In this document: positions 1-42,947 of the stretch, piece after piece
How positions within the stretch are numbered: the stretch's first letter is position 1
Layout of the letters: every line of letters starts with the position of its first letter
From: a virus
IMG/VR virus record: IMGVR_UViG_3300013092_000224
Location: 1 to 42,947 of that record
DNA: 42,947 nt
Direction: 5' to 3' (one strand)
Notes under the pieces: generated by a model
What the model saw: only the letters and a program-made list of their open reading frames with translations
Databases searched by the model: none
What the model was told of the DNA's origin: nothing
Made by a program: the position numbers and the translations under genes

Positions 1-2562
1 TTACGCGATAAAGATAGCGTTTGCAGTCGTGGCGTTGGCAGTAACCAGTGTCGTTCCAGCCACACCGACCAGCTCAACCAACGAGTCAGCCGTTGCGTTG
101 TTGTTGAACACATACGAGTTCGAACCGTGTGTGAACAAAGCGCTGTCGCCAGCATTCGTCACAACCACTGATTGAACTGCAGCGATCTTCTGTGCCAGCG
201 TAGCGCCAGCAGCGCTCGTTCCAGCAAACGTCACCAGACCCGCCGACACAGCTACAGTCAGTTCAGCAGCTGAGAAGCCCGTTGCTGCAGTTGCGGTGTA
301 CGCGGTCAAGCCGACGCTAGCAAAGTCAAGCGTGGAAGAGAACAAAGCACCGGAACCTACGTCGAAGCCAGTAATCGAGTCATAAGCCGACACCAGCGAA
401 TCACCAGCGGCAATCACGAATGTATCGGTCAGGCCGGCAGAGTGGTTGATACCAGTGGCATTGATTACGTCTGCACCTGTACCAGCGGTAACGGTAAAGG
501 AAGCCGTAGCGGTTACTGTCGTAGCCTGTGTGCCATGCGTGTAGGTAATCGTATCGTTACCTGCACCCGTCTTGATGTTCACAAGACCATTTGCACCATT
601 GGCCGCTACCCAGCTTGCGGCCGTGACCGTAACGGTGTCATTGCCTGTGCCAGTTTGAACCGTCACGTTGTCGTTCGTTGCGGTATCACCGACAGCAGCC
701 GTGGTCACCAACAGCGTTTGCGCGCCGCTAAAGGTGCCGCCTGCAAACGCAACAGCTTCGCCATCAGTCGCTGTGGTGAATGTCAGGTTCGAACCCGCAG
801 TCTTGAATGCCGAGTCATACCAGCCGCCGGTTGTAACCGATGCAGCAGCACCGGTGTGCGTCAAAGTAACCGTTTCAATGTTCGACAGACCCTTGAAGTC
901 ATCGTCGATCATGGTGGCGCCAGCGGAAGTGATGGTCAGCGAATCGGTACCGTCACCACCGTTGAGGGTGTTGTAAACCGCGCCCGATTGGAGCTGCGTT
1001 ACTGCCGTAGCGGTGAAAGCATCGTTACCCGCGCCGGAGTTGTAGGTGGAACCCACGGTACCCAGGGCGATAGAGTCAGCCACACCCGAACCGGTAACAG
1101 TGGAACCCGCAACCAAGTTACCAGCAATCGTCAGACCCACAGTGCCATTGCCGGTCAGGGCAGAAGCGTCAATCGTAACGGCCTTGGTGGTTGCAGCATT
1201 TTGCAGCTCGACAGACGTACCCTTCAGGTTGATGGCCGTCAGCTTGTCAGAAGTGATTGCGTTGATCTGAGTGACCTTCTCTGCAGCAGTTGCCGCGACA
1301 TTGGCCGACTCACCCGCATTGGTGGTGATATTCAATGTCTCGAAGCCGTTCATGGTTAATGCGCCGGTAAAGTCAGTCGCTTCCGTTGCCGCACCCGCAC
1401 CACTAAGCGAACCCGTACCCATCGTCAGGCTAAGCACATCGGACGTACCGGACGAATCAGCCAAAGCAAAGGAAGAACCGGCCATATCCGCACGCACTTT
1501 AACTGCCGCAGCTTGCGTCGCCGTCATCATCGTTGTTGCAGCTGTAGTGGTCGTCTCCAAGGCAGTAATACCCGCCAAGATGGACATATCCTGGTTGCCG
1601 GCTGTACGCAGAGTTTCAAAACCTGTGTAATAGGCCGCTTCGGCAGCACTATCCATGACGGTTGTAGAAGAAAGCACCAGCGTATCGGTACCTGCACCCG
1701 CAGCGATCATGCCAGCGGTCGGGGTTGCATAGACAGCCGTGGTGAATACGTCGTTGCCAGCACCACCTTTGAAGCTGGTCGTTGCCGTGCCGCCAGCAAT
1801 CGTCAGGCCGCCGGCGGTGAGGCCAGTTGCATCAATGGTCTTGAAGTTACCAGCAGTACCCAAATTAACTGAGGCTGCAGCACCAGCTACCGTTAATGCC
1901 GATGTGGTTGCGAAATCGCCAACGGTCAGAGTCGCAGTAAGGTTAGTTGCCGCATTGACAGTCAGACTCGTTACGGTATTCACACCAGCGCTATCAAGCT
2001 TGATCGTATCCACCGAGTTGGCAGCACCAGTCGAATTGATCGTAGCCTTGGTTACGCCAGCACTTGCAGTAGCAGTGATGTCGGCAACGCCGGTATTCAG
2101 GGTGCCGCCCGAGATATTGATGGTCTGGTCCGCAGTTGCTGTCGCGTAGGCGTAGCTCAGAATACCGTTCTTCGTTGCACCATCACCGACCATACCAACA
2201 GCCGAACCACTATTAAGTGCGGTCACCGTTGTGTTGCTATTTCCAGATGCCTCAACAGTGGTGATCGCGGACGAACCAACAGCAAATGTCGCAGCATGAA
2301 CACCCACGGTGCCGTCACCATCAACAGCTCTAATGCGTACGGTTTCGATGCTCGACATCGAAGCAGCCGGAACAGCAATATCTGCCACCAGAACATTGGC
2401 TGTGACAACCAGCGTATCAGTACCAGCGCCACCAACGAGCACATCCAACAAGCCGAGCGTGTTGTCGCCCGCTGTTGCGCTGACACCAGCATTAAACGTG
2501 TCGTTGTTGGCGGTGCCGGGGAAGCTGTCCGCGCCAGTAGTGAGGGTAATAGCGCGGCAACA
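1..2562 (-). pseudogene. Secreted repeat (RTX/S-layer-like) protein, 5' end missing
   Basis: An open frame of 853 codons ends at a TAA at position 1-3. It is extremely rich in Thr, Ala, Gly, Val and Ser and almost free of Cys. It has scattered calcium-binding-like repeats (GAGNDT, GGAGTDT, GTGNDT) among long beta-strand repeats, and a C-terminus of the kind seen in type I secreted surface proteins of Gram-negative bacteria. It is probably exported and lies on the cell surface. The frame has no credible start. It is closed upstream by a TGA at 2563-2565, and the good Shine-Dalgarno plus ATG at 2574-2561 lies in another frame and gives only 23 residues. The N-terminal part therefore seems lost by deletion, insertion or frameshift. 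TTG at 2451 is an alternative start but has no ribosome site. Likely host DNA beside the prophage. Confidence 0.7.
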
Positions 2563-2579
2563 TCACACTCCTTTACGCA

Positions 2580-2754
2580 TCAAACGGTTACGCCACTTTT
2601 GAATCGCCTTTTTTAGTCATATCCGACCAACTTCATACTTCAAAAGGAAGACTTTCACTCTCTTGCGATATTTATTGCGTCGTTTCAAACGGTTGGACGC
2701 ATTACCTATCTCTATAGATGCTATTTGCAGCCAATTCTCCCTACCAACTTCATA
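2580..2754. repeat. Degenerate duplicated segment upstream of the truncated gene
   Basis: TCAAACGGTT occurs at 2580-2589 and 2685-2694. CC[GT]ACCAACTTCATA occurs at 2623-2637 and 2740-2754 with 14 of 15 identities. The two matches are in the same order and 105 and 117 bases apart, as in an old, diverged tandem duplication. The stretch 2563-2776 holds no convincing gene. Read on the minus strand it encodes short basic peptides broken by stops, which could be the remains of a gene. Confidence 0.5.
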
Positions 2755-2776
2755 CCAAACCCGCCCCACCAAGCAT

Positions 2777-2811
2777 AAAAGCCACCCATTTTTGCTCTTT
2801 GGGTGGCTTTT
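2777..2811 (-). terminator. Intrinsic terminator after the HTH gene
   Basis: AAAAGCCACCC (2777-2787) pairs perfectly with GGGTGGCTTTT (2801-2811) around a 13-base loop. The A/T ends make it active in both directions. It lies 30 bases past the stop of the HTH regulator and separates it from the truncated surface-protein gene. Confidence 0.85.
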
Positions 2812-2841
2812 GTTGCTTTCCGGATTGACTTGGTCGTCGGC

Positions 2842-3102
2842 TCATTGTGGCGGATGAGGCGGGTTTTGTGCCTGCTCTGCCTTCAAGATGACGCCGATGG
2901 CGCCATCGTCCCTTGTGACGAATTCGACGCCGGCCTTGGTCAGTGCCTTGGTCACTTTGTTGATGGTGGAGCCGCGACTGTCCGCCAGCCCTCCTTCCAT
3001 CCTGAGCAACGCCGACATCGAGATGCCGGAGATTTCAAGCAGGTCTTCCCGGCTCCAGCCCAGCATGGCGCGGGCGGCGCGTATTTGTCTTCCGTCGAGC
3101 AT
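2842..3102 (-). CDS. Small XRE-family HTH regulator
   Basis: An 86-residue protein. Residues 5-60 read as a lambda-repressor-type helix-turn-helix: it opens QIRAARAMLGWSREDLLEIS, followed by GISMSALLRMEGGL, then a helix resembling the usual dimer region. The family binds operator DNA as a dimer. The protein is too short to carry the cleavage domain of a CI-type repressor. It is divergent from the integrase with 132 bases between them, so it could control the integrase promoter, but that is inference. A strong terminator follows it. It is the only complete stand-alone XRE protein near the integrase and so is the best visible candidate for a lysogeny or excision regulator, though it could equally be a host gene. 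Confidence 0.75.
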   Translation of the reverse strand: MLDGRQIRAARAMLGWSREDLLEISGISMSALLRMEGGLADSRGSTINKVTKALTKAGVEFVTRDDGAIGVILKAEQAQNPPHPPQ

Positions 3103-3173
3103 GGCCGACTCCTTGGTTGAGTGTGACTAGTCTTTTTTTGGTTGGTAAATATATCTGTTCTATTGGACGCCTT

Positions 3174-3206
3174 TTGTGTCTCTTGCGGTGCATTGTATCG
3201 TATTAT
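3174..3206 (+). promoter_or_regulatory. Possible integrase promoter
   Basis: TTGTGT (3174-3179), 16 bases, then TATCGT (3196-3201), with TATTAT overlapping just downstream. This AT-rich stretch is the natural place for the integrase promoter. The match to sigma-70 is only fair. Confidence 0.35.
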
Positions 3207-3234
3207 GGCCTTTAGTTGTTAAAGGAGCAAGACG

Positions 3235-4431
3235 ATGCCTACCCAAGCACTCACCGCCGAATTCCTGGCTACGCTGCCAGGTCGCGAGCCCGCATCCGGG
3301 GCCGTGAGTTACTTCGATACCGAGATTAAAGGCTTTCTGCTGGAACATCGCACCAGCGGTGGCGCCACTTACTATTTCCGCTACCGCGACGCGGCAAGCA
3401 AGGTGCGGATGCATCGCATTGGGCGGACGGAGGATATCGGCCTGTCGGATGCGCGCGCCAAGGCGCACAAGATGCGGCAGATGGTGATCGAGGGCGGCGA
3501 CCCGAAGGTGGAGAGCCATCGCTTCAAGGATGTGCCGACCTTTGGAGATTTTGTCCGGGATCGCTATCTTCCCTATGCCAATACCCGCAAGCGCAGCGCC
3601 TGGATGGATGAAAGCCTTCTACGCAATCACCTGCTGCCTTTGTTTGGCGAATTCCGAATGAACCGGGTCACACGCTCGGATGTGGTGACAATGCACCATG
3701 AGGCCAAGATCAAGGGCTACGCTGCCGGCACCTGCAACCGCTGGTTGGTGTTGATGAAGTTTATCTATAACTGTGCGATTCGCTGGGATGTTCTGCCGGC
3801 CGATGGCAATCCGTGCAAAGGGGTGGAGCCGTTTGAGGACAATGGGGCGCGGGAGCGATATCTGACCCAAGAGGAGGTGGGCCGGTTGTTCGATGAACTG
3901 GATACCAATCGCAATGTGCAGGTGGCGCAGGTGATTCGATTGCTGCTCTACACCGGCGCCAGGAAGCGGGAGATTCTGGATGCGCGGTGGGAACACATCG
4001 ATTTCAATCGGCACATTCTGACGGTGCCGCTGTCGAAGTCGGGTAAGCCGCGCCATATTCCGCTTTCGGATGCGGCGATGGAAATTTTTCAGTTGCTGCC
4101 GCGCGATCCGGCGGTTCCGTGGGTTTTTTACAATCCGAAGACGAAGAAGCCACTGGTGTCGATATTTTGCGCTTGGGGGACAATCCGCAAGAAGGTGGGC
4201 TTGCCGGAGGTGCGGCTGCACGATCTGCGGCATTCGTTTGCGAGCTTTTTAGTGAATTCGGGACGGTCGCTGTACGAGGTGCAGAAGCTGTTGGGGCACT
4301 ACGATCCGAAGGTGACGATGCGTTATGCGCACCTGTCGCCGGGGGCGTTGATCGAGGCGGCGAATATCGTGGGGGATTTGGTGGGGAGGAGAAAGGTGGT
4401 TGTGGCATCGGCGGCGATGGGGGTGGCGTGA
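3235..4431 (+). CDS. int: Tyrosine recombinase / phage integrase
   Basis: A 398-residue site-specific recombinase that would cut and rejoin attP and attB. The N-terminal 90 residues resemble the DUF4102-type arm-binding domain, residues about 100-190 the SAM-like core-binding domain, and 205-370 the catalytic domain. The catalytic set is visible: Arg243 in TGARKRE, a Lys in SKSGK near 270, His329 and Arg332 in HDLRH, His355 in LLGH and the nucleophile Tyr364 in MRYAHL. The start is set by AAAGGAG seven bases before the ATG. The gene points into the phage, so the attachment site is expected just to its left, but no core repeat was recognised. Confidence 0.95.
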   Translation: MPTQALTAEFLATLPGREPASGAVSYFDTEIKGFLLEHRTSGGATYYFRYRDAASKVRMHRIGRTEDIGLSDARAKAHKMRQMVIEGGDPKVESHRFKDVPTFGDFVRDRYLPYANTRKRSAWMDESLLRNHLLPLFGEFRMNRVTRSDVVTMHHEAKIKGYAAGTCNRWLVLMKFIYNCAIRWDVLPADGNPCKGVEPFEDNGARERYLTQEEVGRLFDELDTNRNVQVAQVIRLLLYTGARKREILDARWEHIDFNRHILTVPLSKSGKPRHIPLSDAAMEIFQLLPRDPAVPWVFYNPKTKKPLVSIFCAWGTIRKKVGLPEVRLHDLRHSFASFLVNSGRSLYEVQKLLGHYDPKVTMRYAHLSPGALIEAANIVGDLVGRRKVVVASAAMGVA

Positions 4432-4468
4432 CAGATTGCGTGACAGGAAAGTATCGCGCGTTGGTACT

Positions 4469-5710
4469 CTACTGCCCCCACAAGGTCGAGATAGGGGCAG
4501 CCCAGAGACGATCCCCCAGTTGCAGAGTCTCGGAGCCATCGTAGAGACTCACCCCCAGCTTGAACTGGTCTCCAGCGATACTGGCCAGCCGTTTGAGGCC
4601 GCGCAAGTCGCTTTCCTTGACCGAAGCCGCTGCCTTGATCTCCACCCCGACCAATTGTCCACCCGAGTTCTCGACGACCACGTCAACTTCAAATTGATCG
4701 TGATCGCGGTAGTAGAGCAATCGGTAGTCACCGTCGGCGGTTGTGGCGTGCTTGAGTAGTTCCCCATAAACGAAGGTTTCCAGCACATTGCCAAACTTCC
4801 TGCGATCCTGCTGCACCATGGCCGGCGTCAAATCAATCAGGGTAGACAGCAGACCTGAATCGATGAATTGCACCTTGGGAGTTTTCACGACACGGTTGAG
4901 CCTGTTCCGGGCCCAGACCTCGACTCGCTTGAGCAGGTACATCTGCTCGAACACACTGACGTACCGGGCTGCCGTCTTGTGATCCAGACCTACCTGGCCA
5001 CCCAATTGCGTGTAGTTGCACATCTGACCCGATATCTGCGCCAATGCCCGCAAAAAACGGGGCAGCTGGTCAAGCCGGTCGATGCCAACCACATCGCGGA
5101 CATCGCGTTGAATGATGGCGTCAATGTACTGCCTGGCCCAAGCCGTGCGCCGGCGTGGCGTGGCGCGCGAGACGGCTTCTGGATAACCGCCACGCAACAC
5201 CGCTTCGACCAGCGCATCTCCCACCAGAGGGGCAAACACTTTGGGCAGATGCCCTGCGAAGGCACTGTCCAGCCAATTAGTTGAGGTGCCATGCATCTCA
5301 CTTTGCGACAAAGGCAGCAGCGTCAAGGTTTCCATCCGCCCAGCCAGTGAATCCGCCACCGTGGGCAGTGTCATTAAATTTGCCGACCCCGTCAGCAGGA
5401 AGCGTCCGGGGCGCCGATCCTCATCCACAGTTTTCTTGATGGCAAGCAGCAGCTGTGGGGCGCGCTGAATTTCATCAATCACTGCCCGATCCAGGCTACG
5501 AATCATCCCTACCGGGTCTTCCCTGGCCGCCAACTGAGTCAGCTCATCATCAAGAGTGAGGTAGCGCAGCCCTTGATCAGCCATCTGGCGTACCAACGTG
5601 GTCTTTCCGGCCTGCCGTGGGCCGGCGATCAGAACGACGGGCGTATCTGTCAGCGCCTCGACAACTCGCTCTTTGATAAGCCGTGGATAGAGGGGGGATG
5701 GTGCGTTCAT
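4469..5710 (-). CDS. AAA-type ATPase with DUF4143 domain
   Basis: A 413-residue protein. The Walker A is GPRQAGKTT (residues 30-38), the Walker B ends in VIDEIQ (residues 78-82) and a sensor-like LLTGSANL follows near 105-112. This is the AAA_14 arrangement. The C-terminal half matches the DUF4143 type, with a PD-(D/E)XK-like patch (FEVDVVVENSGG then VGVEIKA) near 340-365. Family members are widespread in bacteria and their role is mostly unknown; some are suspected of acting in defence or regulation. The gene is convergent with the integrase (37 bases between stops) and monocistronic. It has no Shine-Dalgarno and a near-consensus promoter directly before the ATG, suggesting a leaderless message. 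Probably a moron expressed in the lysogen. Confidence 0.85.
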   Translation of the reverse strand: MNAPSPLYPRLIKERVVEALTDTPVVLIAGPRQAGKTTLVRQMADQGLRYLTLDDELTQLAAREDPVGMIRSLDRAVIDEIQRAPQLLLAIKKTVDEDRRPGRFLLTGSANLMTLPTVADSLAGRMETLTLLPLSQSEMHGTSTNWLDSAFAGHLPKVFAPLVGDALVEAVLRGGYPEAVSRATPRRRTAWARQYIDAIIQRDVRDVVGIDRLDQLPRFLRALAQISGQMCNYTQLGGQVGLDHKTAARYVSVFEQMYLLKRVEVWARNRLNRVVKTPKVQFIDSGLLSTLIDLTPAMVQQDRRKFGNVLETFVYGELLKHATTADGDYRLLYYRDHDQFEVDVVVENSGGQLVGVEIKAAASVKESDLRGLKRLASIAGDQFKLGVSLYDGSETLQLGDRLWAAPISTLWGQ

Positions 5711-5718
5711 AGTTGCAC

Positions 5719-5747
5719 ATAGTATCGTGCCGCTGGGAATCTATCAA
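5719..5747 (-). promoter_or_regulatory. Strong sigma-70 promoter of the AAA/DUF4143 gene
   Basis: On the minus strand TTGATA (5747-5742), a 17-base spacer, then TACTAT (5724-5719). The expected start of transcription is about 5712, only about two bases before the ATG at 5710, which leaves no room for a ribosome binding site. Confidence 0.65.
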
Positions 5748-5807
5748 CGTAAATCAGGGAAATTGTATCCGTGCAATTGGGAATATAAAGACGTAAAACG
5801 GGGAATC
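5735..5807. repeat. Degenerate direct repeat, possible transposon-end remnant
   Basis: Two copies of the pattern GGGAAT-N6-ACGTAAA-N3-GGGAA begin at 5735 and 5779. They agree at about 22 of 29 positions. They could be operators or the repeated transposase sites of an insertion-sequence end; no transposase is present. Confidence 0.45.
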
Positions 5808-6128
5808 ACGCAGCTTCTAAACGCAAAATATCCCCGCCCCCATCACCACATGGATGATGAGATCGTGGTCTCGTTAAGTCAGATTGTTGTGTCAGGCGTG
5901 GCGAGCAACGCCACATCGGCCTCGCGCATGAACACCTGAGAAACCAGCGCCACAAACCTTCAGTTCCACACGTTTGCTCCATCCCCCTTTACGGCATTTG
6001 TCTCAGGAGCCGCCGCGAATGACGACAACCCCATGTTTAACAATCAATTTCAATCAAATAGCGCTTGATGTTTTTTGCACGTAGAGCGTACATGGCATCA
6101 CCAACAACGACGTCACAAGGAGAAGCAA

Positions 6129-6344
6129 ATGAGCAACGCCCTCACCCCACTGCTGAATCTGATCGCACAGAAGCACCTTGAAATTGACACTCTGGAAACC
6201 CGCCACTCTGACGGCCTCGACTTCCACGAGGTGGCCGTTTGGACGCTTCGCGACGCCTTGGAGGCGGCTTACAAGATCGGCCTTGAGGCGGGATTGGCAC
6301 AACCCCGTCACAGCCATGGCCCAGCCTGCGATTTCGAGGCGTGA
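6129..6344 (+). CDS. DUF6900-like small protein
   Basis: A 71-residue acidic protein whose core (residues 9-55, with LETRHSDGLDFHEVAVW and RDALEAAYKIG) matches what I recall of DUF6900, a short domain of unknown function in proteobacterial mobile elements. The start at 6129 is chosen because AAGGAG lies a few bases upstream; an in-frame ATG at 6075 lacks a ribosome site. It is first in a plus-strand set with the DUF3489 gene 53 bases downstream. Confidence 0.7.
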   Translation: MSNALTPLLNLIAQKHLEIDTLETRHSDGLDFHEVAVWTLRDALEAAYKIGLEAGLAQPRHSHGPACDFEA

Positions 6345-6397
6345 CCGATCAGCCTTCACAGCGACACCCATCATCGACAACGACAAGGAGCCTCAAA

Positions 6398-7006
6398 ATG
6401 AGCACACCCAAATCCACCGCATTGACCGAACGCCAGCTTGACCTGATCACCCGCGCTCATCTGGATAGCAACGGCCTGATCGAACCCCTGCTCAAATTGA
6501 AGGGCGGCGCCAAACTCAAGATGATCGCCAGCCTCTCGCAACGTGGCCTGATCGCGCAGGTTGAAGGCCAGTGGCGCCTCACGCCGACGGCCGTGGCCAT
6601 CGCCAAGGGTGAGGCGCCGCCGGTCACGCCAATCTCGCCAACTCTGCTGGCAGCGACGGACTCCATCGCCGCCGATCTTGAGATCGAAGCCGCTGTCTCT
6701 GCAGCTGGCTCCGCTTGGAAGGCATTGAAGAATTCTGCCGGACAACGTCAGCTCAAGGGCGGTGACGACGGCAAACCCCGCACCCGGCCATACAGCAAGC
6801 AAGCCACGGTGATCGAGATGCTCCAACGCCCCGATGGCACCACCATCGCCCAGATCTGCGAGGTGACGGGTTGGTTGCCGCACACCGTGCGCGGCACTAT
6901 GGCCGGCGCGCTCAAGAAAAAGCTCGGGCTCATCATTGTTTCCAAGAAAATCGATGGGACAAACAGCGGCCTCCGGGTCTATCGAATTGAGCAGGGGGCA
7001 CAGTGA
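6398..7006 (+). CDS. DUF3489-like protein
   Basis: A 202-residue protein. The C-terminal half (about 125-200: QATVIEMLQRPDGTTIAQI, then TGWLPHTVRGTMAGALKKKLG and GLRVYRI) has the form of the DUF3489 winged-helix-like domain. The N-terminal part (LTERQLDLITRAH..GLI) is also a small helical module. It is likely to bind nucleic acid, by fold only. The start at 6398 follows an AAGGAG eight bases upstream; an in-frame ATG at 6341 overlaps the previous gene and has no ribosome site. It overlaps the next gene by four bases. Confidence 0.75.
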   Translation: MSTPKSTALTERQLDLITRAHLDSNGLIEPLLKLKGGAKLKMIASLSQRGLIAQVEGQWRLTPTAVAIAKGEAPPVTPISPTLLAATDSIAADLEIEAAVSAAGSAWKALKNSAGQRQLKGGDDGKPRTRPYSKQATVIEMLQRPDGTTIAQICEVTGWLPHTVRGTMAGALKKKLGLIIVSKKIDGTNSGLRVYRIEQGAQ

Positions 7007-7203
7007 AGCAGATCATGATCGTCAAACTTCAGACGGGCTGGAAAGTCACTTTCGCCGGTACCGCGTACACCATCACCGGCGCCACGAAACTCCGGGGCAA
7101 GGTTCTTTATCTGCTCAAGGACGACCAAGGCAGACAACATTCCCTGGATCAGAAGCGGCTGCTCGAGGGGCAACGTGAGAATTGGTTGCAGGTGCTGGGG
7201 TAA
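7003..7203 (+). CDS. Small unknown protein, translationally coupled
   Basis: A 66-residue basic protein that starts with GTG inside the stop of the DUF3489 gene (GTGA overlap), so translation is probably coupled. It looks like a compact beta-rich fold (VKLQTGWKVTFAGTAYTITGA, then VLYLLKDDQGRQHSLDQKRLLEG). No family is recognised. Its conserved layout behind DUF6900 and DUF3489 suggests the three act together. Confidence 0.6.
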   Translation: MKQIMIVKLQTGWKVTFAGTAYTITGATKLRGKVLYLLKDDQGRQHSLDQKRLLEGQRENWLQVLG

Positions 7204-7228
7204 TACGACAGCCGTGCATGAGGGATCG

Positions 7229-7247
7229 GGGCGGCAGGACGCCGCCC
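7229..7247. terminator. GC hairpin between convergent genes
   Basis: GGGCGGC (7229-7235) pairs with GCCGCCC (7241-7247) around AGGAC. It lies between the convergent 66-residue gene and the HU gene. No T-run follows on either strand, so it is a weak terminator candidate. Confidence 0.35.
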
Positions 7248-7260
7248 TGTGCAGCGTAGG

Positions 7261-7560
7261 TTACTTCTTCTTGCCGGTACTCTTGGCAGCGGCCACTGCC
7301 TGTTTGAAAGTAGCACCAGCGGTAAACTTCGGCACGGTGGTCGCTGCGATCTTGAGCGTCGCGCCGGTACTAGGGTTCCTGCCTTCGCGGGCGGCGCGTG
7401 TCGCTGCCTTGAAAGCGCCGAAGCCGATGAGCGACACGTCATCCCCCTTCGCCACGGTGTCGATAATGGTTTCCAGCAGGGCATCCACGGCTTTGCCGGC
7501 ATCCACTTTGGTGAGTTCGGATTTGGCGGCAATGGCGGCGATCAGCTCGGTTTTGTTCAT
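7261..7560 (-). CDS. HU-family DNA-binding protein
   Basis: A 99-residue histone-like protein that would bind and bend DNA as a dimer. The N-terminal helices (MNKTELIAAIAAKSELTKVD), the GFG turn near residue 47 and the arm motif GRNPSTGA near 60-67 are typical. The C-terminus is extended by Ala/Lys residues (AVAAAKSTGKKK), so it is slightly longer than the usual 90 residues. It has its own promoter and AGGAG site. It may help integration, replication or packaging, or it may be an acquired host nucleoid protein. Confidence 0.92.
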   Translation of the reverse strand: MNKTELIAAIAAKSELTKVDAGKAVDALLETIIDTVAKGDDVSLIGFGAFKAATRAAREGRNPSTGATLKIAATTVPKFTAGATFKQAVAAAKSTGKKK

Positions 7561-7595
7561 GGGGGTGCTCCTGTGGATTGGTTTTTAGTGCGGCT

Positions 7596-7624
7596 ATCCT
7601 AACAACCGGTGAATGATATGTAAA
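7596..7624 (-). promoter_or_regulatory. Sigma-70 promoter of the HU gene
   Basis: On the minus strand TTTACA (7624-7619), a 17-base spacer and TAGGAT (7601-7596). Its −10 box lies 36 bases before the HU start codon, with AGGAG in the leader. Confidence 0.55.
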
Positions 7625-7704
7625 TATCTCTTATTCCGCTTGTCTTTGATGCCCAGAAGAGCGTTACTACGGTTGTCGAAACGATCAACGCCAAGGAGAT
7701 GAAG

Positions 7705-8070
7705 ATGAACAGCAACCCACAAATCCCCGTTACCACCAACGAATCCTGGGGCTTCACCGGGACGATGAACGAACACGCCAAAGCCGCCTGGCCCATCGCG
7801 ATGACCGCCATTTCCAACGCCACCTGCCAGCCCCTTGAATCAGCCAGGGATTTCCTCGACAGCCGCCATGGACGCCACTTTGCCGACTCGGTACAGAACG
7901 GCCTTTACCAAGGGCTCACCTTGGAGGCCGCGATTGCCGCTACTACGCAGGCGTGGATGGGTTGGACGATTGGCCGGGCGACCAGCCGCGATTACGGCAT
8001 CCCTCGCGGCTTGCCCTACCTGACAGGGTTTGTGATCCACTGCGAAATCGCAGAGGAAATGGCGGCCTGA
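7705..8070 (+). CDS. Unknown 121-residue protein
   Basis: No family recognised with confidence. The protein is of average composition with conserved-looking aromatic patches (WGFTGTM near 15, WMGWTIGR near 88) and no membrane segment or signal peptide. The start at 7705 is preferred because AAGGAG ends six bases before it; the earlier in-frame ATG at 7699 directly abuts that site. It is the last plus-strand gene before the minus-strand phage operon and is convergent with it. Confidence 0.65.
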   Translation: MNSNPQIPVTTNESWGFTGTMNEHAKAAWPIAMTAISNATCQPLESARDFLDSRHGRHFADSVQNGLYQGLTLEAAIAATTQAWMGWTIGRATSRDYGIPRGLPYLTGFVIHCEIAEEMAA

Positions 8071-8078
8071 CCTTAAAA

Positions 8079-8339
8079 CTACGTTTTCGCCGCGATCGTT
8101 CCATCCGAATGGTAAGCCGACACGATGGACGCGATCAGCGGTTCCGCCAGCTTCCACACCGTCTCGAATTCCGCCTCAATATCCGGCGCGGCCTGTGCCG
8201 CTGTTTGCAACATGGTTCGTGCAATCGCCAGTTTGTCGCTACCGGCGGAATTCGGGAAGGCCTGTTGAATGGCGATGATGATGGCTTGCAGGATGGGGAT
8301 AAGCTGAATAGCAAGTTTGATGATGGCAAAAAAGTTCAT
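8079..8339 (-). CDS. Small protein with hydrophobic N-terminus, lysis region
   Basis: An 86-residue protein. Residues 1-28 are strongly hydrophobic (FFAIIKLAIQLIPILQAIIIAI) and would form one membrane segment; the rest is a helical acidic tail. It is the last gene of the phage late operon, behind the holin-like and lysozyme-like genes, so a role in lysis or an accessory membrane role is plausible. No family was recognised. Confidence 0.6.
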   Translation of the reverse strand: MNFFAIIKLAIQLIPILQAIIIAIQQAFPNSAGSDKLAIARTMLQTAAQAAPDIEAEFETVWKLAEPLIASIVSAYHSDGTIAAKT

Positions 8340-8413
8340 GGCATGGCTCCTTGGGTTGGTTGTGCTACGGGTAAATCTTGCAGGTGACGTGAATAACCAG
8401 TCCGTCGAAACGG

Positions 8414-8725
8414 TCAGCCAATGTCGGGTGGCTGGGTATTTCCGGTAGCGTCAGAATTTCCATTGCTGGACGGCAGGCCGATTTTTGCACTGGTAGCGAC
8501 GGTGGCGTAAGCGTTGAACACGCCCAGCACAGCGGCAACACCGCCAGCAATGGCAAGAACCTGCTCGTGCGTAATCGCCGGGTGAAAGCCGACCAGAGAC
8601 AGGACGGCCAGTGTGCCAGCCATGACAGCCGCGATGGCGTTACTTGTGAGTTGCGCATTTTTCCACCCCTCGCTATTTTTTAACTGCTGGCCGGCGCTTA
8701 ACGCCTGGATCATTTCGGTAATCAT
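8414..8725 (-). CDS. Putative holin
   Basis: A 103-residue protein with two predicted membrane segments (about residues 30-50, AIAAVMAGTLAVLSLVGF, and 57-75, VLAIAGGVAAVLGVFNAYATV) and a polar C-terminal tail. The size and topology fit class II holins, which open the inner membrane for the endolysin. It overlaps the preceding lysozyme-like gene by four bases (ATGA), a usual lysis-cassette layout. The call rests on topology and position, not on a recognised family signature. Confidence 0.6.
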   Translation of the reverse strand: MITEMIQALSAGQQLKNSEGWKNAQLTSNAIAAVMAGTLAVLSLVGFHPAITHEQVLAIAGGVAAVLGVFNAYATVATSAKIGLPSSNGNSDATGNTQPPDIG

Positions 8726-9138
8726 GTCGTCACTCCTAAAGCCGCCTCAGCAGCAGATTGAATTACTTCGTCTTGATAGATCACTCCGCCGTTTTCATGA
8801 TGGATGATGGCTCGGGTGAGCTTTTCCAGATGCGCGGCATCCGCTCCTAGCGCGAGGTGATCGTCCGGCAAAACACCGACTTCTTGGCTGACCGCTGCGA
8901 TATAGGCCGCTGTATCATTTTCGCCAGGGGGCGCCCAGCGCTCGATCATCTCGCGGATCGTCCACAGCCCGTATTTGCGCTGATAACTGAGCAGGATTTT
9001 GCTCAGCGCCCGGATGCCCCAGAAGGCATTGGTGAAGGTGACGAATGCCGCATCAGGCTGAGCGGTAGCAGCGCCCTGCCATTGCGCCACGCCATTGCGG
9101 ATATTGCCGGGGTTGTTGTTGCGTTCGCCGCGCGTCAT
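8722..9138 (-). CDS. Lysozyme-like protein, candidate endolysin
   Basis: A 138-residue protein that begins MTRGERNNNPGNIRNG, the opening of phage proteins often labelled 'structural protein P5' with a lysozyme-like fold, followed by conserved FTNAFWGIRALSKILLSYQRKYG and WAPPGENDTAAYI. It probably cleaves peptidoglycan at release. There is no signal peptide, so export would need the neighbouring holin. The start at 9138 overlaps the upstream stop (ATGA) and is preceded by AAAGGA; longer readings into the upstream gene are rejected. Confidence 0.65.
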   Translation of the reverse strand: MTRGERNNNPGNIRNGVAQWQGAATAQPDAAFVTFTNAFWGIRALSKILLSYQRKYGLWTIREMIERWAPPGENDTAAYIAAVSQEVGVLPDDHLALGADAAHLEKLTRAIIHHENGGVIYQDEVIQSAAEAALGVTT

Positions 9139-9407
9139 TTGATGTGATCCTTTATCCAAGAAAACACCGCGATCACCGCGCCTATCGTCATGCCAACACC
9201 GGCAACAATGGGAATGATCAACTTGGAGCCGCGCCACAGTGCGGCCAGCTCGTTGATTGCCGGGGCCAACTGCTCCTCAGCAATCAGATGCGCGGAGAGC
9301 TTTTTATCAAGCTCAACCAGCATCTTGTTTTGCTCGTCCAGCCGTTCGTGCAGACGGTCGAACAGGTTATTCTGGTGGCGATCTTCGCCCTCTCGTCGAT
9401 CTTCCAT
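9135..9407 (-). CDS. Coiled-coil membrane protein, possible second holin or spanin-like
   Basis: A 90-residue protein. Residues 1-50 are charged and helical (LFDRLHERLDEQNKMLVELDKKL), suiting a short coiled coil. Residues about 60-84 (KLIIPIVAGVGMTIGAVIAVFSW) form one membrane segment close to the C-terminus. Such tail-anchored proteins are common in phage lysis cassettes and may be holins or antiholins. GGAGG lies about ten bases before the ATG. The stop overlaps the lysozyme gene. Confidence 0.6.
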   Translation of the reverse strand: MEDRREGEDRHQNNLFDRLHERLDEQNKMLVELDKKLSAHLIAEEQLAPAINELAALWRGSKLIIPIVAGVGMTIGAVIAVFSWIKDHIK

Positions 9408-9644
9408 TTATCTTTCCTCCGGGGGAGATTGCAGCCGTAGCCGCTCGGATTCAAAGCTCATGCGGCAATGGTCATGGTCGAAAAAAAAGGCCGCATCAAT
9501 GAGCGGCCTAAGTGTTTTGAAGGGTTGTTGTGCTCTACATCGCCAACAGCGCGAGGAAAATGTTTCGTCAGCCCAGGTTCCGCCGGGCAGAAATAACAAC
9601 AACGCGTTGACCAGTTGGTCAAAAGCGATCAGGATTTGTTTCAT
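9408..9644 (-). CDS. Conserved small phage protein of the lysis region
   Basis: A 78-residue protein opening MKQILIAFDQLVNALL, followed by GGTWADETFSSRCWR and a C-terminal FESERLRLQSPPE. This resembles a short family of uncharacterised proteins found beside phage lysis genes, in which ADETLSAR and ESERxRxQxPPE are recurrent. The start at 9644 overlaps the upstream stop (ATGA); a longer frame runs back into the upstream gene and is rejected. A strong intrinsic terminator sits inside the coding sequence (9481-9509). Confidence 0.65.
   Translation of the reverse strand: MKQILIAFDQLVNALLLFLPGGTWADETFSSRCWRCRAQQPFKTLRPLIDAAFFFDHDHCRMSFESERLRLQSPPEER
9481..9509 (-). terminator. Intrinsic terminator inside a coding region
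   Basis: On the minus strand AGGCCGC (9509-9503), an 8-base loop, GCGGCCT (9494-9488) and an eight-T run (9488-9481). It is a perfect 7-bp stem with a full U-tract, yet it is translated as part of the 78-residue protein. It lies between tail-fibre and lysis genes. Confidence 0.75.
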
Positions 9645-10105
9645 GTCGGCCACTCCAGTGCCGGCAGTTCGGCGATCAATTCCGCGATGGCAGGTGCCGG
9701 CCTCGACCCCGCCAGCACTGAAGCCATGATCTCGAAACACTTGTCCCACGTCGCCTCGCGGACAGCCAGGCAGGTTCTGCCATCTGCACCATAGCGCGGG
9801 TGAGTGCTGGCCGCGTAACTGCATGCACTGACGATGGGCGCAGTGCGTTCATCGCCGTACCCCCTGCTGGCGGCGAAGGCGTCAAGATGCACCTGGACGG
9901 CCTTTTCCAAGCTGGCGACTATCCGATCCGATGACATCTGAAAACGCTCGCCATCCCAAACGTCGCCGGGTAGCGCGTCGGATGTTGCGATAGTGCCCAC
10001 GAATAAAGGAGCGTTTTCGACGATGCTGTCGACCACATTGCCACGCATTACCGCCACCCGTCCGCGCCATCCGGTGTCGGAAACAATCAAGGTATTTTCA
10101 GACAT
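9641..10105 (-). CDS. Tail protein / fibre assembly-like
   Basis: A 154-residue protein. Its C-terminal half (KAVQVHLDAFAASRGY, then SACSYAASTHPRYGADG, REATWD and ELPALEWP) matches a module found at the ends of many phage tail proteins and fibre-assembly proteins downstream of the fibre gene. It probably assists fibre folding or is a minor tail component. The ATG at 10105 shares a base with the upstream stop (TGATG); a GTG one codon earlier is also possible. Its stop overlaps the next start. Confidence 0.65.
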   Translation of the reverse strand: MSENTLIVSDTGWRGRVAVMRGNVVDSIVENAPLFVGTIATSDALPGDVWDGERFQMSSDRIVASLEKAVQVHLDAFAASRGYGDERTAPIVSACSYAASTHPRYGADGRTCLAVREATWDKCFEIMASVLAGSRPAPAIAELIAELPALEWPT

Positions 10106-12201
10106 CACGAAACCCTCATGTAAAGTTGAGTGCCGAGCTTGGTTAAGGATTCAACGGAAAATTGTGCTCGGTCGTTCAGGACGTAATCCCCCGATGTGTC
10201 GAGGACGCCAAATGGTGAAGTCGTCGAACTCAACACTTTTCCGTTGACGATCGATCCCCATTTGTTAAGTTGCTTCAGCGGCGCTTTACGGACGAAGAAA
10301 TTCGTTCCGTCTTTTGACAGTAAATAGTCGCCCGAGTTATTCGCTCCGGCGATGATTGTCGACCCGTCTGACTTCGCCCAGTCACAGTTTGCGAATGTGC
10401 CATTTTTCGGCGCAGCTACGGCCCAGGTCACGCCAAGGTCTGCTGATTTGGAGATGCTGCCATCCTTGCCGAACCTGATGAAAGCACTATAGGCATAAAC
10501 CAGGCCGCGACTGTCGCCTGATCCCGAGAAGGTGCCAACCCCCGTCCAAGCGTTGATTCCGTCGGATGACGTGTACGCTGTTGTTGAGGAACCCCCGTTC
10601 CCTGCCAGCATCATCCATTTTCCTCCGCCATAAGCGACAACATAGGGTGAAGGTATTGGGAAAGTTGAGCCTGCCCACGTCGTAGCGTCCGTTGTATAGG
10701 CGTATCCCGAGTTTGAATTATTTGTAGTTCCGTCTTCGTCGTAGGAGTCTTTCATGGCAAACGCCTTGGCTCCCGCAACGTGCTGGACGCTGGTGTTGGT
10801 GGAGCCGCTGCCAGTTTGAGCCCAAGAAATGCCATCCGCCGTCGTATATATCTGATTTGTGGCACCGCCGACACAGTGTTTTCCGTTGAAGAAAATAGCC
10901 GATTTATATTGAGCGTTTGCTCCAACCCCCGCCGATAACGCGACACAAAGCGCATTGAAGTTCACGCCGTCCTTGGACGCGCCAACATAGGTCACAGGAT
11001 CGCCAAAGTTGTTGTGCTGGACATATGCTGCGCTAATGTAAAGGCCACCACCGTATGAAACGCAGGCGGGCGTTGCGCCGCTCGTGTTCAATGCTTGCTG
11101 GAAATCAGTGCCTCCCCAGTTGGCGCCAGAATTTAGCGACATAAGACCGCCTCCCCATAGCCATACCGCCCCGTTGGTGGCGATTTTCCCTTTAGAAAGA
11201 CCGGCGGGGAATGGAACCGCATACTGGCGGTAGTATCCTGTCAGAGATGTCCACACTGCGGTCGTATTCCCAGACCAGCCTATTCTGTTATCGGCATAAC
11301 CGCTCCCTCCGAGGTAAAAGTTTCCTCCCGCGACACCAATGCCGTAGCAGTAGCCCCAGTAGCCCCACCCTTGCATCGTTGTTGGCAGGGTGTGATTTGC
11401 CCACGTAACACCGTCAGAAGATTTCATTCCATACGTTTGATAACAAGTCGACCCGCTATCCCATGCTATGTCTGTAACGGCAAGGAACACTGACCCATTC
11501 CAGGCGACATATTTCCATGTGTAGGTTGTAACCGATGGCGGGGTAGGCGTTGTTTGCAGCGTCCAGGTAAGCCCGTCGGTTGATGTACGACAGTAAACAC
11601 CTCCCACAATCACGAATTTGCTGCTACCGTAGGCAATCCCGTTGGCGATATTTGTGACGCTCACCGATGACCACGTTACCGCGTCAGTTGATACGGCAAC
11701 AGACGTTGTTCCGTTGACCGCGACATAGCGGGTGCCGTTATGCGCCACCTCTGCCCATGCTGCTGACACCGGCAAGGTTCGCTGAGTCCACGTTACTGCG
11801 TCGGTTGATGTAAAACATTTGTCGCCGTTCGCCTGAAAAACTATAAACAGGCTATTAACAAAGGCACAGGCGGAGGCTTTTGTGACCCCTGCGAGCGCAA
11901 CGAACGTCCATGCGAATGCGTCACTCGACACCACCACCCCGTCAGTGGTCGGGATAACAAACTTCGTCCCTCCGAATACCGGGTTGCTCCCGGTAAGATC
12001 AGGCCGTGTTGCAACGGACTGGGCCATATACGAACCAGCCGGTGCCAGCGGATAGGTCGTCGCCGCGTCAACGACGCCGGTTTTAAGGTAAGTGGAAACG
12101 CCATCGACAATGGTGTTCGGCAGGGCATCACTGTAGATTGGCACTAGCGCACCCACCGGGACGCGCGGGGCGGGTACGATGAAATCGCTCAGGTTGCTCA
12201 T
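10105..12201 (-). CDS. Tail fibre with sialidase-like beta-propeller repeats
   Basis: A 698-residue protein. The first about 60 residues (MSNLSDFIVPAPRVPVGALVPI) form a virion-anchoring end. The rest is a run of roughly 40-60-residue repeats with 'STDAVTW', 'TSTDGLTW', 'SSDGVTW' and 'SKDGVNF' signatures, as in BNR/sialidase-type propellers. The likely role is host-surface or glycan recognition at the tail tip. No Asp-box catalytic set was checked in detail, so an enzyme activity is not claimed. It lies at the usual place for the receptor-binding protein, with a probable assembly protein behind it. Confidence 0.7.
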   Translation of the reverse strand: MSNLSDFIVPAPRVPVGALVPIYSDALPNTIVDGVSTYLKTGVVDAATTYPLAPAGSYMAQSVATRPDLTGSNPVFGGTKFVIPTTDGVVVSSDAFAWTFVALAGVTKASACAFVNSLFIVFQANGDKCFTSTDAVTWTQRTLPVSAAWAEVAHNGTRYVAVNGTTSVAVSTDAVTWSSVSVTNIANGIAYGSSKFVIVGGVYCRTSTDGLTWTLQTTPTPPSVTTYTWKYVAWNGSVFLAVTDIAWDSGSTCYQTYGMKSSDGVTWANHTLPTTMQGWGYWGYCYGIGVAGGNFYLGGSGYADNRIGWSGNTTAVWTSLTGYYRQYAVPFPAGLSKGKIATNGAVWLWGGGLMSLNSGANWGGTDFQQALNTSGATPACVSYGGGLYISAAYVQHNNFGDPVTYVGASKDGVNFNALCVALSAGVGANAQYKSAIFFNGKHCVGGATNQIYTTADGISWAQTGSGSTNTSVQHVAGAKAFAMKDSYDEDGTTNNSNSGYAYTTDATTWAGSTFPIPSPYVVAYGGGKWMMLAGNGGSSTTAYTSSDGINAWTGVGTFSGSGDSRGLVYAYSAFIRFGKDGSISKSADLGVTWAVAAPKNGTFANCDWAKSDGSTIIAGANNSGDYLLSKDGTNFFVRKAPLKQLNKWGSIVNGKVLSSTTSPFGVLDTSGDYVLNDRAQFSVESLTKLGTQLYMRVS

Positions 12202-13092
12202 TTACAGAATCCTCCAGTCAGTGCCATTAAACCAAAGCAAAAAATTTGCACCGGATACGTTGCAGGCCAGATCGGTCGCGCCGCCCATGATCGTTTTGCC
12301 GTTGCGGGCGAGGGTGAGGTTGTTGGTGGCGAAGGTGCCTGCGGAGTCTCGGAAGGCGTAGGCGTCCCCTAGTAGGGGACTGGCCGGTAGCGTTAACGTG
12401 ATCGGCGCGGATGTGGTGTTGACGAGGTTATTGATAGTGTTGACGGCACCAGTTGTCGTGATGTAAGTGATCTTGGCAGCGGTAGGAGGTGACGTTAGGC
12501 TGACCGTCCAATCTGAGAATGTCCCGCTCCCTCCGATACCCGTGACACCGATTGTCAGACTGCCTGTTCCGCTGGTGTACTCCGTGATCTGTCCAACCAT
12601 GTAATTCGTTACGCTGGCGGTGGATGCCATGACGACGAATTGCCCGACTACAAAACTTTTTCCGGTTTGCACCGTGATCGTCGTTGTGCCAAGCGCAATG
12701 GTGTCCGAGGTGGTACTGCTGGCACTGGTGCCTGGGGCATTGATGGCGGTTAATGCACTGGCGGCGGCAGCAGCGGCCTGTATCGTAGCGAGCGCAAGTT
12801 GCGCGGCTCCGTTGGTGGTCGCCAACCCAGCCTGGGTCGTGGCCAGCGTCACCTGCGCTGCGCCGTTGGTCGTTGCCAGGCTTGCTTGGGTGGTGGCAAT
12901 CCCGGCCTGTGCGGTGGCCGTTGTGGCCGCGCTGCTTGCCGTGGTCGTGTTGGCATTGATTTCCCCGGCAACCACATTGATCTGCGTGACCAGCGTCGGC
13001 AGCGCACCGGCAAAAGCGTCGGCGTCGGTGGCGAATGTCGCCGGGCTGGATGCGCGGCTTGGCGCGCTGGGTAGTGCGGTGATCGTGGTCAT
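12202..13092 (-). CDS. Tail fibre-like protein with Ala/Thr repeats
   Basis: A 296-residue protein. Residues about 45-115 are a low-complexity Ala/Thr/Gln helix with an 18-residue repeat, probably a trimeric shaft. The remainder is beta-rich, and residues about 220-296 (ITLTLPASPLLGDAYAFRDSAG and LLWFNGTDWRIL) form a terminal domain often seen at the ends of fibres and collagen-like phage proteins. It overlaps the upstream gene by four bases and abuts the propeller fibre, so the two probably form parts of one tail-tip structure. Confidence 0.65.
   Translation of the reverse strand: MTTITALPSAPSRASSPATFATDADAFAGALPTLVTQINVVAGEINANTTTASSAATTATAQAGIATTQASLATTNGAAQVTLATTQAGLATTNGAAQLALATIQAAAAAASALTAINAPGTSASSTTSDTIALGTTTITVQTGKSFVVGQFVVMASTASVTNYMVGQITEYTSGTGSLTIGVTGIGGSGTFSDWTVSLTSPPTAAKITYITTTGAVNTINNLVNTTSAPITLTLPASPLLGDAYAFRDSAGTFATNNLTLARNGKTIMGGATDLACNVSGANFLLWFNGTDWRIL
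12787..12894 (-). repeat. Two-copy 54-base coding repeat
   Basis: The unit encoding TTQA[SG]LATTNGAAQxxLA occurs twice in tandem at residues 67-84 and 85-102, followed by a partial third copy (TIQA). Copy-number change here would lengthen or shorten the fibre shaft. Confidence 0.7.
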
Positions 13093-13979
13093 GTCAGCCC
13101 CTCAATCTGCATACTGCATTTGGTTTCCATGGTTCCATTCATGGTGATTTCGAAGTCCCTAAAAAACCCGTAAACGATGGTCGGCGTGTAGCCCGCGTCG
13201 CCGATCCACACCACCGGCGTGGCACGGTACGAAGCAAGCACCCGCTGCAATTCGCCGATGTAATAATTTTCAACAAAGAAATCCGCCGTCAGCTTCTTGC
13301 TGAAATTTCGTACCACCAGCGTCGGATTGCCGAAGGTGTCTCGCGTCACCGTGGAGTAATCGACAATGCCGGCCTTGGTTCCCGTCAGCGTGATGCCGAG
13401 CGGACGATATTGCCCCAGGACGATTTCGCCCGCCTTGGCCGTGCCGCCCGTCTTGGTGATGGTGATCGTGACGATCCCCGACAAGTACGGCGGCAAGTCC
13501 AGCAACACCGCGTCAGTGGTGTACAGGATGGGAAAGAAAAGATACTGATACCAATCGAAAGCATTCTTGATGGTGAGATTGAGCGTGTTGTTGTACACGG
13601 TCACGCCGCCATTGGTCATCGTGACATTGATACTGGCGGCATCCATGCCGAGGAACGCGATGCTGTTGATGATCCCCGGCGTCAGCACATACTGGATGCT
13701 GGCGGCTTGGCTGGTCGAGTTGGCCACCGCGCCGTCAAACGCCTTCCAGCGGTTGGTCGAGCCGATCACTTGCCACCACGCGGTCGATGCGGCCGGGTTC
13801 GGCATATTGCCGGTGTTGGCGTTCTGCAGGGACTGATAAATCTTGTGGTCGACGGCAACGATCACCTGAGCGCCGCTGGCGTAGGTCGTGCCAGCCACCC
13901 AGGCGGCATAATCGGTTTCCGGCACGCTGCTGCTGGCGAGCATCGCCGGGGTGATAGCAACGGGATTGATGACTTGCAT
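13089..13979 (-). CDS. Distal tail / tail-tip structural protein
   Basis: A 296-residue protein, entirely beta-rich, with a carbohydrate-binding-like module early on (AAWVAGTTYASGAQVIVAVDHKIYQSL and NTGNMPNPAASTAWWQVI, like chitin-binding-type modules). The rest (DWYQYLFFPILYTTDAVLLDLPPY, LGQYRPLGITLTGTKAGIVDYS) suggests a structural tail protein. It lies just after the tape measure gene, the place of distal tail proteins. The exact counterpart in other phages was not recognised. It overlaps the fibre gene by four bases. Confidence 0.6.
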   Translation of the reverse strand: MQVINPVAITPAMLASSSVPETDYAAWVAGTTYASGAQVIVAVDHKIYQSLQNANTGNMPNPAASTAWWQVIGSTNRWKAFDGAVANSTSQAASIQYVLTPGIINSIAFLGMDAASINVTMTNGGVTVYNNTLNLTIKNAFDWYQYLFFPILYTTDAVLLDLPPYLSGIVTITITKTGGTAKAGEIVLGQYRPLGITLTGTKAGIVDYSTVTRDTFGNPTLVVRNFSKKLTADFFVENYYIGELQRVLASYRATPVVWIGDAGYTPTIVYGFFRDFEITMNGTMETKCSMQIEGLT

Positions 13980-13981
13980 CG

Positions 13982-16900
13982 TTATGTCCTCGTCGCCGGG
14001 AGGCCGTTGTATTCCCAGCGGTCAATCACGCGGGCGATAGCCTTGGTGGTCGGTGCGCTGGCTAACCTCGCCTCGTGTAGCTCTTGGCGCATGGCCTTGA
14101 TCTCATCGATCAGGGCGCTTTGATCCAGCAGCGACTTGCTTTGCGGATTGCTGTAAATCCGGCTGGGGCCGGTGGATTCCAACTCCGGGCCGTTCTCTCC
14201 GACTATGCGCCAGCCGCCTTGGTGGTCGCCACCGGATGCGAAGCCGTAGATTTGGCGCAGGGCGCTGGGGCTTCCGTTGTACCCAACCGCCGCATATATT
14301 CCCTCCGGACTGACCCCCAGCGCGGCGGCGGCAGCATTAAATTGGGCGGTGCTTACCCCGTTTTGGGTGGACTGATAAACCACCTTGGCGGCTGCGACCA
14401 GCGCAGAATCTGCGGCATCGTTGACGTTGACGCCCGACGGGTGCGCGTAGGCGTTTGGGTTTTCTGCTGATCCCGATGATCCCAGGGCGCCGGTAGCGAC
14501 CGCTGCCGTCGCCGCCGTCGCTTGACGAGCCGCTGTCGGGGCAAGACTTAGCGCCGAGGCCAGATTGGCAATGGCATCTCGCACCGACATCACGGCGGTC
14601 GTGGTGCCGTTGGCCGCATCGATCTGTGACTGCGCTTTTGACAGCACGCCATCGAGCCGCGCCATGTTGTCGGCATAGCCGGTTTTGGTCGCGTCGAGTT
14701 GCGCTTTCAGCGCGTCAAGCTGCGCATTCCCGGCAGTCAGTTGGCTCCCGGCGATAGTCGACAGGGCGGTAATGTCGCTGGAGGTCTTGAGGAAGTCGCG
14801 CTGGTAATCGGTGAAGTTTGAAAACAATGCCGCACTCGGCTTGGCGACGATGGCGAGCGAATTTTGCAGGTCTGCCGCTTGCGGTAACGGCCCGCCGGAT
14901 TTGGCGATAGCCAGCGCCGTGGCAATCTGCGCTTGGGCGACGGAGCGTTCAACCGCTTCGGTTCCGGGCATGGCTAGGCTGGAAAGGGCGCTTTTCAGCG
15001 AGGCGGATAGCGCTGACAGATTACTGACCGACGTGGACAGGTTGGTAATGGCCGTCTGGGTGGCCTGTATCGAGGCGTTGTATTGGCTGGTGATGCCGGC
15101 GCGCTCGGCTGCCACCGATTTTTGCAGGACGGCGAAGGCGTCAGAGACCGCTTTGGCGGAGTCCGTCGCGCCGGATACCGCCGACGTCGCTGATCCGATG
15201 GCCGGCGTGAGTTGGGCAAAAACACCCTGGATGTTCATCAGGGCCACATAGGCCGCTTGCCCCGATGCGGTGGATAAATCCAGGCCGCTGACCAATGCCC
15301 TGAACCCTTCCCGCGACCTCGGCGCAGAGACGTTGAGGGAGGCAAAAACCGCGTCCATCTGTTTCCAACTGTTCGCGGCCTGCTCTGCTGTGGTGTAAAA
15401 ATTCGTGTAGTAGGCTTGCGTGATGGATGCCAGATTTTGCATTCCGCCAGCGAGGGCGATCAGCGATTCCCGCGCTGCGGTGGATTCGATGCCGACTGCG
15501 CCGAACGCTCCCCCAGGCTTGCCGAGCAAGTCGAGCAGGTTATTGGTGATGGTGAATTCGTCGGACAGGCGTAGTGCCGTGTCCGCCAGCGATTCGCCGG
15601 TTTTTTGAAACTGCGATAACTCGGGGATGAGTTGCGCGCCCATCGCGTTAGCCAGGTCGGTGAGTATTTGCTTTTGCGCGGTGGCACTGTCGGCCACCTG
15701 GTCGATGGAGAATGTCCAGGCCGAGGTGTCGATGGGTTTCTGGATGATGCCCGCGAGTTTGCTGAACTGGGATTCGTAGCCGGTTGTGACCAGCTTGAAG
15801 GCGTCAAGTTGCGGCTGGGCAAGCGCGGCGTAATCCGTGCCATTGCTATCGCTGCTGAACCATCCGCCGTCCTCGTGCCAATCCCGTGCCGACCTACCGG
15901 AAAAACCGGAATTATTGAATGTGCCTTGTAATTTTCCAGGGCCGCTTTGGCGCTCGCCTGAACCGAAAGCGGCGTCAAAGATTCCACCAGCAACGCCGCC
16001 AATCAATGCGCCAATCGGCCCGAATACTGCCGCACCCACCGCAGCACCGATGGCGGATGTGGTGGTGCCGTCCAGGCCCAATACTTTTTTGTCCCCCGCA
16101 ATGGCGCTGCCGAGGGAAATCCCGGCCAGGCCAGCACCGACATAGGACAGCGCGGTGCCGACCGTAGCACCTAGCTCGGTGACAGCAGCGGCCTGTCCCG
16201 AGCCGGCGGATACAAGTGCTCCGTTTTCATATACCGGCGCCATGAAGGTGTTCGCTGTGCCCAGCCCCAACGATTGACCAACCGACGAGGTGGCTGCATT
16301 GGTGTACATGCTCGACATGCCGCCCGTGAAAGCGTCATAGCCGCTTTTCAGGGTCGAACTGGCGCTCATCCAGCCGCCGATGCCGGTGCCGGATTGCGCT
16401 ACGGTTCCGGCGGCACTGGCTATTCCCGCCACGCCGGAGCCCGTCACTGCCGCGACGATCTGCACCATGAACTTTTGCGCAGCCAGGCGGGCTAGGTCGG
16501 CTTTCAGGGAGTCGATGAAGCTGGTGAAACTCAACTTTCCCGTTTTGAAAAAGTTGGCCATGACATCTTCCAGCCCCTTGAACGCATCCCCGAAAAGGGT
16601 CTGCGCCTGCTTCGCGCCGTTGCTGATGGAATCGAAGTAATCCTGGATGGCGCTACGCTGGCCGTATTGGAATTCCCGGTTTTGCAGGCTGATTTTGGCG
16701 GTCAGGTCGGCAACAGCGAGCGCGGCTTGACGGGCGTCTGACGCCAATTTGAGATTGCTGGGGTCGGCCTGCGCAGCCGCCAGCTTCACATCGGCCAGTT
16801 TTTGAAGAATGGGGATGTTGTCGGCTTCGATTTGCATCAGCTTCTGACGGCCTTCCCATTGGGTAAGGATGCCGGCGGTGACGTCGATGCTGTTTTGCTT

Positions 16901-18589
16901 TTCCTGGTTGGCAAGGTCTTGATTGGCGCGCGACCAGTCGGCGGCGGATTGCGCCATCGCCGCGCGGGCGCTGATCCAATCGCGCAGCATCTTGGCAGTG
17001 GCATCGCCGGACGCCGTACCCATCAACTCAAATTGCTGGATGACGGTCGCAAGCTGCCGATTGAGTTGTTCCGTCAACACCGCGCCCTCTTGCCCCATAT
17101 TGCCCACGGTATCGGCCCAGTTCGCCATAATGGCGTCGTTCATGGACTTGTAGCTGGCGGTTTCCTTCTCGCGGTCTTGGAGTTTGCGCCCGAGCGTCGC
17201 TGCTTCCATCGCGTCGAGGGCGCCTTGCAGGGTGGCGCGTTTTGCCATCGCCTCAAAGCGGACTTTCTCTTCGGCTGCGCCGCGCGCCTGGTGCTTGGCG
17301 ATCAGGTCATCTTCGATTTTGATTTCTGCGCGCAGCTTGTCGGCTTTGATCAGGTCGGCGCTATCATCGAGCTGCGCTTTCGACAGGAAATAATTGCTGT
17401 AGCTGACCAGGTTGTGGGCGAGCGCGTCGTCGAGGACTTTCTGCGCGTAGCTGATCGAGGCGTCGAGGACGACGGCCTCCGCGTTGGCGAGCGCGGTGAG
17501 ATAGGCTGAATAGGCTTTGAGGGCTTCCGGGTCGCCCGCGCCGATGGTCGGCGCGTCTTTCTTGGGGATTTCCGGCAGTTTCGGCGGCTTCGGCGGATCG
17601 GAAATTATCGCGTTGATCTCGCGGTAAATCTTTAGCACTTCGTCGCGTTGCTTTCTCGCTTCGGCGGCGAAACGCGCCGACACATCGCCGCCGGTGACTT
17701 TGGCCAGCCATTCGTTGATGTCCGCCGCTAAGCCCATAAACGTACTGCCCATCCCCAGCAGCAAGACAGTGACCGGCTGAAAGACCTTTGACGCCAGCCC
17801 GCCGAAACCGATCCAGGCGGCGTACAGGTTGCCGCCTTCTTTGCTAGCTGACGCCATCGCCCCGCTGATTTCCACCAGGCTGGGCAGCAGTTCTTGCGCG
17901 ATATGATTGGTGAATTGCTTGGATGTGCTGGACAAGACCTTGAGGTTGTCCTCGTATTTTGCCGCCATGGCGGCCTGCTCGGTCGTCACCTTGGCATTGT
18001 CCAGGCCGCGTTCCGATAGCTCTTTCAGGAACCCGGCGAGGTTCGCACCGGCCTTGCCGAACAATTGCATTTCCAGCGCGGTTTTGGCGGTGCCGTCGCG
18101 GTATTGGTCGAGCGATTTAGCTGCTTCCAGCATCATTTGATCGGCGCTTTTGAATTGCCCGGCGCCGTCCCGGACAGACAGATGCAGCGCCTCGAAAGCG
18201 CCCTTCGCCTTGCCGCTGCCGTTGTCGAAATCCACCATGTTCTTCGACAACTTTTGCAATGCGCTGCCGACCTCCTCCATGCCGACTTCGGAATATTTCG
18301 CCGCTGTCTTCATGGCCGAGAGGGATTCGACGACCACACCGGTCTTCTTGGACAACTTGTCGAGGTTGTCCATCATTTCGATAGAGCCTTTGATCGCCTC
18401 TTCAAACTTCAACAGCGAAGCGGCCACGCCCAGCACGCCTAGCGCCTTGGTTGCCATGCCGGCAACCGCCTCGATTTTGCCCATCGCGTCGGTGGCCACT
18501 TGCGAAGCACGGCCAAGGTCGCTTTGGAATGAGGCCATGTTGGCCTCTAGCGAGATGACCAAACTTCCCAGTTGTCCGAGTGACGACAT
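13982..18589 (-). CDS. Tail tape measure protein
   Basis: A 1535-residue protein. It has long helical and coiled stretches at the N-terminus (MSSLGQLGSLVISLEANMASFQSDLGRASQV), hydrophobic segments in the middle (IGAAVGAAVFGPIGALIGGV near 860) and a C-terminal GGDHQGGWRIVGENGPELE motif typical of tape measures. It sets tail length and is ejected ahead of the DNA. It follows the G/T chaperone pair with three bases between genes, as in lambda-like tails. At about 1.5 angstrom per residue it would suit a tail of roughly 200 nm. Confidence 0.92.
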   Translation of the reverse strand: MSSLGQLGSLVISLEANMASFQSDLGRASQVATDAMGKIEAVAGMATKALGVLGVAASLLKFEEAIKGSIEMMDNLDKLSKKTGVVVESLSAMKTAAKYSEVGMEEVGSALQKLSKNMVDFDNGSGKAKGAFEALHLSVRDGAGQFKSADQMMLEAAKSLDQYRDGTAKTALEMQLFGKAGANLAGFLKELSERGLDNAKVTTEQAAMAAKYEDNLKVLSSTSKQFTNHIAQELLPSLVEISGAMASASKEGGNLYAAWIGFGGLASKVFQPVTVLLLGMGSTFMGLAADINEWLAKVTGGDVSARFAAEARKQRDEVLKIYREINAIISDPPKPPKLPEIPKKDAPTIGAGDPEALKAYSAYLTALANAEAVVLDASISYAQKVLDDALAHNLVSYSNYFLSKAQLDDSADLIKADKLRAEIKIEDDLIAKHQARGAAEEKVRFEAMAKRATLQGALDAMEAATLGRKLQDREKETASYKSMNDAIMANWADTVGNMGQEGAVLTEQLNRQLATVIQQFELMGTASGDATAKMLRDWISARAAMAQSAADWSRANQDLANQEKQNSIDVTAGILTQWEGRQKLMQIEADNIPILQKLADVKLAAAQADPSNLKLASDARQAALAVADLTAKISLQNREFQYGQRSAIQDYFDSISNGAKQAQTLFGDAFKGLEDVMANFFKTGKLSFTSFIDSLKADLARLAAQKFMVQIVAAVTGSGVAGIASAAGTVAQSGTGIGGWMSASSTLKSGYDAFTGGMSSMYTNAATSSVGQSLGLGTANTFMAPVYENGALVSAGSGQAAAVTELGATVGTALSYVGAGLAGISLGSAIAGDKKVLGLDGTTTSAIGAAVGAAVFGPIGALIGGVAGGIFDAAFGSGERQSGPGKLQGTFNNSGFSGRSARDWHEDGGWFSSDSNGTDYAALAQPQLDAFKLVTTGYESQFSKLAGIIQKPIDTSAWTFSIDQVADSATAQKQILTDLANAMGAQLIPELSQFQKTGESLADTALRLSDEFTITNNLLDLLGKPGGAFGAVGIESTAARESLIALAGGMQNLASITQAYYTNFYTTAEQAANSWKQMDAVFASLNVSAPRSREGFRALVSGLDLSTASGQAAYVALMNIQGVFAQLTPAIGSATSAVSGATDSAKAVSDAFAVLQKSVAAERAGITSQYNASIQATQTAITNLSTSVSNLSALSASLKSALSSLAMPGTEAVERSVAQAQIATALAIAKSGGPLPQAADLQNSLAIVAKPSAALFSNFTDYQRDFLKTSSDITALSTIAGSQLTAGNAQLDALKAQLDATKTGYADNMARLDGVLSKAQSQIDAANGTTTAVMSVRDAIANLASALSLAPTAARQATAATAAVATGALGSSGSAENPNAYAHPSGVNVNDAADSALVAAAKVVYQSTQNGVSTAQFNAAAAALGVSPEGIYAAVGYNGSPSALRQIYGFASGGDHQGGWRIVGENGPELESTGPSRIYSNPQSKSLLDQSALIDEIKAMRQELHEARLASAPTTKAIARVIDRWEYNGLPATRT

Positions 18590-18592
18590 TTG

Positions 18593-19311
18593 CTATTCTC
18601 CGGGGGCGATGCCAAACAGGGCGGCCATGAGTAATGAAGATTGTGCTTCGGGGTCTGCGTCCAGGATGGCGCCGTCCGCATTGCGCGGTGCGTTCTCTGG
18701 TTTGTCCTGGTACGGCATGAAGTCGGACGGTTGCGCGGCCTGGCCGTCGATGCCGCCCGCCATGACGTTTTGCAGGGTGGCTGAGATGATCCCGGCGCGC
18801 AGGTCGGCGCGGGTTTCGCCGAACGGTTCCAGCCGGTAAAACGCCATCCATTCGGATAATTCCAGGCTGGATACCGTGGCGAGCAATTCCGCCACGGTCT
18901 TGCCCAGCGCCAGCGCTAAGCGGAAGTAGAATCGCCGCTCGGGGCTGGCTCGGAGTCGTTTCCCAGTTCGGCCTGTACTGCCGGCGACATGCCGTTGAGG
19001 CGTTGGGCGGCGTCGAAGCAGCGGCCAAGGGCTGCGGCGGATTTTGCGCCGAGCTCGGCGACTTCCTGGTCGCTGAACAGGCGGGCGCCGTTCTCGTCGA
19101 CCAGGGTGGCGGCTACCAAGCGGGCGCGGATGTTGCGCAGGTCTTGCTTGCGGTTTACTCCGGCGCCGGTAAACAGCGATTCTTCGAAGGCGTCACGGCC
19201 GGTGCCGGATAGGCCTTTGATGCGGACGATGCCGCCCCATTCTTCGACGGTGACGTCTTCGGTTTTGAGGTCGTTGGCGGCGAGGATTTCGGCTTTGGAT
19301 AGCAATGTCAT
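18593..19311 (-). CDS. Tail assembly chaperone GT, -1 frameshift product
   Basis: About 239 residues made by a -1 ribosomal frameshift at 18958-18964. The first 118 codons are shared with the G product, after which reading continues in the T frame to the stop at 18593. The T frame is open from the slip site, giving PERRFYFRLALALGKTVAELL and then SLELSEWMAFYRLEPFGE, the DUF4035 / tail assembly protein T signature. The conserved motif starts upstream of the first T-frame start codon (GTG at 18895), so T is meant to be made as a fusion. As in lambda, G and GT would coat the tape measure and recruit the tube protein. Confidence 0.88.
18916..19311 (-). CDS. Tail assembly chaperone G
   Basis: A 131-residue acidic protein, the unshifted product. 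It opens MTLLSKAEILAANDLKTEDV and contains EEWGGIVRIKGLSGTGRDAFEE, typical of phage tail assembly chaperones between the tube and tape measure genes. The start at 19311 has AAAGGA about eight bases upstream; a start ten codons further up is possible but lacks a good ribosome site. It ends at a TAG 42 bases after the slippery site, within the reach of the usual frameshift overlap. Confidence 0.85.
   Translation of the reverse strand: MTLLSKAEILAANDLKTEDVTVEEWGGIVRIKGLSGTGRDAFEESLFTGAGVNRKQDLRNIRARLVAATLVDENGARLFSDQEVAELGAKSAAALGRCFDAAQRLNGMSPAVQAELGNDSEPAPSGDSTSA
18958..18964 (-). promoter_or_regulatory. -1 frameshift slippery heptamer GGGAAAC
   Basis: GGGAAAC on the minus strand, in zero-frame phase G GGA AAC of the G frame. 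The codon register checks against the G stop (18916) and the T stop (18593), which are exactly one base apart in frame. It has the form X XXY YYZ and resembles the lambda G/T site GGGAAAG. Confidence 0.88.
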
Positions 19312-19372
19312 GAGTAATTTTCCTTTGGATTTTTTCATGGGGGATTACCCCGGCGCGGGGCCGGGAAGTGGA

Positions 19373-20011
19373 TTAAGCGCGGGTGACCGCGCCAGACAGA
19401 ATCAGCGTGCAGGCATTTTTGACGATGCCGTCCACTGCGCCCGCGTCGGAAATCTTCTGTACGAAGGCCGAAAACGATGCGGTGTTGGCGTTGGGCAGCG
19501 TCAGCTTGAAATTCTTGATGGTTCCGGCAGTACGCGCCGCGCGCAAGGCGATCTGGCCGGGATCGGAATTGTCTTGGTCAAGGTTCATGGTGAACTGGCC
19601 GTTGTCCACCAAGCCGAGACGCTTTTCTTTCGCGGTGCTGGACAGGTTGGTCACGTCGATGACGGCGGCAGCGCCGTCGAAGCCGCTGAAGTCCTTGACG
19701 TTGCCGATGGCCGTCCAAGTGACGGGCGTTGCCGTGCCGCCGCTGGTGTAAGTGGTAAAGGCGGACGCGTCAATGCCGACCAGCGCGAAGGTGTTGGCCG
19801 TCACGTTGCCGATGGTGACAGTGTTGCCGTTAAGCTGGGTCATGCCACCGACTGCGGCGAGGGTGACGATGTCGCCGTTAGTCAGGCCATGCGCCGTGCT
19901 GGTGACGATGCAAGGGCTGGTGGCCGAAATGGCGGTGATGTTCTTGGCCGCGCCGGTTGCGGTGCCGATGCTGACGATACTGCCTTGGGCGGAAATAGCG
20001 GTTGATGCCAT
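19373..20011 (-). CDS. Major tail tube protein
   Basis: A 212-residue protein. The outer parts (MASTAISAQGSIVSIGT and FDGAAAVIDVTNLSSTAKEKRLGLVDNGQFTM, then DPGQIALRAARTAG and FKLTLPNA) fit a siphophage tail tube protein. Residues about 24-98 (ATSPCIVTSTAHGLTNGD, VNGNT-type beta strands, TSGGTA) are an inserted beta module of the E1 FCCH kind found in phage structural proteins. It polymerises into the hollow tail tube. It is strongly expressed by expectation: AAGGAG seven bases before the ATG, with an intrinsic terminator just upstream. Confidence 0.85.
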   Translation of the reverse strand: MASTAISAQGSIVSIGTATGAAKNITAISATSPCIVTSTAHGLTNGDIVTLAAVGGMTQLNGNTVTIGNVTANTFALVGIDASAFTTYTSGGTATPVTWTAIGNVKDFSGFDGAAAVIDVTNLSSTAKEKRLGLVDNGQFTMNLDQDNSDPGQIALRAARTAGTIKNFKLTLPNANTASFSAFVQKISDAGAVDGIVKNACTLILSGAVTRA

Positions 20012-20034
20012 GGGTGATACTCCTTTTTGGGCGT

Positions 20035-20056
20035 AAAAAAACCGCCTTTCGGCGGT
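20035..20056 (-). terminator. Intrinsic terminator just upstream of the tail tube gene
   Basis: On the minus strand ACCGCC (20056-20051), GAAA, GGCGGT (20046-20041) and a run of seven T (20041-20035). The tetraloop stem ends only about ten bases before the Shine-Dalgarno of the tail tube gene. Confidence 0.8.
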
Positions 20057-20075
20057 CGGTTGGTACGGGTCTAAA

Positions 20076-20414
20076 TCAACTCCAAATACTGTAGTCCTGC
20101 TGGATTCGGTAGAGCTTCACTTCGTTCTCAAAGAGGTCTTGCTGCATCAGCGGCACGTTCTGGAACGTCGCCGCCAGCATGGCTGCGTCGATGGCGGCTT
20201 TCAGGGTTTTGACGCCGGCATAGGTCTTGTCGTAGGCGTCGATCTGGATGCGAGTGTTGCTGATCGGGATATTCCCGGCCAGACACACCTCCGGCGTGTT
20301 GGCGATGGCCTGGTAGAGGATGTACGGCGTTACCGGGCTGTCCGGTGCGATCATCGGATAGACTCGGCCACCGACCAGGCCGGTGAGCGTGGTGAAGAGG
20401 GATTGTTCGATCAT
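20076..20414 (-). CDS. Tail terminator-like protein (DUF3168)
   Basis: A 112-residue protein with the DUF3168 pattern: an opening helix (MIEQSLFTTLTGLVGGRVYPMIAP), the strand TPYILYQAI, then IQIDAYDKTYAGVKTLKAAIDAAM. In siphophages this family caps the tail tube and joins it to the head completion complex. Its stop is followed at once by the terminator at 20035-20056 and its start overlaps the HK97-gp10 gene by four bases. Confidence 0.8.
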   Translation of the reverse strand: MIEQSLFTTLTGLVGGRVYPMIAPDSPVTPYILYQAIANTPEVCLAGNIPISNTRIQIDAYDKTYAGVKTLKAAIDAAMLAATFQNVPLMQQDLFENEVKLYRIQQDYSIWS

Positions 20415-20860
20415 CGCTTCAGTCCTTGCACCTCGATGGCGATCCGGTCGGCCAGCTTGTCCTGGATGGCCTGCACGGCGGCCTCTTTCTTGTGCTCAAA
20501 GGCTGGCCGCATGAACGGGTGTGCCGCCATCTTCGCGGTGCCGAATTCCACGAAACGCCAGTAGAAAGAATCCTTGCCCACGTTCCGGCCTTTACCGGCC
20601 AGCCGGGATTTCTTGCCGGTGCGCACGAACACGGAATACCTCGCGGACATAACACCGCGATCATCACGCTCGCGCTTGATCTGGATGTCGCGCTTCATTT
20701 CGCCGGTATCCACCGGCGCGAGATTGCGCGCTTCGTTGCGGATTTCGGCAGCGCCGGAGGAAACGGCAGCGCGCAGCGCATTGCGGGCGACGCGTTCCGG
20801 CAATTCTCGGAGGGCGTTTTTTAGGGCTTCCAAGCCTTCGATCTTTACGCCGTCAGCCAT
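20411..20860 (-). CDS. HK97-gp10-like tail completion protein
   Basis: A 149-residue basic protein. It opens MADGVKIEGLEALKNALRELPERVAR and contains NEARNLAPVDTGEMKRDIQ, the clear signature of the HK97 gp10 family. It works in the neck, joining head and tail. Residues about 95-125 carry FYWRFVEFGTAKMAAHPFMRPA, also typical. It overlaps both neighbours by a few bases, so its expression is coupled to them. Confidence 0.88.
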   Translation of the reverse strand: MADGVKIEGLEALKNALRELPERVARNALRAAVSSGAAEIRNEARNLAPVDTGEMKRDIQIKRERDDRGVMSARYSVFVRTGKKSRLAGKGRNVGKDSFYWRFVEFGTAKMAAHPFMRPAFEHKKEAAVQAIQDKLADRIAIEVQGLKR

Positions 20861-21185
20861 CGTTCAATCCCTCCGAACACGAGAGCGATAATTGCCGGTG
20901 CGCTTCGTTGTCGTCGATAACCGCGTGGATATTGAAGATTCGCCCGGCATAGATCAGCCGCATCGCCGCTGTGATGCCGGGGCGGTAGCGCATGACCACG
21001 TTGTGCGAAACTTCGGATTGCACCGCCTGCGCCGCGAGTAGTTCGCGTCCGTTCAGCGGGCTGATCTGCGCCCGCGTCGTGCAAAGCGTTGTCCAGGTGG
21101 TGGACTGGCCGCCAAATGTGTCCTGCGTGGCAACTCGTTGTTGAATCGTGACTTGATGGCGCAAGTCGCCCGCTGAGATCATCAT
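20853..21185 (-). CDS. Head closure protein (head-tail adaptor)
   Basis: A 110-residue protein opening MISAGDLRHQVTIQQRVATQDTFGG (after one extra Met) and containing ARISPLNGRELLAAQAVQSEVSHNVVMRYRPGIT-like order, the SPP1 gp16 / head-closure family. It seals the connector after packaging. Start could be the ATG at 21185 or the next Met at 21182; the region is tightly packed either way. Confidence 0.85.
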   Translation of the reverse strand: MMISAGDLRHQVTIQQRVATQDTFGGQSTTWTTLCTTRAQISPLNGRELLAAQAVQSEVSHNVVMRYRPGITAAMRLIYAGRIFNIHAVIDDNEAHRQLSLSCSEGLNDG

Positions 21186-21188
21186 GAT

Positions 21189-21806
21189 TCAGAACCGGGT
21201 GCGGATCGTGATCGGGTCGAGCAGGCCGGCGATGTAGTCGGTAGGCAATTCCGTGAAACCCTGCCTTCCGTGCGAGATCATGAACAGTTCTTTCTGCGCG
21301 ATGCCCCAGGCGACGGCGAACAGCAGCCAGTGCCTGACGCTGGGGAACTGTGCCGCCAGATTCGCCGGGGTGATGCCCGCCGTGTAGGTGATCTCGATGT
21401 TCTTCAAGCCGGGCGTTGTCCCCGGCCAATTGCCGGATGTCGGGGAAATCAAGGTTTCGCGGTCGATCACCGCGACGGCATAGGCCGTCGTGGGTAAGGT
21501 TTGCTGTACACCGCTGGCGTCGGCATAGGTGATGCTATCGATCGCCATCACCAGGCCGTGGGTGACGGCGATGTCGCCACCCTTGGCCGGGAAACTGCGC
21601 AACCGCTGGCGATAACGCGCCGGGCGGATGGCCGAGCCGGTTTGGGTTTCCGCCAGTTGCCGTGCGCCGGGGATCAATATGCCCTCGATGAGCGGGTCAT
21701 CCAGGGTTAAATCCGCGTCCACACGGGCATGCAGCTTGGCTTCGGCGAGCGTTAACGGCTCGCCGGTGGCATCCAAGGGCGGAAGATAGGCAATGAGTTC
21801 GGCCAT
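21189..21806 (-). CDS. Head-tail connector (gp6-like)
   Basis: A 205-residue protein. It contains PLTLAEAKLHARVD and DPLIEGILIPGARQLAETQTG, the helical hallmark of the gp6-like head-tail connector that sits below the portal. The middle is a beta insert (ITYADASGVQQTLPTTAYAV, then ITYTAGI), and the end LPTDYIAGLLDPITIRTRF is typical of the longer members of the family. Three bases separate it from the head closure gene. Confidence 0.85.
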   Translation of the reverse strand: MAELIAYLPPLDATGEPLTLAEAKLHARVDADLTLDDPLIEGILIPGARQLAETQTGSAIRPARYRQRLRSFPAKGGDIAVTHGLVMAIDSITYADASGVQQTLPTTAYAVAVIDRETLISPTSGNWPGTTPGLKNIEITYTAGITPANLAAQFPSVRHWLLFAVAWGIAQKELFMISHGRQGFTELPTDYIAGLLDPITIRTRF

Positions 21807-21817
21807 TTTTGGTGGAG

Positions 21818-21979
21818 TTAGGCGGTTTTTGTGGCGTCTTTGACGGGTTTGGCGGACTTTTCACCGCTGTATGCCGTTGCTGCACCGCCGTCGATCAGCT
21901 TTTGCGCGGTTTCGTCGTCAACTTCTGCGGTTTCGCCGGGATTGAACGCCTGGAAGTGCTTGGTGAAGGTGATTTGCAT
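21818..21979 (-). CDS. Small 53-residue phage head protein
   Basis: A 53-residue protein opening MQITFTKHFQAFNPGETAEV and then DDETAQKLIDGGAA. Short proteins of this form lie between the capsid and connector genes in many phages and are of unknown function. AAGGAAA lies six bases before the ATG. It fills a stretch that would otherwise be empty between capsid and connector. Confidence 0.7.
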   Translation of the reverse strand: MQITFTKHFQAFNPGETAEVDDETAQKLIDGGAATAYSGEKSAKPVKDATKTA

Positions 21980-22042
21980 GGTTTTTCCTTGAATTAATGG
22001 TGAATGGCCTGTGCCGTGGTGCGGAACAGGCCGGGGTTATGC

Positions 22043-23380
22043 TCAGCGATACCAGGTCACATCCTTGAGGACGGCGATGGCTTCCGGGTGACGGGGGCCG
22101 AAGTCGTTCTCGGTGATGATGCGGATCAGGGTCTGGTCGCGCTCGAAAGCGGAGACCTTAAGTCCGGTGCCGGGGTCGGTGTAGGCGGCTTCCATCGAGA
22201 TCGCCACGCTGATGTTCAGCGATTCGCCGATGATCATTTCGGCGAAGTCGACGAAGTAGATTTCGCTGCCGTTGCCGGTCGCGCCACCGATGGTGAGCGT
22301 GGTGGGAATCGCCGTGGTGATGCCGATGGGGTAGCCACGGAATTTGCCGTCCGAGATTTCCGGGAACACCACGTCGCCGGTGGTGGTGCGCAGGTCGGCG
22401 AGGAACTGCACGCTATCCGGGTGCATCAACCAGCCCGGATTGCGCATCCGTACATTGGCACGGCGTACTGCGAGGATGGCGCGGCCGGCATCGTTGGTGA
22501 TGGCCTGGATCAGCGCGGCGCCGGTCAGGCTGGTGATGACGGTGGAAGTCAGCACGTTGCCGCTGGGTGTCCAGTAGCGTAGGCCCTTGGGGGTATTGGC
22601 AGTGCCGTCGGCGCGGATGAATGCGGCGTCTTCGGCATTGGCGATGCTGATCGCGACGTCGTTGGTGACCAGGCTGTCTACGCGCGGGTCGACACCGGCG
22701 AAGCGGATCAGGTCGTTGCCGATGGGCACCAGCGCGGCGAGCTTCTTGGCGACCAGGCTGACCTTGTCGAAGGTCTGCTGGCCGACTGGGACGTCGGCGT
22801 CACGACCGATGTAGCCCGCCGTCGCGCCACCGCTAATCCGGCTGATGTCGAGGTTGCCGTTGTTGAGCGGCAGGGACTGCGCGCCCATCATGCGCACCAC
22901 GGAATTCGGCACCAGGCGCTCAATCACGAAGTTCGCCAGTTGGGTGGGGATCAGCACCGCGCCGCCGGATGAAGTAACGCTGGTCAGCGCCATGGACACT
23001 TCGTTGCCGACCCCGTTATCCAGCATGGTGCGCTGGGCGAACTCGGAGGCGGCTTGCGGGTTGTTGGGGGCATGTTTCAATGCGCCCAGAATTCCGGCGA
23101 AGACGCTGGCTTGATGGCGCTTTTCTGCGGCGTGGTCACGCGGTTGGACGGGGGCGGATGCCGTGGGGGTGAGGGATTGCTGTACCGGGACGGCGGCAGC
23201 GGCGGCCATCGCTTCGGCGGATTCGGCGCGGGCGATATTGCCGGTGAGAGCGTCGAACTGGACGCGCAAGCCGTCGAATTCGGCGATTTCTTCGGCGCTC
23301 AAGGTAGGCTGGGCGGCGAGGGTTTGAACGCGGGTGTTGAGTTCGGCGCGTTCGCGTTTGAGGCTGTTGATGTCGGGCAT
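22043..23380 (-). CDS. HK97-family major capsid protein
   Basis: A 445-residue protein. Residues 1-60 are a charged coiled coil (INSLKRERAELNTRVQTLAAQ), continuing into a Pro/Ala linker to about 105: the scaffold-like delta domain removed by the protease. The rest is the HK97 fold, with QRTMLDNGVGNEVSMALTSVTSSGGAVLIP at the junction, then ISRISGGATAGYIGRDADVPVGQ and a C-terminal DQTLIRIITENDFGPRHPEAIAVL. Start at 23380 follows AGGAG; ten more in-frame codons upstream run into the terminator and are rejected. An inverted repeat (22006-22012 with 22026-22032) follows the gene, without a T-run. Confidence 0.93.
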   Translation of the reverse strand: MPDINSLKRERAELNTRVQTLAAQPTLSAEEIAEFDGLRVQFDALTGNIARAESAEAMAAAAAVPVQQSLTPTASAPVQPRDHAAEKRHQASVFAGILGALKHAPNNPQAASEFAQRTMLDNGVGNEVSMALTSVTSSGGAVLIPTQLANFVIERLVPNSVVRMMGAQSLPLNNGNLDISRISGGATAGYIGRDADVPVGQQTFDKVSLVAKKLAALVPIGNDLIRFAGVDPRVDSLVTNDVAISIANAEDAAFIRADGTANTPKGLRYWTPSGNVLTSTVITSLTGAALIQAITNDAGRAILAVRRANVRMRNPGWLMHPDSVQFLADLRTTTGDVVFPEISDGKFRGYPIGITTAIPTTLTIGGATGNGSEIYFVDFAEMIIGESLNISVAISMEAAYTDPGTGLKVSAFERDQTLIRIITENDFGPRHPEAIAVLKDVTWYR

Positions 23381-23397
23381 GGATGGCTCCTGAAATG

Positions 23398-23419
23398 AAA
23401 AAACCCGCACAAAGGCGGG
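23398..23419 (-). terminator. Intrinsic terminator just upstream of the capsid gene
   Basis: On the minus strand CCCGC (23419-23415), CTTTGT, GCGGG (23408-23404) and a run of six T (23403-23398). It lies between protease and capsid genes, its T-run ending about 18 bases before the capsid start. Confidence 0.7.
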
Positions 23420-23460
23420 CTGGTGGGTACTGCTAGCCGCGAACGCGGTAAGCGAGTTGG

Positions 23461-24435
23461 TTACAGCGTTGCTTGAATTTCCATTGCGGTGGCAGCCAGG
23501 CGCATCCGTTGCGGGGTGACGACGTTCTGGACGGGTTGAATGGCCGGTGCGCGTTGTGCCGCCACTTCTCCGGCAATGCGGTTGATGGCATCTTGCGGCG
23601 TTTCCAGCCGGTCAGCCAGTCCGGCGGTGATGGCGTCTTGGCCGAAATACACGCCGGCTTCGGTAGCGGTGATCTGGTTGACCGACAAGTTGCGGTAGGC
23701 GGCCACCGCGCCGGTGAATTGGGCGTAAACGCGATCCACCATGCCATTCAAGAAGGCCAGAGAAGAATCGGTGAGCGGTGCAAACGGGGTGAGGTCATTC
23801 TTCTGGGCGCCGCGATAGATGGCGGTGACGACGACGCCCTCGTCAGCCATCTGCTTGCTCACGTCCATGTGCTGGGCGATGACGCCGATGGAACCGACGC
23901 CGCTGCTTTGGCTGACGCTAATTTCCGAGCAGGCGGCAGCGATCAGGTAGCCGCCGGAGAAGGCGTTGAAGTTGACGATGGCCGATACCGGTTTGACGGC
24001 GCAGGCGGCGCGGATTTTATCGGCCAACTCGAAGGCGCCGGTGGCGCTGCCGCCTGGGGTGTCAATGTCGAGCACGATGTGGGCAATGGTTGGGTCGGTC
24101 AAGGCTTGGTCGAGTTGTCCGGCGACGGTTTCATAGGCGGTCATGGTCTGGCACATCGCCAGATTGCCGGTGCGCGGAACCAGGGGGCCGTAAACGCCGA
24201 TGACGGTGATGCCGCTACCGTCATCGTTGAAACCCGTCTCGTCGTCGTTCTGACCCGTCAGATTTTCCAGCAGTTCGCCGGCATCCATGCGGGCGGTCAA
24301 GGTTTGGCCGGATTGCGCCGCAATGGCGACGCCGAGGTGATGACGGGCGAAGGCGAGCGCGGAATACATCAATTCCGGGGAGGCTAGTTGCGGACGGTTG
24401 AAGATCAGGCCGAGCAGGTGAGGGTAGGTTTTCAT
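23461..24435 (-). CDS. S49-family prohead protease
   Basis: A 324-residue SppA-like serine peptidase that would process the capsid's delta domain and internal scaffold during maturation. The conserved core is present: IDTPGGSATGAFELAD (124-139), FSGGYLIAAACSEI with the expected catalytic Ser160, and GVGSIGVIAQHMD (179-191). The length fits phage members that carry no fused scaffold; a C-terminal Gln/Ala-rich tail (270-324) may play that part. It overlaps the portal gene by four bases. Confidence 0.9.
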   Translation of the reverse strand: MKTYPHLLGLIFNRPQLASPELMYSALAFARHHLGVAIAAQSGQTLTARMDAGELLENLTGQNDDETGFNDDGSGITVIGVYGPLVPRTGNLAMCQTMTAYETVAGQLDQALTDPTIAHIVLDIDTPGGSATGAFELADKIRAACAVKPVSAIVNFNAFSGGYLIAAACSEISVSQSSGVGSIGVIAQHMDVSKQMADEGVVVTAIYRGAQKNDLTPFAPLTDSSLAFLNGMVDRVYAQFTGAVAAYRNLSVNQITATEAGVYFGQDAITAGLADRLETPQDAINRIAGEVAAQRAPAIQPVQNVVTPQRMRLAATAMEIQATL

Positions 24436-25694
24436 ATTGGGCGAGCCTTTTTAATGCTGGAAGGGGGCGGGGTGCCGATGGGCGTTCCGGTCTTGCCGTC
24501 GGCCATGTTGAGCGGTTGCAAATAGGTGTTGCCGCCGTCAATCGGCGACATGTTTTCCAGGCGGCGGATGTCGTTGACGGACAGCCAGCCCCATTGCCGC
24601 GCCATGGCGTAAGCGGAATAGCGCGATGCGGTATCGCCACGCAATAGGCCCGCCACGTCAAACTGGATGTAGTACCCGGCGGCACGTTCTTCCGCCGTCA
24701 ACAGATCCCGCTCCATGGTTTCTTCATGGCGCTTCAGCCACGGCATGAGGCAGTACATGATGAATTCCAGCGACTGCTGTTCGATGTTGTTGTTGGTCGA
24801 ACCTGACAGGTCGCCCAACATATGCGCCGGGATGCCGTAGATTCGCGCCACGTCGCGCACGCCGTAGCCGCGCGCTTCGATCAGTTGGGCATCCTCGTTG
24901 CTCATCGACAGCGGCTTGAATTCCATGCCTTCTTGCAGCAGGGCGATTTCGCCGATGTTCTCCGCGCCGGAATATTTGCGCTTCCAGTCAGCCAGAATCT
25001 TGTCTATCGCGCCTTGATCCTTGATACCGGGCGATGTAGCCGGGCGGGTGATCACACCAGACAACCGAGTGCCGTTGCCGAACACTTTGGCGGTGTGCTG
25101 TTCGCTGGCGGCGACGATGCCGAGGGCGTTGCGGTGCAGGGCGATGGGCGACAGGCCGGAATAGGCGTTATCCGATACCCAGCGCAGGTGATGGATGTTG
25201 CGCAGCGGGAAGGTTCCCTCCAGTCCGTCCGGTGCCATGAGGATGCGGTAGTAGGGCATCCGGTCTACCGGGCTGACCATGACTTGAACGCGGTCGGGGT
25301 GCAGCGGGTAGAGGCTTTGGGCGTTACCTTTTTTGTCGCGCTCGATCAGGGCGTAGGCGTTGCCGCGCAATCCCATGCTCATCTGCTTGTATTCGACCAT
25401 CTGGAACGGGGTCATCCAGGCGTTGGGGGTATCGATCAGCTTGGCGGCCGCGTTGTCGGTGATGGGCACCCGCGTGTCGCCATCCTTGCGGTACACGTGG
25501 CACGGCAGTTGGGCGATGGATTCAGCCAGGATGGTGCAGGCGCGTTGCACGGAAGTTAGCGCCATGGCTGTTGCCGGCGTGATCAGCGGCCCGGCATCCG
25601 ATGCGCCGCTCCAGCCGAGCATGGAACCTACCCAGCCGCCATTACCTGCCGGGAGATAGGCGCCGTTGCCGCCGAAGAATTGGGAGAAGAACAT
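24432..25694 (-). CDS. HK97-family portal protein
   Basis: A 420-residue protein that forms the dodecameric DNA gate of the capsid. Typical stretches are ALTSVQRACTILAESIAQLPCHVYR (about 45-70), PFQMVEYKQMSMGLRGNAYALIERD (about 95-120), WVSDNAYSGLSPIALHRNALG, and RDVARIYGIPAHMLGDLSGSTNNNIEQQSLEF near the middle. The C-terminus is polar and short. Overlaps with both neighbours place it in one translational chain from terminase to protease. Confidence 0.93.
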   Translation of the reverse strand: MFFSQFFGGNGAYLPAGNGGWVGSMLGWSGASDAGPLITPATAMALTSVQRACTILAESIAQLPCHVYRKDGDTRVPITDNAAAKLIDTPNAWMTPFQMVEYKQMSMGLRGNAYALIERDKKGNAQSLYPLHPDRVQVMVSPVDRMPYYRILMAPDGLEGTFPLRNIHHLRWVSDNAYSGLSPIALHRNALGIVAASEQHTAKVFGNGTRLSGVITRPATSPGIKDQGAIDKILADWKRKYSGAENIGEIALLQEGMEFKPLSMSNEDAQLIEARGYGVRDVARIYGIPAHMLGDLSGSTNNNIEQQSLEFIMYCLMPWLKRHEETMERDLLTAEERAAGYYIQFDVAGLLRGDTASRYSAYAMARQWGWLSVNDIRRLENMSPIDGGNTYLQPLNMADGKTGTPIGTPPPSSIKKARPI

Positions 25695-25888
25695 CAGGAT
25701 TTACGGCTCAGGTTGGCAACGGTTTTTGCGACCATGAATGACCACGCCAGCATAAACAGACCGGCGAAGATCAGCGCGGCGGGAACAGAAAAAAGGGCGA
25801 TTCCGATAATCAGCACGGCAAAGCCGAGTACGCCGGCGATTTGGCCGATGGTGGCCATTTTCTTAAATTCCGATGGTGCCTGATTCAT
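25694..25888 (-). CDS. Small membrane protein between terminase and portal
   Basis: A 64-residue protein with two hydrophobic segments (about 14-33, IAGVLGFAVLIIGIALFSV, and 34-55, PAALIFAGLFMLAWSFMVA). The start at 25888 has GGAGAG upstream and overlaps the terminase by 26 bases; an inner ATG lacks a ribosome site. Small genes of this kind are sometimes seen at this place in HK97-like phages. Function unknown; superinfection exclusion is one possibility. Confidence 0.6.
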   Translation of the reverse strand: MNQAPSEFKKMATIGQIAGVLGFAVLIIGIALFSVPAALIFAGLFMLAWSFMVAKTVANLSRKS

Positions 25889-27383
25889 AGATACTCTCTC
25901 CCTGGGGTTCTCCGGCCATCTGCGATACGCCTATCGCCATTGCCAGCGCGACCAGCCCGTCGATGCGGCCGGTGGCCTTGTGTTTGTCGAGCTTGCGATT
26001 GCCGGCTGCGTCCTTGGTGACGACAGCATTGGCGGCACATAGGGTCAATACCGGGTGCATGCCGTGTGCGATGCGGGCATTCAGCAGTTCGGATTCGAGT
26101 GCGTCGAGCGCCGGGGACATATCCTTGAAGCCCTGGCCGAACTCGGACAGCGGCAGGGTGATGCCTTGGGCGTCGAGTTCCTTTTGCAGGAGTTCAATGC
26201 GCCAGCGGTCATAGGCAATCGCGCGCACATCCAGCATGCCGAGAATTGCGCCGATGTCTTGCGCGACGTAGTCGTAATCGACGGTCGCGCCGGGTGTGGT
26301 GTGCAAATAACCCTGTCGTGCCCACACGTCATAGGGGGCGCGGTCACGTTTTGCGCGCTCGGCCAGCCCTTGTTCGGGTGTCCAGAAGTGCGGGGTGACG
26401 TGCCACACGCCGGCGATCTTGCCGACGATCACCAGTGCGGTCAGGTCGGTGCGAGCCGACAGGTCGAGGCCACACCAGACTGGCGCGCTGCCGTATTCCA
26501 TCACCATGCCGCCGCAGGATTTCCATACATCCACCGAGATGAACGGGCAGACGGTGGACACCCGCTGATTCAGGCACAGGTTGCGGAAGGTGTTTTCTGC
26601 ACTCGGCATTCTTGACGCTTGCTTGGCTTGTTCGGCCAGGTCGTCGAGGTTGCGGAAGATGCCCAGTGCGGGATTGGCGGCTTTCCATGCTTTCTTGTCC
26701 AGCAGGTCGGCGTCTTTCGGCGCGGCATAGACGTGTGAGACGATGCGCGGGTCGTTCGATTTCTCGGCGTCGTCTATCCATTGCGAAAACAGGTCGGCAT
26801 CGTCCGATGCCTGGGTGCTGATGGCGATGAGGATAGGCGCTTCATGCGCGCCCTGGGCGGTGGTGATGGCGTCGATGAAGTCATCTTGCGGGCCTTTGAC
26901 TTGGCCGACTTCGTCGAGGATGGCGATCACGGGACTCAGCCCCATCGCGGTGGTGCCGTCAGCGGCCAAGGCGCGGTATTCGACGTTGAGCGGCAGGCCG
27001 ATCAGGCGTTTGCCGGAGGGTACGATGCGCACCAGGCTGGATAAGCGCGGGGAAAGTTGCACCATTTTCGATGAATAGTTGAATACCTGTGCGGCTTGCT
27101 CCCGGCTTCTTGCGCCGCTGACGATCTGACTGTTCTGCTTGGCTTCCGGGCCGACCAGGTGCGCCAGCATGATGCCGGCGATCAGCGCGGTCTTGCCGTT
27201 CTTGCGGGCGATGCTGAGATAGGCCCGCCGTGTTCCGCGCGGGTTGTCGTAAATCTGGCGGATGAAGCGTTTCTGGAACGGCGCGAGCTTGATTGGCTGG
27301 CCGACGTGCTCGCCTTCGGGGACGAGCAGATAATTTTCCAGAAATGAAATGACACGGTCGCCTCGGGTTTGCTTCTTTGCCAT
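25863..27383 (-). CDS. terL: Terminase large subunit
   Basis: A 506-residue DNA-packaging motor (Terminase_1 type). The ATPase Walker A is SIARKNGKT (57-65), the Walker B AILDEV (154-159), and a coupling motif ILIAISTQ follows at about 184-191. The nuclease domain has GLDLSARTD (Asp307), AIAYDRW (Asp392) and GRIDGLVALAMA near 480. The length and motifs fit HK97-like cos phages, which also carry a small HNH protein as here. It is separated from the small subunit by the methyltransferase and by a plus-strand gene pair. Confidence 0.95.
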   Translation of the reverse strand: MAKKQTRGDRVISFLENYLLVPEGEHVGQPIKLAPFQKRFIRQIYDNPRGTRRAYLSIARKNGKTALIAGIMLAHLVGPEAKQNSQIVSGARSREQAAQVFNYSSKMVQLSPRLSSLVRIVPSGKRLIGLPLNVEYRALAADGTTAMGLSPVIAILDEVGQVKGPQDDFIDAITTAQGAHEAPILIAISTQASDDADLFSQWIDDAEKSNDPRIVSHVYAAPKDADLLDKKAWKAANPALGIFRNLDDLAEQAKQASRMPSAENTFRNLCLNQRVSTVCPFISVDVWKSCGGMVMEYGSAPVWCGLDLSARTDLTALVIVGKIAGVWHVTPHFWTPEQGLAERAKRDRAPYDVWARQGYLHTTPGATVDYDYVAQDIGAILGMLDVRAIAYDRWRIELLQKELDAQGITLPLSEFGQGFKDMSPALDALESELLNARIAHGMHPVLTLCAANAVVTKDAAGNRKLDKHKATGRIDGLVALAMAIGVSQMAGEPQGESIYESGTIGI

Positions 27384-27481
27384 GAGCTACAAGATGAAGA
27401 CGCACGTCATACCGGCCTCGCAATCAAGAAATGGGAGAATGTTGATCAGGGTTAATTTATTTACTTTTTCAGATGCTTTAC

Positions 27482-27510
27482 TTGATTTGGTGAAGCCACT
27501 TCACTATCAT
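27482..27510 (+). promoter_or_regulatory. Sigma-70 promoter of the DUF4160 gene pair
   Basis: TTGATT (27482-27487), a 17-base spacer and TATCAT (27505-27510). The ATG at 27518 is where transcription should begin, so the first message is probably leaderless. Confidence 0.65.
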
Positions 27511-27517
27511 TCAGCGT

Positions 27518-27751
27518 ATGGACAGCACCATTCACCGCTTCAAAAACGCCAGAATCGCCATGTTTCTCGGCGACCATCCACCCGCGCACGTGCATTTACT
27601 CGGGCCTGGGCTCAAGGTGTCCATTGAGGTGGCGACGTTAATAACCAAGGGGCGTGCCGATGCCAAGACACTGGCAGAAGCCTGTGCATGGATTGCTGAC
27701 AATCGTGAAACCATCATGCGGATATGGATCGAACGAGGAGCAAAGCGATGA
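27518..27751 (+). CDS. DUF4160 protein, possible toxin
   Basis: A 77-residue protein with the DUF4160 pattern: STIHRFKNARIAMFLGDHPPAHVHLLGPG, with the conserved HPPxHxH core, then VATLITKGRADAKTLAEACAWIADNRETIMRIW. The family often pairs with a DUF2442 protein and the pair is suspected to be a toxin-antitoxin-like unit; that function is not established for this case. It lies on the opposite strand to all its neighbours, has its own promoter and overlaps the next gene by four bases. Confidence 0.85.
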   Translation: MDSTIHRFKNARIAMFLGDHPPAHVHLLGPGLKVSIEVATLITKGRADAKTLAEACAWIADNRETIMRIWIERGAKR

Positions 27752-28188
27752 AACAACAGAACATCACTACCGTGGCCGTCATCGGCAAGAAATCGGTCGG
27801 TATTACTTGGGACAGCGGCAAAGTTGACCGAGTCGACCTATCTGCTCTGATTGCCGATCTTGCCGGGCTGGCCGCGCTGGACAATACCGCTACGTTTACC
27901 GCCTGCACCGTCGGTGAAGATGGCTGGTCGTTGATCTGGCCCAATGGTGCTGAAATTGGCACGGATACCCTCTGGCGCATGGCTCGCGAACAGTCTGGGG
28001 AGGCAACGCCCATTGATGAGTTTGCCGCTTGGCGCGTCCGCAATCGACTGTCACTATCTGATGCCGCGCAGGCACTCGGCATCACTCGGCGCATGGTGGC
28101 GTACTACGAAGCCGGACGCTACCTGATTCCACGCATGGTCGGTCTGGCGATCAAGGGTTGGGAAGCGGAGCATCGTAGTCACGCTTAA
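27748..28188 (+). CDS. DUF2442-like protein with HTH domain, possible antitoxin
   Basis: A 146-residue two-part protein. Residues 1-70 resemble DUF2442 (VGITWDSGKVDRVDLSALIADL, then WSLIWPNGAEIGTDTLW). Residues about 85-140 form an XRE helix-turn-helix (FAAWRVRNRLSLSDAAQALGITRRMVAYYEAG). The HTH suggests DNA binding and self-control of the pair. The ATG at 27748 is preceded by GAGGAG and overlaps the DUF4160 stop (ATGA). Its stop overlaps the methyltransferase stop on the other strand by four bases. Confidence 0.85.
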   Translation: MKQQNITTVAVIGKKSVGITWDSGKVDRVDLSALIADLAGLAALDNTATFTACTVGEDGWSLIWPNGAEIGTDTLWRMAREQSGEATPIDEFAAWRVRNRLSLSDAAQALGITRRMVAYYEAGRYLIPRMVGLAIKGWEAEHRSHA

Positions 28189-29411
28189 GCCTCCGGGAAC
28201 GCCTCGCCGCTCGCTTCCAGGGTCGCGGCTTTGCCGCTAAATTCCTGCCAGCGCTTGACGATAACGTCCACGTATTTCGGGTCTAGCTCCATCAGCCGGG
28301 CATGCCGACCGTTTTTCTCTGCAGCGATGGCGGTGGTTCCGCTTCCGCCGAAGAGATCCAGGACGACGTCGGCACCCTTAGTGTTGTTCAGCATCTGATA
28401 TTCGAACAAGGCGACGGGCTTCATGGTTGGATGTTCGCCATTGCGCGACGGCTTGTCGAATTCGAGGATAGTGGTCTGCTTGCGATCCGCCGCCCACAGA
28501 TGCCCGGCTCCATCCTTCCAGCCGTACAAGCACGGCTCGTGCTTCCAGTGATAATCCTGCCGCCCCATCACGAGGCTCGATTTCTTCCAGATCAAGCACT
28601 GGCGCACGGTCAGTCCCGCATCCTTGCAGGCGCCCCTGAAATTGTAGCCCTCCGAGTCGGCGTGCCAGATGTAGAAAACGGCGCCGGGTTTCATGACGGT
28701 GGTTGCCGTGGTGAAGGCATCCCGCAGGAACTGGCGGAAGGCGTCATCGCTCATGGCATCGTTCTGGATCGTCAGCTTGTCGGCCGTGCCGCCCTGGTAG
28801 GCGACGTTATAGGGAGGATCGGTTAGCAGCATGTCTGCCTGGCCACCGGCCATCAGCTTCTCTACCGCGTCGATGCTGGTGCTATCCCCGCACATCACTC
28901 GGTGTTTGCCGAGAATCCAGACGTCACCCAGGACGCTGACCGGGGTTTCCGGCGGTTCAGGTGTGGCGTCCTCGTCGGTCAGTCCGGCGGGGATTTCGTC
29001 GAGCATCAGCGCCGCCAATTCCTCGGCAGTAAAACCCGTCAGCGCGGTGTCGTAACCGGCGGCCATCAGGTCGGCCAACTCGACCGCTAGCATGGATTCG
29101 TCCCATCCGCCCGAGAGCGCCAGACGGTTGTCTGCGATCACATAGGCGCGCCGCTGCATCTCCGTCAGGTGCGTGAGCCGTATGCAAGGAACATCATCCA
29201 GGCCCAGCTTCTGCGCGCCCAGTACGCGGCAATGCCCAGCGATAATTCCGTCCTCTGCGTCAATCAATACCGGATTGGTGAATCCGAACTCGCGGATGCT
29301 TCCGGCAATCTGCGCGATCTGGGCATCGCTATGGGTGCGGCTGTTCCGTGCGTAAGGAATCAACTTCTCAACGGCGATCTGCTCGATCTGATGTTTCGCG
29401 TCTTGCTTCAT
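28185..29411 (-). CDS. ParB-domain DNA methyltransferase
   Basis: A 408-residue protein. Residues about 10-130 are a ParB/sulfiredoxin-like domain (EKLIPYARNSRTHSDAQIAQI, ending GIIAGHCRVLGAQKLG). The remainder is a beta-class N4/N6 amino-methyltransferase: motif IV TDPPYN (197-202) precedes the AdoMet-binding motif I DLFGGSGTT (352-360). Enzymes of this form methylate adenine or cytosine and are common in the packaging region of phages, where they may protect phage DNA from host restriction. No matching restriction enzyme is present, so it is an orphan. It overlaps the small terminase gene by four bases. Confidence 0.92.
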   Translation of the reverse strand: MKQDAKHQIEQIAVEKLIPYARNSRTHSDAQIAQIAGSIREFGFTNPVLIDAEDGIIAGHCRVLGAQKLGLDDVPCIRLTHLTEMQRRAYVIADNRLALSGGWDESMLAVELADLMAAGYDTALTGFTAEELAALMLDEIPAGLTDEDATPEPPETPVSVLGDVWILGKHRVMCGDSTSIDAVEKLMAGGQADMLLTDPPYNVAYQGGTADKLTIQNDAMSDDAFRQFLRDAFTTATTVMKPGAVFYIWHADSEGYNFRGACKDAGLTVRQCLIWKKSSLVMGRQDYHWKHEPCLYGWKDGAGHLWAADRKQTTILEFDKPSRNGEHPTMKPVALFEYQMLNNTKGADVVLDLFGGSGTTAIAAEKNGRHARLMELDPKYVDVIVKRWQEFSGKAATLEASGEAFPEA

Positions 29412-29872
29412 GTCGGCCTCGCTATCAAATCATCCACATCGGTAAACGTATTCCGGTATCCGGCCTGCGCGAATCCGCCGGCATTCTTGGTGCGCGGGTC
29501 GGTCTCGGTCTGCGCCAGGCTCAGGCTGCGGATGATCGAAAGCTGCTGGCGTTGCAAGGTGTCGATGATGGACAGCAGCGGGTTGGGGATCGGCGTGCCG
29601 CGCGGGTTTTTCATAATCACGCCGGTCTTGTCGAGCATTTCTTGATGCTTGCGGATGTCGGCTTCGATGCGCACGATCTTGGCCACCAGGATCAAATCCA
29701 GATCCCGCCAGTCAGAGTACGCACGGGCACGGGTGAACTGCCGCCAGATGACCATTTCGTCATCGTTGCGCAGGATCACGCCTTCGGGCAGTGGGATATC
29801 CGCCGATACCGATCCGGCCATGCCGGCCGCGACCATTGTCGAGTTGCGGCCCAGCCGTTGTACTTTTGCCAT
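29408..29872 (-). CDS. terS: Terminase small subunit
   Basis: A 154-residue protein. It has WRQFTRARAYSDWRDLDLILVAKIVRIEADIRKHQEMLDKTG, then RGTPIPNPLLSIIDTLQRQQLSIIRSLSLAQ, typical of P27-like small terminase subunits. It recognises the packaging site (cos or pac) and hands the DNA to the large subunit. Position between HNH and methyltransferase genes and ahead of the large subunit supports the call. Confidence 0.82.
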   Translation of the reverse strand: MAKVQRLGRNSTMVAAGMAGSVSADIPLPEGVILRNDDEMVIWRQFTRARAYSDWRDLDLILVAKIVRIEADIRKHQEMLDKTGVIMKNPRGTPIPNPLLSIIDTLQRQQLSIIRSLSLAQTETDPRTKNAGGFAQAGYRNTFTDVDDLIARPT

Positions 29873-29892
29873 TTTTACGGACGCTCCGGTTC

Positions 29893-30090
29893 CTACAGAT
29901 CAGACGGTCGGCTTTCGGTTGGGGTACGGGCGTCGAGATACGAGACCAGGGCGTCATAACTGGCGCCATCGTCGATCATGCGTTCCAGTGCGTCAGTCCA
30001 TCTGCGCTTGAGCCGTTCGGCGACAACCTGGCCGGCAGCGTGAGATTGTTTGTTGATGGTTGCCCTGAGGTGCGCCGCTAGTTTTTTCAT
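29893..30090 (-). CDS. Small basic phage protein next to the small terminase
   Basis: A 65-residue, mostly helical protein (KKLAAHLRATINKQSHAAGQVVAERLKRRWTDALERMIDDGASYDALVSYL). GAGGG lies about eight bases before the ATG. No family recognised. Location just before the terminase genes suggests a packaging accessory or DNA-binding role, which is inference. Confidence 0.55.
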   Translation of the reverse strand: MKKLAAHLRATINKQSHAAGQVVAERLKRRWTDALERMIDDGASYDALVSYLDARTPTESRPSDL

Positions 30091-30269
30091 GGATCAATTC
30101 CCTCGTGCGAGCACGCTCCCTGACACGCATGAGGCGACGCAAAATGATCATTTCAGAGTCGTTTTCGCAGGATGACGGCCGCCGAATTCTTGGCATTTTT
30201 CCGTAAGTTTTTTAAAGGAAAGGAGCCCACACGGTGCTGCGCAAGCGACCTACAAGGATTTGATGTCCC
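30091..30269. other. Non-coding stretch that may hold the cos site
   Basis: 179 bases between the HNH and small-terminase-side genes, where cos lies in many HK97-like phages. It contains a perfect 12-base palindrome AAATGATCATTT at 30142-30153 and an AT-rich tract near 30198-30222. The cutting site itself was not identified. Confidence 0.4.
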
Positions 30270-30572
30270 CTACCCCTTGTTCCAGTGATGACCGGGCGAT
30301 AGCGGCAGTCCATCCACGCCGCAAGCGCCGCTGGGACGCTGCCCTTTGTCATCGCGGGTCTTTTCGTCGTGACATGCGCGGCAGATGGATTGCAAGTTTT
30401 CGTCATCATTCCCGCCTCCCTTTGAGACTGGAACAATGTGGTCGACTTGCTGCGCCAGCGTTAGCCGTCCTTGCTTCTGGCATTGCTGGCACACGCCACA
30501 GTCACGCCGCAGGATGCGGCTCCGAATCTTTGCCCAGGCGTGGCCGGACTTGTCGCTTAGTCGTTGGTTCAT
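30270..30572 (-). CDS. HNH endonuclease of the packaging module
   Basis: A 100-residue nuclease. Zinc-binding Cys pairs (CGVCQQC near 25-31 and CRACH at 64-68) frame the HNH core VDHIVPVSKGGGNDDENLQ (43-61) with Asp44/His45 and the Asn59/His68 positions. In HK97-type phages such a protein works with the terminase at cos. The start at 30572 is chosen because it overlaps the stop of a 22-codon leader (ATGA); a longer frame upstream is without a ribosome site. Confidence 0.9.
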   Translation of the reverse strand: MNQRLSDKSGHAWAKIRSRILRRDCGVCQQCQKQGRLTLAQQVDHIVPVSKGGGNDDENLQSICRACHDEKTRDDKGQRPSGACGVDGLPLSPGHHWNKG

Positions 30573-30637
30573 GGGAAAGACGAGCGCGTGCGGCCCTCGC
30601 CGATGATAGCCACCGGGCGGGTGATGAATGGTTTCAT
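30569..30637 (-). CDS. 22-residue leader peptide ahead of the HNH gene
   Basis: A short frame MKPFITRPVAIIGEGRTRSS.. ending in TGA that overlaps the HNH start codon as ATGA. GGAG lies a little upstream of its ATG, and the HNH gene itself has no clear ribosome site, so this frame may be needed for coupled translation. It could instead be chance. Confidence 0.4.
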   Translation of the reverse strand: MKPFITRPVAIIGEGRTRSSFP

Positions 30638-30675
30638 GGGGAGGACTCCGTTGCGAGGGAATGCTAGAAACGACA

Positions 30676-30704
30676 ACGCCCACTCAGGTTCCCCCGGTGG
30701 GCGT
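30676..30704 (-). terminator. Hairpin after the NYN gene
   Basis: ACGCCCAC (30676-30683) pairs with GTGGGCGT (30697-30704) around a 13-base loop. The T-run on the minus side is broken (TGTCGTTT), so termination may be weak. It lies between the NYN gene and the HNH packaging gene. Confidence 0.45.
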
Positions 30705-30791
30705 AGCTTTTAAAAGTACAACATCACTGTACCTTGTGTGAGCAAAGATTCAAGTAGGTTTATCCGAGGCGATGGAAATATTTTTCTCGAA

Positions 30792-31448
30792 CTACCAAGT
30801 TTCGGGTTTGTGAATTGCCGAGTGTGGAATCCGGTCTGGTAGTTGTGCATTTCGCAGGTGAACAGGGCTGAGGGGTTTGGCCCAATGCGTATGTTGTTCC
30901 AAGTCACCCGAGATGCGCCGGTGATCGTCACCGGAGATGGGCGCAACCAGCCCCAATCTCAAATGCGGATGGTAACGACGAATCGTTGCAAGGGCTGCCT
31001 CAAGGTCAGTATCGTTGCTGCAAACCACAGCCTGCTCATAGGCTCCTGTCCAGGCTCCAGCAATGAGATCAGCAGCAAGATTGACGTCGGTTTTCTTTTC
31101 GTTGAAATCGTACACCTGCACCATTTGCAGATGCGGAGCTTCAGGAATAGGGCGCACCAACCGCTGAAATGGCGTTGTCGCGATGATTTTTCCTTCGATG
31201 ACGGTCACGCGGCCTGGATACATCTTGCGCAAAGCTTGCAGGTAGCGGCGCTGACGCTGGGGCGATTCTGCGTCGTCCGACATCCGGCCCAGTACGGGTG
31301 CGGTGTAGTAGCGCACCTCTATAAGATCCGCTTCTGGGTCGAGAACGTGATCCCGGAACAGAACGAACAAGTCCAACCACTTGAGCGTGGTTTTTCTCAA
31401 CAACCCGTAGTAGAGGTTGTAGCCATCGACATAGACGACCGTTCGCAA
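30792..31448 (-). CDS. NYN-domain (PIN-like) nuclease
   Basis: A 218-residue protein. It begins RTVVYVDGYNLYYGLL with the conserved DGYNL motif, then KKTDVNLAADLIAGA and VVCSNDTDLEAAL: the NYN/LabA-like PIN-fold core with Asp residues that would hold a metal. Such proteins are thought to cut RNA, and the target is unknown. The proposed start is TTG at 31448, with GGAG about ten bases upstream; a longer reading to 31526 runs through a hairpin. The gene stands apart from the replication genes and might be a moron. Confidence 0.8.
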   Translation of the reverse strand: MRTVVYVDGYNLYYGLLRKTTLKWLDLFVLFRDHVLDPEADLIEVRYYTAPVLGRMSDDAESPQRQRRYLQALRKMYPGRVTVIEGKIIATTPFQRLVRPIPEAPHLQMVQVYDFNEKKTDVNLAADLIAGAWTGAYEQAVVCSNDTDLEAALATIRRYHPHLRLGLVAPISGDDHRRISGDLEQHTHWAKPLSPVHLRNAQLPDRIPHSAIHKPETW

Positions 31449-31471
31449 AAAGCATCTCCAGAAGTGACAAA

Positions 31472-31487
31472 GCCGCCCGAAGGCGGC
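31472..31487 (-). terminator. Short GC hairpin between NYN and DUF6456-like genes
   Basis: GCCGCC / GGCGGC (31472-31477 with 31482-31487) around a 4-base loop, followed on the minus strand by TTTG only. It is a stable hairpin with a poor U-tract, so a weak terminator or processing site. Confidence 0.4.
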
Positions 31488-31545
31488 CTGTCGCCCCAAA
31501 AGCATCCGGCCAAACCGGACGGTCAAGGGGTGAGTCGTGAATTAA

Positions 31546-32178
31546 TCATACACCAACTTTGAATTCAGTCGCAAGCTGATTTTGCCCAGTCGTCGGGTGT
31601 CCAGTATCACTTCCCGATGGTGGACGAGCCATTCCCCTGTCGTTTCCCCGCTCATACCCGTAATGCCGCGCCAACACCCCCAGCGCCGCAATCAGGATGC
31701 CTTTGCCCTCGTGCACTGAGATCGGCTTGCCACTCCACCCCTCCCGCAATGCCCACTCCCGCACCGACATTCCCAAGCCAGCGACGTACCACAACGCCGA
31801 TCCTCCCGGACTGCTCACACCGCCCACCGCATCCAGTGCCTGACCGACGCGCTTGTGGGCATAGGCGCTGTGCTCGGTCATGGTGTCACCAGCGCCATGT
31901 CCGCCGATGCGCTGCAGCTTCAACGTCCTTAGGCCGCAGATCTGCGCCGCATAGAACTCCTGCGAGAACTGCTGCCCGGCATCGTGCATGGCCCCGGTGA
32001 TCGTGCCGTTACGCAGCATCAGCCCCAGCGTGTCCACGGTGCGGAAGTGACCGGCCTGTCGCTGGTCGCCATCCTCACAGACGTACTGCGCCACGCTGCC
32101 GTCGGGGCGTTCGATCCAGTCGCCGATACGCGGCTCCCGTTCTGCTGTGGCCTTCGGCGTTTTGGTTTTCTTGCTCAT
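31546..32178 (-). CDS. DUF6456-like protein, possible late regulator
   Basis: A 210-residue protein. Its core, DTLGLMLRNGTITGAMHDAGQQFSQEFYAAQ, later LDAVGG..SALWYVAGLGMSVREWALREGW and GILIAALGVLARHYGY, fits the DUF6456 pattern of helical proteins that often end early operons of phages. It may bind DNA, and its place between replication and packaging genes is where antiterminators or late activators tend to lie. That role is inference. Its start overlaps the upstream stop by four bases. Confidence 0.65.
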   Translation of the reverse strand: MSKKTKTPKATAEREPRIGDWIERPDGSVAQYVCEDGDQRQAGHFRTVDTLGLMLRNGTITGAMHDAGQQFSQEFYAAQICGLRTLKLQRIGGHGAGDTMTEHSAYAHKRVGQALDAVGGVSSPGGSALWYVAGLGMSVREWALREGWSGKPISVHEGKGILIAALGVLARHYGYERGNDRGMARPPSGSDTGHPTTGQNQLATEFKVGV

Positions 32179-32543
32179 GGCCGGCCCTCCCCGAGCTGTC
32201 CGAGGGTGGCGAGCGCACCATCGCGGCTGCGCTGAATGGTGATGGATTTGCGGGTGGTCGCCACCACCGTCCAGGTCTCATTATCGCCACGGTCGATCAC
32301 GTCGCCCTCCTGCCAAGCTGTGCTCTGTCGGCTGGACGGGGTGCGAGCGCCATAGAGTCTGGTGGCGATGCCGGTCAGAAACGCCCGATCCCACTCGTCG
32401 TAGATTTCGTCGAGATGAACCACCACGATGGCCTGCTTGTGCCAGGCGGCGGCGCGCATGGCTCGAAGCTCGTCGGCGCTGGCTGGTGTCTGCGGTGCCA
32501 ATCTGCCCAGCACGCAGGGAATGGAAGCTGTGCTCGTTTTCAT
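32175..32543 (-). CDS. Unknown 122-residue phage protein
   Basis: No family recognised. It has a helical first half (SADELRAMRAAAWHKQAIVVVHLDEIYDEWDRAFLTGIATRLYG) and a beta-rich second half (GDVIDRGDNETWTVVATTRKSITIQRS). GGAGG precedes the ATG at 32543. Both ends overlap neighbours by four bases, so it is translated in a chain with the RuvC-like and DUF6456-like genes. Confidence 0.65.
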   Translation of the reverse strand: MKTSTASIPCVLGRLAPQTPASADELRAMRAAAWHKQAIVVVHLDEIYDEWDRAFLTGIATRLYGARTPSSRQSTAWQEGDVIDRGDNETWTVVATTRKSITIQRSRDGALATLGQLGEGRP

Positions 32544-33007
32544 TGCACACCTCCTTGAGCCAGCGCCCAATGTAGCAGCGCCAACGCATCAGCTTCGTTG
32601 TCGCAGCCGGGTTGATGGCCACGAGCCTGCATGGCCGCGACCATCTCGGCCTTGCCAGCGTTGCCTTTGCCGGTGGCGTGTTTCTTGATCGTACCCACCG
32701 GCACGCCTTGGTACGGAATCTGGTGGTGTTCGCACCAAGCGGTCAGCGTGGCAAGAAATCCACCGTAGGCGTGAGCGGCATCAACACCAGCGTGCCGGCG
32801 CACTTCCTCCAACACCACGAGGTCGATGCCGTCGGCGACCTGCTTGATTTCAGTCAGCCAGCGCTTAAACCGGAGATACCGCATACCACCGCCTTCGAAG
32901 CGTTGGGGTTTGAAGGATTCACTGCCGCTGGTGATACTGCCGTCGCGGGTGGACAGTGCCCATCCACAAGTCGTTCCGAGATCGAGGGCAAGAATGGTCG
33001 TGTTCAT
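32540..33007 (-). CDS. RuvC-like Holliday junction nuclease
   Basis: A 155-residue RNase H-fold nuclease. The acidic residues are in LALDLGTTCGWA (Asp9), LVVLEEV (Glu near 65) and CDNEADALALLHWA near the C-terminus; GVPVGTIKKHATGKGNAGKAEM lies between them, as in phage RuvC-like proteins. It would cut branched DNA before packaging. The start at 33007 is set by GGAGG and by overlap with the upstream stop (ATGA). Confidence 0.88.
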   Translation of the reverse strand: MNTTILALDLGTTCGWALSTRDGSITSGSESFKPQRFEGGGMRYLRFKRWLTEIKQVADGIDLVVLEEVRRHAGVDAAHAYGGFLATLTAWCEHHQIPYQGVPVGTIKKHATGKGNAGKAEMVAAMQARGHQPGCDNEADALALLHWALAQGGVQ

Positions 33008-33315
33008 TTCGCACCTCCACCGATGATCCGATGGGCGCCGACCACTCTCTTCACCACTTGGAACAGAAAAGAAGTTTGTGCACATACAGGAGGCGCCTTT
33101 ACGCCTCCTATTGTGTAAACAATAGGACACTGCAGTGCAGTCTTAATAATACATAACCAATTGATTCGTTGTTGTTTGCCAGATTGCAAAGGCTCCTTGC
33201 ATTCTTTTGCATGCAAACCTGAATTTTGCATAAAGTCGTTTTGATTCAATGGTTTTTGTGTGCGGCAAGAATGCGGAATGCAAAGATTGCAGGCGGTTTT
33301 TAGGGTGCTTTTCAT
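33004..33315 (-). CDS. Short coupled frame of unknown function over a control region
   Basis: A 103-residue frame. Its ATG overlaps the primase-helicase stop (ATGA) with AGGAGG upstream, and its TGA overlaps the RuvC start in the same way, which argues for translation. The base composition is AT-richer than its neighbours and the peptide looks unordered, with several Cys residues (CNLC, HSC, ECK) and a basic C-terminus. It contains two overlapping inverted repeats (33088-33126). It may be a real small gene, a decayed one, or chiefly a control segment kept in frame so that translation continues. Confidence 0.45.
   Translation of the reverse strand: MKSTLKTACNLCIPHSCRTQKPLNQNDFMQNSGLHAKECKEPLQSGKQQRINWLCIIKTALQCPIVYTIGGVKAPPVCAQTSFLFQVVKRVVGAHRIIGGGAK
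33088..33126. promoter_or_regulatory. Two overlapping inverted repeats
   Basis: AGGAGGCG (33088-33095) pairs with CGCCTCCT (33102-33109), and CCTATTGT (33107-33114) pairs with ACAATAGG (33119-33126). The repeats share 33107-33109, so the two hairpins exclude each other. A perfect palindrome CACTGCAGTG follows at 33128-33137. Possible attenuator or operator. Confidence 0.55.
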
Positions 33316-35474
33316 GGGATTTTCTCCTCCTGGTAGATCCAGATTTCGTGGTTTTCGACGGGCAAAAGCGCGCCGGATTGGGTGCATTTGTAGTGAGTCG
33401 GCAAGACCATCAGAGTTTCGGCTTTCACCTCGCCGGTGTCCGGATCAGGTTCATCGATCACGCGCGTGTAGCGCATGTCCTCCACGCACAGGTAGCCGTA
33501 TTTGCTGCGCCCAATCGGCGCGAGCCCGTAGGGATTGTGGTCGCGGAAAAATTTGATGTAGCCCTTGCTAGCGAGCACCGCAATGCGCTCGCTGATGGTG
33601 CGTTTGCCGCCCAATCCTGCTTGGCTCTCAAACGCTTCAGCGAACTGGGTGGCGAGATAACACTGACCTCTTGCCGCCTCATCAAAGATCAGCTGCAGAA
33701 TCACGTCATGCTTGCGCCGTCGCTCCGCATCGAGCTTTTCGCCCCAGTCCTGCATTACCAAGCGCGCTGTCGGATCGACCTCGCGCCACTCGCCGTTGAT
33801 CTTGTCGACGTGCTTTTGCGGGATGCCGGCGCCGTTTCTGAGCTCGAAGATCAGCTCACGGGTAGATCGCGTTTCGTCGGGGCGAAACAGCAGCATCCCG
33901 GTGCTGTAGTAGCCGCGCAGACTGCCTGCACCGGCGAGCGCCTGAAACGGCTCTTCTTCGAACTGCTTCTTGCCGAGCTTCTTGGTGTGGTGTACCAGCA
34001 CGATGCCGGCGTTTGGGTTGACCGCATCGCGGATGCGCTCGACCCGTTGCGACAGGAAGTAGAGCATCGCGGCGTTGTCGTTTTCACCAGGCGAGCCTTC
34101 GCCGCCGTCGAAAACGTTGCGGATCGGATCGATGGCGATGATGTCAGGCGGCTCTGAGCCGAAGGCATGGGCAATGGCCGGGATCACCTGCGCGAGGCCA
34201 GCATCGTTCAGGATCAGCCGCAGTTGCGGCGTGGCGACGAAGTTCGCCCGTGCGTCCAGCATCCGGCTCGCCGGCAGCTTGATGGCTTTCATCCGTTCGC
34301 GCAGGTAGTGGTACTGCACCTCAGCTTGCAGGTAGAAGACGCGCAAGGGCCGGGGTGGTCGCAGTCCGAGGAAGGTGGCGCCGGCGGCCATGTGGGTGAG
34401 CCAAGACAGCAGGAAATCGCTCTTGCCGACCTTGGGCGCACCGCCGAACACCAGCATTCCGCCGGGTGTGAGCACTCGCGGGGCGACGATGTCGTCGGGC
34501 AAGGGCGAGTCGTCATCGAGCATCGCGCCCAGGCTGAAGGTCAGCAGTAGCACCGGGGCGGCCTTGATCACCCGCCGCTCGCCGTCACGCAGGAAACCTG
34601 CGACATCGAAGCCGGTCTCAAAAGCATCGGCCACATCCCAACCGGTGGGCTGGTCGGTGGGCGGCACCAGGATGGCAACCGACACACAGCCAGTAGACAC
34701 GCAGGCGCGGGCAGCGGCTTCAGCGTAGTCCCAACCCGGTGCATCGCGATCCGGCCAGATCAGCACGGTTTTGCCCGCGAGCGGACGCCAGTCGGTTTTG
34801 TCGACCGGCGCCTTGGCGCCGTTCATCGCGGTGGTGGCAGTGATGCCGTTGCGGATCAGGGCGTCGGCGCACTTCTCCCCTTCGACCAACACCACGCTGT
34901 CGCTCTGGGCCACCGTTGGCAGGTTGTAGAGCGGCCGGGGATCAGGGGCGCGACACATGCGGGCACGCACATCCCAGGGGCGGAATTCCTTTCTGCCAGG
35001 CGCTGGATCATAGCGATAGACGCAGGCGATCAGTTCACCCGTGGTGCTCAGGTAATCCCACTTGGCAGTGTGGGGGCCGAGTTCATCGGTGGGTGCCTCG
35101 GCTCTCGATGGCGTCGGATGGATCAATGCTCGGCCCACCAACCGTGCGGCGGCTTCCATGACCGCGCCGAAGTCGGTCTGGGTGTCCAGACCCTGGTTTG
35201 CAGCGATCAGGTCGAAGATATCACCCCCCTCGCCGGTGGCGTGGTCGAGCCATAGACCGGACTTCTCGCCGTCGAGCGCCACCTCCAGGCTGTCGCCAGG
35301 ATTGCCGTCGATATCGCCGACCACGAACTTGTGGCCACGGATATTGCCGGCAGGAAACAGCGCCATCAGCAACGCTGGCAGGCGAGAGAGCAGTTCCGCC
35401 TTCAGGTCGTCACGCTGTGCGGCCAGATCCACTCGGCCGCCAGCGACGGGTGGTACTTCGTTGTAATCAAGCAT
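33312..35474 (-). CDS. TOPRIM/AAA primase-helicase
   Basis: A 720-residue replication protein. Residues about 1-130 are an N-terminal domain with a DHATGEGGDIFDLI motif. A TOPRIM domain follows (VLVEGEKCADALI at 195-207, then WPDRDAPG at 240-247) and a RecA-type ATPase with Walker A GGAPKVGKSD (344-353), Walker B IIAIDPIRNVF and VLVHHTKK. The C-terminal 150 residues are a likely winged helix (GKRTISERIAVLASKGYIKFF). It would prime and unwind phage DNA. Start at 35474 follows AGGAGG; a TTG two codons earlier is too near that site. Confidence 0.88.
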   Translation of the reverse strand: MLDYNEVPPVAGGRVDLAAQRDDLKAELLSRLPALLMALFPAGNIRGHKFVVGDIDGNPGDSLEVALDGEKSGLWLDHATGEGGDIFDLIAANQGLDTQTDFGAVMEAAARLVGRALIHPTPSRAEAPTDELGPHTAKWDYLSTTGELIACVYRYDPAPGRKEFRPWDVRARMCRAPDPRPLYNLPTVAQSDSVVLVEGEKCADALIRNGITATTAMNGAKAPVDKTDWRPLAGKTVLIWPDRDAPGWDYAEAAARACVSTGCVSVAILVPPTDQPTGWDVADAFETGFDVAGFLRDGERRVIKAAPVLLLTFSLGAMLDDDSPLPDDIVAPRVLTPGGMLVFGGAPKVGKSDFLLSWLTHMAAGATFLGLRPPRPLRVFYLQAEVQYHYLRERMKAIKLPASRMLDARANFVATPQLRLILNDAGLAQVIPAIAHAFGSEPPDIIAIDPIRNVFDGGEGSPGENDNAAMLYFLSQRVERIRDAVNPNAGIVLVHHTKKLGKKQFEEEPFQALAGAGSLRGYYSTGMLLFRPDETRSTRELIFELRNGAGIPQKHVDKINGEWREVDPTARLVMQDWGEKLDAERRRKHDVILQLIFDEAARGQCYLATQFAEAFESQAGLGGKRTISERIAVLASKGYIKFFRDHNPYGLAPIGRSKYGYLCVEDMRYTRVIDEPDPDTGEVKAETLMVLPTHYKCTQSGALLPVENHEIWIYQEEKIP

Positions 35475-35907
35475 GAACAAGTCCTCCTGTACGGTGGGCG
35501 GTGAGGGTGTGGATGGGCGCGCTGCTGCCGGTCACCGCCGCCACCTTGATCGGCACCCGCTGCCAGTGCTGATCTTCCGAGGCCAGATACCCTGCCTTGC
35601 TGGCAACGAAGCGCACAAAATGCGCTTCCAGCCCGACCCGATCACACCAACCCTCGAGGTTCGGGCCGAGGATGAAGCGACGTGCCTCGCGGCGCTGGCG
35701 CTTGTTGGAGAGGCTCAGGCAGTCGTGGATGGCGCGAGCGATGACCGCCACCGCCAGACGCGACTCAGGGCAGACCACCACGGTGTGACGGTTGAGCACC
35801 TTCTCGATAGGCTGAATGCCGACCAGCGGTTTTGGTGGGCACCAGCGTTCTACCCAGGTGGTCGCGGTGGGTTTGTTGGGCTTGCGTTGTTGGGAAGCGG
35901 GGCTCAT
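35467..35907 (-). CDS. Unknown 146-residue replication-region protein
   Basis: No family recognised. The protein is basic, opening MSPASQQRKPNKPTATTWVERW, then RLAVAVIARAIHDCLSLSNKRQRREARRFILG and a mixed C-terminus. The start at 35907 has AAGGAGG five bases upstream; longer readings into the upstream nuclease gene are rejected. It overlaps the primase-helicase gene by eight bases and the nuclease gene by four, so it belongs to the replication operon. Confidence 0.65.
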   Translation of the reverse strand: MSPASQQRKPNKPTATTWVERWCPPKPLVGIQPIEKVLNRHTVVVCPESRLAVAVIARAIHDCLSLSNKRQRREARRFILGPNLEGWCDRVGLEAHFVRFVASKAGYLASEDQHWQRVPIKVAAVTGSSAPIHTLTAHRTGGLVHA

Positions 35908-36671
35908 TGCGCACCTCCTTCCAGCCAGCACCGCTCGGCGTAACTGCAGAACTTGCACTCGAAGTAACTGGACTCGGCAAAGGCGCGTGGCAGCAGCTCT
36001 CCCGCCTCGGTGGCCGTGATCACCTTCACCGCCCGATCCGACATCCGCTGCGCCAGCGCCGCATCGAACGGCACCAGCTCGAACCACAATTCCTGCGTGT
36101 CCTTGTTGATGGCAATGAGCAGTGCCGGATTGGCGCTGATGCCTTCGACGGTGCCTTCCATGTAGGCCTGGTAGGTCGCCATTTGCGCGGCGTAGACCGG
36201 CTTGGTGACCGCCACGCCGGATTTGACGCAGGCCTTCCAGTGCTTATCCATCATCGTTTTGCACTCGAATAGCATCGGGAATGTCAGGCCGAGTTCAGGT
36301 GGCGCGGCGGTGATGATCCCGTCGACGTGGCCCTTGATCCGGCCGCCGGCGACCGAGAACCCGAACTGGCCGCCATCAGCCTTCTGGTTGTGCAGCTCGA
36401 ACCCGGCCAGGCGCAGCCAGCGCACGGCCAGGTCTTCCAGCACATGGCCGACCTCGAACACGCGCAGGATGCGACCTGAGAATCCCCTGCCGGGGTCAAC
36501 CGGCGCACCGGCGTATTCGAATTGCAGTTGGCGCTCGCAACTGACCCCGAGGCGCGATGCGCCGAGATAAGTGCGTTGGATCTGCCCGGCACGTTCCACA
36601 TCGAGAGCGACATCAATGAAGTCCGTGACGCGCTCGTGGAAAGCCGGTCTGTGATTGAAATCCAGCATCAT
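35904..36671 (-). CDS. Cas4/RecB-like PD-(D/E)XK exonuclease with Fe-S cluster
   Basis: A 255-residue nuclease. The active site is seen as GHVLED (Glu79), GHVDGII (Asp117) and LFECKTM (Glu136, Lys138). One Cys at 45 (GVSCERQL) and three at the C-terminus, Cys239-x2-Cys242-x5-Cys248 (FECKFCSYAERCW), give exactly the layout of the iron-sulfur nucleases Cas4 and AddB. It probably resects DNA ends to give the single strand used by the Sak4-like protein. The start at 36671 overlaps the previous stop (ATGA) and has GAGGAAG upstream. Confidence 0.85.
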   Translation of the reverse strand: MMLDFNHRPAFHERVTDFIDVALDVERAGQIQRTYLGASRLGVSCERQLQFEYAGAPVDPGRGFSGRILRVFEVGHVLEDLAVRWLRLAGFELHNQKADGGQFGFSVAGGRIKGHVDGIITAAPPELGLTFPMLFECKTMMDKHWKACVKSGVAVTKPVYAAQMATYQAYMEGTVEGISANPALLIAINKDTQELWFELVPFDAALAQRMSDRAVKVITATEAGELLPRAFAESSYFECKFCSYAERCWLEGGAQ

Positions 36672-37195
36672 TTCTTCCTCCCCGGTTTGGCGGCAGGTGC
36701 GGCCTCCGTGGTTTCCCACGGCAAGTCCTCTTTCAGATCCGCGAAGGGATGGGCCGGATCGATGGCTAGCGGAGCTGCCTGCATCTCGTAGGGCTGGAGT
36801 CCTCGCACCGGCGGAACCTTGGCCTGCTCGTGATGCGCTGCCATCGCTTCCGTCCAGCCGGTGACAATCGCCTCGATCACCGCCAATGCTTCCGCCTCGC
36901 TGTAGTGGCCCAGCGGCTTGTCGAAGCCGATCTCCCCGGCGGCCTCGCCGAAGAACTTCAGGCACGAGCGCATCGCGGCGCGCTCGAATTCAGTCGGATC
37001 AACCATGAGCACGTCCTCCTTGCTGGGATCGGTTCGTAGCCAGTTGCCGTAGAACGCGTGAAACGCGTCCTGGCAGCGGCGCGAGCAGAAACACCAGTCC
37101 ATCGGATACCGGCGCGACTCGCCGACCTTGAAGCGATTGTCGCTGTGGCCGTAGCCACGGGCCTGCCGCTTGCAGACCCAACATTTGCCGCTCAT
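36668..37195 (-). CDS. DUF6511-like zinc-binding protein
   Basis: A 175-residue protein. It starts SGKCWVCKRQARGYGH and continues YPMDWCFCSRRCQDAFHAFY: two Cys pairs that should bind zinc, as in DUF6511 of phages. The C-terminal 90 residues are helical and acidic with a Pro/Ala-rich end (WETTEAAPAAKPGRKK). GAGGG lies before the ATG at 37195. It sits between the SSB-like and nuclease genes, so a part in recombination or replication is likely but undefined. Confidence 0.7.
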   Translation of the reverse strand: MSGKCWVCKRQARGYGHSDNRFKVGESRRYPMDWCFCSRRCQDAFHAFYGNWLRTDPSKEDVLMVDPTEFERAAMRSCLKFFGEAAGEIGFDKPLGHYSEAEALAVIEAIVTGWTEAMAAHHEQAKVPPVRGLQPYEMQAAPLAIDPAHPFADLKEDLPWETTEAAPAAKPGRKK

Positions 37196-37208
37196 CCATA
37201 TGCCCTCC

Positions 37209-37853
37209 TCACTGCGCCCAGGCGGGTTTGCCGCCGGGAACGTTCTGTTGAGTGGATTGAGCAGGACGAGCCGCTGGTGGGATGTGGCTGGGCGCCACCA
37301 TGGCAGCGGGTGCGCCGGAATTGCCGCTTGATGGGGTGCTCTTGCTGGCAACACCCATGATCAGCGCGTAATCTTTGTGATCCGGTTCGATCACGCTCTT
37401 GATGGTGTTCTTGTCACCGCCCTTGGCGTCCTTCTCGATGTCGATGCGGGCGGCGAACTCCAGGCCATCCAGATCGCCGAAGACGGCAATGCGGCGAGCG
37501 TTCTGGGCTTGCGGACTGTTGTCGCCGGGATGAATGTTGCAGGCGCTGTTGAGTGCGGCGCGCACGAAGGTGCGGCCCATATTTCCCCAGGTCGGGCCTT
37601 TGGGGCTGTAGAGGCCGATGTTCGACCAGACCTTACGCTTGGCGAACGGGCCTTCCATCACCACGAATTCGCAGGACAGATACACCGCGCCGGTGTCGAA
37701 GGACTCGGATGCCCAACCGCCACTCCAGCCCATCTCGGGGTTGTCGTGGCCGCCGGGTTTGATGCTCATGCGTACCTTGACGGCGGTGCCGCGCGGGATG
37801 AGGTCGAAGGATTGTTGCTGTTCTGCGTCGTTGAAATCGTTCCAATTGCTCAT
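37209..37853 (-). CDS. Probable single-strand DNA-binding protein
   Basis: A 214-residue protein. The first 160 residues are beta-rich (RGTAVKVRMSIKPGGHD, then YLSCEFVVMEGPFAKRKVWSNIGLYS, and FAARIDIEKDAKGGDKNTI), followed by a flexible Gly/Pro/Ala/Gln tail (about 165-214). This is the design of SSB-like and DUF669-like phage proteins: an OB-type core with a disordered tail. Its place next to the Sak4-like ATPase, whose relatives work with SSBs, supports the call. It lacks the classic acidic SSB tip. Confidence 0.65.
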   Translation of the reverse strand: MSNWNDFNDAEQQQSFDLIPRGTAVKVRMSIKPGGHDNPEMGWSGGWASESFDTGAVYLSCEFVVMEGPFAKRKVWSNIGLYSPKGPTWGNMGRTFVRAALNSACNIHPGDNSPQAQNARRIAVFGDLDGLEFAARIDIEKDAKGGDKNTIKSVIEPDHKDYALIMGVASKSTPSSGNSGAPAAMVAPSHIPPAARPAQSTQQNVPGGKPAWAQ

Positions 37854-37859
37854 GGTGGG

Positions 37860-38717
37860 TTACTCCTTGGATTCGGTAGAAAGGGATGTTGTGAGAGCCG
37901 CAGTCGGACGTGTCGGAGGCTGCCCCTGTGTCTGGGCTTGGGCGCACTTGGCGATCAGCTGACCGAGGTGCGGGGGTTCGATCAGCTCCAACCGACCAGA
38001 GCGATCCTTGGCGGGCAGCCCCCAGGGATTGACGGTCTGGCAGACAAACGCCCGGTAGGTCTCGCCCTCGTCGGTCTTGAGTTCAGCCAACGTGATGACT
38101 TCATCGACGATGCCGGGTAGCTCCAGGGCGGTTTTGCTGCCCTCGATCTGTGGGGCGAAAACCTTGCGGTTGAAGTCGTCCAATTTCTCGTCGAGAATGG
38201 CCACGAAGATGACGTGCTTGTCCCTGACGTGTTGCAGATGGGTGAGCGCACCGATCATTTCCTGGCCCAAAAGGCCATAAGCGCCGCGCAGATCTGGCTT
38301 GCCGGAGCGGTCGGACACCGCATGCACCTTGGCGTGGGTCAGGCACATCCGCGCCAGCACGGTGATGCTGTCGACGAAATAGGTGTCGTAGCGCTCGAGC
38401 TGGGCCGGGTCGCCATATTGCTGACAGACGTGCTCGAAGTGGGCTTGCGAGAACGGCGCATCCGCCGGCAGTGCAAGGTTGGGGCCGGCAAGGAAGACGA
38501 CCAAATCGCGAAATTCCGGCCAGGTCTTGGGGCGGATGCAGTCGCCGCGCCAGTCCTTGACCGACAGGTCGCCGGCCTCCAGATCGACGAATAGGGTGGA
38601 CTGATCGGGCAGGGTCTTGAGTTGGGTCGTTTTCCCAAGTCCACTTTTACCCAGCAGGACGATCTTGACGCCGTGACGCTCGGCGAGGCGTTGGTCAGCA
38701 CTGATGATGGGCAACAT
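37860..38717 (-). CDS. Sak4-like AAA ATPase (single-strand annealing recombinase)
   Basis: A 285-residue RecA-like ATPase. The Walker A is LLGKSGLGKTTQL (21-33). VDLEAGDL follows at about 40-47, and the Walker B-like strand YDTYFVDSITVLAR near 120. HVRDKHVIFVAILDEKLDD and a C-terminal RLELIEPP are also of the phage AAA_24/Sak4 type. Sak4 proteins promote strand annealing with an SSB, and an SSB-like gene lies directly downstream. The chosen start at 38717 has GGAGA upstream and overlaps the HNH gene by 23 bases. Confidence 0.8.
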   Translation of the reverse strand: MLPIISADQRLAERHGVKIVLLGKSGLGKTTQLKTLPDQSTLFVDLEAGDLSVKDWRGDCIRPKTWPEFRDLVVFLAGPNLALPADAPFSQAHFEHVCQQYGDPAQLERYDTYFVDSITVLARMCLTHAKVHAVSDRSGKPDLRGAYGLLGQEMIGALTHLQHVRDKHVIFVAILDEKLDDFNRKVFAPQIEGSKTALELPGIVDEVITLAELKTDEGETYRAFVCQTVNPWGLPAKDRSGRLELIEPPHLGQLIAKCAQAQTQGQPPTRPTAALTTSLSTESKE

Positions 38718-39204
38718 TGACGTGTCTCCAGGTTTTACGGTTAAGGACGCAGCAGATGGCATTCCGGCTTATGTCGAACACATCTGCAATTTGGTACGTG
38801 GTCAGCCCTAAGCGGCGCAGTCGGAAGACTTCAGGGATAAGGCCCTCAGTCAGCTTGGCGCTGGGGTTTTGTGAGCCGCGCATGAGTGGCGGTGGCGACC
38901 CACGCCCCTTGCGCCACATGTCGGCTGTGTTGTCTCGATAAGTGCCTACAAATAGGTGATCGGGGTTGACGCAGCACGGGTTGTCGCAGTGGTGGCAGAC
39001 AAGCTGATCGCGGCGCAGGTGGATGCCGTAGGCAATCTCATAAGCCAGGCGATGGGCCTTGATCAGACCGGTGCCACGCGCCCCACGGCCAATGACGCCA
39101 TAGCCGCGCTCGTTGAGGGTGCCCTGCCAATGCCAGCAGCCCTCCCCTCCCGGCTGAACGTAGCGCCAAAATCGCTGGTCGAGGGGGGCGTGCTGGCGAG
39201 TCAT
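38695..39204 (-). CDS. Free-standing HNH endonuclease, homing type
   Basis: A 169-residue nuclease. The HNH_3 core is CHHCDNPCCVNPDHLFVGT (70-88) with HH71-72, Asn80 and His83 and zinc Cys residues, preceded by the typical AHRLAYEIAYG (50-60). Residues about 115-160 (KLTEGLIPEVFRLRRLGLTTYQIADVFDISRNAI) add a helix-turn-helix for target binding. Such genes spread between phages as free-standing homing elements. It is inserted in the recombination operon, overlapping the genes on both sides (4 and 23 bases). Confidence 0.88.
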   Translation of the reverse strand: MTRQHAPLDQRFWRYVQPGGEGCWHWQGTLNERGYGVIGRGARGTGLIKAHRLAYEIAYGIHLRRDQLVCHHCDNPCCVNPDHLFVGTYRDNTADMWRKGRGSPPPLMRGSQNPSAKLTEGLIPEVFRLRRLGLTTYQIADVFDISRNAICCVLNRKTWRHVNVAHHQC

Positions 39205-39755
39205 GCCACACCTCCTTCCACGTGGCGCAACGTGAACTTCGGCGCCTTCGGCGTGACCGTGCGCAGCCGTTCGAACGGCTCGCGCAGCGTCTGCGGCCAG
39301 GCCTTGAACTTCGCCTCGCTGACGCTGTACTTGATCTCGACGTACTCGCGCGGATCGCCGCCGCTGGCTTCGATCTTGGCTACCAGCTCGGCCAGTCCCT
39401 TCGGCTCGTACTTGACGTCCTTGCCGACTTCGACGGTGATATCGAACTCGCCGTCGATGAGGTGGGTGGTGCCGGTGTCCTTGCCGTCGGCCAGCAGTTG
39501 GGACTTGGCTTGTTCGGCGTAGCGCAGTTCCAGGCCGGCGTGGATCATTCCGGTGAGCGCGGCCAGTTCGGACTTGGCCTGCGCCTCGAAGCGTTGTAAC
39601 GCCGCTACGCTTTCCAGCGGCAGGTCGCGGATGACTTGGGCAGATAGCGCCAGGTAAGGGGTGGGAAGATCGATGCCGCTGTGGGCAAAGGCCGCTTCGA
39701 GCGGCGTGGGGTTAAGGGTGGCCGGGAGGCCGGTTTTCAGCGAATTGCTGGTCAT
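39201..39755 (-). CDS. Unknown 184-residue first gene of the recombination operon
   Basis: No family recognised. It is helical from about 15 to 105 with a beta stretch (THLIDGEFDITVEVGKDVKYEP) and ends in FKAWPQTLREPFERLRTVTPKAPKFTL. It contains GLELRYAEQAKSQLLADGKDTGT; such order is seen in small phage proteins near recombination genes. AGGAG lies about eight bases before the ATG at 39755. It follows the repeat-rich control region and would be the first product of that operon. Confidence 0.65.
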   Translation of the reverse strand: MTSNSLKTGLPATLNPTPLEAAFAHSGIDLPTPYLALSAQVIRDLPLESVAALQRFEAQAKSELAALTGMIHAGLELRYAEQAKSQLLADGKDTGTTHLIDGEFDITVEVGKDVKYEPKGLAELVAKIEASGGDPREYVEIKYSVSEAKFKAWPQTLREPFERLRTVTPKAPKFTLRHVEGGVA

Positions 39756-39827
39756 GAGAAATCTCCTGTGAAAGTTTGCTGGTCTCGGTCACGGTTGCTC
39801 CGTGGCCTTGTGCGAACTTTCTCAATC

Positions 39828-39898
39828 GGGATTCCTCAACCCATTCCGCAGATTCCGCAGACTCATTCCTCAAACTGCAATTACTTCTGCGGAATCCC
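39828..39898. promoter_or_regulatory. Iterated ATTCC[GT]CA repeats, operator or origin-like
   Basis: Nine-base units ATTCC[TG]CA[AG] start at 39831, 39843, 39852 and 39865, and an inverted copy CTGCGGAAT lies at 39887-39895. The outer edges GGGATT (39828-39833) and AATCCC (39893-39898) form an inverted repeat. The cluster lies upstream of the recombination operon. Confidence 0.6.
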
Positions 39899-39920
39899 AA
39901 AAACCGGGACGGCAAAATGC

Positions 39921-39950
39921 AAAAAACCCGGTCTGGTTGGGCCAGCCGGG
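39921..39950 (-). terminator. Intrinsic terminator after the unknown two-gene unit
   Basis: On the minus strand CCCGGCTGG (39950-39942), CCCAA, CCAG-A-CCGGG and a run of six T (39926-39921). There is one bulged base in the stem. It lies 32 bases after the stop of the 326-residue gene. Confidence 0.75.
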
Positions 39951-39981
39951 CTTGGAGTGGAACGAGGGGTCGGGGAGGCAG

Positions 39982-40962
39982 CTACCTCAACCAACCATGG
40001 TCTTCTTCGGGAATGATGAGCGCGTAGCGCTCGTCCTCGCGCTGGTAGCGGATAAAAGCGCGGTAGACCTTGGGGATGCGGTCGAACACCTTGCTCGGGC
40101 TGAAGTTCTCGGCCACCGACGCCACCTTGTCGCGCAAAGCAGCGTTGTCCAACTCGTGGTCGAGATCGTCGATCAGCGCCGCCAGCAGTTTTTGTTGGCG
40201 CGGCTCCAATTCGATCTGATTCCCTTCAAGAAATACCACGCTCTCGGTTTTGACATAGCGCAGCGTGGTGTTGGGTGCGGCCTCGTCGAGAAGTTGCGGG
40301 CCCGGCGCATCGAAGCGGTCGGCAAAGAAGGTAAAGCCGTGCTCCTCGATCTGCCCCACCATGAAAAGGCTGCGCACATCAAACCCCGTGAGCGCCGACC
40401 CTGCCGGCAGCGGCACTTCACTACTGGTCAGCACGATGGCAGATTGTACGGATTTGTCGGCGGCAATCTGATCGCGCAGCCGTAGCGCGTTTTCTGCGCG
40501 ATGGAGCATCCGACCGAAGTACCAGGTCACCGGCTTGCCCCGTTTCGGCGTGGTCATGCCCAGCCGCCACAAGGTTTCTTTGCGCGGGGTATCCTTGTCA
40601 AACTCTTTCATGACCGTGGCTGCCAAACCGAGACCCACCAGCAGCTTGGATACCAGGCGTGCGGGAATCAGTTTGTAGGTGTCGCGCACATATTTGGGCG
40701 CATCCACCTGCTGGCACTCGGGGCAGGACAAGCGAATCTCTCTCTCGGAGAGTTCTCGAACCACCCGCGCCAACTCGATCCAGCATTCTGTGCAAGTGAC
40801 GTATTCAAGGGGCTCGCCGATGGTCAGCATCTTGGTCTTGAGCAAAGGCTGCGCTCCCACCGCCCATTCCCCCTCGAACAGCGCCTTCCCATTGATCTGC
40901 GGATCGGCGCGATCCAGCAAGCGGCACAGCAAAGTCGTCGCCTGGATCTGGCTGTCGCTCAC
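39982..40962 (-). CDS. Unknown zinc-ribbon protein, second gene of cassette
   Basis: A 326-residue protein of no recognised family. Cys57, Cys60, Cys80 and Cys83 (TCTEC..LSCPEC) form a zinc ribbon. Residues about 85-170 are basic and helical (RLVSKLLVGLGLAATVMKEFDKD). A C-terminal part near 250-320 (KLLAALIDDLDHELDNAALRDKVASV, then FDRIPKVYRAFIRYQ) could be a winged-helix domain. This suggests nucleic-acid binding. It overlaps its upstream partner by four bases and ends in a terminator, so the two make one unit. Confidence 0.7.
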   Translation of the reverse strand: MSDSQIQATTLLCRLLDRADPQINGKALFEGEWAVGAQPLLKTKMLTIGEPLEYVTCTECWIELARVVRELSEREIRLSCPECQQVDAPKYVRDTYKLIPARLVSKLLVGLGLAATVMKEFDKDTPRKETLWRLGMTTPKRGKPVTWYFGRMLHRAENALRLRDQIAADKSVQSAIVLTSSEVPLPAGSALTGFDVRSLFMVGQIEEHGFTFFADRFDAPGPQLLDEAAPNTTLRYVKTESVVFLEGNQIELEPRQQKLLAALIDDLDHELDNAALRDKVASVAENFSPSKVFDRIPKVYRAFIRYQREDERYALIIPEEDHGWLR

Positions 40963-42224
40963 GCCATCAGCTCCGCTTCCTCGGCGGCCGGTTCAATTTG
41001 CGGAATTACCTCGTCGTGCTCGATGACGTTCAACGCTTTGAGAACGGCTTGGGCCAGGGGCTGGTTTTTGACGGAGAGGTTTTTGATGGTGGACGAGCCG
41101 GAGGCGTAGACGTCGAAGCTAAAATGCGCGCGACGTCCTTTGCCATCGGTGTAGACGAGTACGGTCGCACCTTCCAGGTTGTATTCGGCTTCGAAGCTGT
41201 GCTCAACTTTCAGGACATCGCGGGCAACGGCGACGGCATCGGGTTGATCTTTTGCCTCCGGTGCTTCGATGGAAAAGCTGATGCCGGCGCTCCCCATGCG
41301 GGTGAACTTGGCTCGGCGTAGCCGTGCCTTCTGCACGCCGATACTCGACCAATCCTCGAAGGGTTCCAATCCGTCGCGCAGCGCGTTGAGGCGGTAACGT
41401 TTGGACTCGATCTCCTCGGGTTTGATCTCTTGGTGAACCACATGCTCGCCAAAAAGCTGCAGCACCGCCTTGTGGTTCTTGGCTCCACCCTTTACGATGG
41501 TCTCCACCATGCCGCTGGCCGGGTGATAGACCAGCGCGGTTTCCAGTGCGATCCGGGTGGTGATGCGGGTGAAGTGGTTTTGCGTGAAATGCGCCAGGGC
41601 GGTTACCGGGCCTTCGACGTAAAGGGTGAGCTGAATACTGTCCTCGCGCTTGCTGACTTCGATGTGGGTGGCTTGCCCGGCGCCGGCCTTTTTGTAGAGC
41701 TTGGCCACGGCATGGCTGAAGGTTTCCAGCAGGGTGCGATCTTCGGTGGGATCGAGTCCCGCCTGGATTTGGTGCTTCTTCCAATACTTGCCGTTGGTCT
41801 TGCCCAGGAACGACAGGTGCAGTTCGACGTCCCGGAGGGCTTTGTCGCGGAAAGTGAACATCCACAGAGCCTTTTCCCGGTCGTCACGAGTGCTGAAGGC
41901 AATGAGCAGTTCATCGTCGTCAGGGTTGGCGTTGAGGAATTCCTGCACTGCCAGCGGATTGGCCATGAGGTGGCAGCGGCGCAGGTCGTCAAACCAGAGA
42001 CCCAATGATTCGGTGATGGCCTGGCGTTCTTCGGGGGTGATCTCTTTGGTGGGTAATTCGGAGGCCAGCGTTTCCACCGCTTGCGTCAGCTGCGCCGGCA
42101 GCAGATCGGGTTCCTGGCTCCAGTCGATGCTGAGGTATGACCCAAGGATGTGCGCTTCGGCGAACTCCCGCAGGGTCGGCATGCCGATATGCCGCAGGAA
42201 GTGGGGTGGGTTGAATACGCTCAT
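40959..42224 (-). CDS. Unknown 421-residue protein, first gene of cassette
   Basis: No family recognised. The protein is soluble, with mixed alpha/beta structure: a helical first 130 residues (LTQAVETLASELPTKEITPEERQAITESLG), an alternating middle (LWMFTFRDKALRDVELHLSFLGK, HIEVSKREDSIQLTLYVEG) and a beta-rich end (HSFEAEYNLEGATVLVYTDGKGRRAHFSFDVYA). Acidic tail. No ATP motif, nuclease motif or membrane segment is seen. AAGGAGG lies five bases before the ATG at 42224; a start ten codons earlier lacks that spacing. It is co-transcribed with the zinc-ribbon gene. Confidence 0.7.
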   Translation of the reverse strand: MSVFNPPHFLRHIGMPTLREFAEAHILGSYLSIDWSQEPDLLPAQLTQAVETLASELPTKEITPEERQAITESLGLWFDDLRRCHLMANPLAVQEFLNANPDDDELLIAFSTRDDREKALWMFTFRDKALRDVELHLSFLGKTNGKYWKKHQIQAGLDPTEDRTLLETFSHAVAKLYKKAGAGQATHIEVSKREDSIQLTLYVEGPVTALAHFTQNHFTRITTRIALETALVYHPASGMVETIVKGGAKNHKAVLQLFGEHVVHQEIKPEEIESKRYRLNALRDGLEPFEDWSSIGVQKARLRRAKFTRMGSAGISFSIEAPEAKDQPDAVAVARDVLKVEHSFEAEYNLEGATVLVYTDGKGRRAHFSFDVYASGSSTIKNLSVKNQPLAQAVLKALNVIEHDEVIPQIEPAAEEAELMA

Positions 42225-42686
42225 ACTGCCTCCTTCATTATTTGTTATTGGCAAGCGTATTTGCGGATCAATCCGACCACGACGCCGACTACGGTTCTTC
42301 TTGAACCATGGGGGAATTATGACGAATATGGCTTACGGCGTGAAGGGTTATGCAGAGAAACAGGATCGACGGTGCGTCGCTCGGTGGTCTGCACCAGATC
42401 TACCGCCGCGCGGCGCAAGCAAGGGCGCAGGTCAGCGGCGCCGATAGCCGATGCTTTGTCACGCCCGGAATTCGGAAATTCCCCTGCAATCCTGCCCAGC
42501 GAAAGCCCTTGAGCGCATCTTTTGCCGGTAAAAAGGTCAGGCTGCTCGAAATCCAGGAAAAGGCCGTCCAAAAACAGCCTCGCCACGACTACAAAAAGAA
42601 GCAAAAAGCGGCCTATGCGATTTATTCACCACTACAATTTATGCACCACTACAGATTGGGCGTGGAGGGCGGTCAAAACTTCTGTG
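42225..42686. other. Intergenic region at the right end
   Basis: 462 bases without a convincing gene. It holds a possible minus-strand promoter for the two-gene unit (42316-42344), and a direct repeat CACCACTACA at 42627-42636 and 42644-42653, spaced 17 bases as operator half-sites often are. Open frames of 95-124 codons on either strand have no ribosome site and no recognisable protein character. The prophage end could lie here. Confidence 0.5.
42316..42344 (-). promoter_or_regulatory. Possible promoter of the unknown two-gene unit
   Basis: On the minus strand TTCACG (42344-42339), a 17-base spacer and CATAAT (42321-42316). Fair match to sigma-70, about 90 bases before the start codon. Confidence 0.35.
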
Positions 42687-42947
42687 TCAAGCCATCACCA
42701 CACGAGTATGAATTTCTACCTTGAGTGCGCGTTTGATGGCCGCGAAGATTGCCGAGATGTTGCTCATAGTCGGATTACCCGAGGCCGACAACATGCGGTG
42801 CAGGCTCTTGGCTGGTTTGTGGATCTCTTCTGCCAGCGACTCGAAGCCAACAGTCGCATTTACAAGATCACGTAGAATCAGTTTGGCGGTATCAGGCTCA
42901 CCGTTGATGAAAAGCGTGACCGCCTCGTCGAGAAGCGCTTGAGCAAA
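42687..42947 (-). CDS. HigA/antidote-like HTH protein, N-terminus outside window
   Basis: 86 codons are visible, open to the window edge and ending in TGA at 42687-42689. The peptide has ALLDEAVTLFINGEPDTAKLIL followed by NATVGFESLAEEIHKPAKSLHRMLSASGNPTMSNISAIFAAI, the pattern of the 'putative addiction module antidote' family with an XRE-type helix-turn-helix. The family is usually about 100 residues, so only a short N-terminal part is missing. A HigB/RelE-type toxin gene would be expected just upstream, beyond the window. The CACCACTACA repeat lies a few dozen bases past its end. Confidence 0.75.
   Translation of the reverse strand, partial: FAQALLDEAVTLFINGEPDTAKLILRDLVNATVGFESLAEEIHKPAKSLHRMLSASGNPTMSNISAIFAAIKRALKVEIHTRVVMA

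Follow-up and report, generated by a model that had tools for sequence, protein, structure and literature searches.

A probable lambda-type -1 frameshift between the tail-chaperone genes G and T of a metagenomic virus

The frameshift mechanism in the tail-chaperone genes of lambda and many long-tailed phages has been known since the 1990s, and the lambda-type G/GT programmed -1 frameshift was reportedly the subject of work by Xu, Hendrix and Duda in 2004. In lambda, G and T lie between the major tail and tape measure genes in a -1 relation, with an in-phase X_XXY_YYZ heptamer, GGGAAAG, near the end of G. Both this frameshift in lambda and the fact that tailed phages conserve it have long been established (review, PMC5009743). 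In the Streptomyces phages phiSASD1 and Dubu, existing annotations join G and T, and GGGAAAC is present in phase. The same heptamer was predicted as the -1 slip site of gp18/gp19, in the tail-chaperone position of Burkholderia phage KL1 (PMC3483164), and, in the archaeal virus HCTV-1, as the site of slippage in the tail-chaperone genes. Frameshifting of 6-7% was measured for two genes of a tail-chaperone cluster of HK97-like phages (PMC3711429).

Here, we analyzed a single metagenomic virus record of 42,947 bases (IMG/VR IMGVR_UViG_3300013092_000224, positions 1 to 42,947), referred to below as the window. Its minus strand carries G (18916..19311), encoding a putative tail assembly chaperone of 131 amino acids and matching the tail assembly chaperone family phrog_344 (E 1.6e-29). 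AAAGGA precedes the ATG at 19311, the relatives described below begin at the equivalent of this position, and the stop codon lies at 18918-18916. The T domain (18593..18958, minus strand, stop codon at 18595-18593) comprises 121 residues past the putative slip site and matched PF06223 (Minor tail protein T; 66 bits, above the gathering cut-off of 25.9) and phrog_337 (E 7e-24). It was also homologous to lambda T (E 9e-6, 24% identity), in an alignment beginning at ERRF, but scored only 23 bits against the NCBIfam lambda T equivalog TIGR01715 (phage_lam_T), below the cut-off of 77.35. By these profile scores, the product is a member of the T family and no close equivalog of lambda T. A profile search against solved structures returned only designed toroid proteins matched over 18 residues, which we discarded as spurious.

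Upstream of G lies the major tail protein gene (19373..20011, minus strand; PF08813, 57 bits; phrog_584), and directly downstream of T the tape measure protein gene (13982..18589, minus strand; PF09718, 73 bits), so that overlapping G and T reading frames in a -1 relation occupy the same place as in lambda. Elsewhere on the minus strand, 4469-5710 encodes an ATPase with AAA_14 and DUF4143 domains; such ATPases are commoner on bacterial chromosomes than in phages, and this one may be a sign of cargo or host DNA at the left end. A DNA methylase (N6_N4_Mtase) whose N-terminal part has a ParB-like match below threshold is encoded at 28185-29411, upstream of the terminase gene.

Considering the frame relation, the slip site, the gene order, the family matches and the comparative conservation together, we read this locus, with high confidence, as a lambda-type programmed -1 ribosomal frameshift leading from G to G-T. 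The heptamer GGGAAAC occupies 18958..18964 on the minus strand, and codons counted from the ATG at 19311 read CTG GGA AAC GAC at this point, which agrees with the phase G_GGA_AAC assigned in an initial sequence-only reading. That reading had also placed the registers defined by the stops at 18916 and 18593 exactly -1 apart, held the T frame to be open from the slip site and given the fusion product 239 residues, all of which our recount reproduced: the T frame, open from 19192, runs unbroken through the slip site, and the predicted G-T protein has 239 residues from the ATG at 19311, or 248 if translation began at the ATG at 19338. The tryptic peptide predicted across the junction is LNGMSPAVQAELGNR. 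Since GGGAAAC occurs four times in the window, both strands included, the heptamer by itself is weak evidence; what lends it weight is its phase, its place and its conservation.

The site differs from the described systems in detail. The lambda heptamer ends in G, whereas that of the window ends in C. In phiSASD1 and Dubu, whose G and T are homologous to those of the window (43-48% identity), the G stop directly follows the heptamer, giving 10 nt from the first heptamer base through the stop, compared with 49 nt in the window. In KL1, likened here by site and position, an extra tail gene separates G-T from the tape measure gene.

Relatives were collected by protein and alignment scans as 123 loci on viral and bacterial contigs, at least one contig having been fetched twice. 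A scan of genome contigs with a single window protein as the query found no relative; with an alignment as the query, it found 37. One locus (L120) had no G match, so that 123 copies with both G and T were scored, namely, 122 loci and the window. T was in the -1 frame of G in 122 of the 123. In the remaining copy, L113, G is interrupted by an assembly gap; the end of its G likewise stands in the -1 relation to T, a lysine-asparagine slip site precedes the G stop, and with the gap allowed for, the -1 relation holds in all 123 examinable copies.

After clustering at 70% identity, an in-phase XXXYYYZ heptamer was present near the G-T junction in 59 of 60 clusters, compared with a background of 11 in-phase heptamers among 6145 codons in the body of G (0.18% per codon). 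The heptamer loss in close relatives that the sequence-only reading had named as evidence against its interpretation was not seen. The distance from the heptamer to the T motif was 12-18 nt in 57 of these clusters and exactly 15 nt in 46. GGGAAAC (17 clusters) and AAAAAAC (28 clusters) were the main alternates, at nearly the same place, and the relatives' heptamers overwhelmingly end in AAC, not AAG. In E. coli experiments, A_AAG was preferred to A_AAC as the second slip codon (PMC5009743), which is a point against the present reading. The one cluster lacking an XXXYYYZ heptamer (L066) keeps the -1 arrangement, with ACT TTA at the place of the slip site, and Rhodococcus phage Madraxi (L126) likewise combines the -1 arrangement and no XXXYYYZ heptamer with TCT TTC. 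Judged from these two sequences, xCT TTZ is perhaps a non-canonical slip site.

The G-T arrangement could instead reflect a separate T gene, translated without frameshifting from the GTG at 18895, the first ATG, GTG or TTG of the T frame past the slip site, or from one of the CTG codons at 18913 and 18907, which are the only further candidates between the slip site and this GTG. At least one relative, Madraxi, is indeed annotated as two separate genes. However, the bases upstream of the GTG, CGCTGGCGCTGGGCAAGACC, include no Shine-Dalgarno (SD) sequence, and none of the 60 clusters has an ATG, GTG or TTG in the T frame in the 60 nt that precede the T motif. Initiation at 18895 would also cost T exactly 21 residues (18896..18958, minus strand; RLRASPERRFYFRLALALGKT), matching the approximately 21 conserved residues that the sequence-only reading expected separate-gene annotation to drop. 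These hold the conserved P-E-R-R-F-x-F-R-L segment, including the point at which the lambda T alignment begins, so that, as proposed, the conserved motif starts upstream of any standard T-frame start. The mean top-residue frequency was 0.83 over the 21 residues, the best conserved part of T, compared with 0.61 and 0.44 further along, with the apparent conservation of the segment inflated by the inclusion of the P-x-R-x-F-x-F-R-L motif in the scan patterns. In the predicted T structure (mean pLDDT of 85), the confident helix 1, at residues 6-18, falls wholly before the GTG. From the conservation we infer that T probably requires the fusion, and we regard independent initiation as very improbable.

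Two further explanations would dispense with ribosomal slippage, and we give each of them hardly any credence. In a single metagenomic virus record such as the window, a frame might be broken by gene degradation or a sequencing error, with no programmed site involved; however, the same arrangement is found on a second contig with 99% identity, and the -1 offset recurs in all of the relatives that could be examined, including those with only about 35% identity, and almost all of them carry a heptamer where G and T meet. By this comparison of sequences, we consider such an origin already refuted. Transcriptional slippage might likewise yield a fusion, and some relatives have runs of at least six A at the site. 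The runs in the GGGAAAC of the window are only three long, too short for RNA polymerase slippage as usually described, and the phase of the heptamer is conserved, which argues against this explanation. Programmed ribosomal frameshifting is thus retained in what follows.

Possible stem-loops downstream of the slip site (18868..18957, minus strand) were considered as a stimulator in the window. The 90-nt fold gave a z of -2.83, compared with -0.3 to -1.6 in shorter sub-windows and 0.13 for 70 nt under mononucleotide shuffling; the family mean was -1.1. The shorter windows and the mononucleotide shuffle give no support to a specific stimulatory role, and this candidate was rejected.

In most relatives (L003-L124), the heptamer is preceded by a GGAGG-like element, typically in V-E-E-L codons, that ends 6-8 nt before it. 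Anti-SD pairing in this region exceeded a synonymous-codon shuffle null, peaking for hexamers that end 6-7 nt upstream. In exploratory tests on related sequences, with several positions examined, the Wilcoxon p was about 5e-7 for 59 clusters and about 4e-4 to 8e-4 for 17 clusters at 50% identity; tested per sequence with its own codons kept in the pool, no single member reached significance. Glutamate codons at the element were GAG in 41 cases versus GAA in 4, compared with 336 versus 204 elsewhere in G. No standard start codon lies in reach of the element, which makes a role in initiation unlikely. The spacing in the family seems to be below the 9-14 nt given for -1 stimulators, the two being measured differently. 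The window itself has no strong SD-like element at 18965-18990 (CAGGCCGAACT; best anti-SD pairing, -2.5 kcal/mol) and so lacks the strong pairing just upstream of the heptamer that characterizes dnaX-type sites and is present in most relatives. We suggest tentatively, as a possibility that we consider less than even, that the internal element is a conserved frameshift stimulator across the G-T family, of the kind found in dnaX and many insertion elements, and that its weakening in members like the window gives natural variation in the ratio of G to G-T. In a limited search of open papers, we came across no account of an SD-like element in G-T genes, and its family-wide occurrence upstream of the heptamer may be a new observation.

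In this reading, most ribosomes would read G through to its stop and produce the 131-residue protein, while some would slip back by one base, tRNA-Gly re-pairing from GGA to GGG and tRNA-Asn from AAC to AAA, and would continue in the T frame to the 239-residue G-T protein. By analogy with lambda, the tape measure protein would then be bound by both G and G-T, with major tail subunits recruited through the T part. In lambda, neither chaperone stays in the particle. On its sequence features, the window appears to be an ordinary further member of the known lambda-type G/GT frameshift class. Recognizing it as such bears on correct annotation, since 21 residues of T would be missed if G and T were called separately. 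The window and its relatives also form a compact comparative set of the slip heptamers that such phages use, mostly ending in AAC, and this set suggests a testable SD-like stimulator upstream of the heptamer.
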